A stretch of 64,000 nucleotides of DNA from Bifidobacterium breve (GTDB taxonomy: Bacteria > Actinomycetota > Thermoleophilia > Solirubrobacterales > Solirubrobacteraceae), in the NCBI GenBank assembly GCA_945889475.1, contig CAMDBT010000005.1, forward strand, positions 38,821-102,820, read 5' to 3'. This document shows positions 1-64,000 of this stretch, piece after piece. Every line of letters starts with the position of its first letter. Position 1 is the stretch's first letter. The notes below the pieces were generated by a model, which was not told the origin of the DNA, searched no databases, and saw only the letters and a list, made by a program, of their open reading frames with translations. Position numbers and translations under genes: made by a program.

Positions 1-54
1 ATACGGCTTCAGTCCCGGGACCAGCAGCTTGCGACGATCGGTACCGGTCGCCAT
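1..54 (-). CDS. 5' end of an unidentified gene, cut by the window edge
   Basis: An ATG on the minus strand at base 54 opens a frame that runs off the left edge (MATGTDRRKLLVPGLKPY). It lies 21 bases after the stop of the acyl-CoA-dehydrogenase-like gene and in the same direction, so it would be the next gene of that operon. A purine-rich GGGGCGAG sits just upstream of the ATG. Eighteen residues are too few to name a family. It could also be a chance frame. Confidence 0.4.
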   Translation of the reverse strand, partial: MATGTDRRKLLVPGLKPY

Positions 55-75
55 TAGCGCTCGCCCCGCCTGCCG

Positions 76-1476
76 CTAGGCCTTGGCAGGCTCGCCGGCC
101 GCATCCTTGTCGGCCTGCTCGAGCAGCTGCGCTGCGAGCTCTCGCTTGCCGTCGCTGTCGAGCTTCTTGACCTCGTTCTCAACGGCGCGGTTGTTGTAGC
201 TCTGGTTCCAGTAGTCGAGCGAGTCGAAACCGAGCAGCACGGCCTTACCAACGAACTGGCGTAGAACCTCATTGGTTGGGCCCATCACCCAGCCTGCCTT
301 GGCGTCGCGCAGGTAGCGCTCCAACTCCATGTCGCGCTTGTAGGCTGAGCCACCGCAGGCGTGCAGCATCTTGTCAACGACGTGGGCGGTGTTTTTGGCT
401 GCCTCGAACTTGATCTGCCAAGCCCAGTGGAGGTACTCGGCGCGCGCGGTCTCGCCGGGCGCTAGGACGCAGGTGTTGTCCGCGGTTGCCTTGTCAAAAG
501 CCTGGCCCACGGAGTAGGTGAAGATCCGAGACGAGTTGGTGTCCATCACAGCCTCGCCAACGTAGTCTTGGATCGTTGGGTAGTCGGCTACTCGCAAACC
601 AACGTCCACATGGCGCTTTCGCGTCGTGTGGCGCTTTGCGATGTCAATCGCTCCGAGGGCGATCCCGTTCCAGCACGATGACGAACCGATCAAGAAGAAC
701 GGGTCGACAGCCTCATCGTTCGATGCAGCGCCATCGCCGAGCGGACCGACGAGCTGCTCGGCCGGGATCTCGATGTTGTCCACTTCGATCGGCCCCGACT
801 GGTTGCCGCGGAGGCCGAGCGCGTCCCAAAGCGCGGGCTGAGCCTTGACGTCATCACCATCAACAACGAAAACCGAAAGGTCGTCGTAGCCGGTGAAATC
901 CGGGCTGGTGGTCTGAATCACGTAGAAGTCAGCGAAGCCGCCGGAGGTCGTCCAAGAAGCCTTCTTGCGAACCTTGAAGCCGTTCTCCGTCTTCTCGGCG
1001 CCCGAGGAGACCGGGTACCAGAAGTGCGAGCCAGTCTCGGGATCGGAGTAGGAGAGCGTGCCAACCTTGCCGTCATTGAGCGGCCGGATGTACTTCTCGA
1101 TCAGCTCCGGCGTAGCGCGCAACATGATCGTGCTGACAGCGCCGATGTGCATCACATAACACATCGCAGTTGAGGCGCAGCCGTAGCGAGCAAGCGTCTC
1201 ACAGACCATCGCAAAGCCGACGTGGTTCTCACCGAGGCCGCCGTACTCTTCCGGCACCGTCAGCGAAAGGAAGCCGTTCTCAGCGAGAATGTCGAAGTTG
1301 CGACGCGGGTAGAGCAGCTCGTCATCTGAACGCTTGGCGTTGGCGCGTAGCTCGTTCTCACAGAGATCGATCAGCTTCGCGCGGAGCTCGATCTGCTTCT
1401 CGGTCAAGACCCAGTCCGGATCCCAGTCGTAGCCGAGTCCCCAGAATTCCTCGTCGCCCCACATTTTCTCGGCCAT
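76..1476 (-). CDS. acyl-CoA dehydrogenase-like flavoprotein
   Basis: 466 residues, a little longer than the usual 380-400 of the family. The fold signature is clear: N-terminal helical domain with VPEEYGG, a middle beta domain with LSYSDPETGSH and KASWTTSGG, and a C-terminal helical domain with HACGGSAYKRDMELERYLRDAKAG. Cytoplasmic FAD enzymes of this family oxidise acyl-CoA thioesters and pass electrons to ETF. The base Glu normally found in the (Y/E)EGT(S/N)E motif is not visible: about residue 400 reads VMGPTNE. I see no Glu in the alternative helix-G position either. It may therefore be a side-branch member (monooxygenase or nitroalkane-oxidase-like) or use another base. A strong GGAGGATT precedes the ATG. 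Followed at 21 bases by the partial gene at 1-54. Substrate unknown. Confidence 0.85.
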   Translation of the reverse strand: MAEKMWGDEEFWGLGYDWDPDWVLTEKQIELRAKLIDLCENELRANAKRSDDELLYPRRNFDILAENGFLSLTVPEEYGGLGENHVGFAMVCETLARYGCASTAMCYVMHIGAVSTIMLRATPELIEKYIRPLNDGKVGTLSYSDPETGSHFWYPVSSGAEKTENGFKVRKKASWTTSGGFADFYVIQTTSPDFTGYDDLSVFVVDGDDVKAQPALWDALGLRGNQSGPIEVDNIEIPAEQLVGPLGDGAASNDEAVDPFFLIGSSSCWNGIALGAIDIAKRHTTRKRHVDVGLRVADYPTIQDYVGEAVMDTNSSRIFTYSVGQAFDKATADNTCVLAPGETARAEYLHWAWQIKFEAAKNTAHVVDKMLHACGGSAYKRDMELERYLRDAKAGWVMGPTNEVLRQFVGKAVLLGFDSLDYWNQSYNNRAVENEVKKLDSDGKRELAAQLLEQADKDAAGEPAKA

Positions 1477-1596
1477 TTCTAATCCTCCGCTATAGCTAGT
1501 TGAAGCTGCCTAATCAATTTGTCTAAAGAGTTACTACCGCGCCGCTGGGTGCTTGTCTAGGTTGTACAGGAAGAACCATCTTCCCTACTGTCACCA

Positions 1597-2082
1597 TCAG
1601 CCATCGGGCGCGACCCAAACGAGGCAGCCGGCGTCGCGCCGCAGTTGGCGGCTGGCAGTCCGCAGCCGCAGCCGTCCGACTTCGGAGAGCAGTGGACCGA
1701 AAATCAGCAGCGCAGCATTGCGCTCGCCCAGCAGCCTCACGATCGCCTTCACCGGCCTTGAGCTGAAGAGGCCAACTACCTCCACCGGGATCCCAAACGC
1801 GGCGATCCGGTCGCCAGCGGCGCGAACGGCGACGCGGTCATCCTCGTGCTCCAGCACCATCGCGCCAGGACCGGCCACGATCATCGTCGTCGGATAGAAC
1901 GGGAGCTGAACGGCGTTGACGAGGATCAGTGGCGCGCCGGCGTCAAGACAGCTGTCAATAGCCATCTGCTCGGCGGTTGGGTCGGGCCGCAACGCCAGAG
2001 TTGCCAGCACGACCGGCCCTGACGCCCCGGCAACGGGGGCCGACGGCGAAACCAGCGATGAGCGGTCTTTGATCGAAGGCAT
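1597..2082 (-). CDS. universal stress protein (UspA)-like protein
   Basis: 161 residues with the alternating strand/helix pattern of the Usp (adenine nucleotide alpha-hydrolase-like) fold: an opening strand PVVLATLAL, a central SRPVKAIVRLLGERNAALLIFG and a C-terminal RRDAGCLVWVAPDG typical of Usp family ends. The ATP-binding G-x2-G-x9-G(S/T) is not clearly present, so nucleotide binding is doubtful. Stand-alone gene, same strand as the acyl-CoA-dehydrogenase-like gene but about 120 bases away. A hairpin with a neighbouring T-tract lies just upstream. Role unknown beyond a possible stress or regulatory function. Confidence 0.5.
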   Translation of the reverse strand: MPSIKDRSSLVSPSAPVAGASGPVVLATLALRPDPTAEQMAIDSCLDAGAPLILVNAVQLPFYPTTMIVAGPGAMVLEHEDDRVAVRAAGDRIAAFGIPVEVVGLFSSRPVKAIVRLLGERNAALLIFGPLLSEVGRLRLRTASRQLRRDAGCLVWVAPDG

Positions 2083-2107
2083 TGGCGCTTCTGAACGATT
2101 CTAGGTG

Positions 2108-2147
2108 ATCGCGCTGCCGCGATAACTAGCAAACAGCGCGTTTTTTT
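2108..2147. other. perfect 6-bp hairpin followed by a T7 tract
   Basis: ATCGCG-CTGC-CGCGAT (2108-2123) is a perfect inverted repeat. A second overlapping pairing, GCGCTG (2111-2116) with CAGCGC (2134-2139), is followed by TTTTTTT at 2141-2147. No plus-strand gene ends here. Relative to the minus-strand Usp-like gene (start 2082) it lies in the promoter/leader, so it may be an operator or leader structure rather than a terminator. Confidence 0.3.
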
Positions 2148-2184
2148 GTGCCCAAAAGAGGATTAGTTGCATTCGCTCCGTAAC

Positions 2185-2198
2185 AACTGGTACTAGTT
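2185..2198. promoter_or_regulatory. near-palindrome upstream of the APC permease
   Basis: AACTGGTACTAGTT matches its own reverse complement at 12 of 14 positions. It is 75 bases before the permease ATG. It could be an operator half of a dyad-binding regulator. Nothing else supports this and short dyads occur by chance. Confidence 0.25.
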
Positions 2199-2272
2199 CG
2201 CAGCAGGAGGAGCATCCGAGACTTTTCGGTTGCCTGCACGTGTTCCGTAAGCGAAACTGAAAGTGGGTTCAG

Positions 2273-3748
2273 ATGGCATCCGCACACGTTGATCACAATC
2301 AGATGTTGAAGACGATGAGTTGGTGGGACGGCTTCGTTGTCGCACTCGCCAACCCGGGCTTCCTGATCGCCGCCCTCGGCGGTTCAATCGGCGTCCTCGG
2401 AACTACCGGCGCGGTGGTGCTCTGGACAATCTCAGTGCTCTTCGGAGCGCTACAGAACAACATCTATGCGGAGCTATCGACGATGTTCCCGGACAAGTCC
2501 GGCGGCCTCGCGGTCTACACACACGAGGCGTTCCGCAAGTACACCAACTTCATCGGGCCGGTCGTCGCGTTCGGCTACTGGATGGGATGGACCGTCGTGC
2601 TCTCGATCAACGGCTTGATCGTCGGAACACTGATCATCACGCAGTGGTTCCCTGATGCGACTTGGGCCAGTGGCCAGCAGGAAGCAAACTCAATCGGTTT
2701 CGGCCTGAACTGGCCGATTCTGATCGGTGTTGCCGCGATTGTGATCGTCTGGCTGTTCAACATCTTCGGCGTGCGACCGGCGGTCTGGTTCGGTTACGTC
2801 ACCGGTGCGTTGCTGCTTATCCCGGCCTTCGTGCTGATGTTCCTCCCTTACATCACCGGTGATTGGCACTCCTCAAACATGCAGTGGGAGGTCGGCACCA
2901 ACGGCGGCTTCTTCCTCGCGGTGACCTGGCTCTATTTCATGTGCTGGTCGTCCTACGGCTTCGAGGCAGTCGCATCGTTTGCGCCGGAGTACCACAACAC
3001 TGCGGTCGATACGCCGCTGGCGCTACGGGCCTCAGCTCTGTTCTCGATTGTCGTCTACGTCCTGCTACCGCTGGGCCTTGGCGGCACGCTTGGGACCGCG
3101 GCCGTTGCCGACGATCCGACCTACATTGCGTTCTACGTCACCGCCTTCGACGTCCTCGTCGGCGATGCGCTTGCCAACGTGATGGTTGTCTGCCTCGTCG
3201 GCGGCTTGGTCTTGTCGATGAACACGGCAACGATGGACGGCGCCAGAGCGCTGTTCGGGATCGCCAAGGAGGGCATGACGCTGAAACAGTTCGGCGTGCT
3301 CTCAAAGCGGAAGGTGCCCAACGTCGCGATGACGATGGACATGATCCTCAACGTGCTGTTGATCGTCTTCTTCCACGGCGTGATCTCGATTCTCGCGGTC
3401 TCCAATGTTGGCTACGTGCTGGCAACGGTCTTCGCGCTCTTTGGCTTCGTGCTGCTGCGCAAGGATCGCCCGAATTGGCCGCGTCCGATCAAGCTCTCCA
3501 GTCCATGGGTGGGAATCGCCTTCATCTTGGGCTTCGTAAACCTGTTCCTGCTGGTCTGCGGCGGGTTCCTCTATGCCGACGACTACGGCTACGGGCTCGA
3601 CAAGACGTTGATCGGGGTCGCGGTGCTTGTCGTGGCCTTCCTGCTCTACGTCTACCGTCACGTGGTGCAGGACAAGACCGGGGTCAGGTTCCGCGATCCG
3701 GCGCAGCCAATGCCGGACGAGCAGCCGGCGGCCTCGACGCCGGTCTAG
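2273..3748 (+). CDS. APC-superfamily amino acid/amine permease
   Basis: 491 residues, about 12 hydrophobic segments, and the APC-type first helix region SWWDGFVVALANPGFLIAALGGSIG, where the unwound Gly-rich stretch binds substrate in this family. A cytoplasmic loop with GARALFGIAKEGMTL (residues about 325-340) matches the APC loop before helix 9. It is an inner-membrane secondary transporter, probably proton- or sodium-coupled. The substrate cannot be read from sequence. Its position 0.8 kb upstream of the glutamine-synthetase/glx module makes an amine or amino acid plausible, but the intervening gene is on the other strand. The C-terminal tail is Pro/Ala-rich. Hairpins follow the stop. Confidence 0.85.
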   Translation: MASAHVDHNQMLKTMSWWDGFVVALANPGFLIAALGGSIGVLGTTGAVVLWTISVLFGALQNNIYAELSTMFPDKSGGLAVYTHEAFRKYTNFIGPVVAFGYWMGWTVVLSINGLIVGTLIITQWFPDATWASGQQEANSIGFGLNWPILIGVAAIVIVWLFNIFGVRPAVWFGYVTGALLLIPAFVLMFLPYITGDWHSSNMQWEVGTNGGFFLAVTWLYFMCWSSYGFEAVASFAPEYHNTAVDTPLALRASALFSIVVYVLLPLGLGGTLGTAAVADDPTYIAFYVTAFDVLVGDALANVMVVCLVGGLVLSMNTATMDGARALFGIAKEGMTLKQFGVLSKRKVPNVAMTMDMILNVLLIVFFHGVISILAVSNVGYVLATVFALFGFVLLRKDRPNWPRPIKLSSPWVGIAFILGFVNLFLLVCGGFLYADDYGYGLDKTLIGVAVLVVAFLLYVYRHVVQDKTGVRFRDPAQPMPDEQPAASTPV

Positions 3749-3756
3749 CGCAGCGA

Positions 3757-3811
3757 TCGCTCGCAGCACGCGAGCGAAAGGGATGGCGAGCGGGGGCCAG
3801 TGGCTCCCGCT
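3757..3811. terminator. two GC-rich hairpins after the APC permease
   Basis: Nine bases after the permease stop is a perfect 8-bp stem, TCGCTCGC-AGCAC-GCGAGCGA (3757-3777). A second stem, GCGGGGGCC-AGT-GGCTCCCGC (3790-3810), has one G-T pair. Neither has a run of T, as is common for actinobacterial terminators. The convergent gene ends at 3850, so the site may serve both strands. Confidence 0.5.
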
Positions 3812-3849
3812 TCGTCGTTTCGGGGGCGCCTCAATGAATCCCGGTTGCG

Positions 3850-4368
3850 CTACGAATCTGCGCGCAGATCCCAGGTCGGCAGATCGCTGATCGCCTTCTG
3901 GAAGCCGCGCCGATGCGGTGGTCGCAGCAACATGAACCAGAGCACAAGAACGCTCGGGAGCAGAACGAAGACCGCGAAGATGTTGCCCGACAGCGTGAAG
4001 AAGACCGCGAGTGAGATAGCGACGGCGCCGACGACAATCGGTAACAGCCGGTAGCGGAACTGCAACTTGCGAATCTTCTCGTAATCCTCGCGCGGGATCT
4101 TCGCCGTGTCGTAGCTGCGGCCGCAGCCAGGGCATGTCCAGCGTGTCCCGTATCGCAGCTCGGCCGACTCGCCGCATTCACAGCCAACGGTTATCGGTGG
4201 TCCACGCAGAACAGACCCTGGCGCCTCGTGCCCAAGGCGCTCACGCTCACTGAACGGAATCCGCTTGCGACGCTGGAAACCGAACGGGCCCTTCAGGTAT
4301 TGCGGTTCAGCCTCGCCTGACGAGCCCCCCTCGCCGGCGTCGCTGCGCGACCGAGCTCGCTTACCCAT
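3850..4368 (-). CDS. zinc-ribbon two-helix membrane protein, function unknown
   Basis: 172 residues. A charged N-terminal region is followed by a zinc-ribbon pattern CECGESAELRYGTRWTCPGCG (C-x-C ... C-x2-C, about residues 64-84). Two adjacent transmembrane helices follow (LLPIVVGAVAISLAVFFTLSG and FAVFVLLPSVLVLWFMLL) and then a short polar tail. It would sit in the inner membrane with the ribbon probably cytoplasmic. The start is supported by GGGAG seven bases before the ATG. It lies between the permease and glnT but on the opposite strand, so it need not belong to that module. I do not recognise a named family. Confidence 0.7.
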   Translation of the reverse strand: MGKRARSRSDAGEGGSSGEAEPQYLKGPFGFQRRKRIPFSERERLGHEAPGSVLRGPPITVGCECGESAELRYGTRWTCPGCGRSYDTAKIPREDYEKIRKLQFRYRLLPIVVGAVAISLAVFFTLSGNIFAVFVLLPSVLVLWFMLLRPPHRRGFQKAISDLPTWDLRADS

Positions 4369-4498
4369 CGCTAAGTCTCCCGTGAGTCAGAGGCATTGGC
4401 CAATCCTAGTCGCCGCTGGCGTCGACTGCGCGCGGCGGCGTATGGAGAATCGGTCCGGGCAGCAGACACATCGTGACGATCGCGACTATTGTACGAAT

Positions 4499-4528
4499 TT
4501 GACCTAAGACGGTTCGGTGCGGCAATAT
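4499..4528 (+). promoter_or_regulatory. candidate promoter for the glnT-glx genes
   Basis: TTGACC (4499-4504), an 18-base spacer and CAATAT (4523-4528). The -35 fits sigma-70 well and the -10 only partly. The -10 overlaps GGCAATA, which also forms the half-site of the palindrome at 10516-10534. An inverted TATTG lies at about 4487. The promoter would give a leader of about 50 bases before the ATG at 4583. Confidence 0.3.
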
Positions 4529-4582
4529 CGCGCTTCGCCGGTAGAAGAACCGACAGTCCACAACGGGGGAGGAAGTAGCGCT

Positions 4583-6034
4583 ATGGCCGAAGTGAATGGA
4601 GTGAAGATGGGCGGAGGAGTCAGCGACGTGCTGGCCACACCACGCTCAACTGCGACGCCCGCAACACTTGAAGAAGCGCGAAACGCTCCCGGGCGGCGCG
4701 AGAAGATCGAAGAGCTGACGAAGAAGATTGAAGCTGAAGGGATTGAGTACGTCTTCTTTCAGCAGGTCTCCGTTACCGGCCGAATTCTAGGCAAGGGGGT
4801 TGTCGCTTCGTTCTTCCCGCAGGTTGCAGAGAAGGGCTACCAGCTCGTCTACGGCGCTACGGCGAACCTCTTCACAGACCGCCATGGTGACTACATCGGC
4901 TTCGCTCCGAACGACTCTGAGCTGGCGGCGATCGCCGACCTTGACACCTTCAACGTGCTTCCGTGGGATCCCCGCGTCGCTCGCGTTTATTGCGACTGTT
5001 ACGACACCGAGACCGGTGAGCGGATGGACGCCGACCCGCGTCAGAATCTCAAGCAGGTCGTCGAGCGCTTCGAAGACGAGCTAGGCCTCCACTTCCTAAT
5101 CGGAATTGAGCCGGAGATGATGTGGCTGCGTAAGCCAGAGCCGGGCCAAGTTCCGGTCGGCGTAACCGAGCCCTACTGCTACCACATCCATCAGTTTGAG
5201 GAGCTTCGTCCTGTCCTGCTCGACGTCGTCGACTACGGCCAGAAGATGGGTCTTGACATGAGTTACGGCGATCACGAGGACGCGCCCGGCCAGCTGGAGC
5301 TGAACTTCCGCTTCGACCGCCCGGTGAAGACGGCCGACAACATCACGACCTACCGCCAGATCTGCGCCGCTGTTGGCCGCAAGCATGACCTGCTGCCGAC
5401 CTTCATGCCGAAGCCCTTCACCGGTGTATCAGCGAACGGGCACCACCACCACTTCACGCTGGTCGATGACGATGGCAACAACGTCTTCCATGATCCCGAC
5501 GGGACGGCATCGCTGTCGGAAACCGGTCGCCACTTCCTTGGCGGGCTGCTCGAGCACTTCCACGCGCTGATGTGCGTTGGTAACCCGACAGTCAACTCAT
5601 ACGTGCGGATGTGGGACACCGGCTTCTGGGCGCCGATCTACAAGAACTGGGGCTGGCAGAACCGAACCTGCACGGTGCGCGTGGCGAGCGGTGGCCGCTT
5701 CGAATACCGCGGCGTTGACTCGTCCTGCAACCCGTACCTGACTGTCGCAACGCTGCTCAACGCTGGCCTCGACGGGCTGCGCAACAAGATCGACCCAGGA
5801 CCACCGCAGATCGGCAACACCTACGAGCTGCTGGAGGCCGGGGCGCAAATCGAGAAGGTCCCCGACAACCTCGGCCAAGCGCTTGATGAACTGGCCAAGG
5901 ACGAGATCGTGAAGGCTGCGATGCCCGGGCGCCTCTACGAGATCTTCCGCCACTACAAGCGCGATGAGTGGGAGCGCCACCTCGCGTCGGTGACCGACTG
6001 GGAGCGCGACGAGTACCTCGAGTACCTCCCCTAA
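4583..6034 (+). CDS. type III glutamine synthetase / gamma-glutamylmethylamide synthetase-like ligase
   Basis: 483 residues from the ATG at 4583, chosen because GGGGGAGGA lies nine bases upstream; the track start at 4517 has no such support. Glutamine-synthetase motifs are all present: GIEPEMMW and HEDAPGQLELNF (metal and glutamate site), SANGHHHHFTL (ATP/ammonia site), NPTVNSYVRM, and RVASGGRFEYRGVDSSCNPYL. The family ligates ammonia or an amine to the gamma-carboxyl of glutamate using ATP. GlnT of rhizobia and GMAS of methylamine users belong to this branch and are encoded, as here, beside glxBCD/mgsABC genes. I infer an amine-directed ligase, but ordinary glutamine synthesis is possible. 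First gene of a five-gene run with short spacers. Confidence 0.85.
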   Translation: MAEVNGVKMGGGVSDVLATPRSTATPATLEEARNAPGRREKIEELTKKIEAEGIEYVFFQQVSVTGRILGKGVVASFFPQVAEKGYQLVYGATANLFTDRHGDYIGFAPNDSELAAIADLDTFNVLPWDPRVARVYCDCYDTETGERMDADPRQNLKQVVERFEDELGLHFLIGIEPEMMWLRKPEPGQVPVGVTEPYCYHIHQFEELRPVLLDVVDYGQKMGLDMSYGDHEDAPGQLELNFRFDRPVKTADNITTYRQICAAVGRKHDLLPTFMPKPFTGVSANGHHHHFTLVDDDGNNVFHDPDGTASLSETGRHFLGGLLEHFHALMCVGNPTVNSYVRMWDTGFWAPIYKNWGWQNRTCTVRVASGGRFEYRGVDSSCNPYLTVATLLNAGLDGLRNKIDPGPPQIGNTYELLEAGAQIEKVPDNLGQALDELAKDEIVKAAMPGRLYEIFRHYKRDEWERHLASVTDWERDEYLEYLP

Positions 6035-6067
6035 CCGCTCGCCCAACCTCAATCAGGAGAACTGCCC

Positions 6068-6997
6068 ATGTGTGGAATTGCAGGAATCATTTACCGCGAC
6101 GGCCCCCACGCCGTCGGCGAGGACATGAAGAAGATGCTGCAATCGATGAAGCATCGCGGGCCGGACTCAACCGGCTACGCGCTTTACGGCACGCCGAGCG
6201 AGGCGTTCCGGATGCGGATCACGCTTGCCGACACCAACGACAAGCGTGACTTCGACTTCTCAGAGCGGCTGCTGCGTCGTCGCTCGCAGGTTGAAGGCAA
6301 GCTGCGAGCGGTCGGCGCGAACGTCACCGAGATTGACGAAACGACCGATTACACGTCGACCTTCACGTTCGATTACGACGGCGACCTCAAGACGCTCGCC
6401 GACCAGGTTGAATCGGTCCGCGACACGCAGGTTCTCTCACTCGGCCATGCGCTGGAGATCGTCAAGGACATTGGCGACGCTGAGACCGTCGCCGCGCAGT
6501 ACAACCTCGACGCGATGCAGGGCACGCACGGGATTGGCCACGTGCGGATGGCAACAGAGTCCGACGTTGACATCGCCGGCGCCCACCCCTACTGGGCCTA
6601 CCCGTTCTCGGACGTCGCGGTTGTCCACAACGGCCAGCTGACGAACTACTTCTACTGGCGACGGCGGCTTGAGCGCAGCGGCCACCGCTTCCAGTCAGCC
6701 TGTGACTCGGAGATCATCGCCGTCTACCTCGCCGAGCGGATGTCGGAAGGGGCGTCGCTGGAAGAGGCGATGAACCAGAGCATGGAAGAGCTCGACGGCG
6801 TCTTCACCTACCTCTGCGTGACGGCCGATTCGCTGGGAATGGCCAAAGACGAGCTGGCTGCCAAGCCGCTAGTGCTCTACGAAAGCGACGACATCATCGC
6901 CGTCGCATCGGAAGAGATTGCAATCCGCGAAGTCGTCCCCGGTGAGATCGAAACGTATGACCCATTCGAAGGAGAGGTGATGGTATGGACGCGGTAG
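6068..6997 (+). CDS. glxB: class II glutamine amidotransferase subunit (GlxB/MgsA-like)
   Basis: 309 residues beginning MCGIAGI, so Cys2 is the N-terminal nucleophile of class II (Ntn-type) glutamine amidotransferases after Met removal. KHRGPDSTGYA, GIGHVRMAT and the AVVHNGQLTNY segment are standard for this fold. It corresponds to the N-terminal domain of glutamate synthase made as a separate protein, as in GlxB of rhizobia and MgsA of N-methylglutamate synthase. It would release ammonia (or an amine from a gamma-glutamylamide) for transfer to the FMN subunit. AGGAGA seven bases before the ATG. It overlaps the next gene by 13 bases, so translation is probably coupled. Confidence 0.88.
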   Translation: MCGIAGIIYRDGPHAVGEDMKKMLQSMKHRGPDSTGYALYGTPSEAFRMRITLADTNDKRDFDFSERLLRRRSQVEGKLRAVGANVTEIDETTDYTSTFTFDYDGDLKTLADQVESVRDTQVLSLGHALEIVKDIGDAETVAAQYNLDAMQGTHGIGHVRMATESDVDIAGAHPYWAYPFSDVAVVHNGQLTNYFYWRRRLERSGHRFQSACDSEIIAVYLAERMSEGASLEEAMNQSMEELDGVFTYLCVTADSLGMAKDELAAKPLVLYESDDIIAVASEEIAIREVVPGEIETYDPFEGEVMVWTR

Positions 6998-7776
6998 CCG
7001 GCGAAAGCCAGATCACGTACGACGCCCGCGGGCTGGTCGAAGTTGACGACACCGTGCTCGGCGTCGCCGTCGTCAAAGACGGCAAAGCAACGATCGACGC
7101 CGCCGAGCTGACGACGCGCAAGATCAACCTCGAGATTCGCTCGCTGGTCTACGAGCAGGGAATCGAAGAGGTCACGATTCTGAACCCGGGCGGCAAACAT
7201 TCGCTTGGCGTCGGCATCCTGACGCGCTGCAAGTTGACCTTCGAAGGCAGCCTCGGCTACTTCGCGCTCGGCGTGATCGACGGGCCTGAAGTAACCGTCA
7301 ACGGCCGCGTTGGTTGGTCGGCCTGCGAGAACATGATGTCGGGCGTAGTGGTGATCAACGGAAACGCCGGTTCGCTCACCGGGGCGGCGATCCGCGGCGG
7401 CGACCTCGTGATCAAGGGCCGCGTCGGCGCTCGTACCGGGATCGACCAGAAAGGCGGCACGATCATCGTTACCGGCGCCGCAGGCTCAAACACCGGCTTC
7501 ATGATGCAGCGCGGCCGCCAGCTCCTGCTTGGCGACGTCGGGCCGCACCTTGGCGACTCGATGTACGACGGAACGCTCTACGTCGCGGGCAAAGTGAAGT
7601 CGCTCGGCGCAGACTGCGTGCCGGGCGAGATGACCGACGAAGATCTGGAACTCGTTACCCGCAAGATGGCGCTCTACGACCTAGGTAGCCCACCGGAACT
7701 GCAGAAGTTCGTCTGCGGCAAGAAGCTCTACAACTACGACAACCTCGAGCCCTCCGAGCGCAAGCTCGTCCTCTAG
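6985..7776 (+). CDS. glxC: GXGXG-domain subunit (GlxC/MgsB-like)
   Basis: 263 residues forming the right-handed beta-helix domain that is the C-terminal part of glutamate synthase large subunits. Repeated Gly motifs are visible (GVGILTRCKLTFEGSLG, GNAGSLTGAAIRGGDLV, GRVGARTGIDQKGGTIIV, GAAGSNTGFMMQRG). It has no known catalysis of its own and packs against the amidotransferase and FMN domains. The start at 6985 follows GGAGAGG and lies inside the end of glxB. The gene order amidotransferase-GXGXG-FMN is the standard glx/mgs order. Confidence 0.88.
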   Translation: MDAVAGESQITYDARGLVEVDDTVLGVAVVKDGKATIDAAELTTRKINLEIRSLVYEQGIEEVTILNPGGKHSLGVGILTRCKLTFEGSLGYFALGVIDGPEVTVNGRVGWSACENMMSGVVVINGNAGSLTGAAIRGGDLVIKGRVGARTGIDQKGGTIIVTGAAGSNTGFMMQRGRQLLLGDVGPHLGDSMYDGTLYVAGKVKSLGADCVPGEMTDEDLELVTRKMALYDLGSPPELQKFVCGKKLYNYDNLEPSERKLVL

Positions 7777-7788
7777 ACGGAGACAATT

Positions 7789-9231
7789 ATGGCTGACGAA
7801 AACTCACCCTCCAAGAACACTCAGCTCGGCAAGAGCCTGATCTTCACGCCCGAGGTGATCAATGACATCCACATGAAGGCCGAGCTCGGCCGCTACCGCA
7901 TGCGCGGCTTCTCGATGTTCAAGAAGATTCCGCACTGGGACGAGCTGATGTTCATGCCCGGCACGCTGACCCGCTTCGTAATCGAGGGCTACCGCGAGAA
8001 GTGCACGACAAAAACTGTGCTCGGCGCGCGTTTCGCGAAGAATCCGATCGAGCTCGACATTCCTGTTTACATCACCGGAATGAGCTTCGGCGCGCTTTCG
8101 CTGGAAGCAAAGATGGCGCTCGCGAAGGGCGCTTCGATGGCCGGAACGGCGACCTGCTCGGGCGAAGGGGGAATGATTCCGCCGGAGCGCGACCTGTCAA
8201 CGAAGTGGTACTACCAAGTTATTCAGAGCCGCTACGGCTTCAACCCGCACCACATGATGCTGGCCGACGCGATCGAGTTCTTCATCGGCCAAGGCGCGAA
8301 GGTCGGCCTCGGCGGCCACTTGATGGGTCAGAAGGTCACCGAGCAGGTGGCCGAGATGCGTTCGCTGCCTGCCGGCATTGACCAGCGCTCACCTGCTCGC
8401 CACCCGGACTGGCTCGGCCCGGACGACCTCTCGCTGAAGATCCAGGAGGTCCGCGAGGCAACCGATTATCAGGTGCCGATCCAGCTGAAGATCGGGGCGT
8501 CGCGGGTCTACGACGACGTCCGCATGGCTGCCAAGTGCGGCCCGGACGTGATCTACCTCGACGGTGCCGAGGGCGGCACCGCGGCAGGCCCGCACCTAGC
8601 GACCGAAGAGACCGGCATCCCGCTGATGGCCGCCATCCCCGAGGCGCGCCGCGCGCTCGAGGACGTTGGCCTCGCCGACGAGATCGATCTCGTCGTTGCC
8701 GGCGGCATCCGCAACGGCGGCGACGTCGCCAAGTGCCTCTCGCTTGGTGCCAAAGCGGTCGCGATGGGTTACGGCCCGCTGATCGCGATGAACTGCAACA
8801 AGGAGATCGAGGGCGTAACCGACTACATGGGCGCCCACGGCGTCGAAGCGGGCGAGTGTTACCACTGCCACACCGGCCGTTGCCCGGTCGGCATCGCAAC
8901 GCAGGATCCCGAGCTGCGCAAGCGGCTCGACGTTGATGAGGCAGCCGAGCGGGTCTACAACTACCTCCACACGCTGACGCTGGAAGTTCAGCTGCTGGCA
9001 CGGGCCTGCGGCAAGACCGACATTCACAGCCTCGAGCCGGAAGACCTTTGCGCGCTGACCGTTGAAGCGGCAGCGATGGCGCGGGTGCCGCTGGCCGGTA
9101 CCGAGTACATCCCCGGTGTTACCGAGGACCGCACGCTTCAGGAGATGAAGCGGATGCTCGAAAGCCACCTCGAAGGCCAAGGACAGCAGTTTGTTGGCCA
9201 GCCCGGCCACGTCGTCGCCTCACAGGACTGA
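7789..9231 (+). CDS. glxD: FMN-binding glutamate synthase-like subunit (GlxD/MgsC-like)
   Basis: 480 residues of the glutamate synthase central/FMN domain. Visible elements are ITGMSFGALSLEAKMALAKGA, SGEGGM, the FMN phosphate site (DGAEGGTAAGP and VAGGIRNGGDVAKCLSLGAKAVAMG) and a Cys cluster GECYHCHTGRCPVGIATQ for the iron-sulfur centre. With GlxB and GlxC it should transfer nitrogen to form glutamate or an N-alkylglutamate. MgsABC of methylotrophs makes N-methylglutamate from methylamine and glutamate. No separate NADPH beta subunit (GltD) is nearby, which is typical of the glx/mgs type rather than of assimilatory GOGAT. Confidence 0.88.
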   Translation: MADENSPSKNTQLGKSLIFTPEVINDIHMKAELGRYRMRGFSMFKKIPHWDELMFMPGTLTRFVIEGYREKCTTKTVLGARFAKNPIELDIPVYITGMSFGALSLEAKMALAKGASMAGTATCSGEGGMIPPERDLSTKWYYQVIQSRYGFNPHHMMLADAIEFFIGQGAKVGLGGHLMGQKVTEQVAEMRSLPAGIDQRSPARHPDWLGPDDLSLKIQEVREATDYQVPIQLKIGASRVYDDVRMAAKCGPDVIYLDGAEGGTAAGPHLATEETGIPLMAAIPEARRALEDVGLADEIDLVVAGGIRNGGDVAKCLSLGAKAVAMGYGPLIAMNCNKEIEGVTDYMGAHGVEAGECYHCHTGRCPVGIATQDPELRKRLDVDEAAERVYNYLHTLTLEVQLLARACGKTDIHSLEPEDLCALTVEAAAMARVPLAGTEYIPGVTEDRTLQEMKRMLESHLEGQGQQFVGQPGHVVASQD

Positions 9232-9245
9232 ACAGGAGAGTCAAA

Positions 9246-9704
9246 ATGAGCACCGATCACAGCGTTTCAAACCCCCGCAAGGACCCAGAGAAGATCATCT
9301 CGATCGACTCCGAATACCTGACCGGCAAGCGGTTCGCCTATCAGGAAGAGATTTCGGAGATCGAAGGCATTGATCTGCAGGAGTCAACGCCGGGCGGCGA
9401 CATCAACTGGCTCGAAGACATCACGATGTTGGAAGAAGACGGCACTCCGGCCGTCTTCGACCGTTATTCGAACTCCTTCCTGAAGATCTACTACGAGATT
9501 CCCGAAGGGCGTGAGGATGAGATCGCGCGCAAGGTGCTGATCAAACACCTTCAGTCCGGTAACTCTTACGGGACGGTGCTCAAGCAGCGCTACGCGAAGT
9601 TTGCCCAGCCGGAGCTCGGTCCGTGGGTCAAGGGTTCAAAGACGGTCGGAGATAACTACGTGCCGCCCGTTCTCGAAGGCTGGGAAGCGCCCGAAGGCCA
9701 CTAG
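9246..9704 (+). CDS. unrecognised 152-residue protein at the end of the glx operon
   Basis: 152 residues, acidic, no signal peptide or membrane helix, so cytoplasmic. The first 60 residues are Glu/Asp-rich (EEISEIEGIDLQES, WLEDITMLEEDG). The second half has a regular fold-like stretch (SFLKIYYEIPEGREDEIARKVLIKHL), with SYGTVLKQRYAKFA and a Trp/Pro-rich end. No Cys pairs, nucleotide motif or DNA-binding motif is seen. AGGAGAG five bases before the ATG and 14 bases from glxD show it is co-expressed. Its place suggests a small accessory subunit or chaperone of the GlxBCD-like complex; that is inference only. Confidence 0.75.
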   Translation: MSTDHSVSNPRKDPEKIISIDSEYLTGKRFAYQEEISEIEGIDLQESTPGGDINWLEDITMLEEDGTPAVFDRYSNSFLKIYYEIPEGREDEIARKVLIKHLQSGNSYGTVLKQRYAKFAQPELGPWVKGSKTVGDNYVPPVLEGWEAPEGH

Positions 9705-9721
9705 CTCGCTGCGCTGCCACT

Positions 9722-10483
9722 TCAGCGCGGCGCGGGGCCGAGCGCGGCTGCCACATCGGCCGCCGCTTCCAGCAGCGCCGGAACCACCGCGGCGCGACGC
9801 TTTTCGGGCAGCCGCGACTCCGGCCCTTGCAGGCCAAGGATCGCGATCAGTCTGCTGCCGGCGCCGATGATCGGAGCGGCTAGCGCGACTAGGTCCTCTT
9901 CGCGTTCGCCGACCGCCTCCGCGTATCCTCGCGCCCGGGCCTCCTTGACCGCGGCGGCGAGCTCTTTGCGCTGCGTGATCGTGCGGTCGGTGTAGGGCTC
10001 TAGCTCTGCTTCAGGAAGCGGCACGTCACCGAAAGCCAGCATCACCTTGCCGGTCGCCGTTGCGTGGGCGACGCTCGGCCTCCCAAGCTGAGCGACGCTG
10101 ACGACGCTGCCAGCGCCTGGGACGAACTCAACCGTGACCGATTCACCGCTTGCCGAGACGGATAGCGTCACCGTCTCGCCTGTCTCGGTGGCGAGCCGGC
10201 GCATCGCCGGGCGCGCCAGCTCTCGCACATCAAGCGCCGAGAGCGCGTGGTCGGCCAGCGCGACGAGGTGAAGGCCGAGTCGCCACGAGCCGTCTGCGGC
10301 GCCGCGATCGACCAGCCCTGCTGCGCGAAGCGTTCCGAGCAGGCGCGATGCGTTGCTGGGGTTTACGCCCAGTTGGCGGGCCAGTTGATTGGTTCCAAGG
10401 CCGTCGGGAGCGGCCGCCAAGAGGTCCAGCAGTGTTGCCGCACGGGCAACCGCCGCCACAGGTCGCAGCGCCGGCGACTTCAT
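9722..10483 (-). CDS. IclR-family transcriptional regulator
   Basis: About 253 residues from the ATG at 10483. The track begins 13 codons earlier at a TTG that lies inside the 19-bp palindrome, which is unlikely. The N-terminal winged helix-turn-helix is clear (LDLLAAAPDGLGTNQLARQLGVNPSNASRLLGTLRAAGLV, residues about 16-55). It is followed by the IclR effector domain (GRPSVAHATATGKVMLAFG, RARGYAEAVGEREEDLVALAAPI). Such proteins bind a small-molecule effector and a palindromic operator. It is divergent from the FAD oxidase and convergent on the glx operon, so it most likely controls these catabolic genes. Confidence 0.88.
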   Translation of the reverse strand: MKSPALRPVAAVARAATLLDLLAAAPDGLGTNQLARQLGVNPSNASRLLGTLRAAGLVDRGAADGSWRLGLHLVALADHALSALDVRELARPAMRRLATETGETVTLSVSASGESVTVEFVPGAGSVVSVAQLGRPSVAHATATGKVMLAFGDVPLPEAELEPYTDRTITQRKELAAAVKEARARGYAEAVGEREEDLVALAAPIIGAGSRLIAILGLQGPESRLPEKRRAAVVPALLEAAADVAAALGPAPR

Positions 10484-10515
10484 GTCCGATTGGGTTGTAG
10501 AGTCGGGGAACACGT

Positions 10516-10534
10516 TAGGCAATAGTATTGCCTA
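10516..10534. promoter_or_regulatory. perfect 19-bp palindrome, probable IclR operator
   Basis: TAGGCAAT-AGT-ATTGCCTA: two perfect 8-bp arms around three bases. It lies 33 bases from the IclR ATG and 29 bases before the oxidase ATG. Its form (short AT centre, GG/CC flanks) resembles known IclR-type operators. It would let one dimer control both divergent promoters. Confidence 0.6.
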
Positions 10535-10562
10535 TACGGCAACTCGAGAAGGAGCCACCACA

Positions 10563-11858
10563 ATGCCCGTCAGTATTCCCGCGTCAGTCGACTACCTCGT
10601 TATCGGCGCCGGTGTCCACGGACTCTCAACCGCTCGCTCGCTCGCGGAGCGCGGCGAGGAGGTTCTCGTGATCGACAAGAGCAGCGTTGGTGCAGGCGCC
10701 TCAGGAATCGCCTGCGGGGTCGTTCGCAACAACTACTACCAGCCAGCGATGGCGGAGCTGATGGCGGCCTGCGTTGAGATGTGGGAGGCCGACGCCGAAG
10801 CGCTCAGCTACCACAGCTCCGGCTACATCGCGCTCGGGCCTGAGTCGCAGCGCGGCGACCTTGAAGAAGTCTTCGAGCGTCAACAGCGAATCGGCTACGA
10901 CTCCGAGCTTCACAGCGGCGAAGCTGCGGTGACGGCGCACATGAAGACGCTCTACCCCGACTGGCGTGCGCAAGGGCTTACCGTCTGCCTGCACGAGCAC
11001 GTCGGTGGCTTCGCTTTCAACATCGAATCGATGCACGGCCTCGCCGATCTTGGCCGCGCGGCCGGCGCATCGATCATCGAAGGCGTCGAAGTCACAGGCT
11101 TCGTCCGTGACGGCTCAGGCGCCGTGACGAGCGTCCAGACCAGCGCCGGGGAGATCGCGATCGGCAAAGAAGTCGTCATCGCGGTCGGTCCATGGATCGC
11201 AGCGATGTGGGAGATGCTTGGGCTGCCGGACAGGCTCGACGTGCGCCAACCGGACGGCTCGCTCGCCGAGGACCTCCCGATGTGGACCTACTGGTACCTG
11301 CAGGAGGGTGAGCTCGGTCTGCCGCCCGAGACGCTCGACACGGCAGCGGGCAAGCCATCGCCGGTGCTCCACGTTGACAGCGACGCGCCGCTCCATGATG
11401 ACGACGGCGTCTTGATCACAGACCAGCCGTGGGGCGTCTATTTCAAGCCTGACCGCACCAGCGTCCAAGGCGGCGCTGCCCCAATCAAGCTCGGCAACGA
11501 GTTCGAGATTGATCCCTACCCGACTGGCACCGTTGACGATGACTTCGGCCAGATGTGGTCGGCCTCGCTTTCGCACTGCATGGAGCGCTTCGAGGGGACT
11601 AGCTCAAAGTTCGTCGACATCCGCTCCGGCGGCGTCGGCGCTTTCACGGTTGACAACTTCCCGGTATTCGACCGGATGGCGCCGAACGTCTACGTTGCCG
11701 CCGACTCAAACCACGGCTACAAGATGCTGGCCGTCGGCCGTGAAATCGCGCGCACCCTCGTTGGCGAGCACTCAGCACTGCTTGAGCCGTTCAGCTATCA
11801 GCGCTTCACAACCGGCGATCTTCACCCGGTATCGAACAGCCCTTACCCCTGGAGCTGA
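10563..11858 (+). CDS. FAD-dependent amine/amino acid oxidase (DAO family, SoxB-like)
   Basis: 431 residues from the ATG at 10563, which has AAGGAG eight bases upstream. The track start at 10389 would overlap the divergent regulator. The Rossmann FAD motif VIGAGVHGLSTARSLAERG is at residues about 12-30, followed by KSSVGAGASG and a C-terminal GYKMLAVGREIARTLVG FAD-binding helix. It resembles the beta (oxidase) subunit of sarcosine oxidase and MgdA of N-methylglutamate dehydrogenase, or a monomeric N-methylamino-acid oxidase. No other sarcosine-oxidase-type subunits are present. Reaction inferred: oxidative cleavage of a C-N bond in a secondary amine or N-alkyl amino acid. The exact substrate is not visible. 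Confidence 0.82.
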   Translation: MPVSIPASVDYLVIGAGVHGLSTARSLAERGEEVLVIDKSSVGAGASGIACGVVRNNYYQPAMAELMAACVEMWEADAEALSYHSSGYIALGPESQRGDLEEVFERQQRIGYDSELHSGEAAVTAHMKTLYPDWRAQGLTVCLHEHVGGFAFNIESMHGLADLGRAAGASIIEGVEVTGFVRDGSGAVTSVQTSAGEIAIGKEVVIAVGPWIAAMWEMLGLPDRLDVRQPDGSLAEDLPMWTYWYLQEGELGLPPETLDTAAGKPSPVLHVDSDAPLHDDDGVLITDQPWGVYFKPDRTSVQGGAAPIKLGNEFEIDPYPTGTVDDDFGQMWSASLSHCMERFEGTSSKFVDIRSGGVGAFTVDNFPVFDRMAPNVYVAADSNHGYKMLAVGREIARTLVGEHSALLEPFSYQRFTTGDLHPVSNSPYPWS

Positions 11859-12598
11859 TCTAGCCGCTGCTGCCAATCGGGGGCGCGGATCGCGGCGCCC
11901 GCAGCTAGCTCGTCGCCAACCCATTCGCTGACGGCACGGATGCCATGCAGCGAGCCAACGAGCCAGACCTCGCAGCCCGCCAGCTCGCGCGGGAGCGGGA
12001 GCGCGTAGTGAACCTCAACGCCCTCTGCGGCGGCGATCTCCAGCAGCAGCAGCCTTGTAACCCCCGGCAGCGCCGGCGCCTGGTCAGGGACCGCGCAGAG
12101 CCTCTCCCCCTCCCACCAGAGCAGGCTTGAGTAGGCGCCCTCCAACAGGCGGCCTTCTTGATCGCTAAGGATCGCCTCGTCAGCGCCGTGTTCGCGGGCC
12201 TTCGCACGCAGCTCGCCAAGCAGCTCCAGCTCCGGACCCTTACGCCGCGCCAGCAGCCGCGGGTCGGGCTCGTCCATCAACCAGGCAACCACACTGGGCT
12301 CGCGCGGCGGCGCCGGGCGCATCGTCAGCGTCAGTTGTTCGTCGCTGAGCAGGTCAACGCGCGGAAACCAGCGACCGACCAAGGGCATCAGCGGCCAGAG
12401 TCCGTCCCAAGCCCGTTCAAGCTCGGCAACGTTGACGATCTCGCCGGCACTGGTTAGAAAGCGCTCGCGGTGGAGGTCGAGCCGCGTCGTACGCCCGTCC
12501 TCGACCAACCACGAATCGGCAACAGCGATCGGGGAGGGAACAGGCTCGGCGGCCGTCCACTGGCCAGCTGCCCGATCCCAGCGATAGAACCGGCTCAC
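11843..12598 (-). CDS. pabC: aminodeoxychorismate lyase-like class IV aminotransferase
   Basis: 251 residues of the class IV PLP fold: a Lys in RRKGPELELLGELRAKA (residues about 123-139), ADEAILSDQEGRLLEGAYSSLLWW and a C-terminal LPGVTRLLLLEIA with G-VWLVGSLHGIRAV. The family includes 4-amino-4-deoxychorismate lyase, which makes para-aminobenzoate and pyruvate for folate, and branched-chain aminotransferases. A four-base ATGA overlap with the upstream aminodeoxychorismate synthase gene decides for PabC. The 3' end overlaps the convergent FAD oxidase gene by 16 bases. Confidence 0.8.
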   Translation of the reverse strand: MSRFYRWDRAAGQWTAAEPVPSPIAVADSWLVEDGRTTRLDLHRERFLTSAGEIVNVAELERAWDGLWPLMPLVGRWFPRVDLLSDEQLTLTMRPAPPREPSVVAWLMDEPDPRLLARRKGPELELLGELRAKAREHGADEAILSDQEGRLLEGAYSSLLWWEGERLCAVPDQAPALPGVTRLLLLEIAAAEGVEVHYALPLPRELAGCEVWLVGSLHGIRAVSEWVGDELAAGAAIRAPDWQQRLDQLQG

Positions 12599-14679
12599 GT
12601 TGCGGACGCGATTGGCGCGCCAGCCATGACCGTCCCGCCCGACGCCTCGACCATCGGCCGCGCCTTCAGCAACATCTCGTCGTACTCCGCCTCCGGATCG
12701 GAGGCAGCGACGATCGCGCCGCCGGAGCCGATCGCTGTGCCATCAGCGGTCGCCACGATCGTACGGATGACGACGCTGAGATCGGCGCTGCCGTTGACCG
12801 AGAGGTACCCCAGCGCGCCCGAATAAATGCCGCGCGCGCGATCCTCAAGCCGGTCGATGATCTCCAGCGTGCGCAGCTTCGGCGCGCCGGTCATCGAGCC
12901 CGCCGGGAAGCAGGCGCAGACCGCTTCGAGCGCGCTGCTTTCCTCGCGCAGCTGCCCGCGGATAATTGACACCAACTGGTGGACGGTGGCGTATCGCTCG
13001 ACGACCATCAGCGCTGTTACGCGCACGCTGCCCAGCTCGCAGACGCGGCCAAGGTCGTTGCGCACAAGGTCGGCGATCATCAGGTTCTCCGCGCGCGACT
13101 TCTCGTCGCCCTGCAGCGCCTCGGCGCGGCGCGCATCCTCGGCCGGATCGGCGCTGCGTTCGGCGGTGCCTTTGATCGGCTTGGACTCAACTGCCCCGGT
13201 GGGGCTGACGCCCAGGAAGCGCTCCGGCGATGAGCTCAGCACAGCGAGGCCGCCGAAGCGCAGCAGCGCCGCGTAAGGCGCTGGGTTGCTGGCGCGCAGG
13301 CGCCGGTAGGTGTCGAGTGGGTCGATCACGGCGGGGCTAGTTAGCTCCGTCGTGAGGCAGACCTCGTAGCTCTCGCCTTCGTGAATCAAGCGGCGGCACT
13401 CGGCGATCCGTTCGATGTACTGTGACCGATCCTCAAGCGCAGTAAAGACTGTCGGCAGGGGAGCTTGCGGGGCTTTTGGCGCCGCTTCAACGCCGAGCAC
13501 GCGCAGCGCTTCGGTCGTGCTCTTGAGCCAAAGTTCGGCCGCCTCTGCCCCGCCAGCGTCGGCCAGAGCGAGCAGATGGACGCGCCGCTCGTGATGGTCG
13601 AAGGCGATCACCCGGTCGCAGAAAAGCAGGCCCGCATCGGGCAGCTCTGAGCTGTGCGTCTGTGTCGCGCCACACTCAGCGCCAAGCTCATAGCCAAGGT
13701 ACCCCGCGAAGCCGCCGATGAAGCCGAATGGAAGTTTGGGTCCTTCGGCGCTGAGCCGCTCAAGCTCGCCCGAGCAGTAGTCGAAGATCGACCCCTCGTG
13801 CTGCGCAACCGTGCCATCGGCCTGCTGCACGCGGATGCGCTGCTCGCCGCTATCAGCGCTGACGATCTGGCCAAGCGGGCCGTCGGGGGCAGCGATGAAC
13901 GAGAAGCGTGCGAGCCCCGGCTCGGCGCGGGCGCTGTCAAGCCAGAGCGCGTGATCGCGATCGGCGTAGCGGTGCACATAGACGGTCTCCGGCTCGCACC
14001 ACTCGCCGAGCCGAAGATGGTGGACGGTGACGCTTGAGCGCTGACGGGGCTTCTCGGGCAGCGGTTGCGCTGGCCGCTGCCGCGCGATCGGGCGCTGAAG
14101 GCGCGCTAGCGAAAGGTCGCGGAAGTTTTCAATCAGCTTCAGGCCGTCCTCAGTACAGACCGATTCCGGATGGAACTGAACGCCCCAGAGCGGCCGCTCG
14201 CGGTGCTCGATCGCCATCACCACGCCGCCGCGACTGCGCGCTGTCACGCGTAGCTGCGCGGGCACTTCGCTGACCACCAGCGAGTGGTAGCGGACCGCCA
14301 TGAAAGGCTGCGGCAGCCCGGCAAAGAGACCGGCCTGCTCATGCTGGACGGCGCTGAGGCGGCCATGGAAGAGTTCGCGCGCGTAATCGATCGTGCCGCC
14401 GCAGACGTGGGCCAGCGCCTGATGGCCGAGACAGACCCCTAGCACCGGAATCCCCGACTGGTCGAGCGCGGCCAGCGAGATTCCTACGTCACGCGCCCGC
14501 TCCGGCCTCCCCGGCCCTGGCGAAATGACGACGTTGTCGAACTGCTCGCTGGCAAGCAGGTCACCCCAGCTTGCCTCGTCGTTACGGACTACGAGCGGCT
14601 CGGCACCGTTGACCTCGCCCAACAGGTGGAAGAGGTTGTAGGTGTAGGAGTCATAGTTGTCGATCAGCAGCGTGCGCAT
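12595..14679 (-). CDS. pabAB: aminodeoxychorismate synthase, fused PabA-PabB
   Basis: About 694 residues from MRTLLIDNYDSYTYN (ATG at 14679; the track adds five residues). Residues 1-190 are a class I glutamine amidotransferase with nucleophile Cys in VLGVCLGHQA and the His/Glu of GVQFHPES. The rest is a chorismate-binding domain ending in CFPAGSMTGAPKLRTLEIID and GSGGAIVA. The signature ESKPIKGTAERS has the Lys of PIKG that marks aminodeoxychorismate synthase; anthranilate synthase has PIAG. It aminates chorismate for folate synthesis using glutamine ammonia. The fusion of both subunits is common in actinobacteria. pabC overlaps by four bases. Confidence 0.92.
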   Translation of the reverse strand: MRTLLIDNYDSYTYNLFHLLGEVNGAEPLVVRNDEASWGDLLASEQFDNVVISPGPGRPERARDVGISLAALDQSGIPVLGVCLGHQALAHVCGGTIDYARELFHGRLSAVQHEQAGLFAGLPQPFMAVRYHSLVVSEVPAQLRVTARSRGGVVMAIEHRERPLWGVQFHPESVCTEDGLKLIENFRDLSLARLQRPIARQRPAQPLPEKPRQRSSVTVHHLRLGEWCEPETVYVHRYADRDHALWLDSARAEPGLARFSFIAAPDGPLGQIVSADSGEQRIRVQQADGTVAQHEGSIFDYCSGELERLSAEGPKLPFGFIGGFAGYLGYELGAECGATQTHSSELPDAGLLFCDRVIAFDHHERRVHLLALADAGGAEAAELWLKSTTEALRVLGVEAAPKAPQAPLPTVFTALEDRSQYIERIAECRRLIHEGESYEVCLTTELTSPAVIDPLDTYRRLRASNPAPYAALLRFGGLAVLSSSPERFLGVSPTGAVESKPIKGTAERSADPAEDARRAEALQGDEKSRAENLMIADLVRNDLGRVCELGSVRVTALMVVERYATVHQLVSIIRGQLREESSALEAVCACFPAGSMTGAPKLRTLEIIDRLEDRARGIYSGALGYLSVNGSADLSVVIRTIVATADGTAIGSGGAIVAASDPEAEYDEMLLKARPMVEASGGTVMAGAPIASAT

Positions 14680-14807
14680 CAGCATCGGCGGCATCAGGGT
14701 TCAAGACCCGATTGGCCGCAGACCAAGCGTAACTGGATCGAGCCGCCTGCCGCACGAGGATCGTCAAACCGTGTATAAGAGATCGGTCAATTCGGGGGGA
14801 GACGGGG

Positions 14808-16889
14808 ATGAATCGCAGCAGCATCATCAAGACGCGTCAATCGGTCGTTCTGGCTGGCGCAGCAATTGCCCTGCTCGCGCTCGCCGCACCGGCGGTCAGT
14901 AGCGCTGGCCAGTGCGACGACTTCGATAAGTCGGTCTGCCTGCAGCCGTGGCCGAACAACCAGTTCGCGAAGAAAGACAAGTCAACGCCAACCGGCCTGC
15001 GCCTCAACCTGCTGCGCTCGAGCATGCCGGCAAACACCAAAGGCGTGCATATCGACCCGACCGACATCAACCGCGCCGACGGCTTCAGCCCCGGAAGCTA
15101 CGTCAGCGTGCGTGTGCCTGGCCTCGACACGCCAGCCGCATTCAGCGCCAGCAAGCTCGTGCCGCTGACAGACATGGCCAAGTACGCCGCCAAAGGCGCT
15201 CCGGCAGTGATCATCGACGCCGCAACCGGCAAGCGGCAGCTGATCTGGGCCGAACTTGACGCCCAGGCCGGGAGTGCTGCGAACACAAACCTGCTGATTC
15301 GCCCAGGCAAAAACTTCCTCGAAGGTCACCGCTACATCGTCGCCCTGCGCTCGCTGAAATCGGCGACCGGCAGGACGCTAGCGGCGCCAGCATCGTTTCG
15401 AGCCTTCCGCGACAAGAAGAGCGGCGGCGGCGCGCGGCGCGCAGTGATGGAGGACATCTTCAAGCGCCTCGCGAAGGCCAAGATCGCACGCAAAGAGCTC
15501 TACCTCGCATGGGACTTCACAGTCGCCAGCGAGAAGTCGCTCAGCGGCCGGATGCTGAAAATCCGCAACGACGCCTTCGCAAAGCTCGGTGACAGGAACC
15601 TCGCCGACAACAAGATCGTCGGTAGCTCGCCGAAGTGGCAGATCACCGAGGTCGTTGATTACAGCGAAGAGTCGGACGCCAACCGGATGCGGCGAATCAG
15701 CGGCACCTTCACTGTTCCTTGCTACCTCAACGCGGCTGGCTGCCCTGCTGGCTCGCACTTCAAGCTCGGCAAGGACGGGCTACCGGTCCAGACGCCAGGG
15801 AACACAATGGAGGCCCGCTTCCTTTGCAACATCCCGCGCTCAGCGAGGCAGAACGGGATTGTCAAGGCGATGGAGCCGACGATGTACGGCCACGGGCTGC
15901 TCGGCGACTACGGCGAAGCGAACTCGCGTAACGTGCGCGAGTTTGGTTTCGAGAACCGGATGATCGTCTGTGCCACCGACTGGAGCGGAATGGCGGAGGA
16001 TGACGTTGGCAACGCGGTCAAGATTCTCCAAGACCTCTCGTACATGAACGAGCTTGCCGACCGTGACCAGCAGGGCTTCCTCAACTTCATGTATCTCGGC
16101 CGCCTGCTGGCGCACAGCAACGGGCTGACGACAGCGGCGGATTTCAAGGTCGACGGGGTTTCGACGCTGAAGCCCGGCTACGTCGCCTACTACGGCAACA
16201 GCCAGGGCGGCATCATGGGCGGCGCGCTGACCGCCCTCTCGCCGGACGTCACTCGCTCCGTGCTTTACGTTCCGGGAATCAATTACTCGACGCTGCTGAC
16301 GCGCAGCGTTGACTTCGATGACTTCGCCCAGTTCCTCTATCTCAGCTACCCCGACACGAAGATCCACCCGCTGCTCTTCTCGATCATTCAGCTGCTTTGG
16401 GACCGCGGCGAGCCGAATGGCTACGCGCAGCACATGACCACCGATCCGCTCCCTGGCACGCCGGCGCACAAGGTGCTGATCGAGATGTCATACGGCGACC
16501 ATCAGGTCAGCAACACCGCAACCGAAGTTGAAGCGAGAACGATCGGCGCCAGCATCTACCGGCCAATCGTTGGTGGCGTCGGCCGCAGCCCGGACGTGAA
16601 ACCCGGTTACGCGATCCCGACGCTCGGCTCGCTGCCACGCGACGGCAACGCGATGTTCGTCTGGGACATTGGGCCGCTGCGCGGCGACGGCGTGCTCGAA
16701 CTGGGCACGCCTTTCTCGCCGATCACCAACACGCCGCCACGGCTCGGCGTTGACCCTCACGACCTCGTGATCGAAAGCTCAGCGGCAATCCGCGCGCAGA
16801 TCGGTGCCTTCATCAAGAAGGGCGGCAAGATCACCGGCGTCTGTGGCGGCGCGCCCTGCCGCGCGGCCGGCTGGACCGGTACTCCCTAA
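14808..16889 (+). CDS. secreted alpha/beta hydrolase
   Basis: 693 residues with a Sec signal peptide (VVLAGAAIALLALAAPAVSSAG, cleavage near residue 33). An N-terminal extracellular region of about 250 residues resembles the N-terminal domain seen before bacterial lipases (PNNQF, RPGKNFLEGHRYIVALR). The hydrolase part has a nucleophile elbow YYGNSQGGIMGG (residues about 462-473), and YGDHQVSN later could supply the acid. Secreted esterase or lipase activity is likely; the substrate is unknown. GGGGGGAGACGGGG precedes the ATG and a TATAAG box lies about 30 bases upstream. It converges on the L,D-transpeptidase gene with a four-base overlap. Confidence 0.72.
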   Translation: MNRSSIIKTRQSVVLAGAAIALLALAAPAVSSAGQCDDFDKSVCLQPWPNNQFAKKDKSTPTGLRLNLLRSSMPANTKGVHIDPTDINRADGFSPGSYVSVRVPGLDTPAAFSASKLVPLTDMAKYAAKGAPAVIIDAATGKRQLIWAELDAQAGSAANTNLLIRPGKNFLEGHRYIVALRSLKSATGRTLAAPASFRAFRDKKSGGGARRAVMEDIFKRLAKAKIARKELYLAWDFTVASEKSLSGRMLKIRNDAFAKLGDRNLADNKIVGSSPKWQITEVVDYSEESDANRMRRISGTFTVPCYLNAAGCPAGSHFKLGKDGLPVQTPGNTMEARFLCNIPRSARQNGIVKAMEPTMYGHGLLGDYGEANSRNVREFGFENRMIVCATDWSGMAEDDVGNAVKILQDLSYMNELADRDQQGFLNFMYLGRLLAHSNGLTTAADFKVDGVSTLKPGYVAYYGNSQGGIMGGALTALSPDVTRSVLYVPGINYSTLLTRSVDFDDFAQFLYLSYPDTKIHPLLFSIIQLLWDRGEPNGYAQHMTTDPLPGTPAHKVLIEMSYGDHQVSNTATEVEARTIGASIYRPIVGGVGRSPDVKPGYAIPTLGSLPRDGNAMFVWDIGPLRGDGVLELGTPFSPITNTPPRLGVDPHDLVIESSAAIRAQIGAFIKKGGKITGVCGGAPCRAAGWTGTP

Positions 16890-17698
16890 CGGCTCGCTGC
16901 TGGCGGCAGATTGGGCCAACCGCGTGCAATCGAAACTGGCGTGCCCGGCTTGGCAAATCTGGACAGCCTTTTCAAGGTCGAGTTCTTGAGGCGAATGCAT
17001 CCGTGGGAGCGTGCGCTGCCGAGCGGATCGGCCAGTAGTGAACCGCTTCGACCGTGGATCGCGATCCGCCCAGGCCCGCCGTCGTAACTGTGCAAGACAT
17101 CGGAGAAGGCCGTCAAGTGAAGCGCGAACGGGCCGATATTTGATCCGCGTGGTGAAACGCCGCGCTCATAGATCGCGAAGCTGCCGCGCGGCGTGGGGGT
17201 CGCAGCCTTGCCGACCACGGCCCGCGTAGTGAAGAGAATCTTGCCAGCGACGCGCAGGCGTAGTTTGCGCGCACGCAATGAAATTTCGACCCGCGCGGTT
17301 GTGGTTGCAAGCCGCGCGTGGGTGGCGAGGATCCAACCGGCGGAGCCGTTGGGGCGGACGGGCAGGATCAGTTTCAGCCACAGCCGTCCGCTGGAGTCGC
17401 GCCTTGAAGCGGCGATAAGCAGCACGGCGCGGCTGCCGGTCCATGAGGTGTCGGCGCGCGCTGTCGTTACCGCTTTGCCGCCGCCTGGCTTGGCGTAGAC
17501 CGGCGCGTCGCTGAGCAGCGTGGCGGTTGAGGCAAGCCGCGCGCTAGGGGGCAGCGGGTCCGAGCTGGCGGGCGCCGCCGATGCAACGGCCGGCGCGCCT
17601 AGGCAGATCAGGGCAGCGCCGAAAAAACTCAGCGGCGACGAGGCTCGCGGTAAGCGTGTGGGGAAAGCCGCCGCGGATGGAACGATTTGCCTAAGCAC
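16886..17698 (-). CDS. L,D-transpeptidase (YkuD family), exported
   Basis: 270 residues from a GTG. A hydrophobic signal segment (LSFFGAALICLGAPAVASA, residues about 22-41) is followed by an SH3-like stretch with YAKPGGGKAV and GSAGWILATHARL. The C-terminal YkuD domain has the active-site pattern IAIHGRSGS and SARSHGCIRLKN, with catalytic Cys and His. These enzymes cross-link peptidoglycan 3-3 outside the membrane, which is usual in actinobacteria. A beta-strand region VEISLRARKLRLRVAGKILFTTRAVVGKAATPTPRG is the canonical start of the domain. Divergent from the acetolactate decarboxylase gene. Confidence 0.9.
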   Translation of the reverse strand: MLRQIVPSAAAFPTRLPRASSPLSFFGAALICLGAPAVASAAPASSDPLPPSARLASTATLLSDAPVYAKPGGGKAVTTARADTSWTGSRAVLLIAASRRDSSGRLWLKLILPVRPNGSAGWILATHARLATTTARVEISLRARKLRLRVAGKILFTTRAVVGKAATPTPRGSFAIYERGVSPRGSNIGPFALHLTAFSDVLHSYDGGPGRIAIHGRSGSLLADPLGSARSHGCIRLKNSTLKRLSRFAKPGTPVSIARGWPNLPPAASR

Positions 17699-17789
17699 TC
17701 AGCCGCTAAGAATAACTTGCTGCGATTTGATTCGGCTCAGTCCGTTCACGCGCCCCAGAAGCCATCGGTGGCACCACTACCCTGAGCCA

Positions 17790-18572
17790 ATGAGCTCGCT
17801 CGACCCGGCCCTGATTCACGCCCTCAATGTCCGCCTCGTTGACCACGCAGAGCTTGGGATCAGCCCGGCCGACCACGCGGTGCTGCAGACGTCGACGATC
17901 GCCGCGCTGCTTGACGGCCAGTACGACGGCGATGTCACGATCGGCGAGATTCTCGCCGCCGGGGACTTCGGCATCGGCACGCTCAACGGTCTCGACGGCG
18001 AGCTGGTCATCGTCGACGGCGAAGCCTGGCAGGCGCCAGCGGAGGGGCCGGTCCGCCGCGTTGGCGACGACGAGCAGACGCCATTTGCCGTTGCAACACG
18101 CTTCGTCACCGACGAGATCGTTGAGATTGAAGCGCCGCTTGACCACGCCGCGCTGATCGCGCTGATGGAGCGGCACGCCCCGCCCCAGAGCGGCTGCGAC
18201 GCGGTGAGGATCGATGGCACCTTTCCGGCGCTCCACCTGCGCTCCGTCCCGCGCCAGAAGAAGCCCTACCCGCCGTTCAAGGAGATCGCCGCCGAACAAG
18301 CTGAATCGCGCTACGAGAACCTCCGCGGCACGATCGTCGGCTTCCGCTTCCCCCACGCCGCCGACTCGGTCGAGATGGCCGGCCACCACCTGCACTTCAT
18401 CAGCGACGACCGCAGCAAAGCCGGCCATGTGCTCGAATGCTCCGCTGGTCCAGCGACGCTGAGAATCGAAACCGTTGGCGCGATGCGGCTCGAGCTTCCG
18501 CCTGGGGTAGCGCTTCCCGACCCCAGCGAGCTACCTAGCGAGCAGCTGCTGCACCAGGTCGAAGGCGGCTAA
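17790..18572 (+). CDS. budA: alpha-acetolactate decarboxylase
   Basis: About 260 residues from the ATG at 17790; the 90-residue extension in the track is antisense to the transpeptidase and not protein-like. Family motifs are strong: TSTIAALLDGQYDGDVTIGEILAAGDFGIGTLNGLDGELVIVDG, then FRFP and the zinc ligands of GHHLHFISDD. It converts acetolactate to acetoin, diverting pyruvate to a neutral product or removing excess acetolactate from valine/leucine synthesis. It stands alone: no acetolactate synthase or butanediol dehydrogenase gene is in the window. A strong hairpin follows. Confidence 0.92.
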   Translation: MSSLDPALIHALNVRLVDHAELGISPADHAVLQTSTIAALLDGQYDGDVTIGEILAAGDFGIGTLNGLDGELVIVDGEAWQAPAEGPVRRVGDDEQTPFAVATRFVTDEIVEIEAPLDHAALIALMERHAPPQSGCDAVRIDGTFPALHLRSVPRQKKPYPPFKEIAAEQAESRYENLRGTIVGFRFPHAADSVEMAGHHLHFISDDRSKAGHVLECSAGPATLRIETVGAMRLELPPGVALPDPSELPSEQLLHQVEGG

Positions 18573-18605
18573 AGCGCAGGCCAAGAAACGGCCCTGAACG
18601 CAGCT

Positions 18606-18651
18606 GCGCCCCGGTACGGCGCCGCAACTGAGTGCAGGCGTACCGGGGCGC
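18606..18651. terminator. 13-bp inverted repeat between convergent genes
   Basis: GCGCCCCGGTACG (18606-18618) and CGTACCGGGGCGC (18639-18651) are perfect complements with a 20-base loop. A second small hairpin, GGGCG-TTG-CGCCC, follows at 18655-18667. It lies between the ends of budA (18572) and the secreted-protein gene (18690), so it most likely terminates both. Confidence 0.65.
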
Positions 18652-18689
18652 GCTGGGCGTTGCGCCCAAGCGTCAGCGCAACGGACTAG

Positions 18690-19352
18690 CTACTGGTTCG
18701 GCCCGGTGTACCCCGGGTCGCCGATCTCAGGCACGTCGTCGAGGCTCGGCCGCGGCATCAGCGGCATCGTCCTCGGCTTGTTCTTCTTGCCCTTGCAGCC
18801 GGCTGACTGACCGAGCGAGAACGGACCTGAAATGGCGAGTACCGCTGCGCCGCTCGACGAGACCGAGGCCTTCGCGACGGTCAGAATTGGCTCGATCCGC
18901 GCCGGTGTGCAGAGCGGCTTCTCGATCGCGAACGTGCCGGTGATGATTCCCGCCAGATTGGTGTACTTGCCGACGCAGTTGACGCCGTTGCCTGGCAGGT
19001 CACCGTTGCAGGAGAACGAGTCGGTTGGAACCGGGCTGCCGTCAGCGAACTCCGGGAAGGCCTCGGTTTCGATCGCCTGGACCTGCTGGGCGCTGACGAA
19101 CAGTGAGTAACCGGTGATCGCTTGGTCGCAGCGAATTCTGTATTGAGCGTGGTAGAGATCCGGGTCGTCCGGGTCCTGAGCAGCCGTTGTGGGCTGAATG
19201 AAGCCCTTGCAGGTGATCTGGTTGTCGTTGACCGCAGCGCGCGACGGTTGAGCGCCGAGCGAGCTAAGCAGCGCCAGTGTGCCCGCGACGAGCGCGGCAA
19301 TCGCGACACCAACGAGCAAGAGGCGGCGCGGATTTAGACTTAGAATGTTCAA
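18690..19352 (-). CDS. exported protein of unknown function
   Basis: About 220 residues if translation starts at the TTG at 19352, which has GGAGGA six bases upstream; the track's ATG at 19397 lacks such a site. A signal-anchor stretch LLLVGVAIAALVAGTLALLSSLG follows NPRR. The mature part has paired cysteines (QITCKGF, YRIRCDQ, SFSCNGDLPGNGVNCVGK, KPLCTPA, SAGCKGK), suggesting disulfides outside the cell. The C-terminus is Pro/Lys-rich and unstructured. No family recognised. It follows the zinc-ribbon phosphoesterase gene on the same strand, but about 150 bases separate them. Confidence 0.65.
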   Translation of the reverse strand: MNILSLNPRRLLLVGVAIAALVAGTLALLSSLGAQPSRAAVNDNQITCKGFIQPTTAAQDPDDPDLYHAQYRIRCDQAITGYSLFVSAQQVQAIETEAFPEFADGSPVPTDSFSCNGDLPGNGVNCVGKYTNLAGIITGTFAIEKPLCTPARIEPILTVAKASVSSSGAAVLAISGPFSLGQSAGCKGKKNKPRTMPLMPRPSLDDVPEIGDPGYTGPNQ

Positions 19353-19505
19353 GAGAATCCTCCGTGTATTGAGTGGCCGCGCCGAATGCCCAGCCATTGA
19401 CGAACTGCTGCGCCAGAGTGTGAGTGCTGGTAGCCACGCTCGTGTAAACGGCGCGTTGTCTACGCGTAAAGGTCTTGTAACCAGCCGACCATCGCCGAGC
19501 GGGCG

Positions 19506-21089
19506 TCAGTCGCTTCCGGCAACCGGTGCATTGGCGAACACCGCCTTGCTGAATGGCTTGACCGAAGCACTGGCAGCCTTGCCGATCGGCTCAACGCCAA
19601 AAGCGATTTCAACCGTTTTCAGCAGCGAATAGTGGTTGTAGTGGGTCGAGATCGTGGACCCTGCAGCGACGTACGGTGAGAGGACGAGCGCTCCAACCTT
19701 GGCGTGATCCTCGGTCGGCTTCGAGGCGGCGTGGTCGCTTGTGATGACGATCATCCCACCGTCGGCGTAGGCCTTCGACTCGATGATCGAGGGAACGACC
19801 TGCTTCAGCCACTCGTCGGCCGCGCCAATTCCTCCGACGGCCCCGTCGCCGCAGCTTGCCGCGCTGCCGTCGTGGCAGGCGTCGGGCGCGATCAGCGAGA
19901 AGGCTGGCGTGTCCTCCAGCGTGGCCAAATCTGGAGCGAGACGGTCAAGACCGACGACGCTTCCGCCGCAGTCGGGCGACTCGGTGATCGATCGGAAGTA
20001 GACGAACGGGTTGCGCCAAGTCATGTAACCGTCACCCGGGCGCGGCGCGGCGAAGCCGTCTTCGGCGCCGACCTCCGGATGGCGGCAGCTCGTCACGCCG
20101 CTGCCAGGATCGTTACCGATCGCCTCAAAGTAGCCCTTCCAGACCAGGCCCGCCCCGGTCATTTGGTCGGCGACGGTTTTCGTCTTCGGCGGATAAAGGC
20201 AGCCCTCGCCTGTAACAAGCCCTGTTTTGGCATCAACCTTGGTCTGCTTGAGGTTGATGAACTTCGGGCAGTTGGCGGCGGTTGCAGTGTTCGGCGCCTG
20301 CCCGCTAATCAGCGCGAGCGAGTTCGGCAGGCCAGCGGCGGAGATCGCACTGTAGTTGGAGAGCAGTGTGCCTTTGGCGCGCAGCTCGGTTCCGAGATAA
20401 GCGCTCGCGGCGGCCTTCGCAGTCACTCGCGGCGCGCGCGCCGCTGCAGCCTGACCGTAGACCTCTTCGTAGCTTGGACCCGACAGCGTGATAATCCAAG
20501 CGTGCTTGATCGGCGCCGCCGAGGTGACGGTCGGCGTCGTGCTACCACCACCGCCGCCGCCGCCACTGGGCGGCTCACTTGTTTCCGGGGCGCTGACGAG
20601 GCCCTCGGGATCGCCGTCAATGGGTGGGTCAACGCTTGCCTCGGGCGGATCGCCGCCAAGCCCGGGCTCCTCGCCCTCAGCGCCCGGGGCCAGAGGCGCT
20701 TGCGCCGGCTGCCCAGCAGCGGCGCGCGTCGTGGTGGCCTTCGGGCCAGCAACAACGCCAAGTGCAACCCCGACTACGAGCAGGCAGAGCACTGCAGCCC
20801 CGACAAGACGCGGCGTTCCGAAGTCAAGATCGGCTAGCGGGAACCCTTCCCAAGTGGATCGTTGCGACGCCGCCTGTGCATCAGCGCTGAGAGCGGCGGC
20901 GCTGGCGAGAACCACCTCCGGCTGGCTGGCGAGCGGCGAGCGCGCGGCCTCGACTGGGTCTAGCCGCGGCTGGCCGCGCCGCGCGCCGCAGCTAAGGCAG
21001 TAGCGCTGATCGCCCGACATCGCAACCTGACACTGCGGGCACGGGGCCCCGTGCTCAGCGAGCGGGGAGCTGAATAGGTCGGAGGCCAT
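19506..21089 (-). CDS. zinc-ribbon, membrane-anchored phosphoesterase-like protein
   Basis: 527 residues in three parts. First, a zinc ribbon CPQCQVAMSGDQRYCLSCGARRG (residues about 17-39). Then one membrane helix LVGAAVLCLLVVGVALGVVAG (about 95-115) and a Pro/Gly-rich linker with a G8 run. Last, a C-terminal domain of the alkaline-phosphatase-like phosphoesterase type (SNYSAISAAGLPNSLALISGQ, ADQMTGAGLVWKGY, VITSDHAAS, THYNHYSLLKTVEIAFG). The usual ENHSYD-type metal motif is changed to LSGPSYEE and the Thr-His-Pro-Ser segment to SAAG, so catalysis is uncertain. The domain should lie outside the membrane. No ribosome site is seen, and a CACAAT box ends nine bases before the ATG, so the mRNA may be leaderless. 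Divergent from pstS. Confidence 0.75.
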   Translation of the reverse strand: MASDLFSSPLAEHGAPCPQCQVAMSGDQRYCLSCGARRGQPRLDPVEAARSPLASQPEVVLASAAALSADAQAASQRSTWEGFPLADLDFGTPRLVGAAVLCLLVVGVALGVVAGPKATTTRAAAGQPAQAPLAPGAEGEEPGLGGDPPEASVDPPIDGDPEGLVSAPETSEPPSGGGGGGGSTTPTVTSAAPIKHAWIITLSGPSYEEVYGQAAAARAPRVTAKAAASAYLGTELRAKGTLLSNYSAISAAGLPNSLALISGQAPNTATAANCPKFINLKQTKVDAKTGLVTGEGCLYPPKTKTVADQMTGAGLVWKGYFEAIGNDPGSGVTSCRHPEVGAEDGFAAPRPGDGYMTWRNPFVYFRSITESPDCGGSVVGLDRLAPDLATLEDTPAFSLIAPDACHDGSAASCGDGAVGGIGAADEWLKQVVPSIIESKAYADGGMIVITSDHAASKPTEDHAKVGALVLSPYVAAGSTISTHYNHYSLLKTVEIAFGVEPIGKAASASVKPFSKAVFANAPVAGSD

Positions 21090-21097
21090 CGCACGTG

Positions 21098-21152
21098 ATT
21101 GTGGGGAAGAGTGGCGCCCGCAATGTGAACAGCCGGTAACGACGGAGTGAGG
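21098..21152 (-). promoter_or_regulatory. PHO-box-like repeats and -10 for the phosphoesterase gene
   Basis: Read on the minus strand: three adjacent 11-mers CCTCACTCCGT, CGTTACCGGCT, GTTCACATTGC (21152 to 21120). Exactly 21 bases separate GTTCAC from CACAAT (21103-21098). Actinobacterial PhoP sites are direct repeats of 11 bases with a GTTCACC-like start. Only the last unit is a close match. The same GTTCAC-N21-CACAAT layout is found on the other strand before pstS. Confidence 0.5.
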
Positions 21153-21175
21153 CCGCGCTTCACCGGGAAGTCGTC

Positions 21176-21241
21176 GTTCACGGCATCTTCACCGCGAGCA
21201 CACCAGCAGTTCACATCCTGCAAGGCCCCCGAGCGCACAAT
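21176..21241 (+). promoter_or_regulatory. PHO-box-like repeats and -10 for pstS
   Basis: Four adjacent 11-mers: GTTCACGGCAT, CTTCACCGCGA, GCACACCAGCA, GTTCACATCCT (21176-21219). Three begin with (G/C)TTCAC. Twenty-one bases after the last GTTCAC is CACAAT (21236-21241), a possible -10, giving a leader of about 70 bases. This matches the direct-repeat PHO box of Streptomyces PhoP. No phoR-phoP genes lie in the window. Confidence 0.62.
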
Positions 21242-21315
21242 CCTGCGGCATGTACATGAAAAGGCTACGGCGCGTCTCGCCGTCAACTGAACTGAATACG
21301 AAAGGAATCACCTCT

Positions 21316-22128
21316 ATGTCAAGTGTTCGTCTCCTCCGCGCGTGCGTCGCCGTGGCTGCCATCGGTGCTCTCGCCATTCCGGCGAGCGCCGCGGCAAAGC
21401 CGGTCATCACGATCAGCGGCTCGACCTCGGTGGCCCCACTCGCATCGTTGCTCGCTCGCGGTTACCTGAAGGAAAGCAAGAACGCAGTCAAGTTCAAGCT
21501 GGCTCAGGGCGGCTCCGATGTTGGCGTTGCCGATGTTGCAGCTGGCCGCGTGTCAATCGGGATGTCATCACGCGACCCAAAGTCAAGCGACCCCCGGGGA
21601 ATCTTCTTCAACAAGATTGCCAAGGACGCGATCTGCATCGTCACGAACCCATCCAACCCAGTCGCAAACCTCTCGCAGGCGCAGATCAAAGCGATCTTCG
21701 GCGGCTCGGTTCGTGACTGGCGGGATGTCGCTGGTTCGGGCATCACCGGCGCGATCGACGTGACCGTACGGACCGCAGCTTCAGGGACTCAGGATGCGTT
21801 CCAGAAGATCTTCCTTGGCTCGACCTCGCTCACCGGAGCTGTCTCACAAAAGGCTTCTAACGGCCTGATTCAACAGGCAGTGAAGTCGAACAGGAACGCT
21901 ATCGGGTACGTGTCACTCGACTTCGTCGGTGGCGTCAACCCAGCTTCCTACAACGGAGTTGCTTGCAACCTACGTAACGCGAAGTCCGGCGAGTACGGCG
22001 GCGTCCGTAACTTCTGGCTCGTCACCCGTGGACCGGCGAAAGGCAACATCTCGCAGTTCATCAAGTGGGCGCAGGATTCATCTGCCGCCGCGAAGATCAC
22101 CGGTAAGCACTGGGTTCCCCTGAAATAG
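21316..22128 (+). CDS. pstS: phosphate-binding protein of the Pst transporter
   Basis: 270 residues from the ATG at 21316, preceded by AAAGGA; the track start 66 bases upstream has no site. A Sec signal peptide (LLRACVAVAAIGALAIPASAAA) lacks a lipobox Cys. The PBP fold has the phosphate-contact segments ISGSTSVAPL and AQGGSDVGVADVAAG, with RTAASGTQDAF later. It captures inorganic phosphate outside the membrane for PstCAB. Its stop overlaps the GTG of pstC by one base. Divergent PHO-like repeats upstream suggest induction under phosphate limitation. Confidence 0.92.
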   Translation: MSSVRLLRACVAVAAIGALAIPASAAAKPVITISGSTSVAPLASLLARGYLKESKNAVKFKLAQGGSDVGVADVAAGRVSIGMSSRDPKSSDPRGIFFNKIAKDAICIVTNPSNPVANLSQAQIKAIFGGSVRDWRDVAGSGITGAIDVTVRTAASGTQDAFQKIFLGSTSLTGAVSQKASNGLIQQAVKSNRNAIGYVSLDFVGGVNPASYNGVACNLRNAKSGEYGGVRNFWLVTRGPAKGNISQFIKWAQDSSAAAKITGKHWVPLK

Positions 22129-23111
22129 TGTTGGATCGGCTCAGAGAGCCGTGGACGGACAAGCGCGCCGGGCTGCTGCTCGGCGCGCTTGCCTGTTCTG
22201 TGCTGGCCGTAATCGTCTTCATGCTCGTGTTCATCGCGATCAAGGCGTGGCCGTCGTTCGCCCACAACGGCCTTTCGTGGTTCTCCTCGAAAGGCGTTGT
22301 TGACCAGCAGCTCGACGCGATGGTCAACTCGGGGGCCAACCCGAGCAGCGCCGAGTACCAGCTCGGCGCCTGGCCGCTGATCTACGCGACGCTGCTAACG
22401 ACCTGCTTCGCCACCATTTTCGGCCTTATCTTCTCGTTGCTTTCGGCAATCTTCATCGTTGAGTTTGCTCCCCTGTGGATTCGCCGCGTGATCGTCCCCG
22501 TCGTGCGGCTCCTCGCCGCCGTCCCTTCGGTGATCTACGGCCTGATCGGGATCCTCGTCCTCGCACCGTTCATCGGCAACAGCGTGATCTCTGCCGATCA
22601 AAAAAGCTCAGTGCAGTTTGTGATTCCACTATCTGGCACCAGTCTGGGGGTCGCGATCGCGGTCCTCACGGTGATGATCACGCCAATCATGATCGCGATC
22701 ACGGTTGACGGTCTCCATTCAATTCCGCGCTCGTGGAAGGAAGGCGCTCTGGCGCTCGGCGTAAACCGCTGGCGCGCGATGTGGACCGTTACGGTGCGCG
22801 CGGCGCGACCAGCGATCATTGCCGGAGCCGTGCTGGCGACAGCCCGCGCGCTTGGCGAGGCGATCATGATCTCGATGGTCGCCGGATCGAAGGGCTTCTC
22901 CCCTAACCCGCTCGACGGACTGCTTTTCTTCTTCGAGCCGGTTAGGACGCTGGCGGCGACGGTCGTTGAGGATGCCGAATCGATTAACGCGCCGGCGATG
23001 CAGGCCAGCCTCTACGCGATGGCGTTCGTACTGCTGATCGGAGCGTTCTTCCTGTCACTCGGCAGCTGGATCGCCAAGCAGCCACTGAAGAAATACGGGA
23101 CGAGGTCATAG
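22128..23111 (+). CDS. pstC: phosphate ABC transporter permease PstC
   Basis: 327 residues from a GTG that shares its first base with the pstS stop codon. About six membrane helices. The ABC permease EAA loop is visible in SWKEGALALGVNRWRAMWTVTVRAARPAIIAGAVLATARALGEA. The large extracellular loop after helix 1 is typical of PstC. It forms the membrane channel with PstA. Translation is clearly coupled to pstS and to pstA, which also starts with a GTG overlapping by one base. Confidence 0.93.
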   Translation: MLDRLREPWTDKRAGLLLGALACSVLAVIVFMLVFIAIKAWPSFAHNGLSWFSSKGVVDQQLDAMVNSGANPSSAEYQLGAWPLIYATLLTTCFATIFGLIFSLLSAIFIVEFAPLWIRRVIVPVVRLLAAVPSVIYGLIGILVLAPFIGNSVISADQKSSVQFVIPLSGTSLGVAIAVLTVMITPIMIAITVDGLHSIPRSWKEGALALGVNRWRAMWTVTVRAARPAIIAGAVLATARALGEAIMISMVAGSKGFSPNPLDGLLFFFEPVRTLAATVVEDAESINAPAMQASLYAMAFVLLIGAFFLSLGSWIAKQPLKKYGTRS

Positions 23112-24160
23112 TGAGCGTGCCGACCCGTATGCCGGCACCGATGCCGCCGCTTCCGCCGCTGCCGCTGCCGCGGTCGCCCGGCGGCCGCAAGGGCAAGTCG
23201 CCGAAGAAAAAGCAGGTCAATGAATCGATCAGCACTTGGAGGCTGACCGACAGGATCGGCTACGTGATGATGTGGGCGGCCGGCCTGATGCTCTGCGCAA
23301 TCGGGATTGGGATTCTCGTCTACATGGCCTTCAAAGGGGTCCAATACCTGCGGCCCAGCTTGATCTTCAGTAGCCCTACGGCAGAGATTGACCAGTCGAA
23401 GAGTGGAGGCTTCTTTGATCCGCTGATCGGAACCGTGCTGATCACGCTGATCGGCATCATCATCGCGACACCGATCGCAATCTTCGCGGCAACCTGGATC
23501 GTTGAGTACGGCCGGCCGACCTGGCTCGCCCGACTGATCGATTCGGGAATCGAGATCATCGCCGGTACCCCCGACATCGTGATCGCGCTATTCGGGCTCG
23601 TTCTGTTCCAGCAGGGGATCTTCGGTTGGATGTCGTTTACGGCCACCGGTGGCGCGGTCTTCGGCCGCTCGTTCTTGACTGCTGGCGCGATGATGTCGCT
23701 GATCGCGCTGCCGATGGTCTTCGCCGCCACGCGGGAAGGACTGCAGTCGATCCCAGCCCACGTCCGCGAGGCCTCATACGCACTTGGCAAGACGAAGGCG
23801 GCGACGATCCGCCGAGTCTTGCTGCCCTCGGTGAAGGCCAACATCTCGACCGGGGCCGCGCTCGGGATGGGCCGCATCGCTGGCGACACGGCGATCATCG
23901 TCGTCCTGCTCGGAGCGTCGCTAACGCTCGATCCTGAAGGCGACGTTCCGGGACTGAATCTGCTGAAAGGCACCGGCGGCACGCTCACCAGTTACGTCTA
24001 CAACAACTCGCCAGCCGGTGAAGGGAACGCGCCGCAGAAGGCCTATGCCGCGGCGTTCGTGCTGCTGCTGATCGTGCTGGCACTGAATTTCGCCGTTGAC
24101 CGGATCGCCCGAAGCGGCGCGAAAACTGGACTAGAAACCTCGAGGCTGGGAGCACGCTGA
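23111..24160 (+). CDS. pstA: phosphate ABC transporter permease PstA
   Basis: 349 residues from a GTG. The first 40 residues are an unusual Pro-rich, then Lys/Arg-rich cytoplasmic tail (MPAPMPPLPPLPLP, GGRKGKSPKKKQ) not needed for the fold. Six membrane helices follow, with the EAA loop in HVREASYALGKTKAATIRRVLLPSVKANISTGAALGMGRIAGDTA. It pairs with PstC. One-base overlaps on both sides bind it into the operon. Confidence 0.93.
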   Translation: MSVPTRMPAPMPPLPPLPLPRSPGGRKGKSPKKKQVNESISTWRLTDRIGYVMMWAAGLMLCAIGIGILVYMAFKGVQYLRPSLIFSSPTAEIDQSKSGGFFDPLIGTVLITLIGIIIATPIAIFAATWIVEYGRPTWLARLIDSGIEIIAGTPDIVIALFGLVLFQQGIFGWMSFTATGGAVFGRSFLTAGAMMSLIALPMVFAATREGLQSIPAHVREASYALGKTKAATIRRVLLPSVKANISTGAALGMGRIAGDTAIIVVLLGASLTLDPEGDVPGLNLLKGTGGTLTSYVYNNSPAGEGNAPQKAYAAAFVLLLIVLALNFAVDRIARSGAKTGLETSRLGAR

Positions 24161-25119
24161 TGATCGAACCACGCGAACAGGCCGCCCCGCCAGCACCGGG
24201 CTCGAGCGAGCCTGCCAACGGCACGGTACCTCCGCCGATTCGGCGGATCGCGCTCGACCGTCAGCCGACCGTCGCCCTACCGCCGTCTCAGGATGCCGTC
24301 GCGATTGCCAACACCAGCGACCGCAGCCTCGCGGCCGCCCGAAGGCCAGCCCGCGGGGTAGCTGGCCCCGAACGGATGAGGATCGAGGGGCTGAACGTCT
24401 ACTACGGGAACAACCACGTCGTGAAGAACGTTTCCTTGCCGATCCGTCAAGGCGAAGTATTGGCTCTAATTGGTCCGTCCGGCTGCGGCAAGACGACGCT
24501 GCTACGAACGCTAAACCGACTGACCGAGCTGACCAGCTCCGCTCGGCGTGACGGGATGATCACACTCGACGGCAGCGACATCGATTCGCTCGAGGTAACC
24601 GAGCATCGGCGGCGCGTTTCGATGGTTTTCCAGCAACCGAACCCGTTCCCGATGTCGGTCTTCGACAACGTCGCCTACGCGCTGAGGGAGCAAGGCGCAA
24701 AGAGGCCCAAGAAGAAGGTGCTGGAGCCGTACGTGATTGAGGCGCTGCAGCGAGCGGGCCTTTACGACGAAGTCTCGTCAAACCTCGACCACCCCGCGCT
24801 GCGGCTCTCCGGCGGGCAGCAACAACGACTCTGCATCGCGCGCGCACTAGCGGCTCGCCCGGAAGTGCTGTTGATGGATGAGCCTTGCTCCGCGCTCGAC
24901 CCAAAGTCGACAAACGTGATCGAGGAGCTGATCGTCGAGCTGCGCAAGGACCTCGCGATCGTCATTGTCACACACAACCTGCAACAGGCCTACCGAGTTG
25001 GAGACCACGTCGCCTTCATGTATCTCGGCGACCTCGTTGAATACGGCCAAACAGACGCGCTCTTTGACAACCCGAAAGCAGCTCGCACGCGCGATTACAT
25101 CGGCGGTGCCTTCGGATGA
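24160..25119 (+). CDS. pstB: phosphate ABC transporter ATP-binding protein PstB
   Basis: 319 residues, about 60 longer than usual because of a Pro/Ala/Arg-rich N-terminal extension (residues 1-70). Walker A GPSGCGKTT is at about 105-113. The Q-loop is FQQPNPFPMSVFDNVAY, the ABC signature is LSGGQQQRLCIARAL, Walker B is VLLMDEPCSALDP and the switch His is in IVTHN. It powers phosphate uptake at the inner face of the membrane. No phoU follows, which is the usual next gene in many bacteria; three unrelated ORFs follow instead. Confidence 0.93.
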   Translation: MIEPREQAAPPAPGSSEPANGTVPPPIRRIALDRQPTVALPPSQDAVAIANTSDRSLAAARRPARGVAGPERMRIEGLNVYYGNNHVVKNVSLPIRQGEVLALIGPSGCGKTTLLRTLNRLTELTSSARRDGMITLDGSDIDSLEVTEHRRRVSMVFQQPNPFPMSVFDNVAYALREQGAKRPKKKVLEPYVIEALQRAGLYDEVSSNLDHPALRLSGGQQQRLCIARALAARPEVLLMDEPCSALDPKSTNVIEELIVELRKDLAIVIVTHNLQQAYRVGDHVAFMYLGDLVEYGQTDALFDNPKAARTRDYIGGAFG

Positions 25120-25853
25120 CCTTCCGCTTGGTGCTCACCGCTGCAGCTCTGTTCGCGGTTGTCGCTGGCCTCGCGGCCTGCGAGTCAACCCAGGAAACCA
25201 GTCAGCGGCTCTCGCGCAACTCTAAGAAGCTGCTCAACGTTGAAGGTCTGAAGGTGACTAAGCGGAACGCCAAGATCAAGGTCGTCTCAACTGCGACGCT
25301 CCACGACCAGTACGGCTCGGCTGTCTTCGTCGAGCTCTTCAACCGTGGCAAGACGCAGCGGAACGTGCCGATCGCCGTGACCCTGCTGGACAAGAAGAAG
25401 AAGAAGGTCTGGGACAACTCGCTGGCCGGGTTGGACAGCTCGTTGATCAGCGCCGCTGCGGTGGAGCCCGGCCGCAGCTTCTGGGTCAACAATCAGATCC
25501 AGTCGCCACAAACCCCGCGCTCCGCAAAGGCCAAAGTCGGGATCAGCGACACGGCGCTGAAGGGGGCACTACCGAGAATTGTGATCAAGGAAGACGGTCT
25601 CGTCGATGATGTCTCCGGTGCCTACCTCGCCGGAGTGATTACTAATAACTCGAAGATTCCGCAGAAGCGGATCGTGATCTACTGCATCAGCTCCAGCGGC
25701 AACAAGATCAAGGCCGCGGGACGAGCGATCATAGAGCGCCTGCTGCCAGCGCCGACGAAGAAGCCAACCTTGTTTCGCGTCTACTTCATAGGCAACCCCG
25801 AGGGCGGAAAGCTGAAATGCCTAGCACCTCCGACGACGTTGACAGGAGCGTAA
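25116..25853 (+). CDS. predicted lipoprotein in the pst operon
   Basis: 245 residues starting in a four-base ATGA overlap with pstB, so certainly co-translated. The N-terminus is a lipoprotein signal (LTAAALFAVVAGLAACES), with the lipid Cys at about residue 22. The mature part is basic at first (SRNSKKLLNVEGLKVTKRNAKIKV). It has two similar beta-sandwich-like stretches, ATLHDQYGSAVFVELFNRGKTQRNVPIAVTLLD and SGAYLAGVITNNSKIPQKRIVIYC, so it may be a small extracellular Ig-like or FxLD-type domain pair. Function unknown. Position suggests a surface partner of PstS or of the transporter. Confidence 0.75.
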   Translation: MTFRLVLTAAALFAVVAGLAACESTQETSQRLSRNSKKLLNVEGLKVTKRNAKIKVVSTATLHDQYGSAVFVELFNRGKTQRNVPIAVTLLDKKKKKVWDNSLAGLDSSLISAAAVEPGRSFWVNNQIQSPQTPRSAKAKVGISDTALKGALPRIVIKEDGLVDDVSGAYLAGVITNNSKIPQKRIVIYCISSSGNKIKAAGRAIIERLLPAPTKKPTLFRVYFIGNPEGGKLKCLAPPTTLTGA

Positions 25854-25859
25854 GAAGCC

Positions 25860-26465
25860 ATGTTTAGCGATCTGATCAATTCACCGCTCGTTGGAGTTCC
25901 CGGCGACACTTGCACAAGCTGCGGCTCGGCCCTCAGCCGCGACCAGCGCTACTGCCTCTCCTGCGGCACCCGCCGCAGCGGCGCCAACCTCCACTTCCAA
26001 CAGATCCTCGCGGCCGACTCGGCGGCGCAGGCTGCGACCTGGGCGGACCGCACGGCCGCGGCTGGCGCGGCGGCTGGCGACGGAGCTGCCACCCGTTCCT
26101 CGATGCCAGCACTTGCGTCGATCGCTTGCTTACTGCTGGCGCTTGGGGTCGGCGTCTTGATCGGTAGGTCAGGCGGCAGCACGGCGGCGCCAACTCAGGC
26201 CGTCACCGCTGCTCCTGTGGCGACCGGCGCTGCGCCGGACGCAGCCGCGACAGCGGCGAAGAAGACGCCGAAGTCCGCTTCCAAAAACGACCACCCAGCG
26301 GCAGCGGCCGCAAACAAGGACCTAAAGAAGCTCGAGAGCCTCACACCCGAGCAGTATCAGAAGCAATCGTTGAAGTTGCCGAAGGTAGTTGGAACCGGCG
26401 GCGAACCACCTCCCAAAGACAATAAGGCGCCAGCCGGTGGCGGCTCCTTCGAAACGATTGGATGA
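25860..26465 (+). CDS. zinc-ribbon membrane protein in the pst operon
   Basis: 201 residues. A zinc ribbon CTSCGSALSRDQRYCLSCGTRRS (residues about 18-40) is almost the same as the ribbon of the divergent phosphoesterase, sharing DQRYCLSCG-x-RR. One membrane helix follows (MPALASIACLLLALGVGVLIG, about 81-101), then an Ala/Pro/Lys-rich external tail. It thus looks like the phosphoesterase gene product without its enzymatic domain. Function unknown; a regulatory or scaffold role near the Pst transporter is inference. Confidence 0.72.
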   Translation: MFSDLINSPLVGVPGDTCTSCGSALSRDQRYCLSCGTRRSGANLHFQQILAADSAAQAATWADRTAAAGAAAGDGAATRSSMPALASIACLLLALGVGVLIGRSGGSTAAPTQAVTAAPVATGAAPDAAATAAKKTPKSASKNDHPAAAAANKDLKKLESLTPEQYQKQSLKLPKVVGTGGEPPPKDNKAPAGGGSFETIG

Positions 26466-26977
26466 CGATGAGCATTCTTAACCGGGTTCGTAAGAACGGA
26501 ACGGGCGCAGCGGCACAACCGCAGACGGCGCTCGGGTCTCACGCCTCGACTGAGGTCCACCAGCGCCGCGACGAACTCGCGGCGATCGTCGCCGAGATGA
26601 CCTGGGATCTGGGCGGCCTGACCTACGAGATGGCGGTTCGCGACCACTTCCGGATCGACGTGCTGGTACGTCGCGCCGCCGAGCTCCAAGAGGTCGACGC
26701 ACAGCTGGGCGAAGTAGAGCGCCTGCTGGCAGCCAATTACGAGGGGATCGGCGGTGCCTGCCGGGCCTGCGGCGCGCCGCATAGCCGTGGCGCGGTCTAC
26801 TGTTGGCAGTGCGGCCTGCAACTTCTGCAGGAATCCCAGAGCGCCGTCGTGACCGGTGTTACAGCTCCAACGGCGGAGGTTCCGGCCCAAACAGCGGCGG
26901 CGCCTGTGGTTCCCCAAGCGCCAACGCCGCTGCAGCCGCCGGCGGCGCCGCGCCAGTCCCCAGCGCCGCCAAGGTAG
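26462..26977 (+). CDS. soluble zinc-ribbon protein in the pst operon
   Basis: 171 residues overlapping the previous gene by four bases. An N-terminal helical region (EVHQRRDELAAIVAEMTWDLGGLTYEMAVRD, then RAAELQEVDAQLGEVERLLA) looks like a coiled coil. It is followed by a zinc ribbon CRACGAPHSRGAVYCWQCG and a long Pro/Ala tail. There is no membrane segment. It could pair with the membrane zinc-ribbon protein encoded just upstream. No named family recognised. Confidence 0.7.
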   Translation: MTMSILNRVRKNGTGAAAQPQTALGSHASTEVHQRRDELAAIVAEMTWDLGGLTYEMAVRDHFRIDVLVRRAAELQEVDAQLGEVERLLAANYEGIGGACRACGAPHSRGAVYCWQCGLQLLQESQSAVVTGVTAPTAEVPAQTAAAPVVPQAPTPLQPPAAPRQSPAPPR

Positions 26978-27070
26978 CGGGCGCCAGCGCTGGCTCGGTT
27001 GGGTGCCACGTTGCAGCGCTAGCGGGCTGCCGAGATCGGCGCGTATCTTTTGCCGATAGGGGCTGTAATT

Positions 27071-27117
27071 GGTGGTAGAGCAAGGATTTGTCAGATCTTC
27101 AGGATCTCTTTACCACC
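27071..27117 (+). other. candidate structured RNA element or terminator
   Basis: GGTGGTAGAG (27071-27080) pairs with CTTTACCACC (27108-27117) over ten bases with one G-U. Inside is a second stem AGATC-TTCAG-GATCT. It is 94 bases after the last pst-operon gene and upstream of the predicted sigma-gene promoter. There is no T-tract. It could end the pst mRNA or be a separate RNA. Short palindromes at 26983-26994 and 27029-27040 lie in the same gap. Confidence 0.35.
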
Positions 27118-27166
27118 GTAGTGATACTTAGTGCCGGAGCTTAGTCGAAGGGCAGTGCGACCGAGG

Positions 27167-27195
27167 TTGCACGCGCAACGATTTTCAGCTACAAT
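27167..27195 (+). promoter_or_regulatory. sigma-70 type promoter of the sigma factor gene
   Basis: TTGCAC (27167-27172), a 17-base spacer and TACAAT (27190-27195): one of the best consensus matches in the window. Expected start of the RNA is near 27202, with AGGA at 27204-27207 and the ATG at 27216. A GTTGC-ACGC-GCAAC dyad (27166-27179) overlaps the -35 and could be an operator. Confidence 0.6.
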
Positions 27196-27215
27196 TCCTA
27201 CTTAGGACATCGGAT

Positions 27216-28094
27216 ATGGAATCAACAATCAACATCTCATCCTCCCTGCCTGACGAGGTTCGCGAACCGACCACGGTCGCAGACCCCGTTGATCAGCTGC
27301 TGCGGCGCGCCTCGCAGTACCGCCTGCTGCGCCCAAGCGAAGAGCTCGAACTCGCGAAGCGCATCGAGCGCGGTGACCTGCGCGCCAAGGAGCTGATGAT
27401 CAACTCCAACCTGCGCCTTGTGGTTTCGATCGCGCGGCGCTACCAGGGCCTCGGGCTCGGGATGTCCGACCTAGTGCAGGAAGGGATGATCGGACTAATC
27501 CGCGCAGCCGAGAAGTTCGACTACCGCAAGGGATTCCGCTTCTCGACCTACGCCACGCTCTGGATTCGCCAGGCGATTCAGCGCGGCCTTGATAACACGG
27601 CCCGCACGGTCCGCCTGCCCGCCAACGTTGCCCAGCAGACACGCAAGGTTGAGCGCGTAGCCGCCGACCTCGCAGCCAAGCTGGAGCGCGACCCGACCGC
27701 AGAAGAGATCGCCGCCGAAACCGGGTTTGAGCCGGACGAGGTTGAACGCCTGCGCAAGCTCGACACCAAGCCCGCAAGCCTCGATGCCCGCGTTGGCGAG
27801 GACGATTCAGCGAGCCTTGGCGAGCTACTCGACAGCGACGCACCGACGCCCGAAGAGCAGGTCGGCGACGACGACGTTTCAGCGCAGATCGACCGTGCGC
27901 TCGAGGAGCTTCCGATCGCCGAGCGTCAGATGATTGAGCTTCGCTTCGGTCGCAGAGGCGAGTCGCCACACACCACCGCACAGGCCGGCCGGCGCCTCGG
28001 CGTCAGCACCGCTGAAGCGCAGCGGCTCGAGAAGCGCGCACTCTCGCGCCTCGCGACGCTGGAGCGCATCAACGCGCTCCACGACGCAGCCTAA
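27216..28094 (+). CDS. RNA polymerase sigma factor, sigma-70 family (group 2-like)
   Basis: 292 residues. Region 1.2 ([32 protein letters not shown]), region 2 ([66 protein letters not shown]) and region 3 ([17 protein letters not shown]) are canonical and imply a normal -10. Region 4.2 is changed: the usual TRERIRQIE recognition helix reads STAEAQRLE, so -35 contacts may differ. It lacks the long region 1.1 of a housekeeping sigma, so it is probably a group 2 factor. It has its own strong promoter and lies just after the pst operon. Confidence 0.88.
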
Positions 28095-28119
28095 ACACTC
28101 GGCACGCGGCTCGTTCGCG

Positions 28120-30876
28120 CTAACCGTGAACCTTGACCGCAACGCTGCGGCTGTGGCCCTGCGCGAACGGATGGTCGGGGCGTGGCGCTACGCGGACACG
28201 GAAGCGGTAGGTGACCGTGCGACCGAACGTCGCCGTAAAGCGGTAGCTCGAACGCCAACGACCGGAACGGTCGCAGCGAAGCCCTTCGGTCTTGACCGGC
28301 TGCCAGACGCGGCGTAGCGGGTTGTAGCCCTGGAGCTCGATCTCGCGGCCCTTCTTCGGCAGGTGACCACCGGCGAGCTGCCCCCAGAAACGCGCCGCCT
28401 GGCCGTTGCGCAGCGAGCGGCGGGCAACGTGAATCGTGATCACGGCGGGAACCTCGAGCCGGACTGAGTTGCTGGTCGCGCCGGTGCTCGTGATGCTCTG
28501 CTCAGCAACCAGCGTCAGTGAGCGGCTGGAGGCAGCTCTGATTGGGATCCGGATCCGGCCATCACGATCGGTTGTTCGTGCGGCGCGTGCGCGCCAAGCG
28601 CCAGCTCCGATCCGTTCACGCAGCTCGACGCCGGTTCCAACCATCGGCAGGCCGCGACTGTCGGTCAGCAGCCCTTCGATCGTCGCCGTCTTGCCGAGCG
28701 CAACGCTCTGCTGCGCTTTCGCCGCGCCGCGCGCGCCGCGAAGCGTGGCGCGCAGCGTCGGGTGCATCCGCAGCGGCAGCGTTATCAGCCCCGGGCTACC
28801 GTCGGCGAACTGAGTCAAGAGCGCTTCGTTGCCGGCGCAGTCGGCGACACGCCAGCGTGCCTGATACTCCCCGGCCGGGAGCCGATCATCCGGCACTAGG
28901 CCCCAGACCGCGCGCGACTCGGCGTGGCCTTCGATGTACTCCCAGCTGCGCTCGCCGACGCGGCGCAGCTCCAGCACCGCAGAGGCGATACAGCCCTCGT
29001 CAACGCTGGCCGTAAGGCGGCGCGGATCGCTGGCGTCCGGGTGCACAAGTGAGCCGGTCGGGCGATGGCTATCAATCCGGTAGCTAACAGTTTGCGGCGC
29101 GCTCGCGTTACCGGCGGCGTCAACAGCGCGGGCGCTGACGGCATGGATGCCGTCCTCGGCCAAGCTGATAGAAGCTCCGCCGCCGCGCACGCGCCGGGGC
29201 GCTTGGTCGTCAACTTGGTACTCGACGTAGCCACCATCTTCGATCGGCTGCCCGTCCGGCGCAGCGGTCATTCCCGAAAGCCCCGCCTGATCGGTCGCCT
29301 TCGCGAGCAGCTCGATCGGCCTCGGGAACCACTCTTCGCGGCGTGGCTGCTCGCCAGCGGCGGGCGCGAGCGTGAGCGTAGGCGCGCTGCGGTCGATCCC
29401 AACTTCGCTGCGGCCGACCTCGACGGCGGCGACCCCGGCGCCGCTGATCGCACGCGCACCAATAACGGTTGTCCCTTCCGGCAGCTGCCCGAGGCTGACC
29501 GTTGCCTTCTCACCGCCAACGCTGGCCACCGAACCTGGGGCGGTTCCGTCGCTGCTAACCGCATAGCCCGCGATCCCTGATGGCCCCCGCGGCGCCAGCG
29601 GATCGGGCGTTAGCTGAAGCGAAGCCGGAGTTCGACCATCGCTCCAGCGCTTCGGGCCTGCGAGCTGCGAGCGGCCGGGAATTATCGGGTCGTAGCGGAG
29701 CGGCTGCGACCAGCCGCTTGGCTGCCCAGCGCGAAGCGCGTCGCTGGCGCTGACCCGCGCCTGCCACTCACCGGCGGCCGGGATGTGAACGCTCAGCGCA
29801 GCGGTCGGCGCCGCTCCGGCCGATTGGCAATCGCTGCCGTCGGTGCGGCAAAGCTCCCAGCCAAGCGACCTAATGCCCGAGCCGCCGGCGCCATCACGGG
29901 CATCAAGCGCGAGCACCGGATCGGCGTCGGCGCTCCATCCAGCGCCGCCACTGCGCTGCGGTCGGTCGACGGTAGGCGCCGTGTTGTCGACGTTGATCTG
30001 CGTCCGTTGATCGGCGCCGTTGCCCGCCGCGTCAATGGCGCGAGCAACAATGCGGTGCGGGCCGTCGCTGAGCTGGCGCGTGTCAACGGTCGCGTCGGCG
30101 CCGCCGTTTGGGCAAGGGGACATCGAGTACTGGTCACAGCGGTGGTCAACGCCGCTGACGGTCGTGCCGTCGACACTGATCACGGCGCTACGGATCCCGG
30201 CCGGATCGCTGGCCTCAAAGCCGCTGGGTATGGCGCCGGCCAGCCAGTCGCCGCCGGAAGCCAGCGCGCCGCTCATCGCGCCGACCGCGGGGCCGTGGTC
30301 GTCACGGACCTGAAGGATCACGTCGCTCAGCGTCGTCGTCGCCTGAACCGTGTTGCGTCGGCAGCCGCCGCCAAGAGCGCAGATCACCATCAATCGCAGC
30401 CGCGTCGTCGACAGGCCGTCGAGCACGACCGGAACACTCGGCGCGCCGCTCCAAGCGCAGGGCGATGGGACTCCACACCAACGGAAACCATTGTCGTCGG
30501 CAATACCGGCGCGCCAGCCCTCAATATTGGCGGCAGCCTTCTGGTCATAGGCGGTGGCCTTGGCCCGCATCCCGGTGATCACGCTGCCGGCTGGAGCGAC
30601 GGCCTCCAGCGCGCCCCAAGTGAAGGCGCTGGCAGTACCGGCGCCAAGGCCGTTGCGGACCTGCATCCCCAGTAGCGGGACTGCGTTGCAGGAGCGATTG
30701 GAGGCGACCATCGTCGAGCCGACGGCGACGAAAGCGCGGTTGATGGCGCTGCCATCGCAAGCGCGAACCTCGTAAATGCCGGCCTGCGCGCCGGTGGCGA
30801 AGATCATCATTGCCAGCAGCGCCGTCAGCGCAGCGGCCGAGAAGAGGAGCGAGCGCAGTGGAGTCACTCTCGCCAT
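28120..30876 (-). CDS. large secreted protein with repeated Ig-like segments
   Basis: 918 residues with a signal peptide (LRSLLFSAAALTALLAMMIFATGAQAG). The N-terminal part (about 30-220) has paired Cys and looks like a lectin-type beta domain. Then come Ig-like repeats marked by VARAIDAAGNGADQRTQINVDNTAPTVDRP, IDRSAPTLTLAP and VSARAVDAAGNASAPQTVSYRIDSHRPTGS. Two C-terminal beta domains (IEGLLTDSRGLPMVGTGVELRER; RFWGQLAGGHLP) resemble the Ig-like domains repeated in many Thermoleophilia surface proteins. No LPxTG anchor is seen, so it is secreted or loosely attached. Function unknown; adhesion or matrix role is a guess. It converges on the sigma factor gene. Confidence 0.7.
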   Translation of the reverse strand: MARVTPLRSLLFSAAALTALLAMMIFATGAQAGIYEVRACDGSAINRAFVAVGSTMVASNRSCNAVPLLGMQVRNGLGAGTASAFTWGALEAVAPAGSVITGMRAKATAYDQKAAANIEGWRAGIADDNGFRWCGVPSPCAWSGAPSVPVVLDGLSTTRLRLMVICALGGGCRRNTVQATTTLSDVILQVRDDHGPAVGAMSGALASGGDWLAGAIPSGFEASDPAGIRSAVISVDGTTVSGVDHRCDQYSMSPCPNGGADATVDTRQLSDGPHRIVARAIDAAGNGADQRTQINVDNTAPTVDRPQRSGGAGWSADADPVLALDARDGAGGSGIRSLGWELCRTDGSDCQSAGAAPTAALSVHIPAAGEWQARVSASDALRAGQPSGWSQPLRYDPIIPGRSQLAGPKRWSDGRTPASLQLTPDPLAPRGPSGIAGYAVSSDGTAPGSVASVGGEKATVSLGQLPEGTTVIGARAISGAGVAAVEVGRSEVGIDRSAPTLTLAPAAGEQPRREEWFPRPIELLAKATDQAGLSGMTAAPDGQPIEDGGYVEYQVDDQAPRRVRGGGASISLAEDGIHAVSARAVDAAGNASAPQTVSYRIDSHRPTGSLVHPDASDPRRLTASVDEGCIASAVLELRRVGERSWEYIEGHAESRAVWGLVPDDRLPAGEYQARWRVADCAGNEALLTQFADGSPGLITLPLRMHPTLRATLRGARGAAKAQQSVALGKTATIEGLLTDSRGLPMVGTGVELRERIGAGAWRARAARTTDRDGRIRIPIRAASSRSLTLVAEQSITSTGATSNSVRLEVPAVITIHVARRSLRNGQAARFWGQLAGGHLPKKGREIELQGYNPLRRVWQPVKTEGLRCDRSGRWRSSYRFTATFGRTVTYRFRVRVAPRPDHPFAQGHSRSVAVKVHG

Positions 30877-30950
30877 AGGCGCCAGCCAGCAAACTTCACC
30901 CCCGTTGCGCCTGCTTCAATCCAAACATCGACAATTAGGAGCCCCCGAGA

Positions 30951-31412
30951 ATGGTCACAAGCGGCAAGAAAGCACCTCCCTTCAAACTTCCCGACGAGAA
31001 CGGCGAGGCGCTTTCGCTGAGCGAACTAAAAGGCCAGACCGTCGTCCTCTACTTCTACCCGAAGGCCTCAACGCCGGGCTGCACGACGCAGGCCTGCGGC
31101 GTTCGCGACCACCTCAAGGACTACAAGAAGGAAGGCGTCCGCGTAATCGGCGTCTCACCCGACCCGGTCGCGAAGGTCAAGAGCTTCCACGACGCTCAGA
31201 AGCTGAACTTCACGCTGCTGGCCGACGAAGACCACGCCGTTTGCGAGAGCTACGGCGTCTGGGCGGAGAAGTCGATGTACGGAAGGAAGTACTGGGGCGC
31301 GCTGCGGACGACATTCATCATCGACGATCAAGGAACGGTGCGCCAGGTGATCGAGAAGGTCTCGCCGAAGTCGCATGACGACGAGGTGCTGGCAGCGCTG
31401 GCCAGCCTGTGA
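30951..31412 (+). CDS. bcp: thioredoxin-dependent peroxiredoxin (Bcp/PrxQ)
   Basis: 153 residues, the normal Bcp length. The peroxidatic Cys is in YPKASTPGCTTQACGVRD and the second Cys five residues on is the PrxQ resolving Cys, so it is a two-Cys type. LRTTFIIDDQGTVRQVI completes the fold. It reduces hydrogen peroxide and organic peroxides in the cytoplasm with electrons from thioredoxin. AGGAG lies nine bases before the ATG. It is followed at about 35 bases by a HAD phosphatase. Confidence 0.93.
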   Translation: MVTSGKKAPPFKLPDENGEALSLSELKGQTVVLYFYPKASTPGCTTQACGVRDHLKDYKKEGVRVIGVSPDPVAKVKSFHDAQKLNFTLLADEDHAVCESYGVWAEKSMYGRKYWGALRTTFIIDDQGTVRQVIEKVSPKSHDDEVLAALASL

Positions 31413-31446
31413 GCGGCGACAGCGCAAGAAGCGCGATGATCGGGCG

Positions 31447-32109
31447 ATGAGTCTTCCGGCAGCGGTGATCTTTGATAACGATGGACTGACGCTCGACAGC
31501 GAGGAGCTGTGGACGCAGTCCGAGCAGCAGCTGTTTGCAGCGCACGGAATCGAGTTCAGCGACGAGCACAAGATCGCCTTGCTAGGTAACTCTGGCCCCC
31601 ACGCCGCGACGATTCTTGCGCGTGAGCTCGGCCGCCCAGACGACGAAGGTCCGGCCCTAGTTGAGGAGATGAACCGGCTCGTTTACGTGGCGCTTGAGGA
31701 GGGCTGCGAACCGATGCCCGGCGCGGTAGAGCTGCTGACCGCGCTAGCGGCGGCCGGCGTGCCGGTTGCGCTCTGCTCCAATTCACCACGAGGCTTTGTT
31801 GACCGAGCGATCGCAGCAGCCGAGCTAACCCACTGCTTCGGAACGGTCGTCACTGCCGAGGATGTCGAACACGGCAAACCGGCGCCCGACCCGTACCTCG
31901 AGGCGGCGCGCCGACTCGGCGTTGACGCGGCCGACTGCGTGGCGCTCGAGGACTCGCCACCGGGCGCCGCCAGCGCGAAAGCTGCCGGCATGACGGTTTA
32001 CGTGATCCCCTCGTTTGACGAGGCTAACTTCGCTGGAGCGGCGGACCAAACGTTCAGCTCGCTGGCCGATCCGCAGCTACTGGCAGCGATCGGGCTCGAT
32101 ACGGCGTAG
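31447..32109 (+). CDS. HAD-superfamily phosphatase (beta-phosphoglucomutase-like)
   Basis: 220 residues from the ATG at 31447; the track begins 24 codons earlier inside bcp. Motif I is VIFDNDGLTLDSE (nucleophile Asp and acid Asp), motif II is ALCSNSP, motif III Lys is in VEHGKPAPDPYLEAA and motif IV is ALEDSPPGAASAKAAG. The helical cap between motifs I and II places it with beta-phosphoglucomutase and phosphoglycolate-type phosphatases. Substrate not readable; probably a sugar or small-metabolite phosphate. A hairpin follows the stop. Confidence 0.87.
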   Translation: MSLPAAVIFDNDGLTLDSEELWTQSEQQLFAAHGIEFSDEHKIALLGNSGPHAATILARELGRPDDEGPALVEEMNRLVYVALEEGCEPMPGAVELLTALAAAGVPVALCSNSPRGFVDRAIAAAELTHCFGTVVTAEDVEHGKPAPDPYLEAARRLGVDAADCVALEDSPPGAASAKAAGMTVYVIPSFDEANFAGAADQTFSSLADPQLLAAIGLDTA

Positions 32110-32120
32110 CGCGCTTACTA

Positions 32121-32141
32121 CGCCGGTGAAGGTAACCGGCG
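32121..32141 (+). terminator. 7-bp hairpin after the HAD phosphatase gene
   Basis: CGCCGGT-GAAGGTA-ACCGGCG is a perfect stem 12 bases after the stop codon, without a T-tract. Position and strength fit an actinobacterial terminator; it is also just before the GTG of the next gene. Confidence 0.45.
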
Positions 32142-32163
32142 GCGCGAGTCGTACCCTTGGCCA

Positions 32164-33141
32164 GTGGAGAGCGCAGCGATAACCGACGGATTTCAAACAA
32201 TCTACGAAGCGGTCCGCAGCTTCGTTGACAGCTTCGCCAAGGTCGAACCGATCCCGCTGCTGCTGGGAATGGTCATCTTCGTGCTGTACCTCTCGATGCG
32301 GGCGCTGGCGCTTTACAACACGGTCAGCGCCGCTTACCCCGACGAGCGGATCCCCTACCGCAACATCTGGGGCGCCTACATCGCCGCCTACGGCTTCAAC
32401 AACCTCGTACCGGCGCGCGGCGGCGACATAATCAAGTTCTTCCTCGTCAAGGTTTCGGTTCCGCACTCGACCTACCCGGCGATCGGCGCGGCGTTCGTCG
32501 TCGAATCGATCTTCGACCTGACGATGGCGATCCCGATCCTGACCTTCGCCTTCACCGAAGGCGTCTTCCCAAATACGCCTGAGCTGCCAAAGCTTGGCAC
32601 GCTCGACCTTTCATTCCTTTCGACCGACCCACAGATGACGCTCTTCATCGTCACCGGCCTCACGCTGCTGGCACTGGTCGCCTTCGCCTTCTTGTCACGC
32701 CGCGTCGTCGCCTTCTGGTTCAACGTCCGCCAAGGCTTCACGATTCTCAGCGACTGGCGCCGCTATCTGCGTCAAGTCTGGCTGGTGCAGTTCGGCGGCT
32801 GGCTGCTGCGCTGCACAGCCTTCTGGCTGCTGCTCGACGCCTTCGGGATTGGCGGCTCGGTCCGCAACGTGATGCTGGTGCTCGCGATCAATGCCGTCGC
32901 CGCGCTGGTCCCCTTCACGCCGGGTGGCGCAGGCGTGCAGCAGGCGCTGCTGGTGACCGTCTTTGGCGCCGCCGCGGCAGTTGCCGCCTACTCGGTCGGC
33001 CAGCAGATCGCGATCGCGATCGTCTCGATCGCCGTCGGCTTCCTCGCGCTGCTGACGATCTTCGGCTTCCGCTCGTTCGGCGACGTGCGCAGGGCCGGCA
33101 AGGCGCACCGAGCCGAAGAGAAGGCTGCAGGCGGCGGCTAG
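32164..33141 (+). CDS. flippase-like integral membrane protein (LPG synthase TM/UPF0104 family)
   Basis: 325 residues from a GTG, about 8 membrane helices. The family signature is YGFNNLVPARGGDIIKFFLVK (residues about 79-99), plus PFTPGGAGVQQALL near the C-terminal part. Members resemble the membrane domain of lysylphosphatidylglycerol synthase (MprF) and are thought to move or modify lipids. There is no aminoacyl-transferase domain here. The C-terminus is a basic tail (RRAGKAHRAEEKAAGGG). It overlaps the 3' end of the convergent small gene by four bases. Confidence 0.82.
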   Translation: MESAAITDGFQTIYEAVRSFVDSFAKVEPIPLLLGMVIFVLYLSMRALALYNTVSAAYPDERIPYRNIWGAYIAAYGFNNLVPARGGDIIKFFLVKVSVPHSTYPAIGAAFVVESIFDLTMAIPILTFAFTEGVFPNTPELPKLGTLDLSFLSTDPQMTLFIVTGLTLLALVAFAFLSRRVVAFWFNVRQGFTILSDWRRYLRQVWLVQFGGWLLRCTAFWLLLDAFGIGGSVRNVMLVLAINAVAALVPFTPGGAGVQQALLVTVFGAAAAVAAYSVGQQIAIAIVSIAVGFLALLTIFGFRSFGDVRRAGKAHRAEEKAAGGG

Positions 33142-33413
33142 CGCAAGCCTTGACGCGCTTCGCGCACCAGCGCGACCGCTTCAGGGAAGATCGTTGCCAT
33201 CAGCGAGCGAATCTGCTCGGCCTGCTCAGCGGCCGTGCCTTGAACGTTGACTCTGCCGATCGCGGCGACCGTCATGTCGACGGCTAGCTTGATCGCGTTG
33301 TCGGCCCAAGCAAGCGTCTGCTGGCTCGACATCTGCTCAGCGAACTCGGCCATCCTGCGCTGCAGCTCCTCGGGGTCACCGAAAATGTCGCCAAGTCCAC
33401 CAGGGCCTTCCAT
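33138..33413 (-). CDS. small helical protein of unknown function
   Basis: 91 residues, no membrane segment, predicted mostly helical (DPEELQRRMAEFAEQMSSQQTLAWADNAIKLAVDMTVAAIG). No cysteines and no known motif. Its start lies 15 bases from the ATG of the divergent hydrolase remnant. The ORF has codon use like its neighbours, which argues that it is real. No function can be proposed. Confidence 0.55.
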   Translation of the reverse strand: MEGPGGLGDIFGDPEELQRRMAEFAEQMSSQQTLAWADNAIKLAVDMTVAAIGRVNVQGTAAEQAEQIRSLMATIFPEAVALVREARQGLR

Positions 33414-33428
33414 GCTGTAATCCTAGCG

Positions 33429-34163
33429 ATGACGCCGCTCGCAGCAGCTGTGGGAGTTCAGCTTCACTACTCGGACGGCGGCGACGGGGAGCCGCTGCTC
33501 GCGATCCACGGGATCGGCGGCAGCGGTTAGCTGCTTATGGAGCAGCTAGCGCCGCTGGCTCACCGCAGCCGCGTGATCGCTTACGACCGACGCGGCTACG
33601 GGACAAGCGAGGCTCCGGAGCCATACTTGGCGACGACTGTCAGCGAGCAGAGCGAAGACGCAGCGGCGTTGCTCGGCGCGCTCGGCGCCAGCCCGGCGCG
33701 TATGCTCGGGGTTGGATTCGGCGCGCTGATCGCGCTCGACCTCTGCCTGCGCCACGATGATCTGATCAGCGGAGCGCTGCTCGTTGACCCGCCGCTCTAT
33801 TCGCTAGAGCGCGAGTCAACGCGAGAACTGGCCGATCAACGAGGGGCGATCGAAGCGGCGTTGTTGGCCGGCAGCCGCGACGAGGCGATCGCAGCGCTAG
33901 TCGGGCCAGCGGCCAGCGTCGAGCTGCTCGCTAACGCGCAGCAAAGCAGCGCAGCGTGCTTCGCCGACTATGGCGGCCTCGCGAGCCTCGAAGTCAGACG
34001 CGGGCAGCTGCGCGAGTGCCAGCTTCCAATCCGCATCCTCTCGACGCCCGCTGCCTCAGCTGCGTTGGCGCGAATCGCAGGCGAGCTTGACGCGCTACTC
34101 GGCAACTCGGTGCTGCTTGCTGGCGACGACCTTGCAGCGGCGGCCGAGGCGCTGCTCAGTTGA
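33429..34163 (+). pseudogene. alpha/beta hydrolase broken by an in-frame stop
   Basis: From the ATG at 33429 the frame gives a good hydrolase start (VQLHYSDGGDGEPLLAIHGIGGSG), then TAG at 33528-33530 (codon 34), and continues in the same frame with LLMEQLAPLAHRSRVIAYDRRGYGTSEAPEP. Family comparison suggests a Trp there (TGG to TAG). The nucleophile elbow reads GVGFG instead of G-x-S-x-G (Gly at about codon 96). The C-terminal LLAGDD lacks the catalytic His of the usual GxGH. Three defects in one gene point to a decaying gene rather than a read error alone. The ORF track shows only the part after the stop (33537 on). Confidence 0.75.
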
Positions 34164-34191
34164 ACGGCGTGGCGCGTAGACTCCCCCCTCG

Positions 34192-35148
34192 ATGAGCCCA
34201 CTACTACCGCAGAAGGCGCCGCCCGGCCCGCCTCAGGATCCGACGATCACGCTGGCTTGGGAAGCAGCCAACCGCAAACGGGCAGCCGCCTGCGCTTGGA
34301 CCGCTGCACTGCTGACGATCGTCGGTGCGATGCTCTCGAGCTTCGCGCTCGCCGGACTTCCGACCTTCGACAGCGCCGCGGTCACTGCGACCGACGCGAT
34401 GCGCGAGCTGATCGCTGGCAACCCAATCCCGCCTGGCAAGGTGTCGCTGCGTGCGGAGTGGCTGAGCAGCCGCCTGACGATGCCGATCATCGGCACCGTT
34501 TTCTACGGCATCGGTTCGCTGTTGATCTTTGGCGTGATCGTCTTCCTCTTCAAGGCGACCCGTGCACGTAGCCCGGGCTTCGGTCAGCTAACGCTGATCG
34601 CGGGAGCGGTCGGCGCTATCGCCTTCGCTGTTGGCCGCACCGTCGCGCAGCTGAGCTACTTCTTCGCGATCGCAGACTTCAGCGGCGGCAACAACCTGCA
34701 GGCGACCGAGGCCCAGACCGGTGGCGCCTTCGTCGCCGGTCAGTACCTTTGGCAGCTCGGCGCCTTCGCGATCGGCTTCGCCTTCGTGATGCTGGGCCTC
34801 AACGCGATGCGCGTCGGACTGCTGACGCGCTTCATGGGCGTGATGGCGATGGTCGTCGGCGCGACCTTCATTCTGCCGCTCGATCAGCAGGGCGTGCTGA
34901 GGGCGTTCTGGCTGGCAATCGTTGGCTTCATCTTTATGCTTCGTTGGCCTGGTGGAAGAATCCCGCCAGCTTGGCTCAGCGGCAAGTCCGAGCCGTGGCC
35001 GAGCATGGCTGCGGCGCGGGCGCAGAAGGAGGCCGGGAGTCCGCCCGATTCGGCCCCGGCGCCGACGCTGCCCACCGCATCTGGCAACGGCAGCGGCGAC
35101 GTAGAGACGGCCGGGCAGCTGCGCAAGAAGCGCAAGCGCAAGCGGTAG
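34192..35148 (+). CDS. membrane protein of unknown function
   Basis: 318 residues with five to six hydrophobic helices: ACAWTAALLTIVGAMLSSFALAG, IIGTVFYGIGSLLIFGVIVFLF, LTLIAGAVGAIAFAVGRTVAQLSYFFAI, LGAFAIGFAFVMLGLNAM and FMGVMAMVVGATFILPL. A Pro/Ala-rich cytoplasmic tail ends in a cluster of Lys/Arg (LRKKRKRKR). The pattern recalls small actinobacterial integral membrane proteins often annotated only as hypothetical. No transport or enzyme motif is visible. Confidence 0.7.
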   Translation: MSPLLPQKAPPGPPQDPTITLAWEAANRKRAAACAWTAALLTIVGAMLSSFALAGLPTFDSAAVTATDAMRELIAGNPIPPGKVSLRAEWLSSRLTMPIIGTVFYGIGSLLIFGVIVFLFKATRARSPGFGQLTLIAGAVGAIAFAVGRTVAQLSYFFAIADFSGGNNLQATEAQTGGAFVAGQYLWQLGAFAIGFAFVMLGLNAMRVGLLTRFMGVMAMVVGATFILPLDQQGVLRAFWLAIVGFIFMLRWPGGRIPPAWLSGKSEPWPSMAAARAQKEAGSPPDSAPAPTLPTASGNGSGDVETAGQLRKKRKRKR

Positions 35149-35175
35149 CCACGGCTGCTGAGCTAGGCTTCTGCG

Positions 35176-35973
35176 ATGGCGCTAGAGAGTCCGTCTGCTT
35201 CAACAACCGTCCTAATCACAGGCGCCTCGTCAGGGATCGGCGCTGAGCTGGCACGTCAGCTCGCTTCGCGCGGGCACGGCGTAACGCTGGTCGCGCGCCG
35301 CGCCGACCGACTCGAAGAGCTTGCCGCCGAGCTCACTGAACGCCACCAGATCACGGCGACAGTGATCCCCTGCGACCTCGGTGACGCGGTCGCCCGCGCC
35401 GAACTGATTGACGGCCTCAGCGCTGGCCCGGCGCTGGCGGGGCTCTGCAACAACGCCGGCTACGGAATCAGCGGCAAGCTCGTGAACAACGACGCCGAGC
35501 GCGAACGGCAGATGATCGAGCTAAACGTCGTTGCCGTCCACGACCTTACGGTCCGCGTAGTAGCGGGCATGATCGAGCGCGGCAGCGGAGCGATCCTCAA
35601 CGTCGCATCAACGGCGGCCTTTCAGCCGCTACCGGGCTTTGCCAGCTACGCCGCGACGAAGGCCTTCGTGCTCTCATTCTCGGAGGCCCTCAACGCAGAA
35701 CTCTCAAACACCGGGGTCAGCTGCTCGGCCCTCTGCCCGGGCCCGGTCAAGACCGAGTTCGCCGGCGTTGCAGGCAGCACGATGATGGAGGACTCGCTGC
35801 CTGACTTCACGCTCGTCTCGGCCGAGGAGGTAGCGCGCAAGGCGGTCGACGCGATGGAGAACGGCAGCCGCACCGCAATTCCAGGAACCGCCAATCAGCT
35901 TCAGGCGCTGCTCGGCCGGATCGCACCGCGCTCGCTGGTGCTGCCGATTGCCAGCAAGATCAGCGGCCACTAA
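35176..35973 (+). CDS. short-chain dehydrogenase/reductase
   Basis: 265 residues of the classical SDR type. The cofactor motif is TGASSGIGAELA (residues about 15-26). Arg residues in VARRADR suggest NADP(H). NNAGYG and the catalytic Ser...Tyr-x3-Lys (NVASTAAFQPLPGFASYAATKAF) are intact. The C-terminal part (CPGPVKTEF) is as in DltE-like/keto-acyl reductases. It reduces or oxidises an unknown alcohol/ketone substrate in the cytoplasm. Convergent with the ThyX-like gene, 15 bases apart. Confidence 0.88.
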   Translation: MALESPSASTTVLITGASSGIGAELARQLASRGHGVTLVARRADRLEELAAELTERHQITATVIPCDLGDAVARAELIDGLSAGPALAGLCNNAGYGISGKLVNNDAERERQMIELNVVAVHDLTVRVVAGMIERGSGAILNVASTAAFQPLPGFASYAATKAFVLSFSEALNAELSNTGVSCSALCPGPVKTEFAGVAGSTMMEDSLPDFTLVSAEEVARKAVDAMENGSRTAIPGTANQLQALLGRIAPRSLVLPIASKISGH

Positions 35974-35988
35974 CCGCCGCCCGGGGAG

Positions 35989-37566
35989 TCAGCTACTGCG
36001 CGCCTCGGTGCGCATCTCGCTGAGAATCCGCTCCAGCCGCGGCTCGGCCTGATCGTCAACGTGGACCATCGCCGCCGCGACAGCCGGATGATGCTGGGCG
36101 ATCGCACGCTGCATCTCGTGAGCGACGGCACGGTAGCTGGGGTGGCCTTCGCGGCCAGAACGAAGCTCAATTAGCTGCATCGCCTCGCGCGCGTTGCAGT
36201 CGAGGATGAAACGGATTCGGTAACCGAGGCAGAGCGCGTACGGCGCGGCGTCTGCTTGGCCGCCGTCGGCGAGCCGCTGATACTCCGCGGCCGACGCCTC
36301 AAGGCCTCGCTTGTAATCGTCGGCAACGCCGGCCTGCCGCAGCTCGTCTGGCACCCCGGCGCCAAGCTCCGGGCCCAGCGTCTGCCACTGCACGGTCAGC
36401 ATCCGATGGCGCTGAAGGTCGCGGAAGGCGCCATAGTCGGCAACGATCTCAAAGCGATAGCGGACAGCCTCGAAGCCGCGGCCCGGGCGATGGCGTCGGT
36501 TGCTGCGGGCGCCGACGAAGTCGCTCAGCATCGCCGCCCGCTCGTCGCCGCTGAGGCGCTCAACGGCGCTGCGGATCGAAGCCTCGCTAGCGCGCGACTG
36601 CTCAAAGATCAGCGCGCAGAGCAGATCCTCCTCAGTGCCGTCAACGTGGCCCAGCTTGACCGACGGCCCAGCGTCGCCGTCGTCTCCCCCAGTCAGCTCC
36701 AGCCGCGTCGCCCAGTCGCGGCCGGCGGCGCTGCGCTGCTCGAGGTACTCGATCCACTCGCCGCCGCGGTCGGCGCGCTCAACGCGTGAGACGAAGCTAG
36801 GCATCACCTGTTTGAGCGTGGCTAACAGCATCTGGCCGTAGTAGCGGGCCTCAGGCAGCGGGTGGGCGAGCAGGTGGAGAATCAGCTGCTCATAGCTTTG
36901 GCCGGAGGCGAAGATCCCCATGTGCGAGAGCGAGCTGGCCGGCAGCAGCCCACGCAGTAGGTCGAGCGCCTTCGCTTCAATCGCCCGTGCGTGAGCTCTT
37001 TCGGAGCTGCCGGCGGCGGCCGGAAACTGCTCGCCAGCCCAAGCCGAGACGGCCGGGATTGCGGCCGAATAGGTACTGAAGAGGCTGTCCATCGTCTGCT
37101 CGTATTGCTGCCCCAATGCTTCGTCACGGTAGTAGCGGTAGCCAAGCCCGGCGACCTCGCCGTCGTAGCGGATGTAGCGCGTTGACTGCTCAAGGTAAGA
37201 GGCCAGCCGCGGCCGCTGGAGGATCTTCGTCAGCACGTTCGAAACCCATTCGCAAGCGAGGTGTGCGCCGCCCAGCTGCGCCACCGAGTCGTCGCCGTAG
37301 CCAAGGAAGATCGTGTCGTACAGCTCTGCAGCGCGCTTGCCTTCGTCGCGCTCCCAGTCGCCGCCGCCCTGCGGCAACGAATCGGCGAACTCATCGAGGA
37401 AGAGCCGCCGTAGCGTGCCGTCGTAGCGCGAATAGCGGGCGAAGAGCGCCCCTTTGACGGTCTCGGGAAGATTCACCAGCGCGAACACCGGCTGGTCGAG
37501 GTTCGTGAAGTGTGGCTCTAGGCGGGCCGCTTCGTCAGGGGTGAAGCTCTCGATCGGGTAGTCCAC
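35989..37566 (-). CDS. double-length ThyX (flavin-dependent thymidylate synthase) homologue
   Basis: 525 residues from a GTG, about twice the length of ordinary ThyX (220-250). Two ThyX-like halves can be seen. The first has RPRLASYLEQSTRY at about 118-131, which matches the ThyX motif RHRxxSxNExSxRY except that His is Pro. The second has LQRHRMLTVQWQT at about 385-396, keeping RHR but losing the rest, and ends with CNAREAMQLIELRSGREGHPSYR as in ThyX C-termini. ThyX methylates dUMP with methylenetetrahydrofolate and FAD. A working site may be built across the two halves, or the protein may have a different role. No other thymidylate synthase is in the window. Confidence 0.8.
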   Translation of the reverse strand: MDYPIESFTPDEAARLEPHFTNLDQPVFALVNLPETVKGALFARYSRYDGTLRRLFLDEFADSLPQGGGDWERDEGKRAAELYDTIFLGYGDDSVAQLGGAHLACEWVSNVLTKILQRPRLASYLEQSTRYIRYDGEVAGLGYRYYRDEALGQQYEQTMDSLFSTYSAAIPAVSAWAGEQFPAAAGSSERAHARAIEAKALDLLRGLLPASSLSHMGIFASGQSYEQLILHLLAHPLPEARYYGQMLLATLKQVMPSFVSRVERADRGGEWIEYLEQRSAAGRDWATRLELTGGDDGDAGPSVKLGHVDGTEEDLLCALIFEQSRASEASIRSAVERLSGDERAAMLSDFVGARSNRRHRPGRGFEAVRYRFEIVADYGAFRDLQRHRMLTVQWQTLGPELGAGVPDELRQAGVADDYKRGLEASAAEYQRLADGGQADAAPYALCLGYRIRFILDCNAREAMQLIELRSGREGHPSYRAVAHEMQRAIAQHHPAVAAAMVHVDDQAEPRLERILSEMRTEARSS

Positions 37567-37583
37567 AGGGAGCCGAACGGTAG

Positions 37584-37599
37584 CGCGCCGATCGGCGCG
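37584..37599. promoter_or_regulatory. perfect 16-bp palindrome upstream of the ThyX-like gene
   Basis: CGCGCCGATCGGCGCG is fully self-complementary with no spacer. It lies 18 bases upstream of the ThyX-like GTG and 57 bases beyond the nuoN stop. It may be an operator or part of a terminator of the nuo operon; with no loop it is a poor RNA hairpin. Confidence 0.3.
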
Positions 37600-37615
37600 G
37601 GCGGGCTGCGGTGAT

Positions 37616-37681
37616 TAGCTACAGGCCGAGGCCGCAGGCGGGCTGCGCCGCTCAGCTAGAGGCCGAGGCCGCGGGCTGCGC
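37616..37681. repeat. imperfect direct repeat covering the nuoN 3' end
   Basis: TAGCTACAGGCCGAGGCCGC (37616-37635) is repeated as CAGCTAGAGGCCGAGGCCGC (37653-37672), 18 of 20 identical. Each copy is followed by GGGCTGCGC, with four extra bases in the first. The second copy contains the last codons and stop of nuoN. It looks like a small tandem duplication that left a spare tail downstream. Confidence 0.55.
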
Positions 37682-39185
37682 TGGCGACGAGATTGAAGAC
37701 CGGCTGCGGAATGATCCCGAAGACCAGCACGGCGATTGCCAGCACGGCACCAATCAACGTTAGCTCCCATCCGGCGCGGCCCGGCTCGGCGTCGGGGGCG
37801 CCGCCAGCGAGCACCGGCACGCCTCCTGCTCCGTCGGCTGCGGGCTCCGTCTCACCACGCCAGATCGTCGCCACGACCGGCAGGTAGTAGGCAAGCGAGA
37901 CGACTGAAAGGATCACCAGCACGGCAGCCAGCCAGGCGTAATCGCCGGCCGCGGCGGCTTCGATCAGGCGCAGCTTAGCCATGAAACCTGCCGTCGCTGG
38001 AATCCCAGCGAGGCTCAGCATCGCCATCGTCATCACTAGCGCAAGAACCGGGCGCTCGCTGCCGAGCCCGCGCAGCGCCGAGATGTTGTCGCCCTCGTCG
38101 GTCTCGCGCTCGCGCGCGATCACGACCGCGAACGCCGCGAGGTTGCCGAGGCTGTAGAGGATTAGGTACGAGCAGATCGCCTGCACGCCGAGATCGGTCA
38201 CGAGCACGAAGCCGACGAGCACGTAACCGGCCTGTGCGACCGACGAGTAGGCGAGCATCCGCTTCATCGACGGCTGGCGCAGCGCACCGACGTTGCCGAC
38301 GACCATCGTGATCAGCGCAATTGCAACCCAGATCGGCTCCCAAGTCTCGGCCGCAGGGCGCAAGGCAACGTCGAAGAGGCGGATGATGACGCCGAAGGCA
38401 GCGGCCTTGGTCGCGACCGACATGAAGGCAGTGACCGGCGTTGGCGCGCCCTCATAAACGTCAGGCGTCCACTGATGGAACGGCGCCAGCGAAGCCTTGA
38501 AGGCGAAGCCGACCGTGCACATCGCGACCGCCGTCAGGAAGAGTGGATCGGTCGCGAGGCCGTTGCTGGCGATCGCGGCGGCAATTTCGCTGTAGCCGGT
38601 TTGGCCGGTCGCTCCGTAGAGCAGCGCGAAGCCGTAGAGCACCGTCGCCGAGCCGACCGAGCCGACGATCAGGTACTTCAGGCCCGCCTCCAACGAGCGC
38701 TCCGCCCGAACGCGCGAAGCGCAGAGGATGTAAAGCGGCAGCGAGAGCAGCTCAAGGCCAACGAAGGTTGTGACTAGGTCGCGTGAGGCGACGAGCACGA
38801 ACATGCCCGCCGAGCCGAGCAGCATCAGCGAGAAAAACTCGCCGTGCGCGATCTCGTCGGCCGCCTGATCGCGCCAGGCGAGCAGCGTCGAGATGATCCC
38901 CGCGCCGCAGATCACCAGCATCAGGATCAGCGTCAGCGGGTCTAGCTGCAGGGCTCCTTCGATCAAGACGATCGACTGACCCCAAAGCGCGATCACACAG
39001 CCGATCGCCGCCGCGAAGGTCACCAGGCTGACCAGCGGCACAACTTGGGTGCGGATCGCGCGCGGGCCGGCGAGGCCGACGATCAGCGCGACGATCGCGC
39101 CGCCGAGCAGCGCCAGCAGCGGCGAGAGTCCAGCCCAGTCAATGTACGGGGCAGCAGGCACCGCGGCGGCGACTGAGAAACTCAT
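37656..39185 (-). CDS. nuoN: NADH-quinone oxidoreductase subunit N
   Basis: 509 residues, about 14 membrane helices, antiporter-like subunit of complex I. The conserved Lys-containing helix region GAPTPVTAFMSVATKAAAFGVIIRLF and the LAYSSVAQAGYVLVG segment with the proton-channel residues are present. It is the last gene of nuoA-N and overlaps nuoM by four bases. A loop with Ala/Gly/Pro (EPAADGAGGVPVLAGGAPDAEPGRAG) before the last helix is longer than usual. The 3' end lies in a small direct repeat. Confidence 0.94.
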   Translation of the reverse strand: MSFSVAAAVPAAPYIDWAGLSPLLALLGGAIVALIVGLAGPRAIRTQVVPLVSLVTFAAAIGCVIALWGQSIVLIEGALQLDPLTLILMLVICGAGIISTLLAWRDQAADEIAHGEFFSLMLLGSAGMFVLVASRDLVTTFVGLELLSLPLYILCASRVRAERSLEAGLKYLIVGSVGSATVLYGFALLYGATGQTGYSEIAAAIASNGLATDPLFLTAVAMCTVGFAFKASLAPFHQWTPDVYEGAPTPVTAFMSVATKAAAFGVIIRLFDVALRPAAETWEPIWVAIALITMVVGNVGALRQPSMKRMLAYSSVAQAGYVLVGFVLVTDLGVQAICSYLILYSLGNLAAFAVVIARERETDEGDNISALRGLGSERPVLALVMTMAMLSLAGIPATAGFMAKLRLIEAAAAGDYAWLAAVLVILSVVSLAYYLPVVATIWRGETEPAADGAGGVPVLAGGAPDAEPGRAGWELTLIGAVLAIAVLVFGIIPQPVFNLVASAARGLGL

Positions 39186-40696
39186 CGCGCCGCCCCCTGC
39201 GTTGTGTTGCTGGCGTCGGAATTCTGGACCTGCTGCGCCGCGCTGAGCGCCTTGCTGGTGGCGTCCTGCGCCGGGCTGAGCGCAAACTGGGGATAGAGCG
39301 CCAGCGCAATCACGACCAGCAGCAGCGGCACAATCACGAGCCCCTCGCGAAGCGTCAGCTCAAATGAGTTGACCTTTTCGGCGACGCGGTGATGCATCGA
39401 GCTGACGTAGAGCCGCAGCGCATAGAAGGCTGCCAGCGCGACGCCGATCGCAGCGACGAAGGCGAAGGCCATCTTGCTCGTGAACGTGCCGAGCAGAATC
39501 ATGAACTCGCCGACGAAGTTGGCCGTTCCGGGCATCGCCAGCAGCGCAAAGCTGAGGACCAGGAAGACGGCGGCGAAGGCCGGGGCGCCCTTCGCGATGC
39601 CGCCCATGTCGGAGAGCTTCTCACTGCCGCCGGTCCGGCGCGCGAGCATCGCTACGACGAAGATCAAGGCGCCGGCGACGATCGCGTGGTTGGTCGCCTG
39701 CAAGAGCGCGCCGTCGGCTCCGCGCCCGTCGAGGGCGAAGATTCCCAGCACGATGAAGCCGAGCTGGGCGATCGATGAGTAACCAAGCACGAGCCGCGCG
39801 CTGTCAACGGTGAAGGCCATCACCGACCCGTAAAGGATTGAGGCAACCGCGACGATCATCAGCAGCTCCTGGTATTCGACCGCCGCCTCGGGGAAGAGCG
39901 GCAGCGCAACCTGGAGGAAGCCGTAGGCGGCGACCTTGCTGAGGATCGCCGTGAAGACCGCCAGCACACCGATCGGCATGTTCGAATAACCATCGGGCAT
40001 CCAGCCGTGGAACGGGAACGACGGCATCTTGATCAAGAAGGCGAGCGCAAACGCTAGGAAGATCCAGCCCTGCGCGGTGCTGCCAAGCGGTGTCTTCGCA
40101 AGCTCTGCCAGCAGGAAGCTCGGCTGACCGCCGTCGGCCGCCATCACCCCGGTCGTGATCGCCCCGACGAGCATCAGCAGCGAACCGACGAGCGTGTAGA
40201 GGAATAGCTTCAGCACCGCGCTGGTGCGGTCCGGGCCGCCCCAGATCACGATCAGGAAGTAGAACGGCACCAGCATCAGGTCGAAGAAGATCACGAACAG
40301 CGCCCGGTCCTGGGCGAGGAATGCGCCTAGCACAGCGGTCTGCGCTAGCCCCATCAGCAACGCGTAGATTCCTGGCTTGCCGTGGTCCGGCTCGTCAACG
40401 AGCGTCCACAGCGCCGAGGCCGTGAAGATCACCGCCGTCGTCGCCAGCAGCACGAGGTTGAGGCCGCTGACGCCTAGCGCGTAGTGGACGCCAATTGAAC
40501 TGATCCAGAGCTCGTCGGTGACGTACTGCAGCCCGCCGAGAGCGCGGTCGTAGTCGGCTAGAAGCGTGATCGTATAGGCCAGCACCAGCAGCGTCCCGAT
40601 CAGTGAAATCCAGCGCGCAAAGCGGCTCGGAAGCAGCAGCGCGAGCAGCCCAGCGACTGCGGGGAGCCAGAGGATGATCGAGAGGTGGATCGTCAC
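39182..40696 (-). CDS. nuoM: NADH-quinone oxidoreductase subunit M
   Basis: 504 residues, about 14 helices. The antiporter motif FLIKMPSFPFHGWMPDGYSNMPIGVLAVFTAILSKVAAYG is intact, including the conserved Lys residues, and VLGYSSIAQLGFIVLG follows. It pumps protons in the membrane arm. Overlaps of four bases join it to nuoL and nuoN. The C-terminal tail is polar and Gln/Asn/Thr-rich. Confidence 0.95.
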   Translation of the reverse strand: MTIHLSIILWLPAVAGLLALLLPSRFARWISLIGTLLVLAYTITLLADYDRALGGLQYVTDELWISSIGVHYALGVSGLNLVLLATTAVIFTASALWTLVDEPDHGKPGIYALLMGLAQTAVLGAFLAQDRALFVIFFDLMLVPFYFLIVIWGGPDRTSAVLKLFLYTLVGSLLMLVGAITTGVMAADGGQPSFLLAELAKTPLGSTAQGWIFLAFALAFLIKMPSFPFHGWMPDGYSNMPIGVLAVFTAILSKVAAYGFLQVALPLFPEAAVEYQELLMIVAVASILYGSVMAFTVDSARLVLGYSSIAQLGFIVLGIFALDGRGADGALLQATNHAIVAGALIFVVAMLARRTGGSEKLSDMGGIAKGAPAFAAVFLVLSFALLAMPGTANFVGEFMILLGTFTSKMAFAFVAAIGVALAAFYALRLYVSSMHHRVAEKVNSFELTLREGLVIVPLLLVVIALALYPQFALSPAQDATSKALSAAQQVQNSDASNTTQGAAR

Positions 40697-42735
40697 AGCG
40701 CACGCACCAGGAAGTAGAGAAGGACGACCGAGAGGCCGCCGATCACGATTGCCGCGTAGCTGCGAATGAGGCCTGTCTGGACTGCCCGCACGGCCGCCGA
40801 TCCGGCCTTGACGAGCCCCGACGTACCGCCGATCAGCGCCCCGTTGATGACGACCCGCTCAAAGCTGTCGTGCGCCCAGCGGCCAATCCAGATAACCGGC
40901 CTGACGACGAAGATCGAGTAGAACTCGTCGAAGTACCACTTGTTGATGAAGAGCCGATGCAGCCACGGCAGGCGGGCCTGAATGGCGGCCGAGGTCCCCG
41001 GCCTACGGACCCAGATCCAGTAAGCGCACGCGAGGCTGACGATCGCGATCACCGACGAGAGGATCAGCCCGAAAGCCTCGAGGCCGGGCTGGTCGGGCTC
41101 GTAGGCGACGATCGTGTTGGCGAAGGTCGGCTCGAGGAAGCTGCTGAGCACGTCGGTAATCCCAAACGGCAGCTGAATCACACCTGCGACGACGGCGAGG
41201 ATCGCCAGCGGAATCATCGCATAGCGCATCTGCCAAGTCGTCTCGGCGTACTTGTGCTCCTTGCCGGGGAAGCCAACCTCGGAATCCTCGACCTCCTGCG
41301 TTGAGGGGTCGTCCTCGTTGCCGGTGTGCGGATTGGTGTGCTCGGCCGGGTGGTAGGCATGGCCGCTTTCGATCACCACCTGCGCTTCCTTGCACGGCTC
41401 GCCCCAGAAGGCGCGGTAGATCATTCGCCAGGTGTAGAAAACGGTGAAGGCGGCGCCGACGTAACCGGCAACGTAAAGCCCCCAGTACCAGCCACCGCGC
41501 GCACCGACCTCAAACAGCAGCGTGTCCTTCGAGAAGAAGCCGGAAAACAGCGGGAAGGCTGAAAGCGCGAAACCACCCGCGAGGAAGCAGACGAAGGTGA
41601 AAGGCAATGCTTTACGGAAGCCGCTCATGTTGTTGAGCGACTGGTTCCCGCCCATCGCTGAGATCACCGAGCCGGCGGCCATGAACAGCAGCGCCTTGAA
41701 GAAGGCGTGGGTCATCATGTGGAAGAAGCCGCCGACGTAAGCGGCGGCGCTGACGCCCATGATCATGTAGCCGATCTGCGACATCGTCGAGTAGGCGATC
41801 ACGCGCTTGAGGTCGGTCATCACGAGGCCGATGCTGCCTGCGACCAGCAGCGTCAGAGCGCCGATGATCGCGCCGACCGCTGCCGCCGTTGGCGCCCACT
41901 CGAAGAGCACGTGGAGGCGGCCGATCAGATAGACACCGGCGGTAACCATCGTCGCCGCGTGGATCAACGAGCTGACCGGCGTTGGCCCTTCCATCGCGTC
42001 CGGAAGCCAGGTCTGGAACGGGATCTGCGCCGACTTGGCAAAGGCGCCAACGAGAATCAAGAGCATCGCGATCACCAGCTCCGGCGCGTCCTTCTCAAAG
42101 GCCGCGTGAGCACCGGAGAAGAGCTGGCCGTAGTCGAGCACGCCCATTGTCTTGAACAGCAAGAGCGTGCCGAGAACGAGGCCGATGTCGCCGACGACGT
42201 TCATCACGAAAGCCTTGATACCGGCCGCCGTCGCCGTATCGCGCCGGTACCAGTAGGAGACCAGCATGTAGGAGGCGGCGCCGACGAAGGCCCAGCCGAT
42301 GATCAGCAAGACGAGGTTGCCTGCCAGTACCAACAGCAGCATTGAGAAGACGAAGAAGTTGAGGTACGAGAAGTAGCGCACGTAGCCGGCGTCGGTCTGC
42401 ATGTAGCCGACCGAGTAGAGGTGGATCAGCGTTGAGACGCCGGTCACGACGAGGATCATGAAGGTCGAGAGCGGATCAACGTAAAGGCCGAGCTGAATCT
42501 TTACGCCGTCAACGTTGACCAGATCCCACAGCGAGGTGGTTGCGGCGCGCGCCTCGGACGGCAGCGCCTGGAGCTGGATCAGCGTTATCACCGCGAAGAC
42601 GAAGGCCAACGCGATCGCTGCCGTGCCGATCGTCCCGGCTGCGCGCGGCGAGAGCTTCTTGCCGAGCAGCGCGATTGTCAGCATCCCTGTCAGAGGACAG
42701 GCAAGCACTAGCCATGCAGCCAAGGAGAGGCTCAT
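40693..42735 (-). CDS. nuoL: NADH-quinone oxidoreductase subunit L
   Basis: 680 residues, somewhat long for NuoL. The antiporter core is clear: AKSAQIPFQTWLPDAMEGPTPVSSLIHAATMVTAGVYLIGR and VIAYSTMSQIGYMIMGVS. A hydrophilic loop (HTNPHTGNEDDPSTQEVEDSEVGFPGKEHKY, about 475-505) and the long lateral helix region follow. It is the distal proton-pumping subunit of complex I. Overlaps nuoK and nuoM by four bases each. Confidence 0.95.
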   Translation of the reverse strand: MSLSLAAWLVLACPLTGMLTIALLGKKLSPRAAGTIGTAAIALAFVFAVITLIQLQALPSEARAATTSLWDLVNVDGVKIQLGLYVDPLSTFMILVVTGVSTLIHLYSVGYMQTDAGYVRYFSYLNFFVFSMLLLVLAGNLVLLIIGWAFVGAASYMLVSYWYRRDTATAAGIKAFVMNVVGDIGLVLGTLLLFKTMGVLDYGQLFSGAHAAFEKDAPELVIAMLLILVGAFAKSAQIPFQTWLPDAMEGPTPVSSLIHAATMVTAGVYLIGRLHVLFEWAPTAAAVGAIIGALTLLVAGSIGLVMTDLKRVIAYSTMSQIGYMIMGVSAAAYVGGFFHMMTHAFFKALLFMAAGSVISAMGGNQSLNNMSGFRKALPFTFVCFLAGGFALSAFPLFSGFFSKDTLLFEVGARGGWYWGLYVAGYVGAAFTVFYTWRMIYRAFWGEPCKEAQVVIESGHAYHPAEHTNPHTGNEDDPSTQEVEDSEVGFPGKEHKYAETTWQMRYAMIPLAILAVVAGVIQLPFGITDVLSSFLEPTFANTIVAYEPDQPGLEAFGLILSSVIAIVSLACAYWIWVRRPGTSAAIQARLPWLHRLFINKWYFDEFYSIFVVRPVIWIGRWAHDSFERVVINGALIGGTSGLVKAGSAAVRAVQTGLIRSYAAIVIGGLSVVLLYFLVRAL

Positions 42736-43031
42736 CCGTGCAGCTCCCGAAGCTCGTCAACGTCGACCGGCAGGCGGCGACGGTAGAGCGCGACGATGAT
42801 GCCAAGGCCGATCGCAACTTCGCAGGCCGCAATCACCATCACGACGATCGCGAAGATCTCCCCTGCGCCATCTCCCCACATCCGCGAGAAGCCGATCAGC
42901 GCGAGGTTGCCAGCGTTCAGCATCAGTTCGAGGCAGAGCAGAATCACGAGCGGGTTGCGGCGGACGATCACGCCAGCGGCGCCGAGCGTGAAGATCATCG
43001 CCGACACGAGTAGGTACCAGTTGACGCTCAT
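42732..43031 (-). CDS. nuoK: NADH-quinone oxidoreductase subunit K
   Basis: 99 residues, three membrane helices, normal length. The conserved Glu residues are in LLCLELMLNAGNLALIGF (helix 2) and VIAACEVAIGLGIIVALYRR (helix 3); these are the membrane Glu of the proton path. It sits between nuoJ and nuoL, with four-base overlaps. Confidence 0.95.
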   Translation of the reverse strand: MSVNWYLLVSAMIFTLGAAGVIVRRNPLVILLCLELMLNAGNLALIGFSRMWGDGAGEIFAIVVMVIAACEVAIGLGIIVALYRRRLPVDVDELRELHG

Positions 43032-43723
43032 CGGTCGTCCTCGGCGGCGGCGCGGGTGGGCTGCTGGAGCTCGCGGCCTTCGAACTGCGGATCGGGCAGC
43101 GGCTTTGTGACGCCGTACCCGGATACGCCTTCAGCCATCGAACCGGTTGCCGCCGGGCTTGGCGTGTCAACGGGGGTGTGGCGCGGGGAAAGGTTGCTTT
43201 CGTCCTCAGCGATGCCGCCGCGCCTGCCGGCCAGCGCAACGGCGCCGATTGCGGCAACCAGCAGCAGCATTGAAGCCAGCTCGAAGGCCAGCAGGTAGTC
43301 GGTCAACAGCAGCTCACCAATCTGGGCCGGCGTGCCGTAGTTGGCCGAGAGCGTTGCGCCGTCGGTGCCGAGCGCGCTGAGCGCCGTGCCGAGAATCGCG
43401 ATTGCCAGCTCGATGAAGATCAACGAAGCAAAGCCGATCGCCAGCGCCTTCTGGCGCGCACTGGCGCTCCAGAGCTGGTCGGGCTTGTCGCCGCCACCGA
43501 CGTAGGCCACGACGAAGACGTAGAGCACCATCACTGCGCCGGCGTAGACGACGATCTGCGCGACGGCGACGAACTGCGCCTCGAGCAGCAAGAAAAGTAG
43601 GGCCAACGAGATCAGGTGCACGACCAGCGAGAGCATGCAGTAGAACGGGTTGCGCAGCATCACAACGCCGACCGCACCGGCAAGCGCAAATCCAGCGAAG
43701 ATGAAGAAGAAAAGGAAGGTCAT
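43028..43723 (-). CDS. nuoJ: NADH-quinone oxidoreductase subunit J
   Basis: 231 residues with five helices (start MTFLFFFIFAGFALAGAVGVVMLRNPFYCMLSLVVHL). The conserved VAQIVVYAGAVMVLYVFVV helix, which carries the pi-bulge of the family, is present. A polar C-terminal tail of about 60 residues (IAEDESNLSPRHTPVDTP... DDR) exceeds the usual NuoJ. It overlaps nuoK by four bases and starts 12 bases after nuoI. Confidence 0.93.
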   Translation of the reverse strand: MTFLFFFIFAGFALAGAVGVVMLRNPFYCMLSLVVHLISLALLFLLLEAQFVAVAQIVVYAGAVMVLYVFVVAYVGGGDKPDQLWSASARQKALAIGFASLIFIELAIAILGTALSALGTDGATLSANYGTPAQIGELLLTDYLLAFELASMLLLVAAIGAVALAGRRGGIAEDESNLSPRHTPVDTPSPAATGSMAEGVSGYGVTKPLPDPQFEGRELQQPTRAAAEDDR

Positions 43724-43735
43724 CGTTGCCGCGGT

Positions 43736-44272
43736 CTACTCCCCTTCAGCCCTCAGCGGCGTCCGTTCGATCGGTTCAGCAAGCAGCATCTCCTTTGTGA
43801 AGATCAGATCGGAACGGTTGGCGTCGGAGAGCTCATACTCGTGGCCCATCGTGATCGCATCGAACGGGCAGGCAATCTCGCAGTAGCCACAGAAGATGCA
43901 GCGGGAGAGGTTGATCTCATAGACGGCGGCGTAGCGCTCACCGGCCGAGACGCGGTGCTCGGGCGTGTTCTCAGCGGCGACGACGCGGATGCAGTCCGCT
44001 GGGCAGGCGGCGGCGCAGAGCGAGCAGCCAACGCACTTCTCAAGGCCGCTGTCCTCAAAGCGGTGGAGCTGATGGCGGCCGCGGAAGCGCGGATAGACGG
44101 GAATCTTCTGCTCCGGGTACTGAATCGTGTCAACGCCCATCCGCAGCTGACCGAAGGTTGTTTTCAGGCCGCGCAGCGTCTCACCAAATGCGCGGTAGAG
44201 GCCGCCGGCGCCACCGGCCTTCTGCGGCCCGCGGACAACTTCGATCACGTCTTTTTCTGGATCCCAGGCCAC
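43736..44272 (-). CDS. nuoI: NADH-quinone oxidoreductase subunit I
   Basis: About 178 residues from the GTG at 44272, chosen because AGGAG lies seven bases upstream; the track's ATG at 44299 would overlap nuoH by 17 bases and has no such site. Two 4Fe-4S ferredoxin motifs, [18 protein letters not shown] and [16 protein letters not shown], carry clusters N6a and N6b that pass electrons from NuoG to NuoB. It is peripheral, at the junction of the two arms. Confidence 0.93.
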
Positions 44273-44282
44273 CGTCAGACTC

Positions 44283-45314
44283 CTAGCTAGCGACCACAAC
44301 GATCGCGGTTATCAGGGCATTGAGCGTGGCCAGTGGCAGCAAGACCTTCCAGCCCAGCGACATCAGTTGGTCGTAACGCAGCCGCGGTAGCGTCGCGCGG
44401 ATCCAGATGAAGAATGTGACGAAGGCCAGCATCTTGGCGATCACGATGAACGGATCAACCCAGTTCGGCGGGTGGATCCCAAACGGCAGCAGCCAGCCGC
44501 CGAGGAAGAGCGCAGTCGCGATTCCTGAGACGACGATCATGTTGAGGTACTCGGCGAAGAAATAGAGCGTGAACTTGCTGCCGCCGAACTCGGTGTTGTA
44601 ACCACCTGTTAGCTCAGCGTCGGCTTCCATCAGGTCGAATGGCGGCCGGTTCGTCTCAGCGAAGCTGGCGACCATAAAGACGATGAAGCCAAAGAACTGC
44701 GGCACGATGTACCACATCCCCTGCTGCGCTTCGACGATTCCCGTCAGCGACATCGTCTGCGCCGTGATGACCACGCCGATCAGCGCCATCCCCTGCGGCA
44801 CCTCGTAGCTGATCAGCTGCGCGGCGGCGCGCATCGAGCCAAGGAAGGAGTACTTCGAACCGGAGGCCCAGCCCCCGAGCATCACCGAGTAGAACGAGAC
44901 TGCGCCGAACGCAAAGACGTAGAGCGGGCCGATGCTGACATCGATTCCATAAAGGCCGGTAGCGGTGCCAAAGATGTCAACTACCGGGCCGTACGGCACC
45001 AAAGCGAGTGCGCCGAAGGCCGCCGTGATCGACAGAATCGGGGCCAACGTGAACAGCCACCCAATCGCTGTTTTGGGGCGGAACGGCTCCTTGCTGAGCA
45101 GCTTGATGATGTCGGCAATCGGCGTCATCGCGCCGTAAGGGCCAACGCGGTTGGGGCCGTAACGGTTCTGGAAGCGGCCAAGAATTTTCCGCTCCATCAT
45201 CAGCACGACCGGCACCAGCTGGAGCCCGATCAATGCGAAGACGATGCACTTGATGACGACCATCCACCAAGGCTCGATGTAGCCGACGAGCGCGAACGGG
45301 ACGTTGATGTTCAT
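44283..45314 (-). CDS. nuoH: NADH-quinone oxidoreductase subunit H
   Basis: 343 residues, about eight helices. The quinone-channel loops are clear: [21 protein letters not shown] and [29 protein letters not shown]. It forms the heel of complex I where quinone enters. The start overlaps the nuoG stop by four bases. Confidence 0.95.
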
Positions 45315-47782
45315 GCCCGTTTGACCTCAACCATCGGGCCGCCGAGTAGAGCAGCGCTCTGCTGCGGAATCGAGCTCTGCAGGAAAACCGTTCCAACCGG
45401 CGCATTGGCGCGAATCTGAGCTAGGCCGTTGACCGAGTCACCGTTCGAGGCGACGGTCACGATCTCGCCGTTCGAGATGCCAAGCCGCTCGGCATCGGCC
45501 GGTGAGATTTCAACCCGCTGACGCGGATGAAGAAACGCCAGCGCTGGCGAAGCCTCAACTTCAGGCGAAGCCCAGATCGAGCGGAAGCTGCCGAGCCGCA
45601 GCAGCCCGTTCGGCGAGGAGGCGGCCGGCGGCGGATCGAGCGTGAACGGCGCCGACGGCGCACCGGGGAATGAGGCCGCTGCCTGCCGTTCGCTCCAGCG
45701 AATTCCAACGCCGCCGAGCAGATCGAGCGAAAGGCCGTTGTAGAAAGGAACCTGATCGAAGATCCGTGCGCTGACCATTGAGCAGGTCAGTGCTTTCGGG
45801 TCGTTACCAAGCAGCGCCGCCAGCTCCGCCAGCAGCGCCCACTCGGCGCGCGTCTCGCCCTGCCGTGCGATCGAGCGGCGTAGTCGCTGAACGCGGCTAT
45901 CTGGGTGGACGACAGTTCCTTCCTTCTCGGCGTATGACTCGGCCGGGAAGACGATGTTGGCGTGCTCCAGCACGGCTGGGGTCAGGAAGGCGGCGTGGGC
46001 GATCACGGTGCTCGCCTTGCCGAGCGCGCGCTGCCAGAGCTCCGAGCTGGGCTGGTCGAGCAGCGGGTCGCTGTGCAGCAGGATCAGCGCGCTGAGGTCG
46101 CCGGCGGCGAGCGCTTCGCCGATCTGCTGCGAGTCGCGGCCTACCGTCGGCGCGTCGCCGAGCCCAATCGAGGCGTTCGGCAGCACACCAAGTTCGCGCA
46201 GGCCGCGCGAGTTTGTACCGGAAGGGATCTCCAGCAGACCGCCTCCGTCCCGGCCGTCAAGGCCGAGCTCGTCGGCGAGGTTCAGCAGAGCGCGCGCACC
46301 CTCGTTGCGGCGCGGCCCGGCGGTCAAGCGCTCGCCCCAGAGAATCACTACCTCTTCGCCGGCCTCACGCAACTGCGCTGCAAGCGCTGCCACGTCATCG
46401 GCGTCGGCGCCGGCTGCTTGCGCTAGCGAGGCCGAAGGCTTACCTGCCAGCGCGGCGCCAAGCGCAGCGGCAAAGGCCTCGCCGCAGCCGGGCGCAAAAC
46501 GGGCGCTGTGGGCGGCGCGCTCGTCGAGCGCCGACGGACGGCTGGAGGCGATCAGCAGCTTGACGCCGTGGTGACGGACTCCTTTGCGCAGCCGCAGGTC
46601 AAGGATCGGCGCGTCGTCTACCGGCTCGCAGTCCAGCAGCAGCACTGCGTGGGCGTACTGGAGGTCGGGAACCGAAGCCTGAAGCGTTGGTGCGTTCAGC
46701 GCCCGCAGCAGCTCCAGCTCGAGCGCACCGCCGGGCCGCGAATCAATGTCATTCGAGCCGAGCGCCTCGCGCACCAAGTGGGTCAGAAGCAAGCCTTCTT
46801 CGTTCGTCGTCTCGCCGCCGACCAGCGCGCCGGTTTTGGCACCGGCGTGGCTCAGCAGCTTGGCAGCAGTTTCGATTGCCAGCTCCCAAGTCACCGGGCG
46901 CAGCTCACCGCCGTCGCGCATCAGCGGTTCGGTGATCCGCTGATCAACGTGGATTGCCTGATAGGCGAAGCGACCCTTGTCGCAGAGCCAGCCGTCGTCA
47001 ACGCCTTCATGGTCGCGGCCGAGCACGCGCAGCACGCGTTCATCACGGACCGAGAAGCTGACGTTGCACTGCGCCGGGCAGAGCGTGCAGACCGACCCCG
47101 CCTGTTCGATGTCCCACGGGCGCGCACGGAAGCGATAGGGGCGGGACGTAAGTGCACCGACCGGGCACAGCTCGACGATGTTGCCGCTGAACGGAGCCAC
47201 GTAGGGGTGGCCATCGAAGGTCGTCACGAAGGTGTCTGCTCCGCGCTCTTCGAGCACCAGCTGGTCATCCTCAGCAACCTCTTGGCTGTAGCGAACGCAG
47301 CGATAACAGAGGATGCAGCGCTCACGGTCGATCGCAATCAGCGGCGACAGCGCGAGCGGTTTTTCGAAGTGGCGCTTTGGCTCAATGAAGCGCGACAGCC
47401 CTCCACCCCAGCCGAAGGCGTTGTCCTGCAGCGGGCATTCGCCACCTTTGTCGCAGACCGGGCAGTCGAGCGGATGGTTGATCAGGATGAACTCCAGCAC
47501 CGCCTCCTGCGCGGCCTTGACGGTCGGCGTGTCTGTGTGGACGACCATCCCGTCGGTGACGGCGACCGAGCAGCCAGCCTGCAGCTTCGGGATTCCTTCA
47601 ACCTCAACCAGGCACATCCGGCAGGCGCCGACCGGCGGGCCGATCTTGGCGTCGTAACAGAAGACGGGAATCTCAACGTCGCCATACTTCAGCGCCGCGT
47701 CGGCCAGCATCATTCCAGCCGGGGCCTGCACCTCATTGCCATCGATCGTCAGGCTGACGAGTTTTTCGGTCGGCCGCGGCAT
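45311..47782 (-). CDS. nuoG: NADH-quinone oxidoreductase subunit G
   Basis: 823 residues. The N-terminal 2Fe-2S domain has CYDAKIGPPVGACRMCLVEV, followed by the His/Cys motif HPLDCPVCDKGGECPLQD and CILCYRCVRYSQE. The molybdopterin-type domain starts with VCTLCPAQCNVSFSVRD (extra Cys motif, possible N7 cluster). The C-terminal part (RVEISPADAERLGISNGEIVTVAS) is the usual beta-barrel of this superfamily. It shares one base with nuoF. It carries electrons from NuoE/F towards NuoI. Confidence 0.94.
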   Translation of the reverse strand: MPRPTEKLVSLTIDGNEVQAPAGMMLADAALKYGDVEIPVFCYDAKIGPPVGACRMCLVEVEGIPKLQAGCSVAVTDGMVVHTDTPTVKAAQEAVLEFILINHPLDCPVCDKGGECPLQDNAFGWGGGLSRFIEPKRHFEKPLALSPLIAIDRERCILCYRCVRYSQEVAEDDQLVLEERGADTFVTTFDGHPYVAPFSGNIVELCPVGALTSRPYRFRARPWDIEQAGSVCTLCPAQCNVSFSVRDERVLRVLGRDHEGVDDGWLCDKGRFAYQAIHVDQRITEPLMRDGGELRPVTWELAIETAAKLLSHAGAKTGALVGGETTNEEGLLLTHLVREALGSNDIDSRPGGALELELLRALNAPTLQASVPDLQYAHAVLLLDCEPVDDAPILDLRLRKGVRHHGVKLLIASSRPSALDERAAHSARFAPGCGEAFAAALGAALAGKPSASLAQAAGADADDVAALAAQLREAGEEVVILWGERLTAGPRRNEGARALLNLADELGLDGRDGGGLLEIPSGTNSRGLRELGVLPNASIGLGDAPTVGRDSQQIGEALAAGDLSALILLHSDPLLDQPSSELWQRALGKASTVIAHAAFLTPAVLEHANIVFPAESYAEKEGTVVHPDSRVQRLRRSIARQGETRAEWALLAELAALLGNDPKALTCSMVSARIFDQVPFYNGLSLDLLGGVGIRWSERQAAASFPGAPSAPFTLDPPPAASSPNGLLRLGSFRSIWASPEVEASPALAFLHPRQRVEISPADAERLGISNGEIVTVASNGDSVNGLAQIRANAPVGTVFLQSSIPQQSAALLGGPMVEVKRA

Positions 47783-49098
47783 CAGGCGCTGATTCCCTCG
47801 ATCTCGACCTCGGCGGCAGCAAACTCGGCTGCCAGCTTGCGTTCGCGCTCGTTCCGGTTGGCCTCAATCTCAGCCTCGAACTCGTCGCGGAATTTGGCGA
47901 TCAGCGAACCGATCGGCATCGCCATCGCGTCGCCCAACACGCAGAGGCAGTGGCCGATGATCTGCTCCTGAACGGCGGCCATGATGTCGAGGTCCATCGG
48001 CGTCGCCGTTCCCTCCTTGATCCGCTCGACCATGTGGAACGTCCACCGCGTTCCCTCGCGGCACGGCGTGCACTTGCCACACGATTCGTGCGAGTAGAAC
48101 TTCGCCAGTTTGTAAGCCAGCTCAACGACCGACTGAGTTTCGTCAACGACGATAATCGCGCCGGAGCCGAGCATCGAGCCCGCGGCCTCAATCGAGTCGT
48201 AGTCGTAGCCGACGTCCAGATCGTCGGCGGTCAGCACCGGCGTGCTCGAGCCGCCAGGGAACCAGCACTTGATCTTGCGTCCGTCGGGCGGTCCGCCGGC
48301 TAGGCCGTAGATGATTTCGCGGCTGGAGATTCCAAGCTCGACCTCGTAGTTGCCTGGTCGCTCGATGTTGCCGCTGATCGAGACCAGCTTCGTACCAGCC
48401 GAATCTTTCACACCGATCGCCGCGTAGCCTTCGGCGCCGAGCTCGATGATGCTTGGGATTGCTGACAGCGTCTCGACGTTATTGATCAGCGTCGGGCCGT
48501 TGAAAAGCCCCTCGTTGGCTGGGAACGGTGGCTTCAGCCGTGGGTTGCCGCGCTTCCCTTCGAGCGAATCCAGCAGCCCCGTCTCCTCACCGCAGATGTA
48601 GGCTCCGGCGCCGCGCGCCAACTCCAGCTCAACGCTGAAGCCCGAACCAAAGATGTTCTCGCCGATGATCCCGCGATCGCGAGCCTCCGAGATTGCGGCG
48701 TCCAAGATGTCTGCCTGCTGTTCGTACTCGCCTCGGATGTAGATGTAGTTGATCGTTGCGTCAACTGCGAAAGCGGCGATGATCAGACCCTCGATCAGCT
48801 GGTGCGGGTTCTTCTGGATCAGCTCACGATCCTTGAAGGTGCCTGGCTCAGACTCATCGGCGTTGCAGACGACGTACTTCTGCATATCTCCCTTGGGTAT
48901 GAACGAAGCCTTCTTGCCGATCGGGAAACCGGCGCCGCCACGGCCGCGCAAACCGGAGCCGGTCAGCTCGGTGATCAAGTCCCCGCGCTTCATCTTCAGC
49001 GCCCGTTGGAGCTGCGTGTAGCCGCCGCGCGCTAAGTAGACGTCGATCGTGTTCAGCCCCGGCTCATCGATGCCTTTGAAGAGCAGCGTGTCGGTCAT
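47782..49098 (-). CDS. nuoF: NADH-quinone oxidoreductase subunit F
   Basis: 438 residues. The NADH/FMN site GRGGAGFPIGKKASF and the Gly-rich RGEYEQQADILDAAI / GAGAYICGEETGLLDSLEGKRGNPRLKPPFPA regions are canonical. The 4Fe-4S cluster N3 is bound by ESCGKCTPCREGT and a later Cys in GHCLCVLGDA. It is the NADH-oxidising subunit. It overlaps nuoE by four bases. Confidence 0.95.
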   Translation of the reverse strand: MTDTLLFKGIDEPGLNTIDVYLARGGYTQLQRALKMKRGDLITELTGSGLRGRGGAGFPIGKKASFIPKGDMQKYVVCNADESEPGTFKDRELIQKNPHQLIEGLIIAAFAVDATINYIYIRGEYEQQADILDAAISEARDRGIIGENIFGSGFSVELELARGAGAYICGEETGLLDSLEGKRGNPRLKPPFPANEGLFNGPTLINNVETLSAIPSIIELGAEGYAAIGVKDSAGTKLVSISGNIERPGNYEVELGISSREIIYGLAGGPPDGRKIKCWFPGGSSTPVLTADDLDVGYDYDSIEAAGSMLGSGAIIVVDETQSVVELAYKLAKFYSHESCGKCTPCREGTRWTFHMVERIKEGTATPMDLDIMAAVQEQIIGHCLCVLGDAMAMPIGSLIAKFRDEFEAEIEANRNERERKLAAEFAAAEVEIEGISA

Positions 49099-49727
49099 TG
49101 CTCAGCCACCTTCGGGTCGGCGCACGGGCGACGGATCAGCTGCTTCGCTGGCAGCGGGTCATCACCTTGGCGAATCTGGTTTGCGAGCTCGGGGACTTCG
49201 CCCAGCTCGATCGGCCCCACGTAAACGCCGTCCACTGAGGCCATCGGCGCGATGTCACAGGCGCCGAGGCACTCAAAGCCACGCAGGTTGACGTCAGGAT
49301 CCTCGCCGAGCTCTTCTTCGAGCGCTGCGAGCAGCTGATCGGCGCCCACCAGCGAGCAGGAGATGTTGGTGCAGACGTAAACCGACTTGCGGCCTAGCGG
49401 CTCCATCTCGAACATGTCGTAGAAGGTCGCGACGGCGGTCAGTGCGGCCGGTGTACGCCCAAGCACCGCGGCCGCCTGCTCGATCCCTTCCGGCGAGCAC
49501 CAGCCGTACTGCGCCTGCACGGCGTAGAGCGCTGGGATGAAGGCCGAGTCGCCAACCGGGAAGCGGCGCACTGCATCCTCGATCGCGGCGCGCAGCTCGC
49601 CTGGCACCTCGGTCGTCGCCGCGTCGGGGACGACGGCCGGCTCCTTCTCAAGGTCGGCTGCGCGGTCCCAGCCAGGGATCCGCGAGCCGTGCGTGAAGCG
49701 GGCAACGTGGCGCTGGACGTCGGCCAT
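49095..49727 (-). CDS. nuoE: NADH-quinone oxidoreductase subunit E
   Basis: 210 residues, thioredoxin-like 2Fe-2S protein. The cluster N1a ligands are in VCTNISCSLVG (C-x4-C) and FECLGACDIAP (C-x3-C). YGWCSPEGIEQAAAVLGRTPAALTAVATFYDMF is the typical helical region. N- and C-terminal tails are a little longer than normal. It shares one base with nuoD. Confidence 0.94.
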   Translation of the reverse strand: MADVQRHVARFTHGSRIPGWDRAADLEKEPAVVPDAATTEVPGELRAAIEDAVRRFPVGDSAFIPALYAVQAQYGWCSPEGIEQAAAVLGRTPAALTAVATFYDMFEMEPLGRKSVYVCTNISCSLVGADQLLAALEEELGEDPDVNLRGFECLGACDIAPMASVDGVYVGPIELGEVPELANQIRQGDDPLPAKQLIRRPCADPKVAEQ

Positions 49728-50986
49728 CAGCGGTCAACGCCGCCGATAATCGGATCGAACATTGCGACCGTTGCCAACATGTCGGCGATCAGCCAGCCTT
49801 CGGTCGCCGCCGGCGCGGCCTGCATGTTGACGAGGCTTGGGTCTCGCATGTGGACTCGCGCCGGTTTGCTCGAGCCGTCGGAGCGGACGAAGCAGCCAAG
49901 CTCGCCGCGGGCGCCCTCGATCGCGTAGTAGGCCTCGCCTGCTGGCACGCGCATCCCTTCAGTTACCAGCTTGAAGTGGTGAATCAGCGCCTCCATCGAG
50001 GTCGCCAGCTCGTACCGTGGCGGCAGAGCGATCTTGCGGTCTTCGGTGATCGTCGGCCCGTCAGGGAGGTTGTCGAGCGCCTGAATGATGATCTTCACCG
50101 ACTCCTTCACCTCGGCGAGGCGAACTTGGAAGCGGTCGTAGTTGTCGCCCTTCGTGCCGATCGGAATCTGAAAGTCAAAGTCCTCGTAGGAGCTGTAAGG
50201 CATCGTCTTGCGCAGATCCCACGGGTCACCGGCGGCGCGCAGCAGCGGCCCGGTGACGCCGTACTCGCGCAGCGTCTCGACCGGCAACGGGCAGACGTCG
50301 CGCTGGCGCTGGAGGAAGATCTCGTTCTTGTTCAGCAGGTCGCCGTAGATGTCGGCTCGCTCGGGCATGATCGCGCAGAACTTCCGCACCTGCTCGATCC
50401 AACCGTCAGGAATGTCTTCGATCACGCCGCCAATCTGGAAGTAGCGCGTGTGCATTCGCTGTCCGGACGACATCTCGAACAGATCGAGCAGCGTTTCGCG
50501 CTCGCGGAAGCAGTACCACCAGACCGAGATTGCGCCCAGATCGAGTGCGCTGGTGCCGAGAAAGACGAGGTGGCTCATGATCCGGTTGAGTTCCATGTGA
50601 ATCACTCGCAGGTATTGGGCGCGCTGGGGGATCTCAACCTCCAGCAGCGTCTCGACTGCGCCGCAGTACGCCATCGCGTTGAAGTAATAGGAGACGTAAT
50701 CCATCCGCTCAACTACCGGGATTGCCTTCCAGTAGCTCTTCTGCTCAGCGGTCTTTTCAATCCCCGTGTGGAGGTAGCCGTAGATCGGCTGCAACCGGCG
50801 GATCACCTCGCCGTCGAGCGTCACCAGCAGCCGCAGAACCCCGTGCGTGGCCGGGTGGTGCGGGCCGAGGTTCAGTGTCAGCAGTTCACGGTCGCCGTCG
50901 AACTCGGTCGTCTCCGAGATCGTGACGCTCTGCTCCATCTTGCGGTAGTCGCTGAGCTGGCGGGCCCCGGGATCGGCTGCGCTCAT
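49727..50986 (-). CDS. nuoD: NADH-quinone oxidoreductase subunit D
   Basis: 419 residues. It carries the quinone-site loop LGPHHPATHGVLRLL with its conserved His and the GYLHTGIEKTAE segment. The C-terminal YYAIEGARGELGCFVRSDGSSKPARVHMRDPSLVN is also typical of the family. With NuoB it forms the quinone pocket. NuoC and NuoD are separate here, as usual outside Enterobacteria. Four-base overlap with nuoC. Confidence 0.95.
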   Translation of the reverse strand: MSAADPGARQLSDYRKMEQSVTISETTEFDGDRELLTLNLGPHHPATHGVLRLLVTLDGEVIRRLQPIYGYLHTGIEKTAEQKSYWKAIPVVERMDYVSYYFNAMAYCGAVETLLEVEIPQRAQYLRVIHMELNRIMSHLVFLGTSALDLGAISVWWYCFRERETLLDLFEMSSGQRMHTRYFQIGGVIEDIPDGWIEQVRKFCAIMPERADIYGDLLNKNEIFLQRQRDVCPLPVETLREYGVTGPLLRAAGDPWDLRKTMPYSSYEDFDFQIPIGTKGDNYDRFQVRLAEVKESVKIIIQALDNLPDGPTITEDRKIALPPRYELATSMEALIHHFKLVTEGMRVPAGEAYYAIEGARGELGCFVRSDGSSKPARVHMRDPSLVNMQAAPAATEGWLIADMLATVAMFDPIIGGVDR

Positions 50987-51492
50987 TCAAACCACCGCGG
51001 CACGTTGTGCTCGTTGTGCGTGAAGAGCACCGGCTCGCCGCCGATCGGGAAGTCGCGGCGCTGCGGGTGGCCTTCGTAATCCTCCGGCATCAGGATCCGG
51101 CGCAGGTCGGGGTGGCCGTCGAAGATCAGGCCGAACATGTCGTAAGCCTCGCGCTCTTGGTTGCTGGCACAGGGCCAAGCCGGCGTCACCGACGGCAGCT
51201 GCGGGTCGTCGGTTGAAACGCGCAGCGTCAAGGCGACTCTGTCGCAGGCCTCGCGGCTGAGCAGCTCGTAGTCGACACCGAGCCGCGGCTCATGCGGGTA
51301 GTAGTCGACGCCGTGGACGCTGGCGAGGAACTCGTAGCCAGCCGCGCGCATCACTTCGAGCGAGCCGACGATCGACTCCGGTTTGACCTCGATCGCAACT
51401 CGACCGGGGCTCTCGACGGTCTGAATCACACTGTCGCCGTCGCTCGCCTTGAGTGCGCCGACAAGCCTCTCCAGTGTTTCCGCGTCAGGCAT
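50983..51492 (-). CDS. nuoC: NADH-quinone oxidoreductase subunit C
   Basis: About 169 residues from the ATG at 51492, which overlaps the nuoB stop by eight bases (ATGCCTGA); the track start at 51525 would overlap by 41. The 30-kDa-subunit signature [40 protein letters not shown] is intact. It supports NuoD in the peripheral arm. Confidence 0.94.
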
Positions 51493-52159
51493 TTGTGCCT
51501 TCCGTACCGCCGCCGCCGAAGACATTCACTCCGGTCGCGTCGGCTGCAGCGAGCGGGTAGACCTCTTCCGTTCCTTCGGCCTCGTAGCGCTCGCGCCAGC
51601 CGAGCGTCGGGTCGCCGTGGACCATCGAACGAAGCTCAAGGATTCCGTGCATCAGCGCCTCCGGCCGTGGCGGGCAGCCAGGCACGTGGACGTCGACCGG
51701 CATGAACTTATCGGCCGGGACGATCGCGTAATTATTGAAGACCCCCATCGAGCTCGAGCAAGCGCCCATCGCGATCACATATTTCGGCTCCAGCATCTGG
51801 TCGTAGATGCGGCGGATCACCGGCGCCATCTTGATCGAGATGCGGCCAGAAAGAACCAGCAGATCGGCTTGCCGTGGCGAGGCACGGAAGGCCTCGTAAC
51901 CAAAACGGGCGATGTCGAGCCGGGATGCGGCGACAGTCATCATCTCGATCGCGCAGCAGGCGAGGCCGAACGTCAAGGGGAAGAAGGAGTTGCCGCGCGC
52001 CCAGTCGGAGGCCTTCTCGAGCGTCGTCGTCAGGACGCGCTCTTGCACGAACTCGTCGAGATCCTTCTCGTCGAGATCGCCGCGCAGCATGTCGCGCGCG
52101 CGGAGCTGCTTGGCGCGGAACTCTTCGGGGCCGGAGACCTTCTGGCGGATCACTTCCAT
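51485..52159 (-). CDS. nuoB: NADH-quinone oxidoreductase subunit B
   Basis: 224 residues, longer than minimal NuoB (about 160) owing to N- and C-terminal extensions. The N2 cluster ligands are [11 protein letters not shown] (adjacent Cys pair), MGACSSSMG and [15 protein letters not shown]. This cluster gives electrons to quinone. The start overlaps the end of nuoA by ten bases. The C-terminal tail ([14 protein letters not shown]) is Gly-rich. Confidence 0.95.
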
Positions 52160-52527
52160 GTCAGGGCTCCGCGGCGCCAGACATAGCCAAAGCCAACGAA
52201 CAACAAGACGATGAAGGTGATCGTCTCAAGCAGAGCAAAGACCCCGAAGGCGCGCAGCTGAACGGCGATCGGATAGAGGAAGAGAACCTCGATGTCGAAG
52301 AGCAGGAAGAGGATCGCGATCATGTAGAAGCTGATCCCAAACCGGAATCCCTGTTTGATCTCCGACGGCATGCCCGATTCGTAAGGGTCGGCCTTGTGGC
52401 TGTTTGCCCGCTCGGCGGGGCCAAGGAACTTGTTGAGGATTCCGAAAACGACGGCGATCGTGGTGCCGGCAGCGATGAAGATTAGGGCGGGGGCGTAGGT
52501 AGCCAGCACGGTCACTTGTTGTATCAC
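52150..52527 (-). CDS. nuoA: NADH-quinone oxidoreductase subunit A
   Basis: 125 residues (or 121), three helices. The family loop [49 protein letters not shown] is canonical. The listed start is a GTG; a second GTG four codons on (52515) has AGGTGA eight bases upstream and may be the real start. First gene of the nuo operon, divergent from a small membrane-protein gene 51 bases away, so both promoters lie in that short gap. Confidence 0.94.
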
Positions 52528-52578
52528 CTAAGAGCGGCGCGCAGGTGACCGATCTGAGATTGTGACAATGAGCTCAAA

Positions 52579-53022
52579 TTGAGAGAACTCAGCGACATTG
52601 CGGCGGCGCTGGTCGCCACCCTTGGCGTGCTTGGAACCCTAGCTGGCGCGTGGGCTTGGTGGCAGGGATCGCTGGAGCGCAGCTTCTGGATTCTCTGGCG
52701 CATGGCGCAGCTTTCAACGACGGTCTTGGCGGCCGTCACGCTGATTGTTTTCGTCTCCGGTTACAAGCCTGCCAGTGGCCTCTTCTGGCTCTACATGCTG
52801 CTGCCGATCGTGGTCTCGATCATCGCTGAGCAGCTGCGCGTCGCCTCAGCCGACGCCGTGCTCAGCTCACGCGACCTCGAAGACGCGCAGGCGGTCGGCG
52901 ACCTACCAACCGACGAGCAGCAACTTGTCGTCTTGACGATCGCTCACCGAGAGCTCGCGGTAGCCGCGACCGCCTGCCTAGTGATCGCATTCCTTGCTCT
53001 GCGAGTAATAGCGACGGCCTGA
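52579..53022 (+). CDS. small membrane protein of unknown function
   Basis: 147 residues from a TTG (no ATG in frame nearby). Four hydrophobic segments: IAAALVATLGVLGTLAGAWAWW, LSTTVLAAVTLIVFVSGY, GLFWLYMLLPIVVSIIAEQL and ELAVAATACLVIAFLALRVI. A polar loop between helices 3 and 4 holds ASADAVLSSRDLEDAQAVGDLPTDEQQ. No family recognised. Divergent from nuoA and upstream of a cytochrome c gene, which suggests but does not show a link to the respiratory chain. Confidence 0.7.
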   Translation: MRELSDIAAALVATLGVLGTLAGAWAWWQGSLERSFWILWRMAQLSTTVLAAVTLIVFVSGYKPASGLFWLYMLLPIVVSIIAEQLRVASADAVLSSRDLEDAQAVGDLPTDEQQLVVLTIAHRELAVAATACLVIAFLALRVIATA

Positions 53023-53087
53023 GCGCCTAGCCAACTTGGCGGGCGGCCAGCCGATCCGGTCGGCTCTCTCGTATTATTGCCTGACGA

Positions 53088-53513
53088 ATGTTGATGCGCC
53101 GCTCGCTACCCCTGCTGATCGTCGTTGCCGCCAGCTTTCTGCTCGCGGCCTGCGGCTCTGAGGGCAACAGCGTCACGGGCCAGTCGGCCGCGATCGAATC
53201 GGGAAGCCAGCTCTTTGCCGCGCGCTGCTCGGGCTGCCACACGCTCAGTGTGGTTGGCGCAGAAGGTTCGGCGGCCGAAGTCTCGAGCGCGGAGAAGACC
53301 AACGGACCGAACTTCAACACCCGCCAGGAGTGCTACGAGAACGTTATCTACGCGATCCAGAACGGGGGCTTCTCCGGCGCGATCATGCCGGCCAACATTG
53401 TCGTCGGTAAGGAGAGCGAGCAGGTAGCTGCCTTCCTCGCTAAATACGCCGGCAGCGAAGCGATGGACCGCACGACAAAATGTCCGGCAACTCCGGCCAC
53501 CGCTGGCGGCTAG
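53088..53513 (+). CDS. membrane-anchored class I cytochrome c (lipoprotein)
   Basis: 141 residues (or 139 from the second ATG). A lipoprotein signal ends in LLAACGS. One haem c motif, FAARCSGCHTLS, is at about residues 43-54. The Met ligand is probably in GAIMPANIVVG. The C-terminal helix is VAAFLAKYAG, as in small cytochromes c. A loop rich in Ser/Ala/Glu follows the haem site. It would carry electrons at the outer face of the membrane. The donor and acceptor are not in the window. Confidence 0.85.
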   Translation: MLMRRSLPLLIVVAASFLLAACGSEGNSVTGQSAAIESGSQLFAARCSGCHTLSVVGAEGSAAEVSSAEKTNGPNFNTRQECYENVIYAIQNGGFSGAIMPANIVVGKESEQVAAFLAKYAGSEAMDRTTKCPATPATAGG

Positions 53514-53534
53514 CCGGAGCAGAACCGGCGCGCG

Positions 53535-54788
53535 ATGCTCGATCTAAAGCGCCTGCGCAGCGAACCGGAGGTTGTCAGAGCGGCGCTCGAACGGCGCGGC
53601 GGCGCTGCCAGCTTGAACCGCGTTATCGAGCTCGACCAGCAGCGCCGCGCACTGCTGCCTGAGCTCGAGGCGCTGCGGGCCGAGCAGAACGCCGCCAATG
53701 AGGCGATCTCGGCAGCCAAGGCGAGCGGCGAATCGGCCGACGGGCAGATCGCCGCGATGAGCGAGGTAGCGGCGCGCGCAAAGGCGCTGGAGGCCGAGCT
53801 TCACGGGGCCGAGGCCGAGCTCGACGAGGCGCTGGCGTTGCTGCCAAACCTGCCCGAAGACGACGCTCCGGCGGAGGACACCGTGCTGCGTGAGTGCGGC
53901 GAGCCGGCGGACTTCGCCTTTGACCCGCGCGATCACCTCGACCTGTCCGGCGAGCGGATCGATATCGAACGCGGCGCTCGGCTCTCGGGTGCGCGCTTCG
54001 CCTATCTGCGCGGCGAACTGGTGATGCTCGAGCTAGCGCTGGTGCGGTGGACCTTGGAGCTGCTCGGCGGCCACGGTTTCGAGCCGGTGATCCCGCCGGT
54101 ATTGGTGCGCGAGGAGGCGCTCCGCGGAACCGGCTTCCTACCCGACACCGAGCAGCAGATCTACCGTCTCGCAGACGATGATCTTTACCTCGTCGGGACC
54201 AGCGAAGTGGCCTTGGCCTCGCTCCATGCCGACGAGATTCTGGAGGCCGAAAAGCTGCCGCTTCGCTACGCAGGCTTCTCGCCCTGCTTCCGCCGCGAGG
54301 CCGGTTCGGCTGGCCGCGACACGCGCGGCATCTTCCGCGTGCACCAGTTCGACAAGGTTGAGATGTTCAGCTTCGTAGCGCCCGAAGCGGCAACCGAAGA
54401 GCACCTGCGGCTGCTGGCAATCGAAGAGCAGATCCTGACCGCGCTCGGCCTCCCCTACCGCGTCGTCGACATTGGACTCGATGATCTGGGCGCATCGGCG
54501 GCGCGCAAGTTCGACTGCGAAGCGTGGCTTCCCAGCCAGCAGCGCTACCGCGAGCTGACCTCAACTTCGAACACAAGCGACTTTCAGGCGCGCCGGCTGG
54601 CGATCCGAATGCGCCGCGAGGGCGGCAAGCCGGAGCTGCTCGCGACGCTCAACGGAACGGCCGTCGCGGTTGGACGAACGATAATCGCACTGCTCGAGAA
54701 CGGTCAGCAGGCCGACGGCTCGGTCGTAATCCCGCAGTGCCTCGTTGACTGCGGCGCCGCGGCCGTGCTGCCGCCCGCCGAGGCTTGA
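53535..54788 (+). CDS. serS: seryl-tRNA synthetase
   Basis: 417 residues, normal length. The N-terminal coiled-coil arm that holds the tRNA-Ser variable arm is seen (LIELDQQRRALLPELEALRAEQNAANEAISAAKASGESADGQIAAMSE...). Class II motif 2 is CFRREAGSAGRDTRGIFRVHQFDKVEMF and motif 3 is GTAVAVGRTIIALLENGQQADGSVVIP. It charges tRNA-Ser. It overlaps the next gene's possible TTG start by four bases, so it is linked with pxpABC. Two tRNA-Ser genes lie 6-8 kb downstream. Confidence 0.96.
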   Translation: MLDLKRLRSEPEVVRAALERRGGAASLNRVIELDQQRRALLPELEALRAEQNAANEAISAAKASGESADGQIAAMSEVAARAKALEAELHGAEAELDEALALLPNLPEDDAPAEDTVLRECGEPADFAFDPRDHLDLSGERIDIERGARLSGARFAYLRGELVMLELALVRWTLELLGGHGFEPVIPPVLVREEALRGTGFLPDTEQQIYRLADDDLYLVGTSEVALASLHADEILEAEKLPLRYAGFSPCFRREAGSAGRDTRGIFRVHQFDKVEMFSFVAPEAATEEHLRLLAIEEQILTALGLPYRVVDIGLDDLGASAARKFDCEAWLPSQQRYRELTSTSNTSDFQARRLAIRMRREGGKPELLATLNGTAVAVGRTIIALLENGQQADGSVVIPQCLVDCGAAAVLPPAEA

Positions 54789-54796
54789 AGCCGAGG

Positions 54797-55543
54797 ATGG
54801 ACCTCAACGCCGACATGGCGGAGGCGAGCGGACCGGAGGGTTGGGCGGCCGACGCAGCGCTGCTCGAAGTCGTGACCAGCGCAAACATTGCCTGCGGCGG
54901 CCACGCAGGCGATCAGCAGACGATGCGCCGCGCCTGCGAGGCGGCGCTGGAGCTTGGAGTGCGGATCGGTGCCCACCCCGGTTACGCCGACCGTGAGAAC
55001 TTCGGCCGCGTCGAGTTGGAGCTTGCGGCGGATCAAATCGTCGAACAGGTCGCCGAGCAGATCGCGCTGTTGGAGCAGATCGCCGCTGAGGCTGGCGGTG
55101 CGGTGACCCACGTCAAGCCGCACGGCGCGCTTTACCACCGCGCGCTTCGCGACGCAGAGCTGGCGCCGGCGCTGGCCACCCTCTTTGCCTACATGGACCG
55201 CGCTCCCGTTGTGCTGGCGCCGGCGCGTGGGGCGCTGACCGCTGCCGTGCGAGAGCGCGGCCTTCGCTGCGCCGCCGAAGGTTTCGCCGACCGCGCCTAC
55301 GATGGCGCCGGGCTGCTGGTGCCTCGCGAACAGCCGGGCAGCGTCCTCACTGCGGGCGCAGCGATCGAGCAAGCAGTTCTGCTGGCGCGTGAGGGAAAGG
55401 TGGTTGCCAGCGACGGCACTGAAGTAGCGTTTGAGGTTGATTCGATCTGCGTCCACGGCGACACGCCCGGCGCGCTCGAGCTGGCGCGCGGGGTTCGCAG
55501 CGCGCTTGGCGACGCCGGGATCGAAGTGAGGGCTTTCGTTTGA
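54797..55543 (+). CDS. pxpA: 5-oxoprolinase subunit PxpA (LamB/YcsF family)
   Basis: 248 residues from the ATG at 54797 (the track uses a TTG at 54785). The family start MDLNADMAEASG... SANIACGGHAGDQQTMRRA and the THVKPHGALYHRA motif are intact. With PxpB and PxpC it cleaves 5-oxoproline (pyroglutamate) to glutamate using ATP, a repair route for cyclised glutamate/glutamine. Its end overlaps the TTG of pxpB. Confidence 0.93.
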   Translation: MDLNADMAEASGPEGWAADAALLEVVTSANIACGGHAGDQQTMRRACEAALELGVRIGAHPGYADRENFGRVELELAADQIVEQVAEQIALLEQIAAEAGGAVTHVKPHGALYHRALRDAELAPALATLFAYMDRAPVVLAPARGALTAAVRERGLRCAAEGFADRAYDGAGLLVPREQPGSVLTAGAAIEQAVLLAREGKVVASDGTEVAFEVDSICVHGDTPGALELARGVRSALGDAGIEVRAFV

Positions 55544-56160
55544 GCAACGCCCGCTCGATCCGCCGCGCTGGCGACCGCTCAGTCCTAATTGAGCTCGATG
55601 GCAATGAAGCCGTCCAGCGGCTCGCGGCCGGGCTCGAAGCTTCCCGTAGTGAAGGGCTCGAGGAGATCGTCCCCGGGCACGAGACGCTGCTGCTGGTTTG
55701 GAGCGAGGCCGCACCGGCAGTAGCAGAGGTCGAGCAGCTGATTTCCGGCGCCGAACGGTCCGCTAAGGCGATCGCGGAGCCAGACCGGATCGCGCTGACC
55801 GTACGCTACGACGGCCCCGACCTGGAGCCGATCGCAGCGTTCTGCGGCCTCAGCACTGAGCAGCTCGTTGCTCGCCACCTCGCCTGCGATTACCGAGTTG
55901 GTTTCATCGGTTTCTCGCCGGGATTCGCCTACCTGCTCGGCGGCGACCCCGCGCTGCAGCCGCCAAGGCTGGCCGAGCCGCGCACCAACGTGCCGGCCGG
56001 GGCGCTCGCGATCGCCGGCCCATACACCGCGATTTACCCGCGCAGCTCGCCCGGCGGCTGGAACCTAATCGGCAGCTGCGACGAGCCGATCTTCAGCGCC
56101 GAGAAAAATCCCCCGGCGCTGCTGACAGCGGGGACGATCGTGCGGCTGGTGGCGAAGTGA
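55540..56160 (+). CDS. pxpB: 5-oxoprolinase subunit PxpB (KipI-like)
   Basis: 206 residues from a TTG that overlaps the pxpA stop by four bases. The allophanate-hydrolase subunit 1 signature FIGFSPGFAYLLGGDPALQPPRLAEPRTNVPAGALAIAGPYTAIYPRSSPGGWNLIG is complete. The N-terminal half has the YRVGFIGF preceding ferredoxin-like fold. It forms a complex with PxpC. Confidence 0.93.
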   Translation: MSNARSIRRAGDRSVLIELDGNEAVQRLAAGLEASRSEGLEEIVPGHETLLLVWSEAAPAVAEVEQLISGAERSAKAIAEPDRIALTVRYDGPDLEPIAAFCGLSTEQLVARHLACDYRVGFIGFSPGFAYLLGGDPALQPPRLAEPRTNVPAGALAIAGPYTAIYPRSSPGGWNLIGSCDEPIFSAEKNPPALLTAGTIVRLVAK

Positions 56161-56165
56161 GCGGC

Positions 56166-57014
56166 ATGATCGAGGTAATCAAGTCTGGCGCGCTGACGAC
56201 GATTCAGGATCTTGGCCGGCCCGGTTTCGCTCAGCTCGGCATCCCCCGCTCCGGTGCTGGCGACCGCGGTTCACTGAAGCTCGCCAACCGGCTCGTCGGC
56301 AACGCTGAAGGCGCCGCCGCGCTGGAGTGCACGCTGATCGGCCCAAGCCTGCTGTTCCACGACGATGCTCTAGTCGCGATTACCGGCGCCGAGATTCCGG
56401 CGCTCCTCGACGGCGAGCAGATGGCACTCAATTCGGCCTTCAGCGCCGCGGCCGGCAGCCTGCTCGAACTCGCGACGACGAGCGCCGGCCTACGGAGCTA
56501 CATCGCGCTGCGCGGCGGGATCGAGGCCGAGCCGGTGATGGGAAGCATGTCCAGCGACCTGCTCAGCGGCCTCGGCCCAGCGCCACTGACCGCCGGGCAG
56601 ATGCTCGCCACCGGGCCGTCGGCCGGTGAGGTACCAGCGATCGGTGTTGCAGCGGTCGCCGCTCCGGCCGACGAGCCACTGCTGCGCGTAATCCCCGGCC
56701 CGCGCGAGGACTGGTTTGGTGATCGGGCGCTGGAGCTGCTCGCTAAGAGCAGCTGGGAGGTGTCATCCGATTCCAACCGCAGCGGCGCCCGCCTGATCGG
56801 CCCCGAGCTGCCGCGTGTCCGCAGCGACGACCTGCTCTCAGAAGGGATCGCGCACGGCGCAATTCAGGTTCCCGCATCGGGCCAGCCGATCATCCTGCTG
56901 GCCGACCACCCGACGACCGGCGGCTACCCGGTGATCGCGGTTATCGCCAGCGCCGATCTTGACGCCGCAGGCCAGCTGCGCCCAGGCCAGCAGCTGCGCT
57001 TCGCGCTCAGCTAG
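56166..57014 (+). CDS. pxpC: 5-oxoprolinase subunit PxpC (KipA-like)
   Basis: 282 residues from the ATG at 56166 (a GTG three codons earlier overlaps the pxpB stop and is also possible). The family start IKSGALTTIQDLGRPGFAQLGIPRSGAGDRGSLKLANRLVGN is canonical, and GQPIILLADHPTTGGYPVIAVI ends the domain. Cyclophilin-like barrel protein; last gene of the pxp set. Its 3' end overlaps that of mscL by eight bases. Confidence 0.93.
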   Translation: MIEVIKSGALTTIQDLGRPGFAQLGIPRSGAGDRGSLKLANRLVGNAEGAAALECTLIGPSLLFHDDALVAITGAEIPALLDGEQMALNSAFSAAAGSLLELATTSAGLRSYIALRGGIEAEPVMGSMSSDLLSGLGPAPLTAGQMLATGPSAGEVPAIGVAAVAAPADEPLLRVIPGPREDWFGDRALELLAKSSWEVSSDSNRSGARLIGPELPRVRSDDLLSEGIAHGAIQVPASGQPIILLADHPTTGGYPVIAVIASADLDAAGQLRPGQQLRFALS

Positions 57015-57387
57015 CGCCGCGCTGTGCGCGCAGCTCGTCGCGGATTTCGGTCAGCAGTTCGATCTCGCTTGCCTGCTCCTCGGTGGCGGCTCCACTGAGC
57101 CGGTTGAGCGTGTTCATCGGCTTGATCACGAAGAAGAAGATCGCTGCCGCGACCGAGAGGAAGGCGATCAGAGCGTTGAGGAAGTTGCCGTAGTTGAACT
57201 GGCTGCCGTGGATCGTGAAGCTGAGGCTCGAAAAGTCAGGCTTGCCGATGATTGCGCCGATGATCGGCGTCAGCACGTCGGCGACGAGCGAGTTGATCAG
57301 CGCCGCGAAGGCCGCGCCGATAACAACCGCTACCGCCAGATCAACCACATTGCCGCGCAGGAGGAAGTCACGGAAGCCTTTGATCAT
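57007..57387 (-). CDS. mscL: large-conductance mechanosensitive channel
   Basis: 126 residues, normal length. The N-terminal amphipathic helix and first pore helix GFRDFLLRGNVVDLAVAVVIGAAFAALINSLVADVLTPIIG are highly typical. The second helix is NALIAFLSVAAAIFFFVIKPMN, and a cytoplasmic helix ends in EIELLTEIRDELRAQ. It opens under membrane tension to release solutes on osmotic downshock. Confidence 0.95.
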   Translation of the reverse strand: MIKGFRDFLLRGNVVDLAVAVVIGAAFAALINSLVADVLTPIIGAIIGKPDFSSLSFTIHGSQFNYGNFLNALIAFLSVAAAIFFFVIKPMNTLNRLSGAATEEQASEIELLTEIRDELRAQRGAS

Positions 57388-57430
57388 CGACCGATTGTTC
57401 CAGCCGCAGTGGACTTATCCGCAGCTGCGT

Positions 57431-58810
57431 TCAGCGCAGCGCAGAAACCTGCAGTGGCTTGCGAGCGCGGCGATCGAGCGCGGCGGCCTTACTCGCTCCA
57501 CCTTCGCTGCGTCCGCCGAAGTAGATGTTCCACGCATTCGAAAAATGCGAGTAGCCGCTCTCGCGCGGCTCGGTCGACACCAACCCGGAGGTCACAGCCC
57601 CGCCGCTGGAAGCGTACGAAGCGTCGTCGCCGGTGCACTGGGGATCGGTCGGCGTCGTCGAATCGACGTAGTAGCCGGTCATCGATAGGCCGACGATGTT
57701 CGTCGCGTGCGAATAAACAATTGTCAGCGTTCCCTGATCGCCGCTTAGCTGCGACCAGGTAGGCGGGCCAGCGACGAGAACATCAGGGCGGCCATCGACC
57801 TTCACGCCTGCTCGGTTGCGGTTGTTGCGATATGTCATCCCGCTTGCTGCGGCTGAGTAATCGAGGAAATCCACGACCTGGGGGATCGCGTGGACGCGGA
57901 GAAAGGTTTCAACGTCCTCGCGGCCCGGGTACATCAGCTCGCGGCGCTCTGTGTAGGGGCCGCTGTTGGCGCCGATGAAGTCGCGGATCGCGCGCACCGG
58001 GCCGACACGATTGGTCAAGAATGCTCCCTCGCCGTCGGAGAATGTCCGCTCGCTGCGACCGCAACTGCCGGCTGAAACCATCGCCTTGTGCATGTCGAGG
58101 ATGTCAACGCCGGTCGACTTCCCGGCACGAATCTTGAGCCGATCCTTCATCCAGCGGTCGGAGAAACCGAGCGAGTAGTTCGGCGTCGTAAGGGTTGACG
58201 CCTCCGGGTTTGGCCCTTCAGCAAGCCGATAGCTGGAGTACGGAAGGCCGGAGGCGAGCGCAAACTTGTAGCTCAGGGGGTGGCTTCCCGCGCTCTGGTC
58301 AACCTTGATCCCTGGGCGCGCCGCGCCGAGCAGCAGGTAGCCGCTAGCGCCGCTGATCGGGTCGCGCACTTTCAGCCACTGGTGCGGGCGGCCGCGAAGC
58401 GCTCGGGGGAGCGCGACGCTGCGCGGCGCCTTGCCGCCCACCGAGGAGCCGAGCAGCGCGAGCTCGTCGTTGCTGTCGAAGCCTAGGTCGTTGTCGGCCC
58501 CGGCTGACATCTGAGCATCGGCGTAGACGAGCGTCTGCTCGCCCGAAGGAAGCGCTGGCCGATAGGCGTTGCCGACATCGAAGAGCTTGCGCTCGTCGAC
58601 CTGTAGCGGGACCTGCCGCAGGCGCCCGGAGGCGTAGCGGTAGGCGAGAATTCGCTGCGGCGACGTACCGAGCAGCGCTGGCACGCGCGCCCCGGCCACC
58701 ACAATCGGGTCGCTCGCGCGCGACGCGGCGATTGATGCCGAGGCCCCTGCCGGCGTCAGCGCGGCAGCGAGCAATGATGAAACGAATATGAACAGCAGAC
58801 TTTTACGCAT
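57431..58810 (-). CDS. exported protein of unknown function
   Basis: 459 residues with a signal peptide (KSLLFIFVSSLLAAALTPAGASA). The mature part starts with a beta-rich region (VPALLGTSPQRILAYRYASGRLRQVPLQVDER), with Asp-rich ADNDLGFDSNDELALLG that could bind calcium. Later segments include SLGFSDRWMKDRLKI, AGSCGRSERTFSDGEGAF, VVDFLDYSAAASGMTYRNN and a C-terminal SHFSNAWNIYFGG. No enzyme motif recognised. It is stand-alone, about 40 bases upstream of mscL on the same strand. Likely surface or secreted. Confidence 0.7.
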   Translation of the reverse strand: MRKSLLFIFVSSLLAAALTPAGASASIAASRASDPIVVAGARVPALLGTSPQRILAYRYASGRLRQVPLQVDERKLFDVGNAYRPALPSGEQTLVYADAQMSAGADNDLGFDSNDELALLGSSVGGKAPRSVALPRALRGRPHQWLKVRDPISGASGYLLLGAARPGIKVDQSAGSHPLSYKFALASGLPYSSYRLAEGPNPEASTLTTPNYSLGFSDRWMKDRLKIRAGKSTGVDILDMHKAMVSAGSCGRSERTFSDGEGAFLTNRVGPVRAIRDFIGANSGPYTERRELMYPGREDVETFLRVHAIPQVVDFLDYSAAASGMTYRNNRNRAGVKVDGRPDVLVAGPPTWSQLSGDQGTLTIVYSHATNIVGLSMTGYYVDSTTPTDPQCTGDDASYASSGGAVTSGLVSTEPRESGYSHFSNAWNIYFGGRSEGGASKAAALDRRARKPLQVSALR

Positions 58811-58911
58811 CGGTCGAGAGTACTAACCCCGCGCTTCGCTAGAAGTTGCGCAATTGAAGCTGGAACAGCGCTCGAGCGCCGCCGCGCGCGTGCAGCTTTC
58901 GAAGCGCCGCG

Positions 58912-59748
58912 CTAGCGCAGCTGGCGCAGGTCGGTCAACGTCGCGGGGCGGTCGCAGCTGCTGAACTCCGGAGGTACGCCGGCCCGCAGCGGCTCGTCGC
59001 TGACCGTTGCCGCGCCAGCGAACGGCCTACTTAAGCTCACCACAACGGTCTGACCAAGAGCCACAAAGAGGGCGACCGCGACGACGGCCAACACGTGTGC
59101 GCGGCCGTGCCGAACGTCTTGCAGCCCTACCGCGACGAGCAGCACGAGGCCAGCCAGCACGATCGCGATCATCATCACGAATGGCACACGCTCGGTCGAA
59201 GCGTTGACTATCTCCCGCCTTGCGATCGAAGCATTGCCAAGCGAACCGAAGAATGCGCCAAAGCCTGGCAGCGCGGTCACCGACGTCGGCCGGATGTCTG
59301 CTGTTTGCTTATAGAGAGCTTCAAGCGCGTCGGTGGTCTGATCGTTCTGCTTCGTCGCGGTAGCTAGCGACGGAAGCTCGTCGCAGACCTCGGACCTGCC
59401 GAACGTCAACAGGCCATTGATCAGCTTCTCCGCGGTCGGCGGCGGCAGCGTCCCGGCGGCAAAGCTAGCGGTAGCTAGGTGGGCTGCCAGTTGCGAGACG
59501 TCTTCCTGTGCATCGCTGACGTTATTCCACTCTTGAACGACTACAAAACCGATCAAGAAGCCGTAGAAGGACGCGACCACGGCGAGCACGTTGCGCACGC
59601 CGTTGACGCTCACCCAGCGCACGTGGCTGGAGACGAACCGTTGGCCGAGCCAGATGATCGCGAGCGCAATCAACAGCCAGACTGACGCAATCACAACGAA
59701 GAGAATTACGGTCGGCAGCTCGGCAAATTCATCTGTCACGATCGACAT
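58912..59748 (-). CDS. DUF4239-like membrane protein
   Basis: 278 residues. Two N-terminal helices (VILFVVIASVWLLIALAIIWLG and NVLAVVASFYGFLIGFVVVQEWNN) precede a soluble helical region. Two C-terminal helices follow (VPFVMMIAIVLAGLVLLVAVGLQ and VLAVVAVALFVALGQTVVVSLSRPFAG). The pattern and the FVVVQEWNNVSDAQEDVSQLAAHL segment fit the DUF4239 (bestrophin-like) family, whose function is not settled. The end after SLSRPFAGAATVSDEPL is typical. Stand-alone gene. Confidence 0.75.
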   Translation of the reverse strand: MSIVTDEFAELPTVILFVVIASVWLLIALAIIWLGQRFVSSHVRWVSVNGVRNVLAVVASFYGFLIGFVVVQEWNNVSDAQEDVSQLAAHLATASFAAGTLPPPTAEKLINGLLTFGRSEVCDELPSLATATKQNDQTTDALEALYKQTADIRPTSVTALPGFGAFFGSLGNASIARREIVNASTERVPFVMMIAIVLAGLVLLVAVGLQDVRHGRAHVLAVVAVALFVALGQTVVVSLSRPFAGAATVSDEPLRAGVPPEFSSCDRPATLTDLRQLR

Positions 59749-59784
59749 CGCGCGAGCGTAACCGATGCCTTGCCGCCGAGGCAG

Positions 59785-59872
59785 CGGAGGGGGCGGGATT
59801 CGAACCCGCGGTCCGGGGTTACCGGACTCCGGTTTTCAAGACCGGTGCATTCGACCACTCTGCCACCCCTCC
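59785..59872 (-). tRNA. tRNA-Ser (anticodon TGA)
   Basis: Read on the minus strand: acceptor GGAGGGG pairs with CCCCTCC, discriminator G, D arm GGCAGAGTGGTCGAATG, anticodon stem CCGGT/ACCGG with loop CTTGAAA (anticodon TGA), long variable arm GTCCGGTAACCCCGGAC, and T arm GCGGGTTCGAATCCCGC. 88 bases; the 3' CCA is not encoded. The long variable arm and anticodon both show serine. Confidence 0.96.
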
Positions 59873-59936
59873 GCGGGGCATTGTGGCAGGAGACGCGCCC
59901 CAATGGCTCGAACCACCGTCCCGTCGCAGCTTGCCG

Positions 59937-61031
59937 CTAGACGGCGGGGATCTGCTGCGTGATGCAGTGGATGTTGCCGCCGCCGAGCAGAATCTCGCGG
60001 CCGGGGACTGCCACCACTTCGCGCTCGGGGAAGAGCTCGGCGAGCTTCGCCATCGCCGCCTCGTCGGTGCGCTGATCAAGCAGCGGCGCGACAATCCGGC
60101 CGTTGCAGATGTAGAAGTTGACGTAGGAGCCTGCTAGCTCATCACCGGCTAGCCGCGGCAGAACTTCGCCGGAAGCGACTACGCCGGCGGCCTCAGCCTC
60201 GCTCATCGGCAGCGGCGAGGGCATCGGCAGCAGCTCCACCTGAAGCGAGCGGCCGCGCGCATCGGTTATCGCCTCCAGCCGCCGGCGAGCATCAAGCGAG
60301 ATTGCGTGCTGCGGGTGGGCGGCTTCATCGGTCCAAGTCAGCGCAACGACGCCGGGCCGGATGAAGCAGGCGAGGTTGTCAACGTGGCCGTCGGTCTCGT
60401 CGCCGAATGTGCCGGCGCCGAGCCAGAGAATCTTCTCAACGCCGAGATAGTCACAAAGGTGTCCTTCGATCTGCTCACGCGTCAGCGATGGGTTGCGGTT
60501 CTTATTCAGCAGGCACTCCTCGGTCGTCAGGCAGGTGCCCTCGCCGTCGACGTGAATCGACCCACCTTCAAGAACTAGTGGCGCCTTGTAGCGCTGATCG
60601 CCTTCGATCTCGATCACCTGCGCAGCGACCTCGATGTCCAGATCCCAGTTTGGGTAGAGGCCGCCGTCACGGCCACCCCAGGCGTTGAACTGCCAGTCAA
60701 CGCCGCGCCGATCTCCCCCGCCGTTTGTTACGAAACTGGGGCCGACATCCCGCATCCAAGCATCGTCGCTGTCTAGCTCGACGATCTCAGCGCTCGCTGG
60801 CAGCAGCGCGCTGGCAGCCTCTATCTGCGAGCCGCGTACGCCGACCCGCAGCGGCTCGGCGGCGGCGATCGCAGCGGCCACCTCGGCGTAGGCCCGCTGC
60901 GCTGGCTGGCCCTGCTCGCGCCAAGCGTCAGGCCGGTGGGGCCAAAGCATCCAGGTCGCCTCGTGCGGCGCAAACTCAGCCGGCATCGAGAAGCCGTCTG
61001 CTGCTGGCGTACTGCTTATCGGATCGCTCAT
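59937..61031 (-). CDS. aguA: agmatine deiminase
   Basis: 364 residues, normal length. The guanidine-modifying fold has EATWMLWPHRPDAWRE, VLEGGSIHVDGEGTCLTTEECLLNKNRNP, GDETDGHVDN (catalytic His/Asp) and the nucleophile Cys in LLGGGNIHCITQQIP near the C-terminus. It hydrolyses agmatine to N-carbamoylputrescine and ammonia for putrescine synthesis. The usual partner, N-carbamoylputrescine amidase (aguB), is not in the window. The gene lies between two tRNA-Ser genes. Confidence 0.92.
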   Translation of the reverse strand: MSDPISSTPAADGFSMPAEFAPHEATWMLWPHRPDAWREQGQPAQRAYAEVAAAIAAAEPLRVGVRGSQIEAASALLPASAEIVELDSDDAWMRDVGPSFVTNGGGDRRGVDWQFNAWGGRDGGLYPNWDLDIEVAAQVIEIEGDQRYKAPLVLEGGSIHVDGEGTCLTTEECLLNKNRNPSLTREQIEGHLCDYLGVEKILWLGAGTFGDETDGHVDNLACFIRPGVVALTWTDEAAHPQHAISLDARRRLEAITDARGRSLQVELLPMPSPLPMSEAEAAGVVASGEVLPRLAGDELAGSYVNFYICNGRIVAPLLDQRTDEAAMAKLAELFPEREVVAVPGREILLGGGNIHCITQQIPAV

Positions 61032-61086
61032 TGGGACGATCTTATGCGCTGCCGCTAACCAGCGAAGCGGTTCGCCGGCAAGCTGC

Positions 61087-61986
61087 TCAATTGTCGCCCA
61101 ACAGCTCCGAGATCGTCACCGGCTCGAGTTTCTTGCGCTGAAGAATTTTGAGAATCTCCGGCAGCGCCTTCGCGGTCGGCGGATAATTGGCGTGCATCAG
61201 GATTATCCGCCCTGGTTTGGCCCAGTAGCGGATCGCGTTCAAGAGATAGGGCTCAGTTCGAAGGTCGGAATCAGCGACCGTTCCCGACCACATGATCACG
61301 CGCGTGTAACCGGCCTCACCGGCCGCTGCCAGCGTGCCGGAATCGAAGTCACCGTAAGGAGGCCGAAACCACGGCCGGCCGGTGATCTTGAAGGTCTTCT
61401 CAATCCAGTCCTCGTTGCGCTGCAGGTCAGCGCCGAAGGCGGCCGGACCGATCTGCGTTGAGGTGCCGTGGCTGAAGGTGTGGTTGCCGAGCGTCAGCTG
61501 GCCGTTTTCGACCAACGCTCGGATCCGCTTGGCTTGCGGATCCCAGCTGGAGCCGTAGATGCCGTTGGGGAAGAAGGTTGCGTGCGCGCCCGACTGCTCA
61601 AGGAAGTCAACGATCTGCGCGACGCAGCTAGGGCAGGTTCCGTCATCGAAGGTCAACGCCACCTTGTTTCCAGCGGCCGGGGCTTCGGTGATGACCTTTG
61701 CCGTGCCTGGAACTAGTGGCGTGATCTGCTGCGGTGGCGGCGTTATCTGCTGCGGCGCTGGCGCGACCGTCTTCTGCTCGGCCGCCGCTTCTTGCTTCGG
61801 TGCCTCAGCCGTCTGGTTGGCCACCACGGTGCCAGCAGGTTCGTCCTCGCCAGGGCTTCCTAGGCGTGGGATGACAACGAGAGCGGCAAGAACGGCAACA
61901 ACGACTACCGCGCCCACCGCGGCTGCCCTCCGCCGCCGCACGGTGGCGCTTTTCTGGCCGTGGCGGCGTTGACGAGGCTGATCCAT
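61087..61986 (-). CDS. polysaccharide deacetylase (NodB domain), membrane-anchored
   Basis: 299 residues. A basic N-terminus and one signal-anchor helix (AVGAVVVVAVLAALVVIPRLG) precede a Pro/Gln/Ala linker. The NodB domain has motif 1 VALTFDDGTC (Asp-Asp), motif 2 LGNHTFSHGTS (His metal ligands), motif 3 RPWFRPPYGDFD and a later GRIILMHANYP. It probably removes acetyl groups from peptidoglycan or another surface glycan outside the membrane. The Cys pair in TCPSCVAQ is less usual. Confidence 0.88.
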   Translation of the reverse strand: MDQPRQRRHGQKSATVRRRRAAAVGAVVVVAVLAALVVIPRLGSPGEDEPAGTVVANQTAEAPKQEAAAEQKTVAPAPQQITPPPQQITPLVPGTAKVITEAPAAGNKVALTFDDGTCPSCVAQIVDFLEQSGAHATFFPNGIYGSSWDPQAKRIRALVENGQLTLGNHTFSHGTSTQIGPAAFGADLQRNEDWIEKTFKITGRPWFRPPYGDFDSGTLAAAGEAGYTRVIMWSGTVADSDLRTEPYLLNAIRYWAKPGRIILMHANYPPTAKALPEILKILQRKKLEPVTISELLGDN

Positions 61987-62063
61987 CGCTAGCGATTCTC
62001 GCAGCCATCGAAGCTGGAATAAGAACGACGGCTGCCGCGTCCCCGCGTCCGCGCGAAAATCAG

Positions 62064-62152
62064 CGGAGAGGGCGGGATTCGAACCCGCGAACGAGGTTAC
62101 CCCCGTTACTCGCTTAGCAGGCGAGTGCCTTCAGCCTCTCGGCCACCTCTCC
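62064..62152 (-). tRNA. tRNA-Ser (anticodon GCT)
   Basis: Minus strand: acceptor GGAGAGG/CCTCTCC with discriminator G, anticodon stem CTCGC/GCGAG with loop CTGCTAA (anticodon GCT), a long variable arm (AACGGGGGTAACCTCGTT) and T arm GCGGGTTCGAATCCCGC identical to that of the other tRNA-Ser. 89 bases; CCA not encoded. Confidence 0.96.
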
Positions 62153-62296
62153 GGACGGGGCGAAGTGTACCCCGGCCCGCGCGGACGGCAGAAACGGCCG
62201 AAATTCTTTCGTCACAAACCGCAACCTCGGTGGTCTGAATGTGTAGTTAGCAAGTAGTTGGCTTAATAAATAGGTTCTAGAGTGTCGGAGAGGCCA

Positions 62297-64000
62297 ATGT
62301 CACATTCATCAACCAAGACCACGAGAAGCATCAGCTGGCGGATTGCGCTGGCCTTCGCGCTGCTCTCTGCAGCCCTATTCGCATTGATTCCCGCGCGAGC
62401 TGACGCGGCGGCCGCTTCAAGCGATTACATCGTCCTTTATGAGAGCGGCGCCGGTCTATCGAAGAAGATTGCCAGCGAAGAGGCCCGCGGCAACGACGTC
62501 CAGGAGGTCTTCCGCAGCGCAGCGAAGGGCTACGTCGCCTCACTCGATTCGGCTGATGTTGCCCGCCTTCGCGCCCAGGACGGCGTTCTACTGGTCGAAA
62601 AAGACAAGCCGGTCGAGGCGCTCAGCGCCGGCCCGCGCAGCGGTCTGGCCGCCTCTTGGGGTCTTGACCGGATCGATCAGCGCACGCTGCCGCTCAACAG
62701 TCTGATCTCCACCGACCAGAACGGCTTCGGCGTTACCGCCTACATCATCGACACCGGCATCCGCGCCGACCACGCGCAGTTTGGCGGCCGCGTCACGGCT
62801 GGCTTTGACGCGATCGGTGATGGGCAGAACACAAACGACTGCAACGGCCACGGCACGCACGTCGCCGGCACGGTCGGCGGCTCGACCTACGGCGTCGCTC
62901 CGGAGGTCTCGCTCGTCGCAGTACGAGTGCTTAGCTGCAGCGGCTCAGGCTCAACTTCAGGCGTGATCGCTGGCATCAACTGGGCCACCGCCAACCACGT
63001 CGCGGGTGTTCCCGCCGTCGCCAACATGAGTCTCGGCGGCGGCTTCTCGTCGGCTCTCAACACGGCGACACAGAACGCAATCAGCGACGGCATCACATTC
63101 GCGGTTGCGGCCGGCAACTCGAACGCCGATGCCTGCAGCTCCTCACCGGCCTCGACGCCGAACGCCTTGACCGTTGGCTCAACGGCATCCAACGACGCCC
63201 GCTCATCATTCTCCAACTGGGGCACCTGCCTTGACGTCTTCGCACCGGGCTCGGCAATCGCTTCCGCATGGAACACCTCGCCGACGGCCACAAATACGAT
63301 TTCAGGCACCTCGATGGCGGCACCGCACGTCGCTGGCGCAGCAGCGCTGCGGCTCTCCGCAAACCCATCGAGCACGCCCGCCCAAGTAGGCGCGACAATC
63401 GCAGCCGCCGCGACAACCGGTGTAGTCACCGACCCACATAGTGGCTCGCCGGATCGTCTGCTCTTCACCGGCGAGAGCGATACGCCTAGCCCACCGCCGC
63501 CGCCGGCACCACCGGCTCCAACTCCTCCGGCCAACGACAACTTCGACAGCGCACCGGCGCTAACTTCGTTCGCCACGGTCACGGGAACGACAATCGCGGC
63601 CACGCACGAGAGCGGTGAGCCTGCTCACGTCAACGCCGCCGCCGGATCGGCTGCATCAATCTGGTACACGTGGACGGCGACCGCCGACGGAACGCTGGCG
63701 CTGAACACTCAAGGCAGCAACTTCGACACACTTCTCGCCGTCTACAGCGGCAGCTCGCTCACCGCGCTCACGCCTGTAGCAAGCAACGACGACAGCGGCG
63801 GTGGCGGGCTCTGGAGCAGCGTCAGCTTCCCAGTAACTGCGGGAACCACCTACAGGATCGCAGTAGACGGCTGGCACGCTCTGACCGGGACGACCAGCCT
63901 TTCGGGCGGCTTCATCGCAACACCACTGCCACCACCAACGGAGCCGATCCCACCACCAACGGAGCCGATCCCACCCCCAACAGAGCCGATCCCACCCCCA
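62297..64000 (+). CDS. secreted subtilisin-like serine protease, 3' end beyond the window
   Basis: An open frame of 568 codons from the ATG at 62297 to the right edge; the ORF track omits it because it has no stop here. GGAG precedes the ATG. A signal peptide (IALAFALLSAALFALIPARADAAA) is followed by an inhibitor I9-type propeptide (YIVLYESGAG to VEKDKPVEAL). The S8 domain has Asp in AYIIDTGI, His in NGHGTHVAGT and Ser in SGTSMAAPHVAGA, all intact (proteinase K/kexin-like). After a Pro-rich linker comes a PPC-type beta domain (NDNFDSAPAL ... FDTLLAVYSG). The frame then enters PPPTEPI repeats. A secreted peptidase. Confidence 0.92.
   Translation, partial: MSHSSTKTTRSISWRIALAFALLSAALFALIPARADAAAASSDYIVLYESGAGLSKKIASEEARGNDVQEVFRSAAKGYVASLDSADVARLRAQDGVLLVEKDKPVEALSAGPRSGLAASWGLDRIDQRTLPLNSLISTDQNGFGVTAYIIDTGIRADHAQFGGRVTAGFDAIGDGQNTNDCNGHGTHVAGTVGGSTYGVAPEVSLVAVRVLSCSGSGSTSGVIAGINWATANHVAGVPAVANMSLGGGFSSALNTATQNAISDGITFAVAAGNSNADACSSSPASTPNALTVGSTASNDARSSFSNWGTCLDVFAPGSAIASAWNTSPTATNTISGTSMAAPHVAGAAALRLSANPSSTPAQVGATIAAAATTGVVTDPHSGSPDRLLFTGESDTPSPPPPPAPPAPTPPANDNFDSAPALTSFATVTGTTIAATHESGEPAHVNAAAGSAASIWYTWTATADGTLALNTQGSNFDTLLAVYSGSSLTALTPVASNDDSGGGGLWSSVSFPVTAGTTYRIAVDGWHALTGTTSLSGGFIATPLPPPTEPIPPPTEPIPPPTEPIPPP
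63929..64000 (+). repeat. 21-base tandem repeat coding PPPTEPI
   Basis: Three full units (63929-63949, 63950-63970, 63971-63991) and the start of a fourth reach the window edge. Units one and two are identical and the third differs by a few bases. They code a Pro/Thr/Glu stalk after the protease PPC domain. The total number of units is not known. Confidence 0.9.

What the first reader, a model, noticed from the sequence alone, without database searches (positions are those of the whole stretch)
21098..21241. Mirrored PHO-like promoters with identical GTTCAC-N21-CACAAT spacing
Four adjacent 11-mers before pstS and three before the divergent phosphoesterase gene follow the actinobacterial PHO-box rule. 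In both directions the last GTTCACAT is followed at exactly 21 bases by CACAAT. The minus-strand promoter would yield a nearly leaderless mRNA. The match in two directions is unlikely by chance and defines a lineage-specific Pho promoter model.
Basis: partly seen in the sequence, partly recalled or inferred. Interest (0 to 1): 0.62.

Follow-up and report, generated by a model that had tools for sequence, protein, structure and literature searches.

The report
Phosphate promoter with shifted spacing
The two back-to-back switches that turn on phosphate-uptake genes in this soil/freshwater bacterium follow a fixed spacing rule shared by its order and by most other families examined in its class, one DNA turn (11 bases) different from the rule seen in E. 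coli and most other actinobacteria.

Summary
GTTCAC-N21-CACAAT occurs twice in 64 kb (0.03 expected) and only twice in the 1.65-Mb genome. Both copies lie between the divergent phosphoesterase gene and pstS. The four + strand 11-mers are conserved, the third as a degenerate unit. On the minus strand only two are conserved, so 'three' is an overcount.

The pattern is not local. In 40 pstS upstream regions from Solirubrobacteraceae with tandem PHO boxes, an A....T (-10-like) hexamer sits exactly 21 bases after the last box in 33; other offsets average about 0.8. It also holds for the divergent promoter (21/28), the second pst operon, and a conserved gene encoding a receiver-less PhoP-like DNA-binding protein (19 of 24 at N21, 5 at N22, start codon 6-14 nt downstream in most).

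Two features look lineage-specific. First, other Actinomycetota, like E. coli, put the last box 10 bases from the -10, so here the operator sits one 11-bp unit upstream; several other Thermoleophilia families share this. Second, the -10 never starts with T (0/33), whereas other Actinomycetota have T (26/26) and leaderless genes in the same loci keep TANNNT.

Best reading: an activator-dependent Pho promoter, a new variant of a known kind. Transcription and PhoP binding remain untested.

The parts
21176..21186 (+). PHO box 1 of pstS promoter, GTTCACGGCAT (slot N54)
21187..21197 (+). PHO box 2, CTTCACCGCGA (slot N43)
21198..21208 (+). PHO box 3, degenerate but conserved unit GCACACCAGCA (slot N32)
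21209..21219 (+). PHO box 4, GTTCACATCCT (slot N21, proximal)
21236..21241 (+). predicted -10 of pstS, CACAAT, exactly 21 bases after GTTCAC
   Evidence: 33 of 40 orthologous regions have A....T at this offset
21242..21315 (+). pstS leader; predicted start of transcription about 21247-21249; AAAGGA Shine-Dalgarno-like stretch at 21301-21306
   Evidence: sequence; inference from the -10 position
21316..22128 (+). pstS (ATG at 21316); an in-frame ATG at 21250 is not conserved
   Evidence: PF12849 and TIGR02136; conserved start in relatives
22128..25119 (+). pstC, pstA, pstB
   Evidence: TIGR02138, TIGR00974, TIGR00972
21120..21130 (-). proximal PHO box of the phosphoesterase promoter, GTTCACATTGC
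21131..21141 (-). second, weaker PHO box CGTTACCGGCT (CGTCAC/GATCAC in relatives)
21098..21103 (-). predicted -10 of the phosphoesterase gene, CACAAT, 21 bases after GTTCAC and 8 nt before the ATG
   Evidence: 21 of 28 relatives at N21
19506..21089 (-). phosphoesterase-family gene with an N-terminal zinc-ribbon-like stretch (ATG at 21089), nearly leaderless if the -10 is right
   Evidence: PF04185

Best explanation
The intergenic region holds two back-to-back Pho promoters. Under phosphate limitation a PhoP/PhoB-type regulator binds head-to-tail to the 11-bp units: four in front of pstSCAB, two in front of the phosphoesterase gene. It recruits RNA polymerase to a -10 element whose distance from the proximal unit is fixed at 21 bp. 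There is no -35 element, and the -10 lacks the usual T at its first base, so basal activity should be low and strongly activator-dependent. Compared with E. coli and most other actinobacteria the whole operator sits one 11-bp unit (one helical turn) further upstream. The face of the DNA is kept, but the contact between PhoP and sigma region 4 or the polymerase must differ. Shown here: the sequence pattern, its conservation, its restriction by lineage and its recurrence at other phosphate genes. Inferred: PhoP as the binder, phosphate control, the start sites and the contact geometry.
For: Chance of the pattern. pstS orthologues: A....T at exactly N21 in 33/40 regions with tandem boxes called without reference to the -10, other offsets about 0.8 on average. 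After clustering by spacer similarity it is 12 of 19 clusters, P about 3e-17, and spacer identity is only 0.35, so this is not mere recent descent. Divergent promoter 21/28. In the own genome TTCAC-N6-TTCAC exists at three places only, all at phosphate genes: pstS, pstS2 and the DNA-binding-domain-only gene. The full model pattern finds pstS, the phosphoesterase gene and pstS2 (GTTCAC-N21-CAAACT) plus two other matches, against 0 for the reversed pattern. The pstS2 operon appears to continue on another contig with pstA, pstB, phoU and a response regulator. Slot analysis: boxes at N21/N32/N43/N54 and none at N10 in Solirubrobacteraceae; boxes at N10/N32/N43 and none at N21 in other Actinomycetota. 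E. coli phoA and pstS end at N10. Thermoleophilia families f2, f4 and f5 also fit N21. Non-T first base of the -10: 0/33 T against 26/26 T, while leaderless genes in the same loci keep TANNNT at gap 6-9 (12 seen, about 0.2 per gap elsewhere).
Against: No transcription, binding or phosphate-response data exist for this organism or, in the library searched, for any Thermoleophilia. 34 of 74 pstS upstream regions lack a tandem array above threshold; some of these pstS copies directly follow another gene. The class-wide reach is uneven: families f3 and f6 are mixed and f45 gives no boxes. The regulator is not identified: the genome holds three response regulators with this DNA-binding domain and one domain-only protein, with only two HisKA kinases found. 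The box scoring was designed after seeing the first alignments, although the -10 offset was counted afterwards.
Confidence: 0.82

Rival explanations
1. The 11-mers are genuine PHO boxes, but the CACAAT spacing is a coincidence; transcription starts at some other -10.
For: CACAAT is a poor -10 by the usual TANNNT consensus; no transcription data exist.
Against: The offset is kept in 33/40 pstS promoters, 21/28 divergent promoters and 19/24 domain-only-regulator promoters while the spacer sequence diverges to 0.35 identity.
Confidence: 0.05
2. Another OmpR-family regulator (for example a GlnR- or MtrA-like protein) uses these 11-mers, and phosphate is not the signal.
For: GlnR and PhoP compete for sites in Streptomyces (a study cited in PMC4415409). 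The genome has several regulators with this DNA-binding domain and no kinase next to the pst-operon response regulator.
Against: Every exact double box in the genome is at a phosphate gene, and GTTCACC is the reported Streptomyces PhoP core (PMC4415409).
Confidence: 0.1
3. The non-T -10 reflects an alternative sigma factor with its own -10 rather than a weak primary-sigma -10.
For: C or G replaces T at the first -10 base in 30/33 Solirubrobacteraceae Pho promoters, while other genes in the same loci keep TANNNT.
Against: Thermoleophilia families f4 and f5 show the same N21 layout with TANNNT, so the same polymerase form could read both; the A and T of the hexamer were required by the counting, so their invariance is not independent evidence.
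Confidence: 0.08

Closest known systems
Streptomyces PhoP operators (PHO boxes of 11-nt direct repeat units, core GTTCACC)
   Same: 11-nt head-to-tail units with a GTTCAC core in front of pstS, and a weak third unit (DRu scores 3.3, 10.6, -2.8, 6.3 in S. filipinensis phoU-phoRP, PMC6283541). A leaderless phoR, a bidirectional phoU-phoRP region and a -10 GAACGT assigned to the mapped phoU start are precedents there (PMC6283541).
   Different: In the non-Thermoleophilia Actinomycetota pstS promoters examined, the last box is 10 bp from the -10 and the -10 starts with T. In S. filipinensis phoU the published distances imply 32 bp. The 21-bp setting is what is new here.
Escherichia coli PhoB promoters (phoA, pstS)
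   Same: 11-bp periodic units; four units strong-strong-weak-strong in pstS; no -35 element needed.
   Different: Last unit 10 bp before TATAGT/TATTTT; here 21 bp, and the -10 starts with C or G.

Membership tests
Pho-regulon promoter (PHO box, PhoP/PhoB dependent) | Tandem direct repeats of 11 nt with a conserved 6-7 nt core | tested here: met
Pho-regulon promoter (PHO box, PhoP/PhoB dependent) | Sits in front of phosphate acquisition genes and recurs at other such genes in the genome | tested here: met
   pstSCAB, phosphoesterase, pstS2 operon, PhoP-like domain gene
Pho-regulon promoter (PHO box, PhoP/PhoB dependent) | Operator in a fixed helical phase to a -10, with no -35 element | tested here: met
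   fixed N21, i.e. 10+11; no conserved TTGACA-like columns in the spacer
Pho-regulon promoter (PHO box, PhoP/PhoB dependent) | Proximal unit 10 bp from the -10, as in E. coli and other Actinomycetota pstS | tested here: not met
   slot N10 score 1.84 against background 2.0. This is a property of the canonical layout, not a definition of the class, hence 'variant'.
Pho-regulon promoter (PHO box, PhoP/PhoB dependent) | Binding by phosphorylated PhoP/PhoB and induction at low phosphate | not testable with these tools
   needs experiment
Leaderless mRNA (phosphoesterase gene) | -10 about 6-9 nt before the start codon | tested here: met
   8 nt in the window and its six closest relatives; mapped 5' end not available

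The most novel reading that the evidence does not exclude
Several Thermoleophilia families set the entire Pho operator one 11-bp unit further from the -10, and the Solirubrobacterales in addition dropped the first T of the -10, so PhoP activates polymerase through a different contact. In Solirubrobacteraceae the loop is closed by a conserved, Pho-promoter-driven, nearly leaderless PhoP-like protein consisting of the DNA-binding domain alone, acting as a kinase-independent amplifier of, or competitor in, the phosphate response.
Probability: 0.3. Interest if true: 0.7.

Novelty: new variant of a known kind. Interest (0 to 1): 0.5.

Why it matters
It gives an explicit, testable Pho promoter grammar for a large, mostly uncultured bacterial group: 11-bp boxes, 21 bp, then (C/G)A..(A/C)T. 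That allows Pho regulons to be read from genomes of soil and freshwater Solirubrobacterales. The clean one-turn shift between lineages is also a natural experiment on how PhoB-type activators contact RNA polymerase.

Tried and rejected
Upstream in-frame ATG at 21250 as a second near-leaderless start: rejected because relatives lack it. A hidden fifth box between box 4 and the -10: rejected, slot N10 scores at background. Canonical TTGACA-N16-19-TANNNT promoters in the window: none found, so that gave no control for the -10; start-codon-proximal hexamers were used instead. The domain-only regulator as the cause of the N21 shift: not supported, since it was found as a short open frame only in the window's family while families f4 and f5 also show N21. 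Literature searches for Pho promoters in Thermoleophilia or Solirubrobacter found nothing relevant.

Full report
What is there. Between a minus-strand phosphoesterase-family gene (PF04185, ATG at 21089) and pstSCAB on the + strand lie two back-to-back arrays of 11-mers. On the + strand: GTTCACGGCAT, CTTCACCGCGA, GCACACCAGCA, GTTCACATCCT from 21176, then CACAAT at 21236-21241. On the minus strand: CGTTACCGGCT, GTTCACATTGC, then CACAAT at 21103-21098 and the ATG 8 nt later. GTTCAC-N19-23-CACAAT occurs only here, twice, in 64 kb (0.03 expected) and in the 1.65-Mb genome.

Conservation at pstS. Upstream regions of pstS relatives were taken from 17 named loci and from the window's family, giving 74 distinct regions. 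Tandem boxes were called without using the -10. 40 regions passed a 99% shuffle threshold; in 33 an A....T hexamer begins exactly 21 bases after the last box, while other offsets average about 0.8. Of the seven exceptions, three (L041, L043, L044) carry a second array with GAGACT at N21 and one (L045) has it at N22. The spacer itself is not conserved (pairwise identity 0.35), and with one representative per spacer cluster the result is 12 of 19 with P about 3e-17.

Conservation at the divergent gene and elsewhere. The divergent promoter keeps two boxes and N21 in 21 of 28 called regions, with the ATG 8 nt after the -10 in the window and its six closest relatives. In the own genome the exact double core TTCAC-N6-TTCAC occurs at three places, all at phosphate genes: pstS, a second pstS (TIGR02136) with GTTCAC-N21-CAAACT, and a gene for a PhoP-like DNA-binding domain without a receiver. 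The second pst operon appears to continue on contig 22 with pstA, pstB, phoU and a response regulator; that the two contigs join is inferred. The domain-only gene has four boxes with a usually weak last one (GGTAAM) in 24 of 25 family loci, the -10 at N21 in 19 and N22 in 5, and a start codon 6-14 nt after it in most. It is 52% identical over 81 residues to the DNA-binding domain of the pst-operon response regulator; in relative L109 it is a 119-aa ORF directly before a pstS.

Lineage comparison. Scoring 11-bp slots relative to the -10: 33 Solirubrobacteraceae promoters have boxes at N21 (5.90 of 6), N32 (degenerate), N43 and N54, and nothing at N10 (1.84, background 2.0). 24 pstS promoters of other Actinomycetota have boxes at N10 (4.55), N32 and N43, and nothing at N21; there TANNNT lies at N32 from the second strong box in 26 of 37 called regions, two of these 26 being Thermoleophilia. 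E. coli phoA and pstS have the last unit at N10. Within Thermoleophilia, families f2, f4 and f5 fit N21 from the last box, f3 and f6 are mixed and f45 has no recognisable boxes. So the operator is one 11-bp unit further upstream in this lineage, in the same helical phase. The 5'-RACE-mapped phoU promoter of Streptomyces filipinensis (PMC6283541) has distances that imply N32, also in phase, so other settings exist.

The -10. The first base is C (21), G (9) or A (3), never T, in 33 Solirubrobacteraceae pstS promoters; all 26 A....T hexamers at N32 in the Actinomycetota sample start with T. In the same Solirubrobacteraceae loci TANNNT is enriched 6-9 nt before start codons (12, against about 0.2 per position elsewhere, ATG starts), so the usual -10 keeps its T and the non-T form looks Pho-specific. 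Families f4 and f5 keep T with N21, so spacing and -10 changed separately.

Mechanism. Established for PhoB/PhoP (PMC4415409, PMC6283541): head-to-tail binding to 11-nt units after phosphorylation at low phosphate, with the DNA-binding domain alone able to bind constitutively. Inferred here: the same at this region, with activation from one turn further upstream, no -35, and low basal activity. Which of the three response regulators binds, and which of the two HisKA kinases found signals, is open.

Verdict. It is a new variant of a known kind of promoter; no paper on Pho promoters in this class was found in the library searched.

Noticed in passing
G000 contig 11, 3295-3672 (-) = L053:3295-3672: Conserved PhoP-like DNA-binding domain without a receiver, itself behind a four-box Pho promoter and nearly leaderless; close relatives across Solirubrobacteraceae, next to a pstS.
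   Followed up: partly
window 19506-21089 (-), 25860-26465 (+), 26462-26977 (+): Three proteins around the pst operon share a zinc-ribbon-like stretch (CxxC...YC..CG); one is fused to the phosphoesterase domain. Only 25860-26465 matched a Pfam zinc ribbon, below its cut-off.
   Followed up: no
L008 (CAMDLG010000054.1): Public record titled Bifidobacterium breve carries a Solirubrobacterales-type pst region (73% PstS identity, same Pho promoter); the label looks wrong.
   Followed up: no
L041, L043, L044 upstream of pstS: Two successive four-box arrays upstream of pstS; the proximal one fits N21 with GAGACT.
   Followed up: no
G000 contig 11, 2279-3232 (-): A second, divergent PstS-like lipoprotein lies between the domain-only regulator and pstS2.
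   Followed up: no
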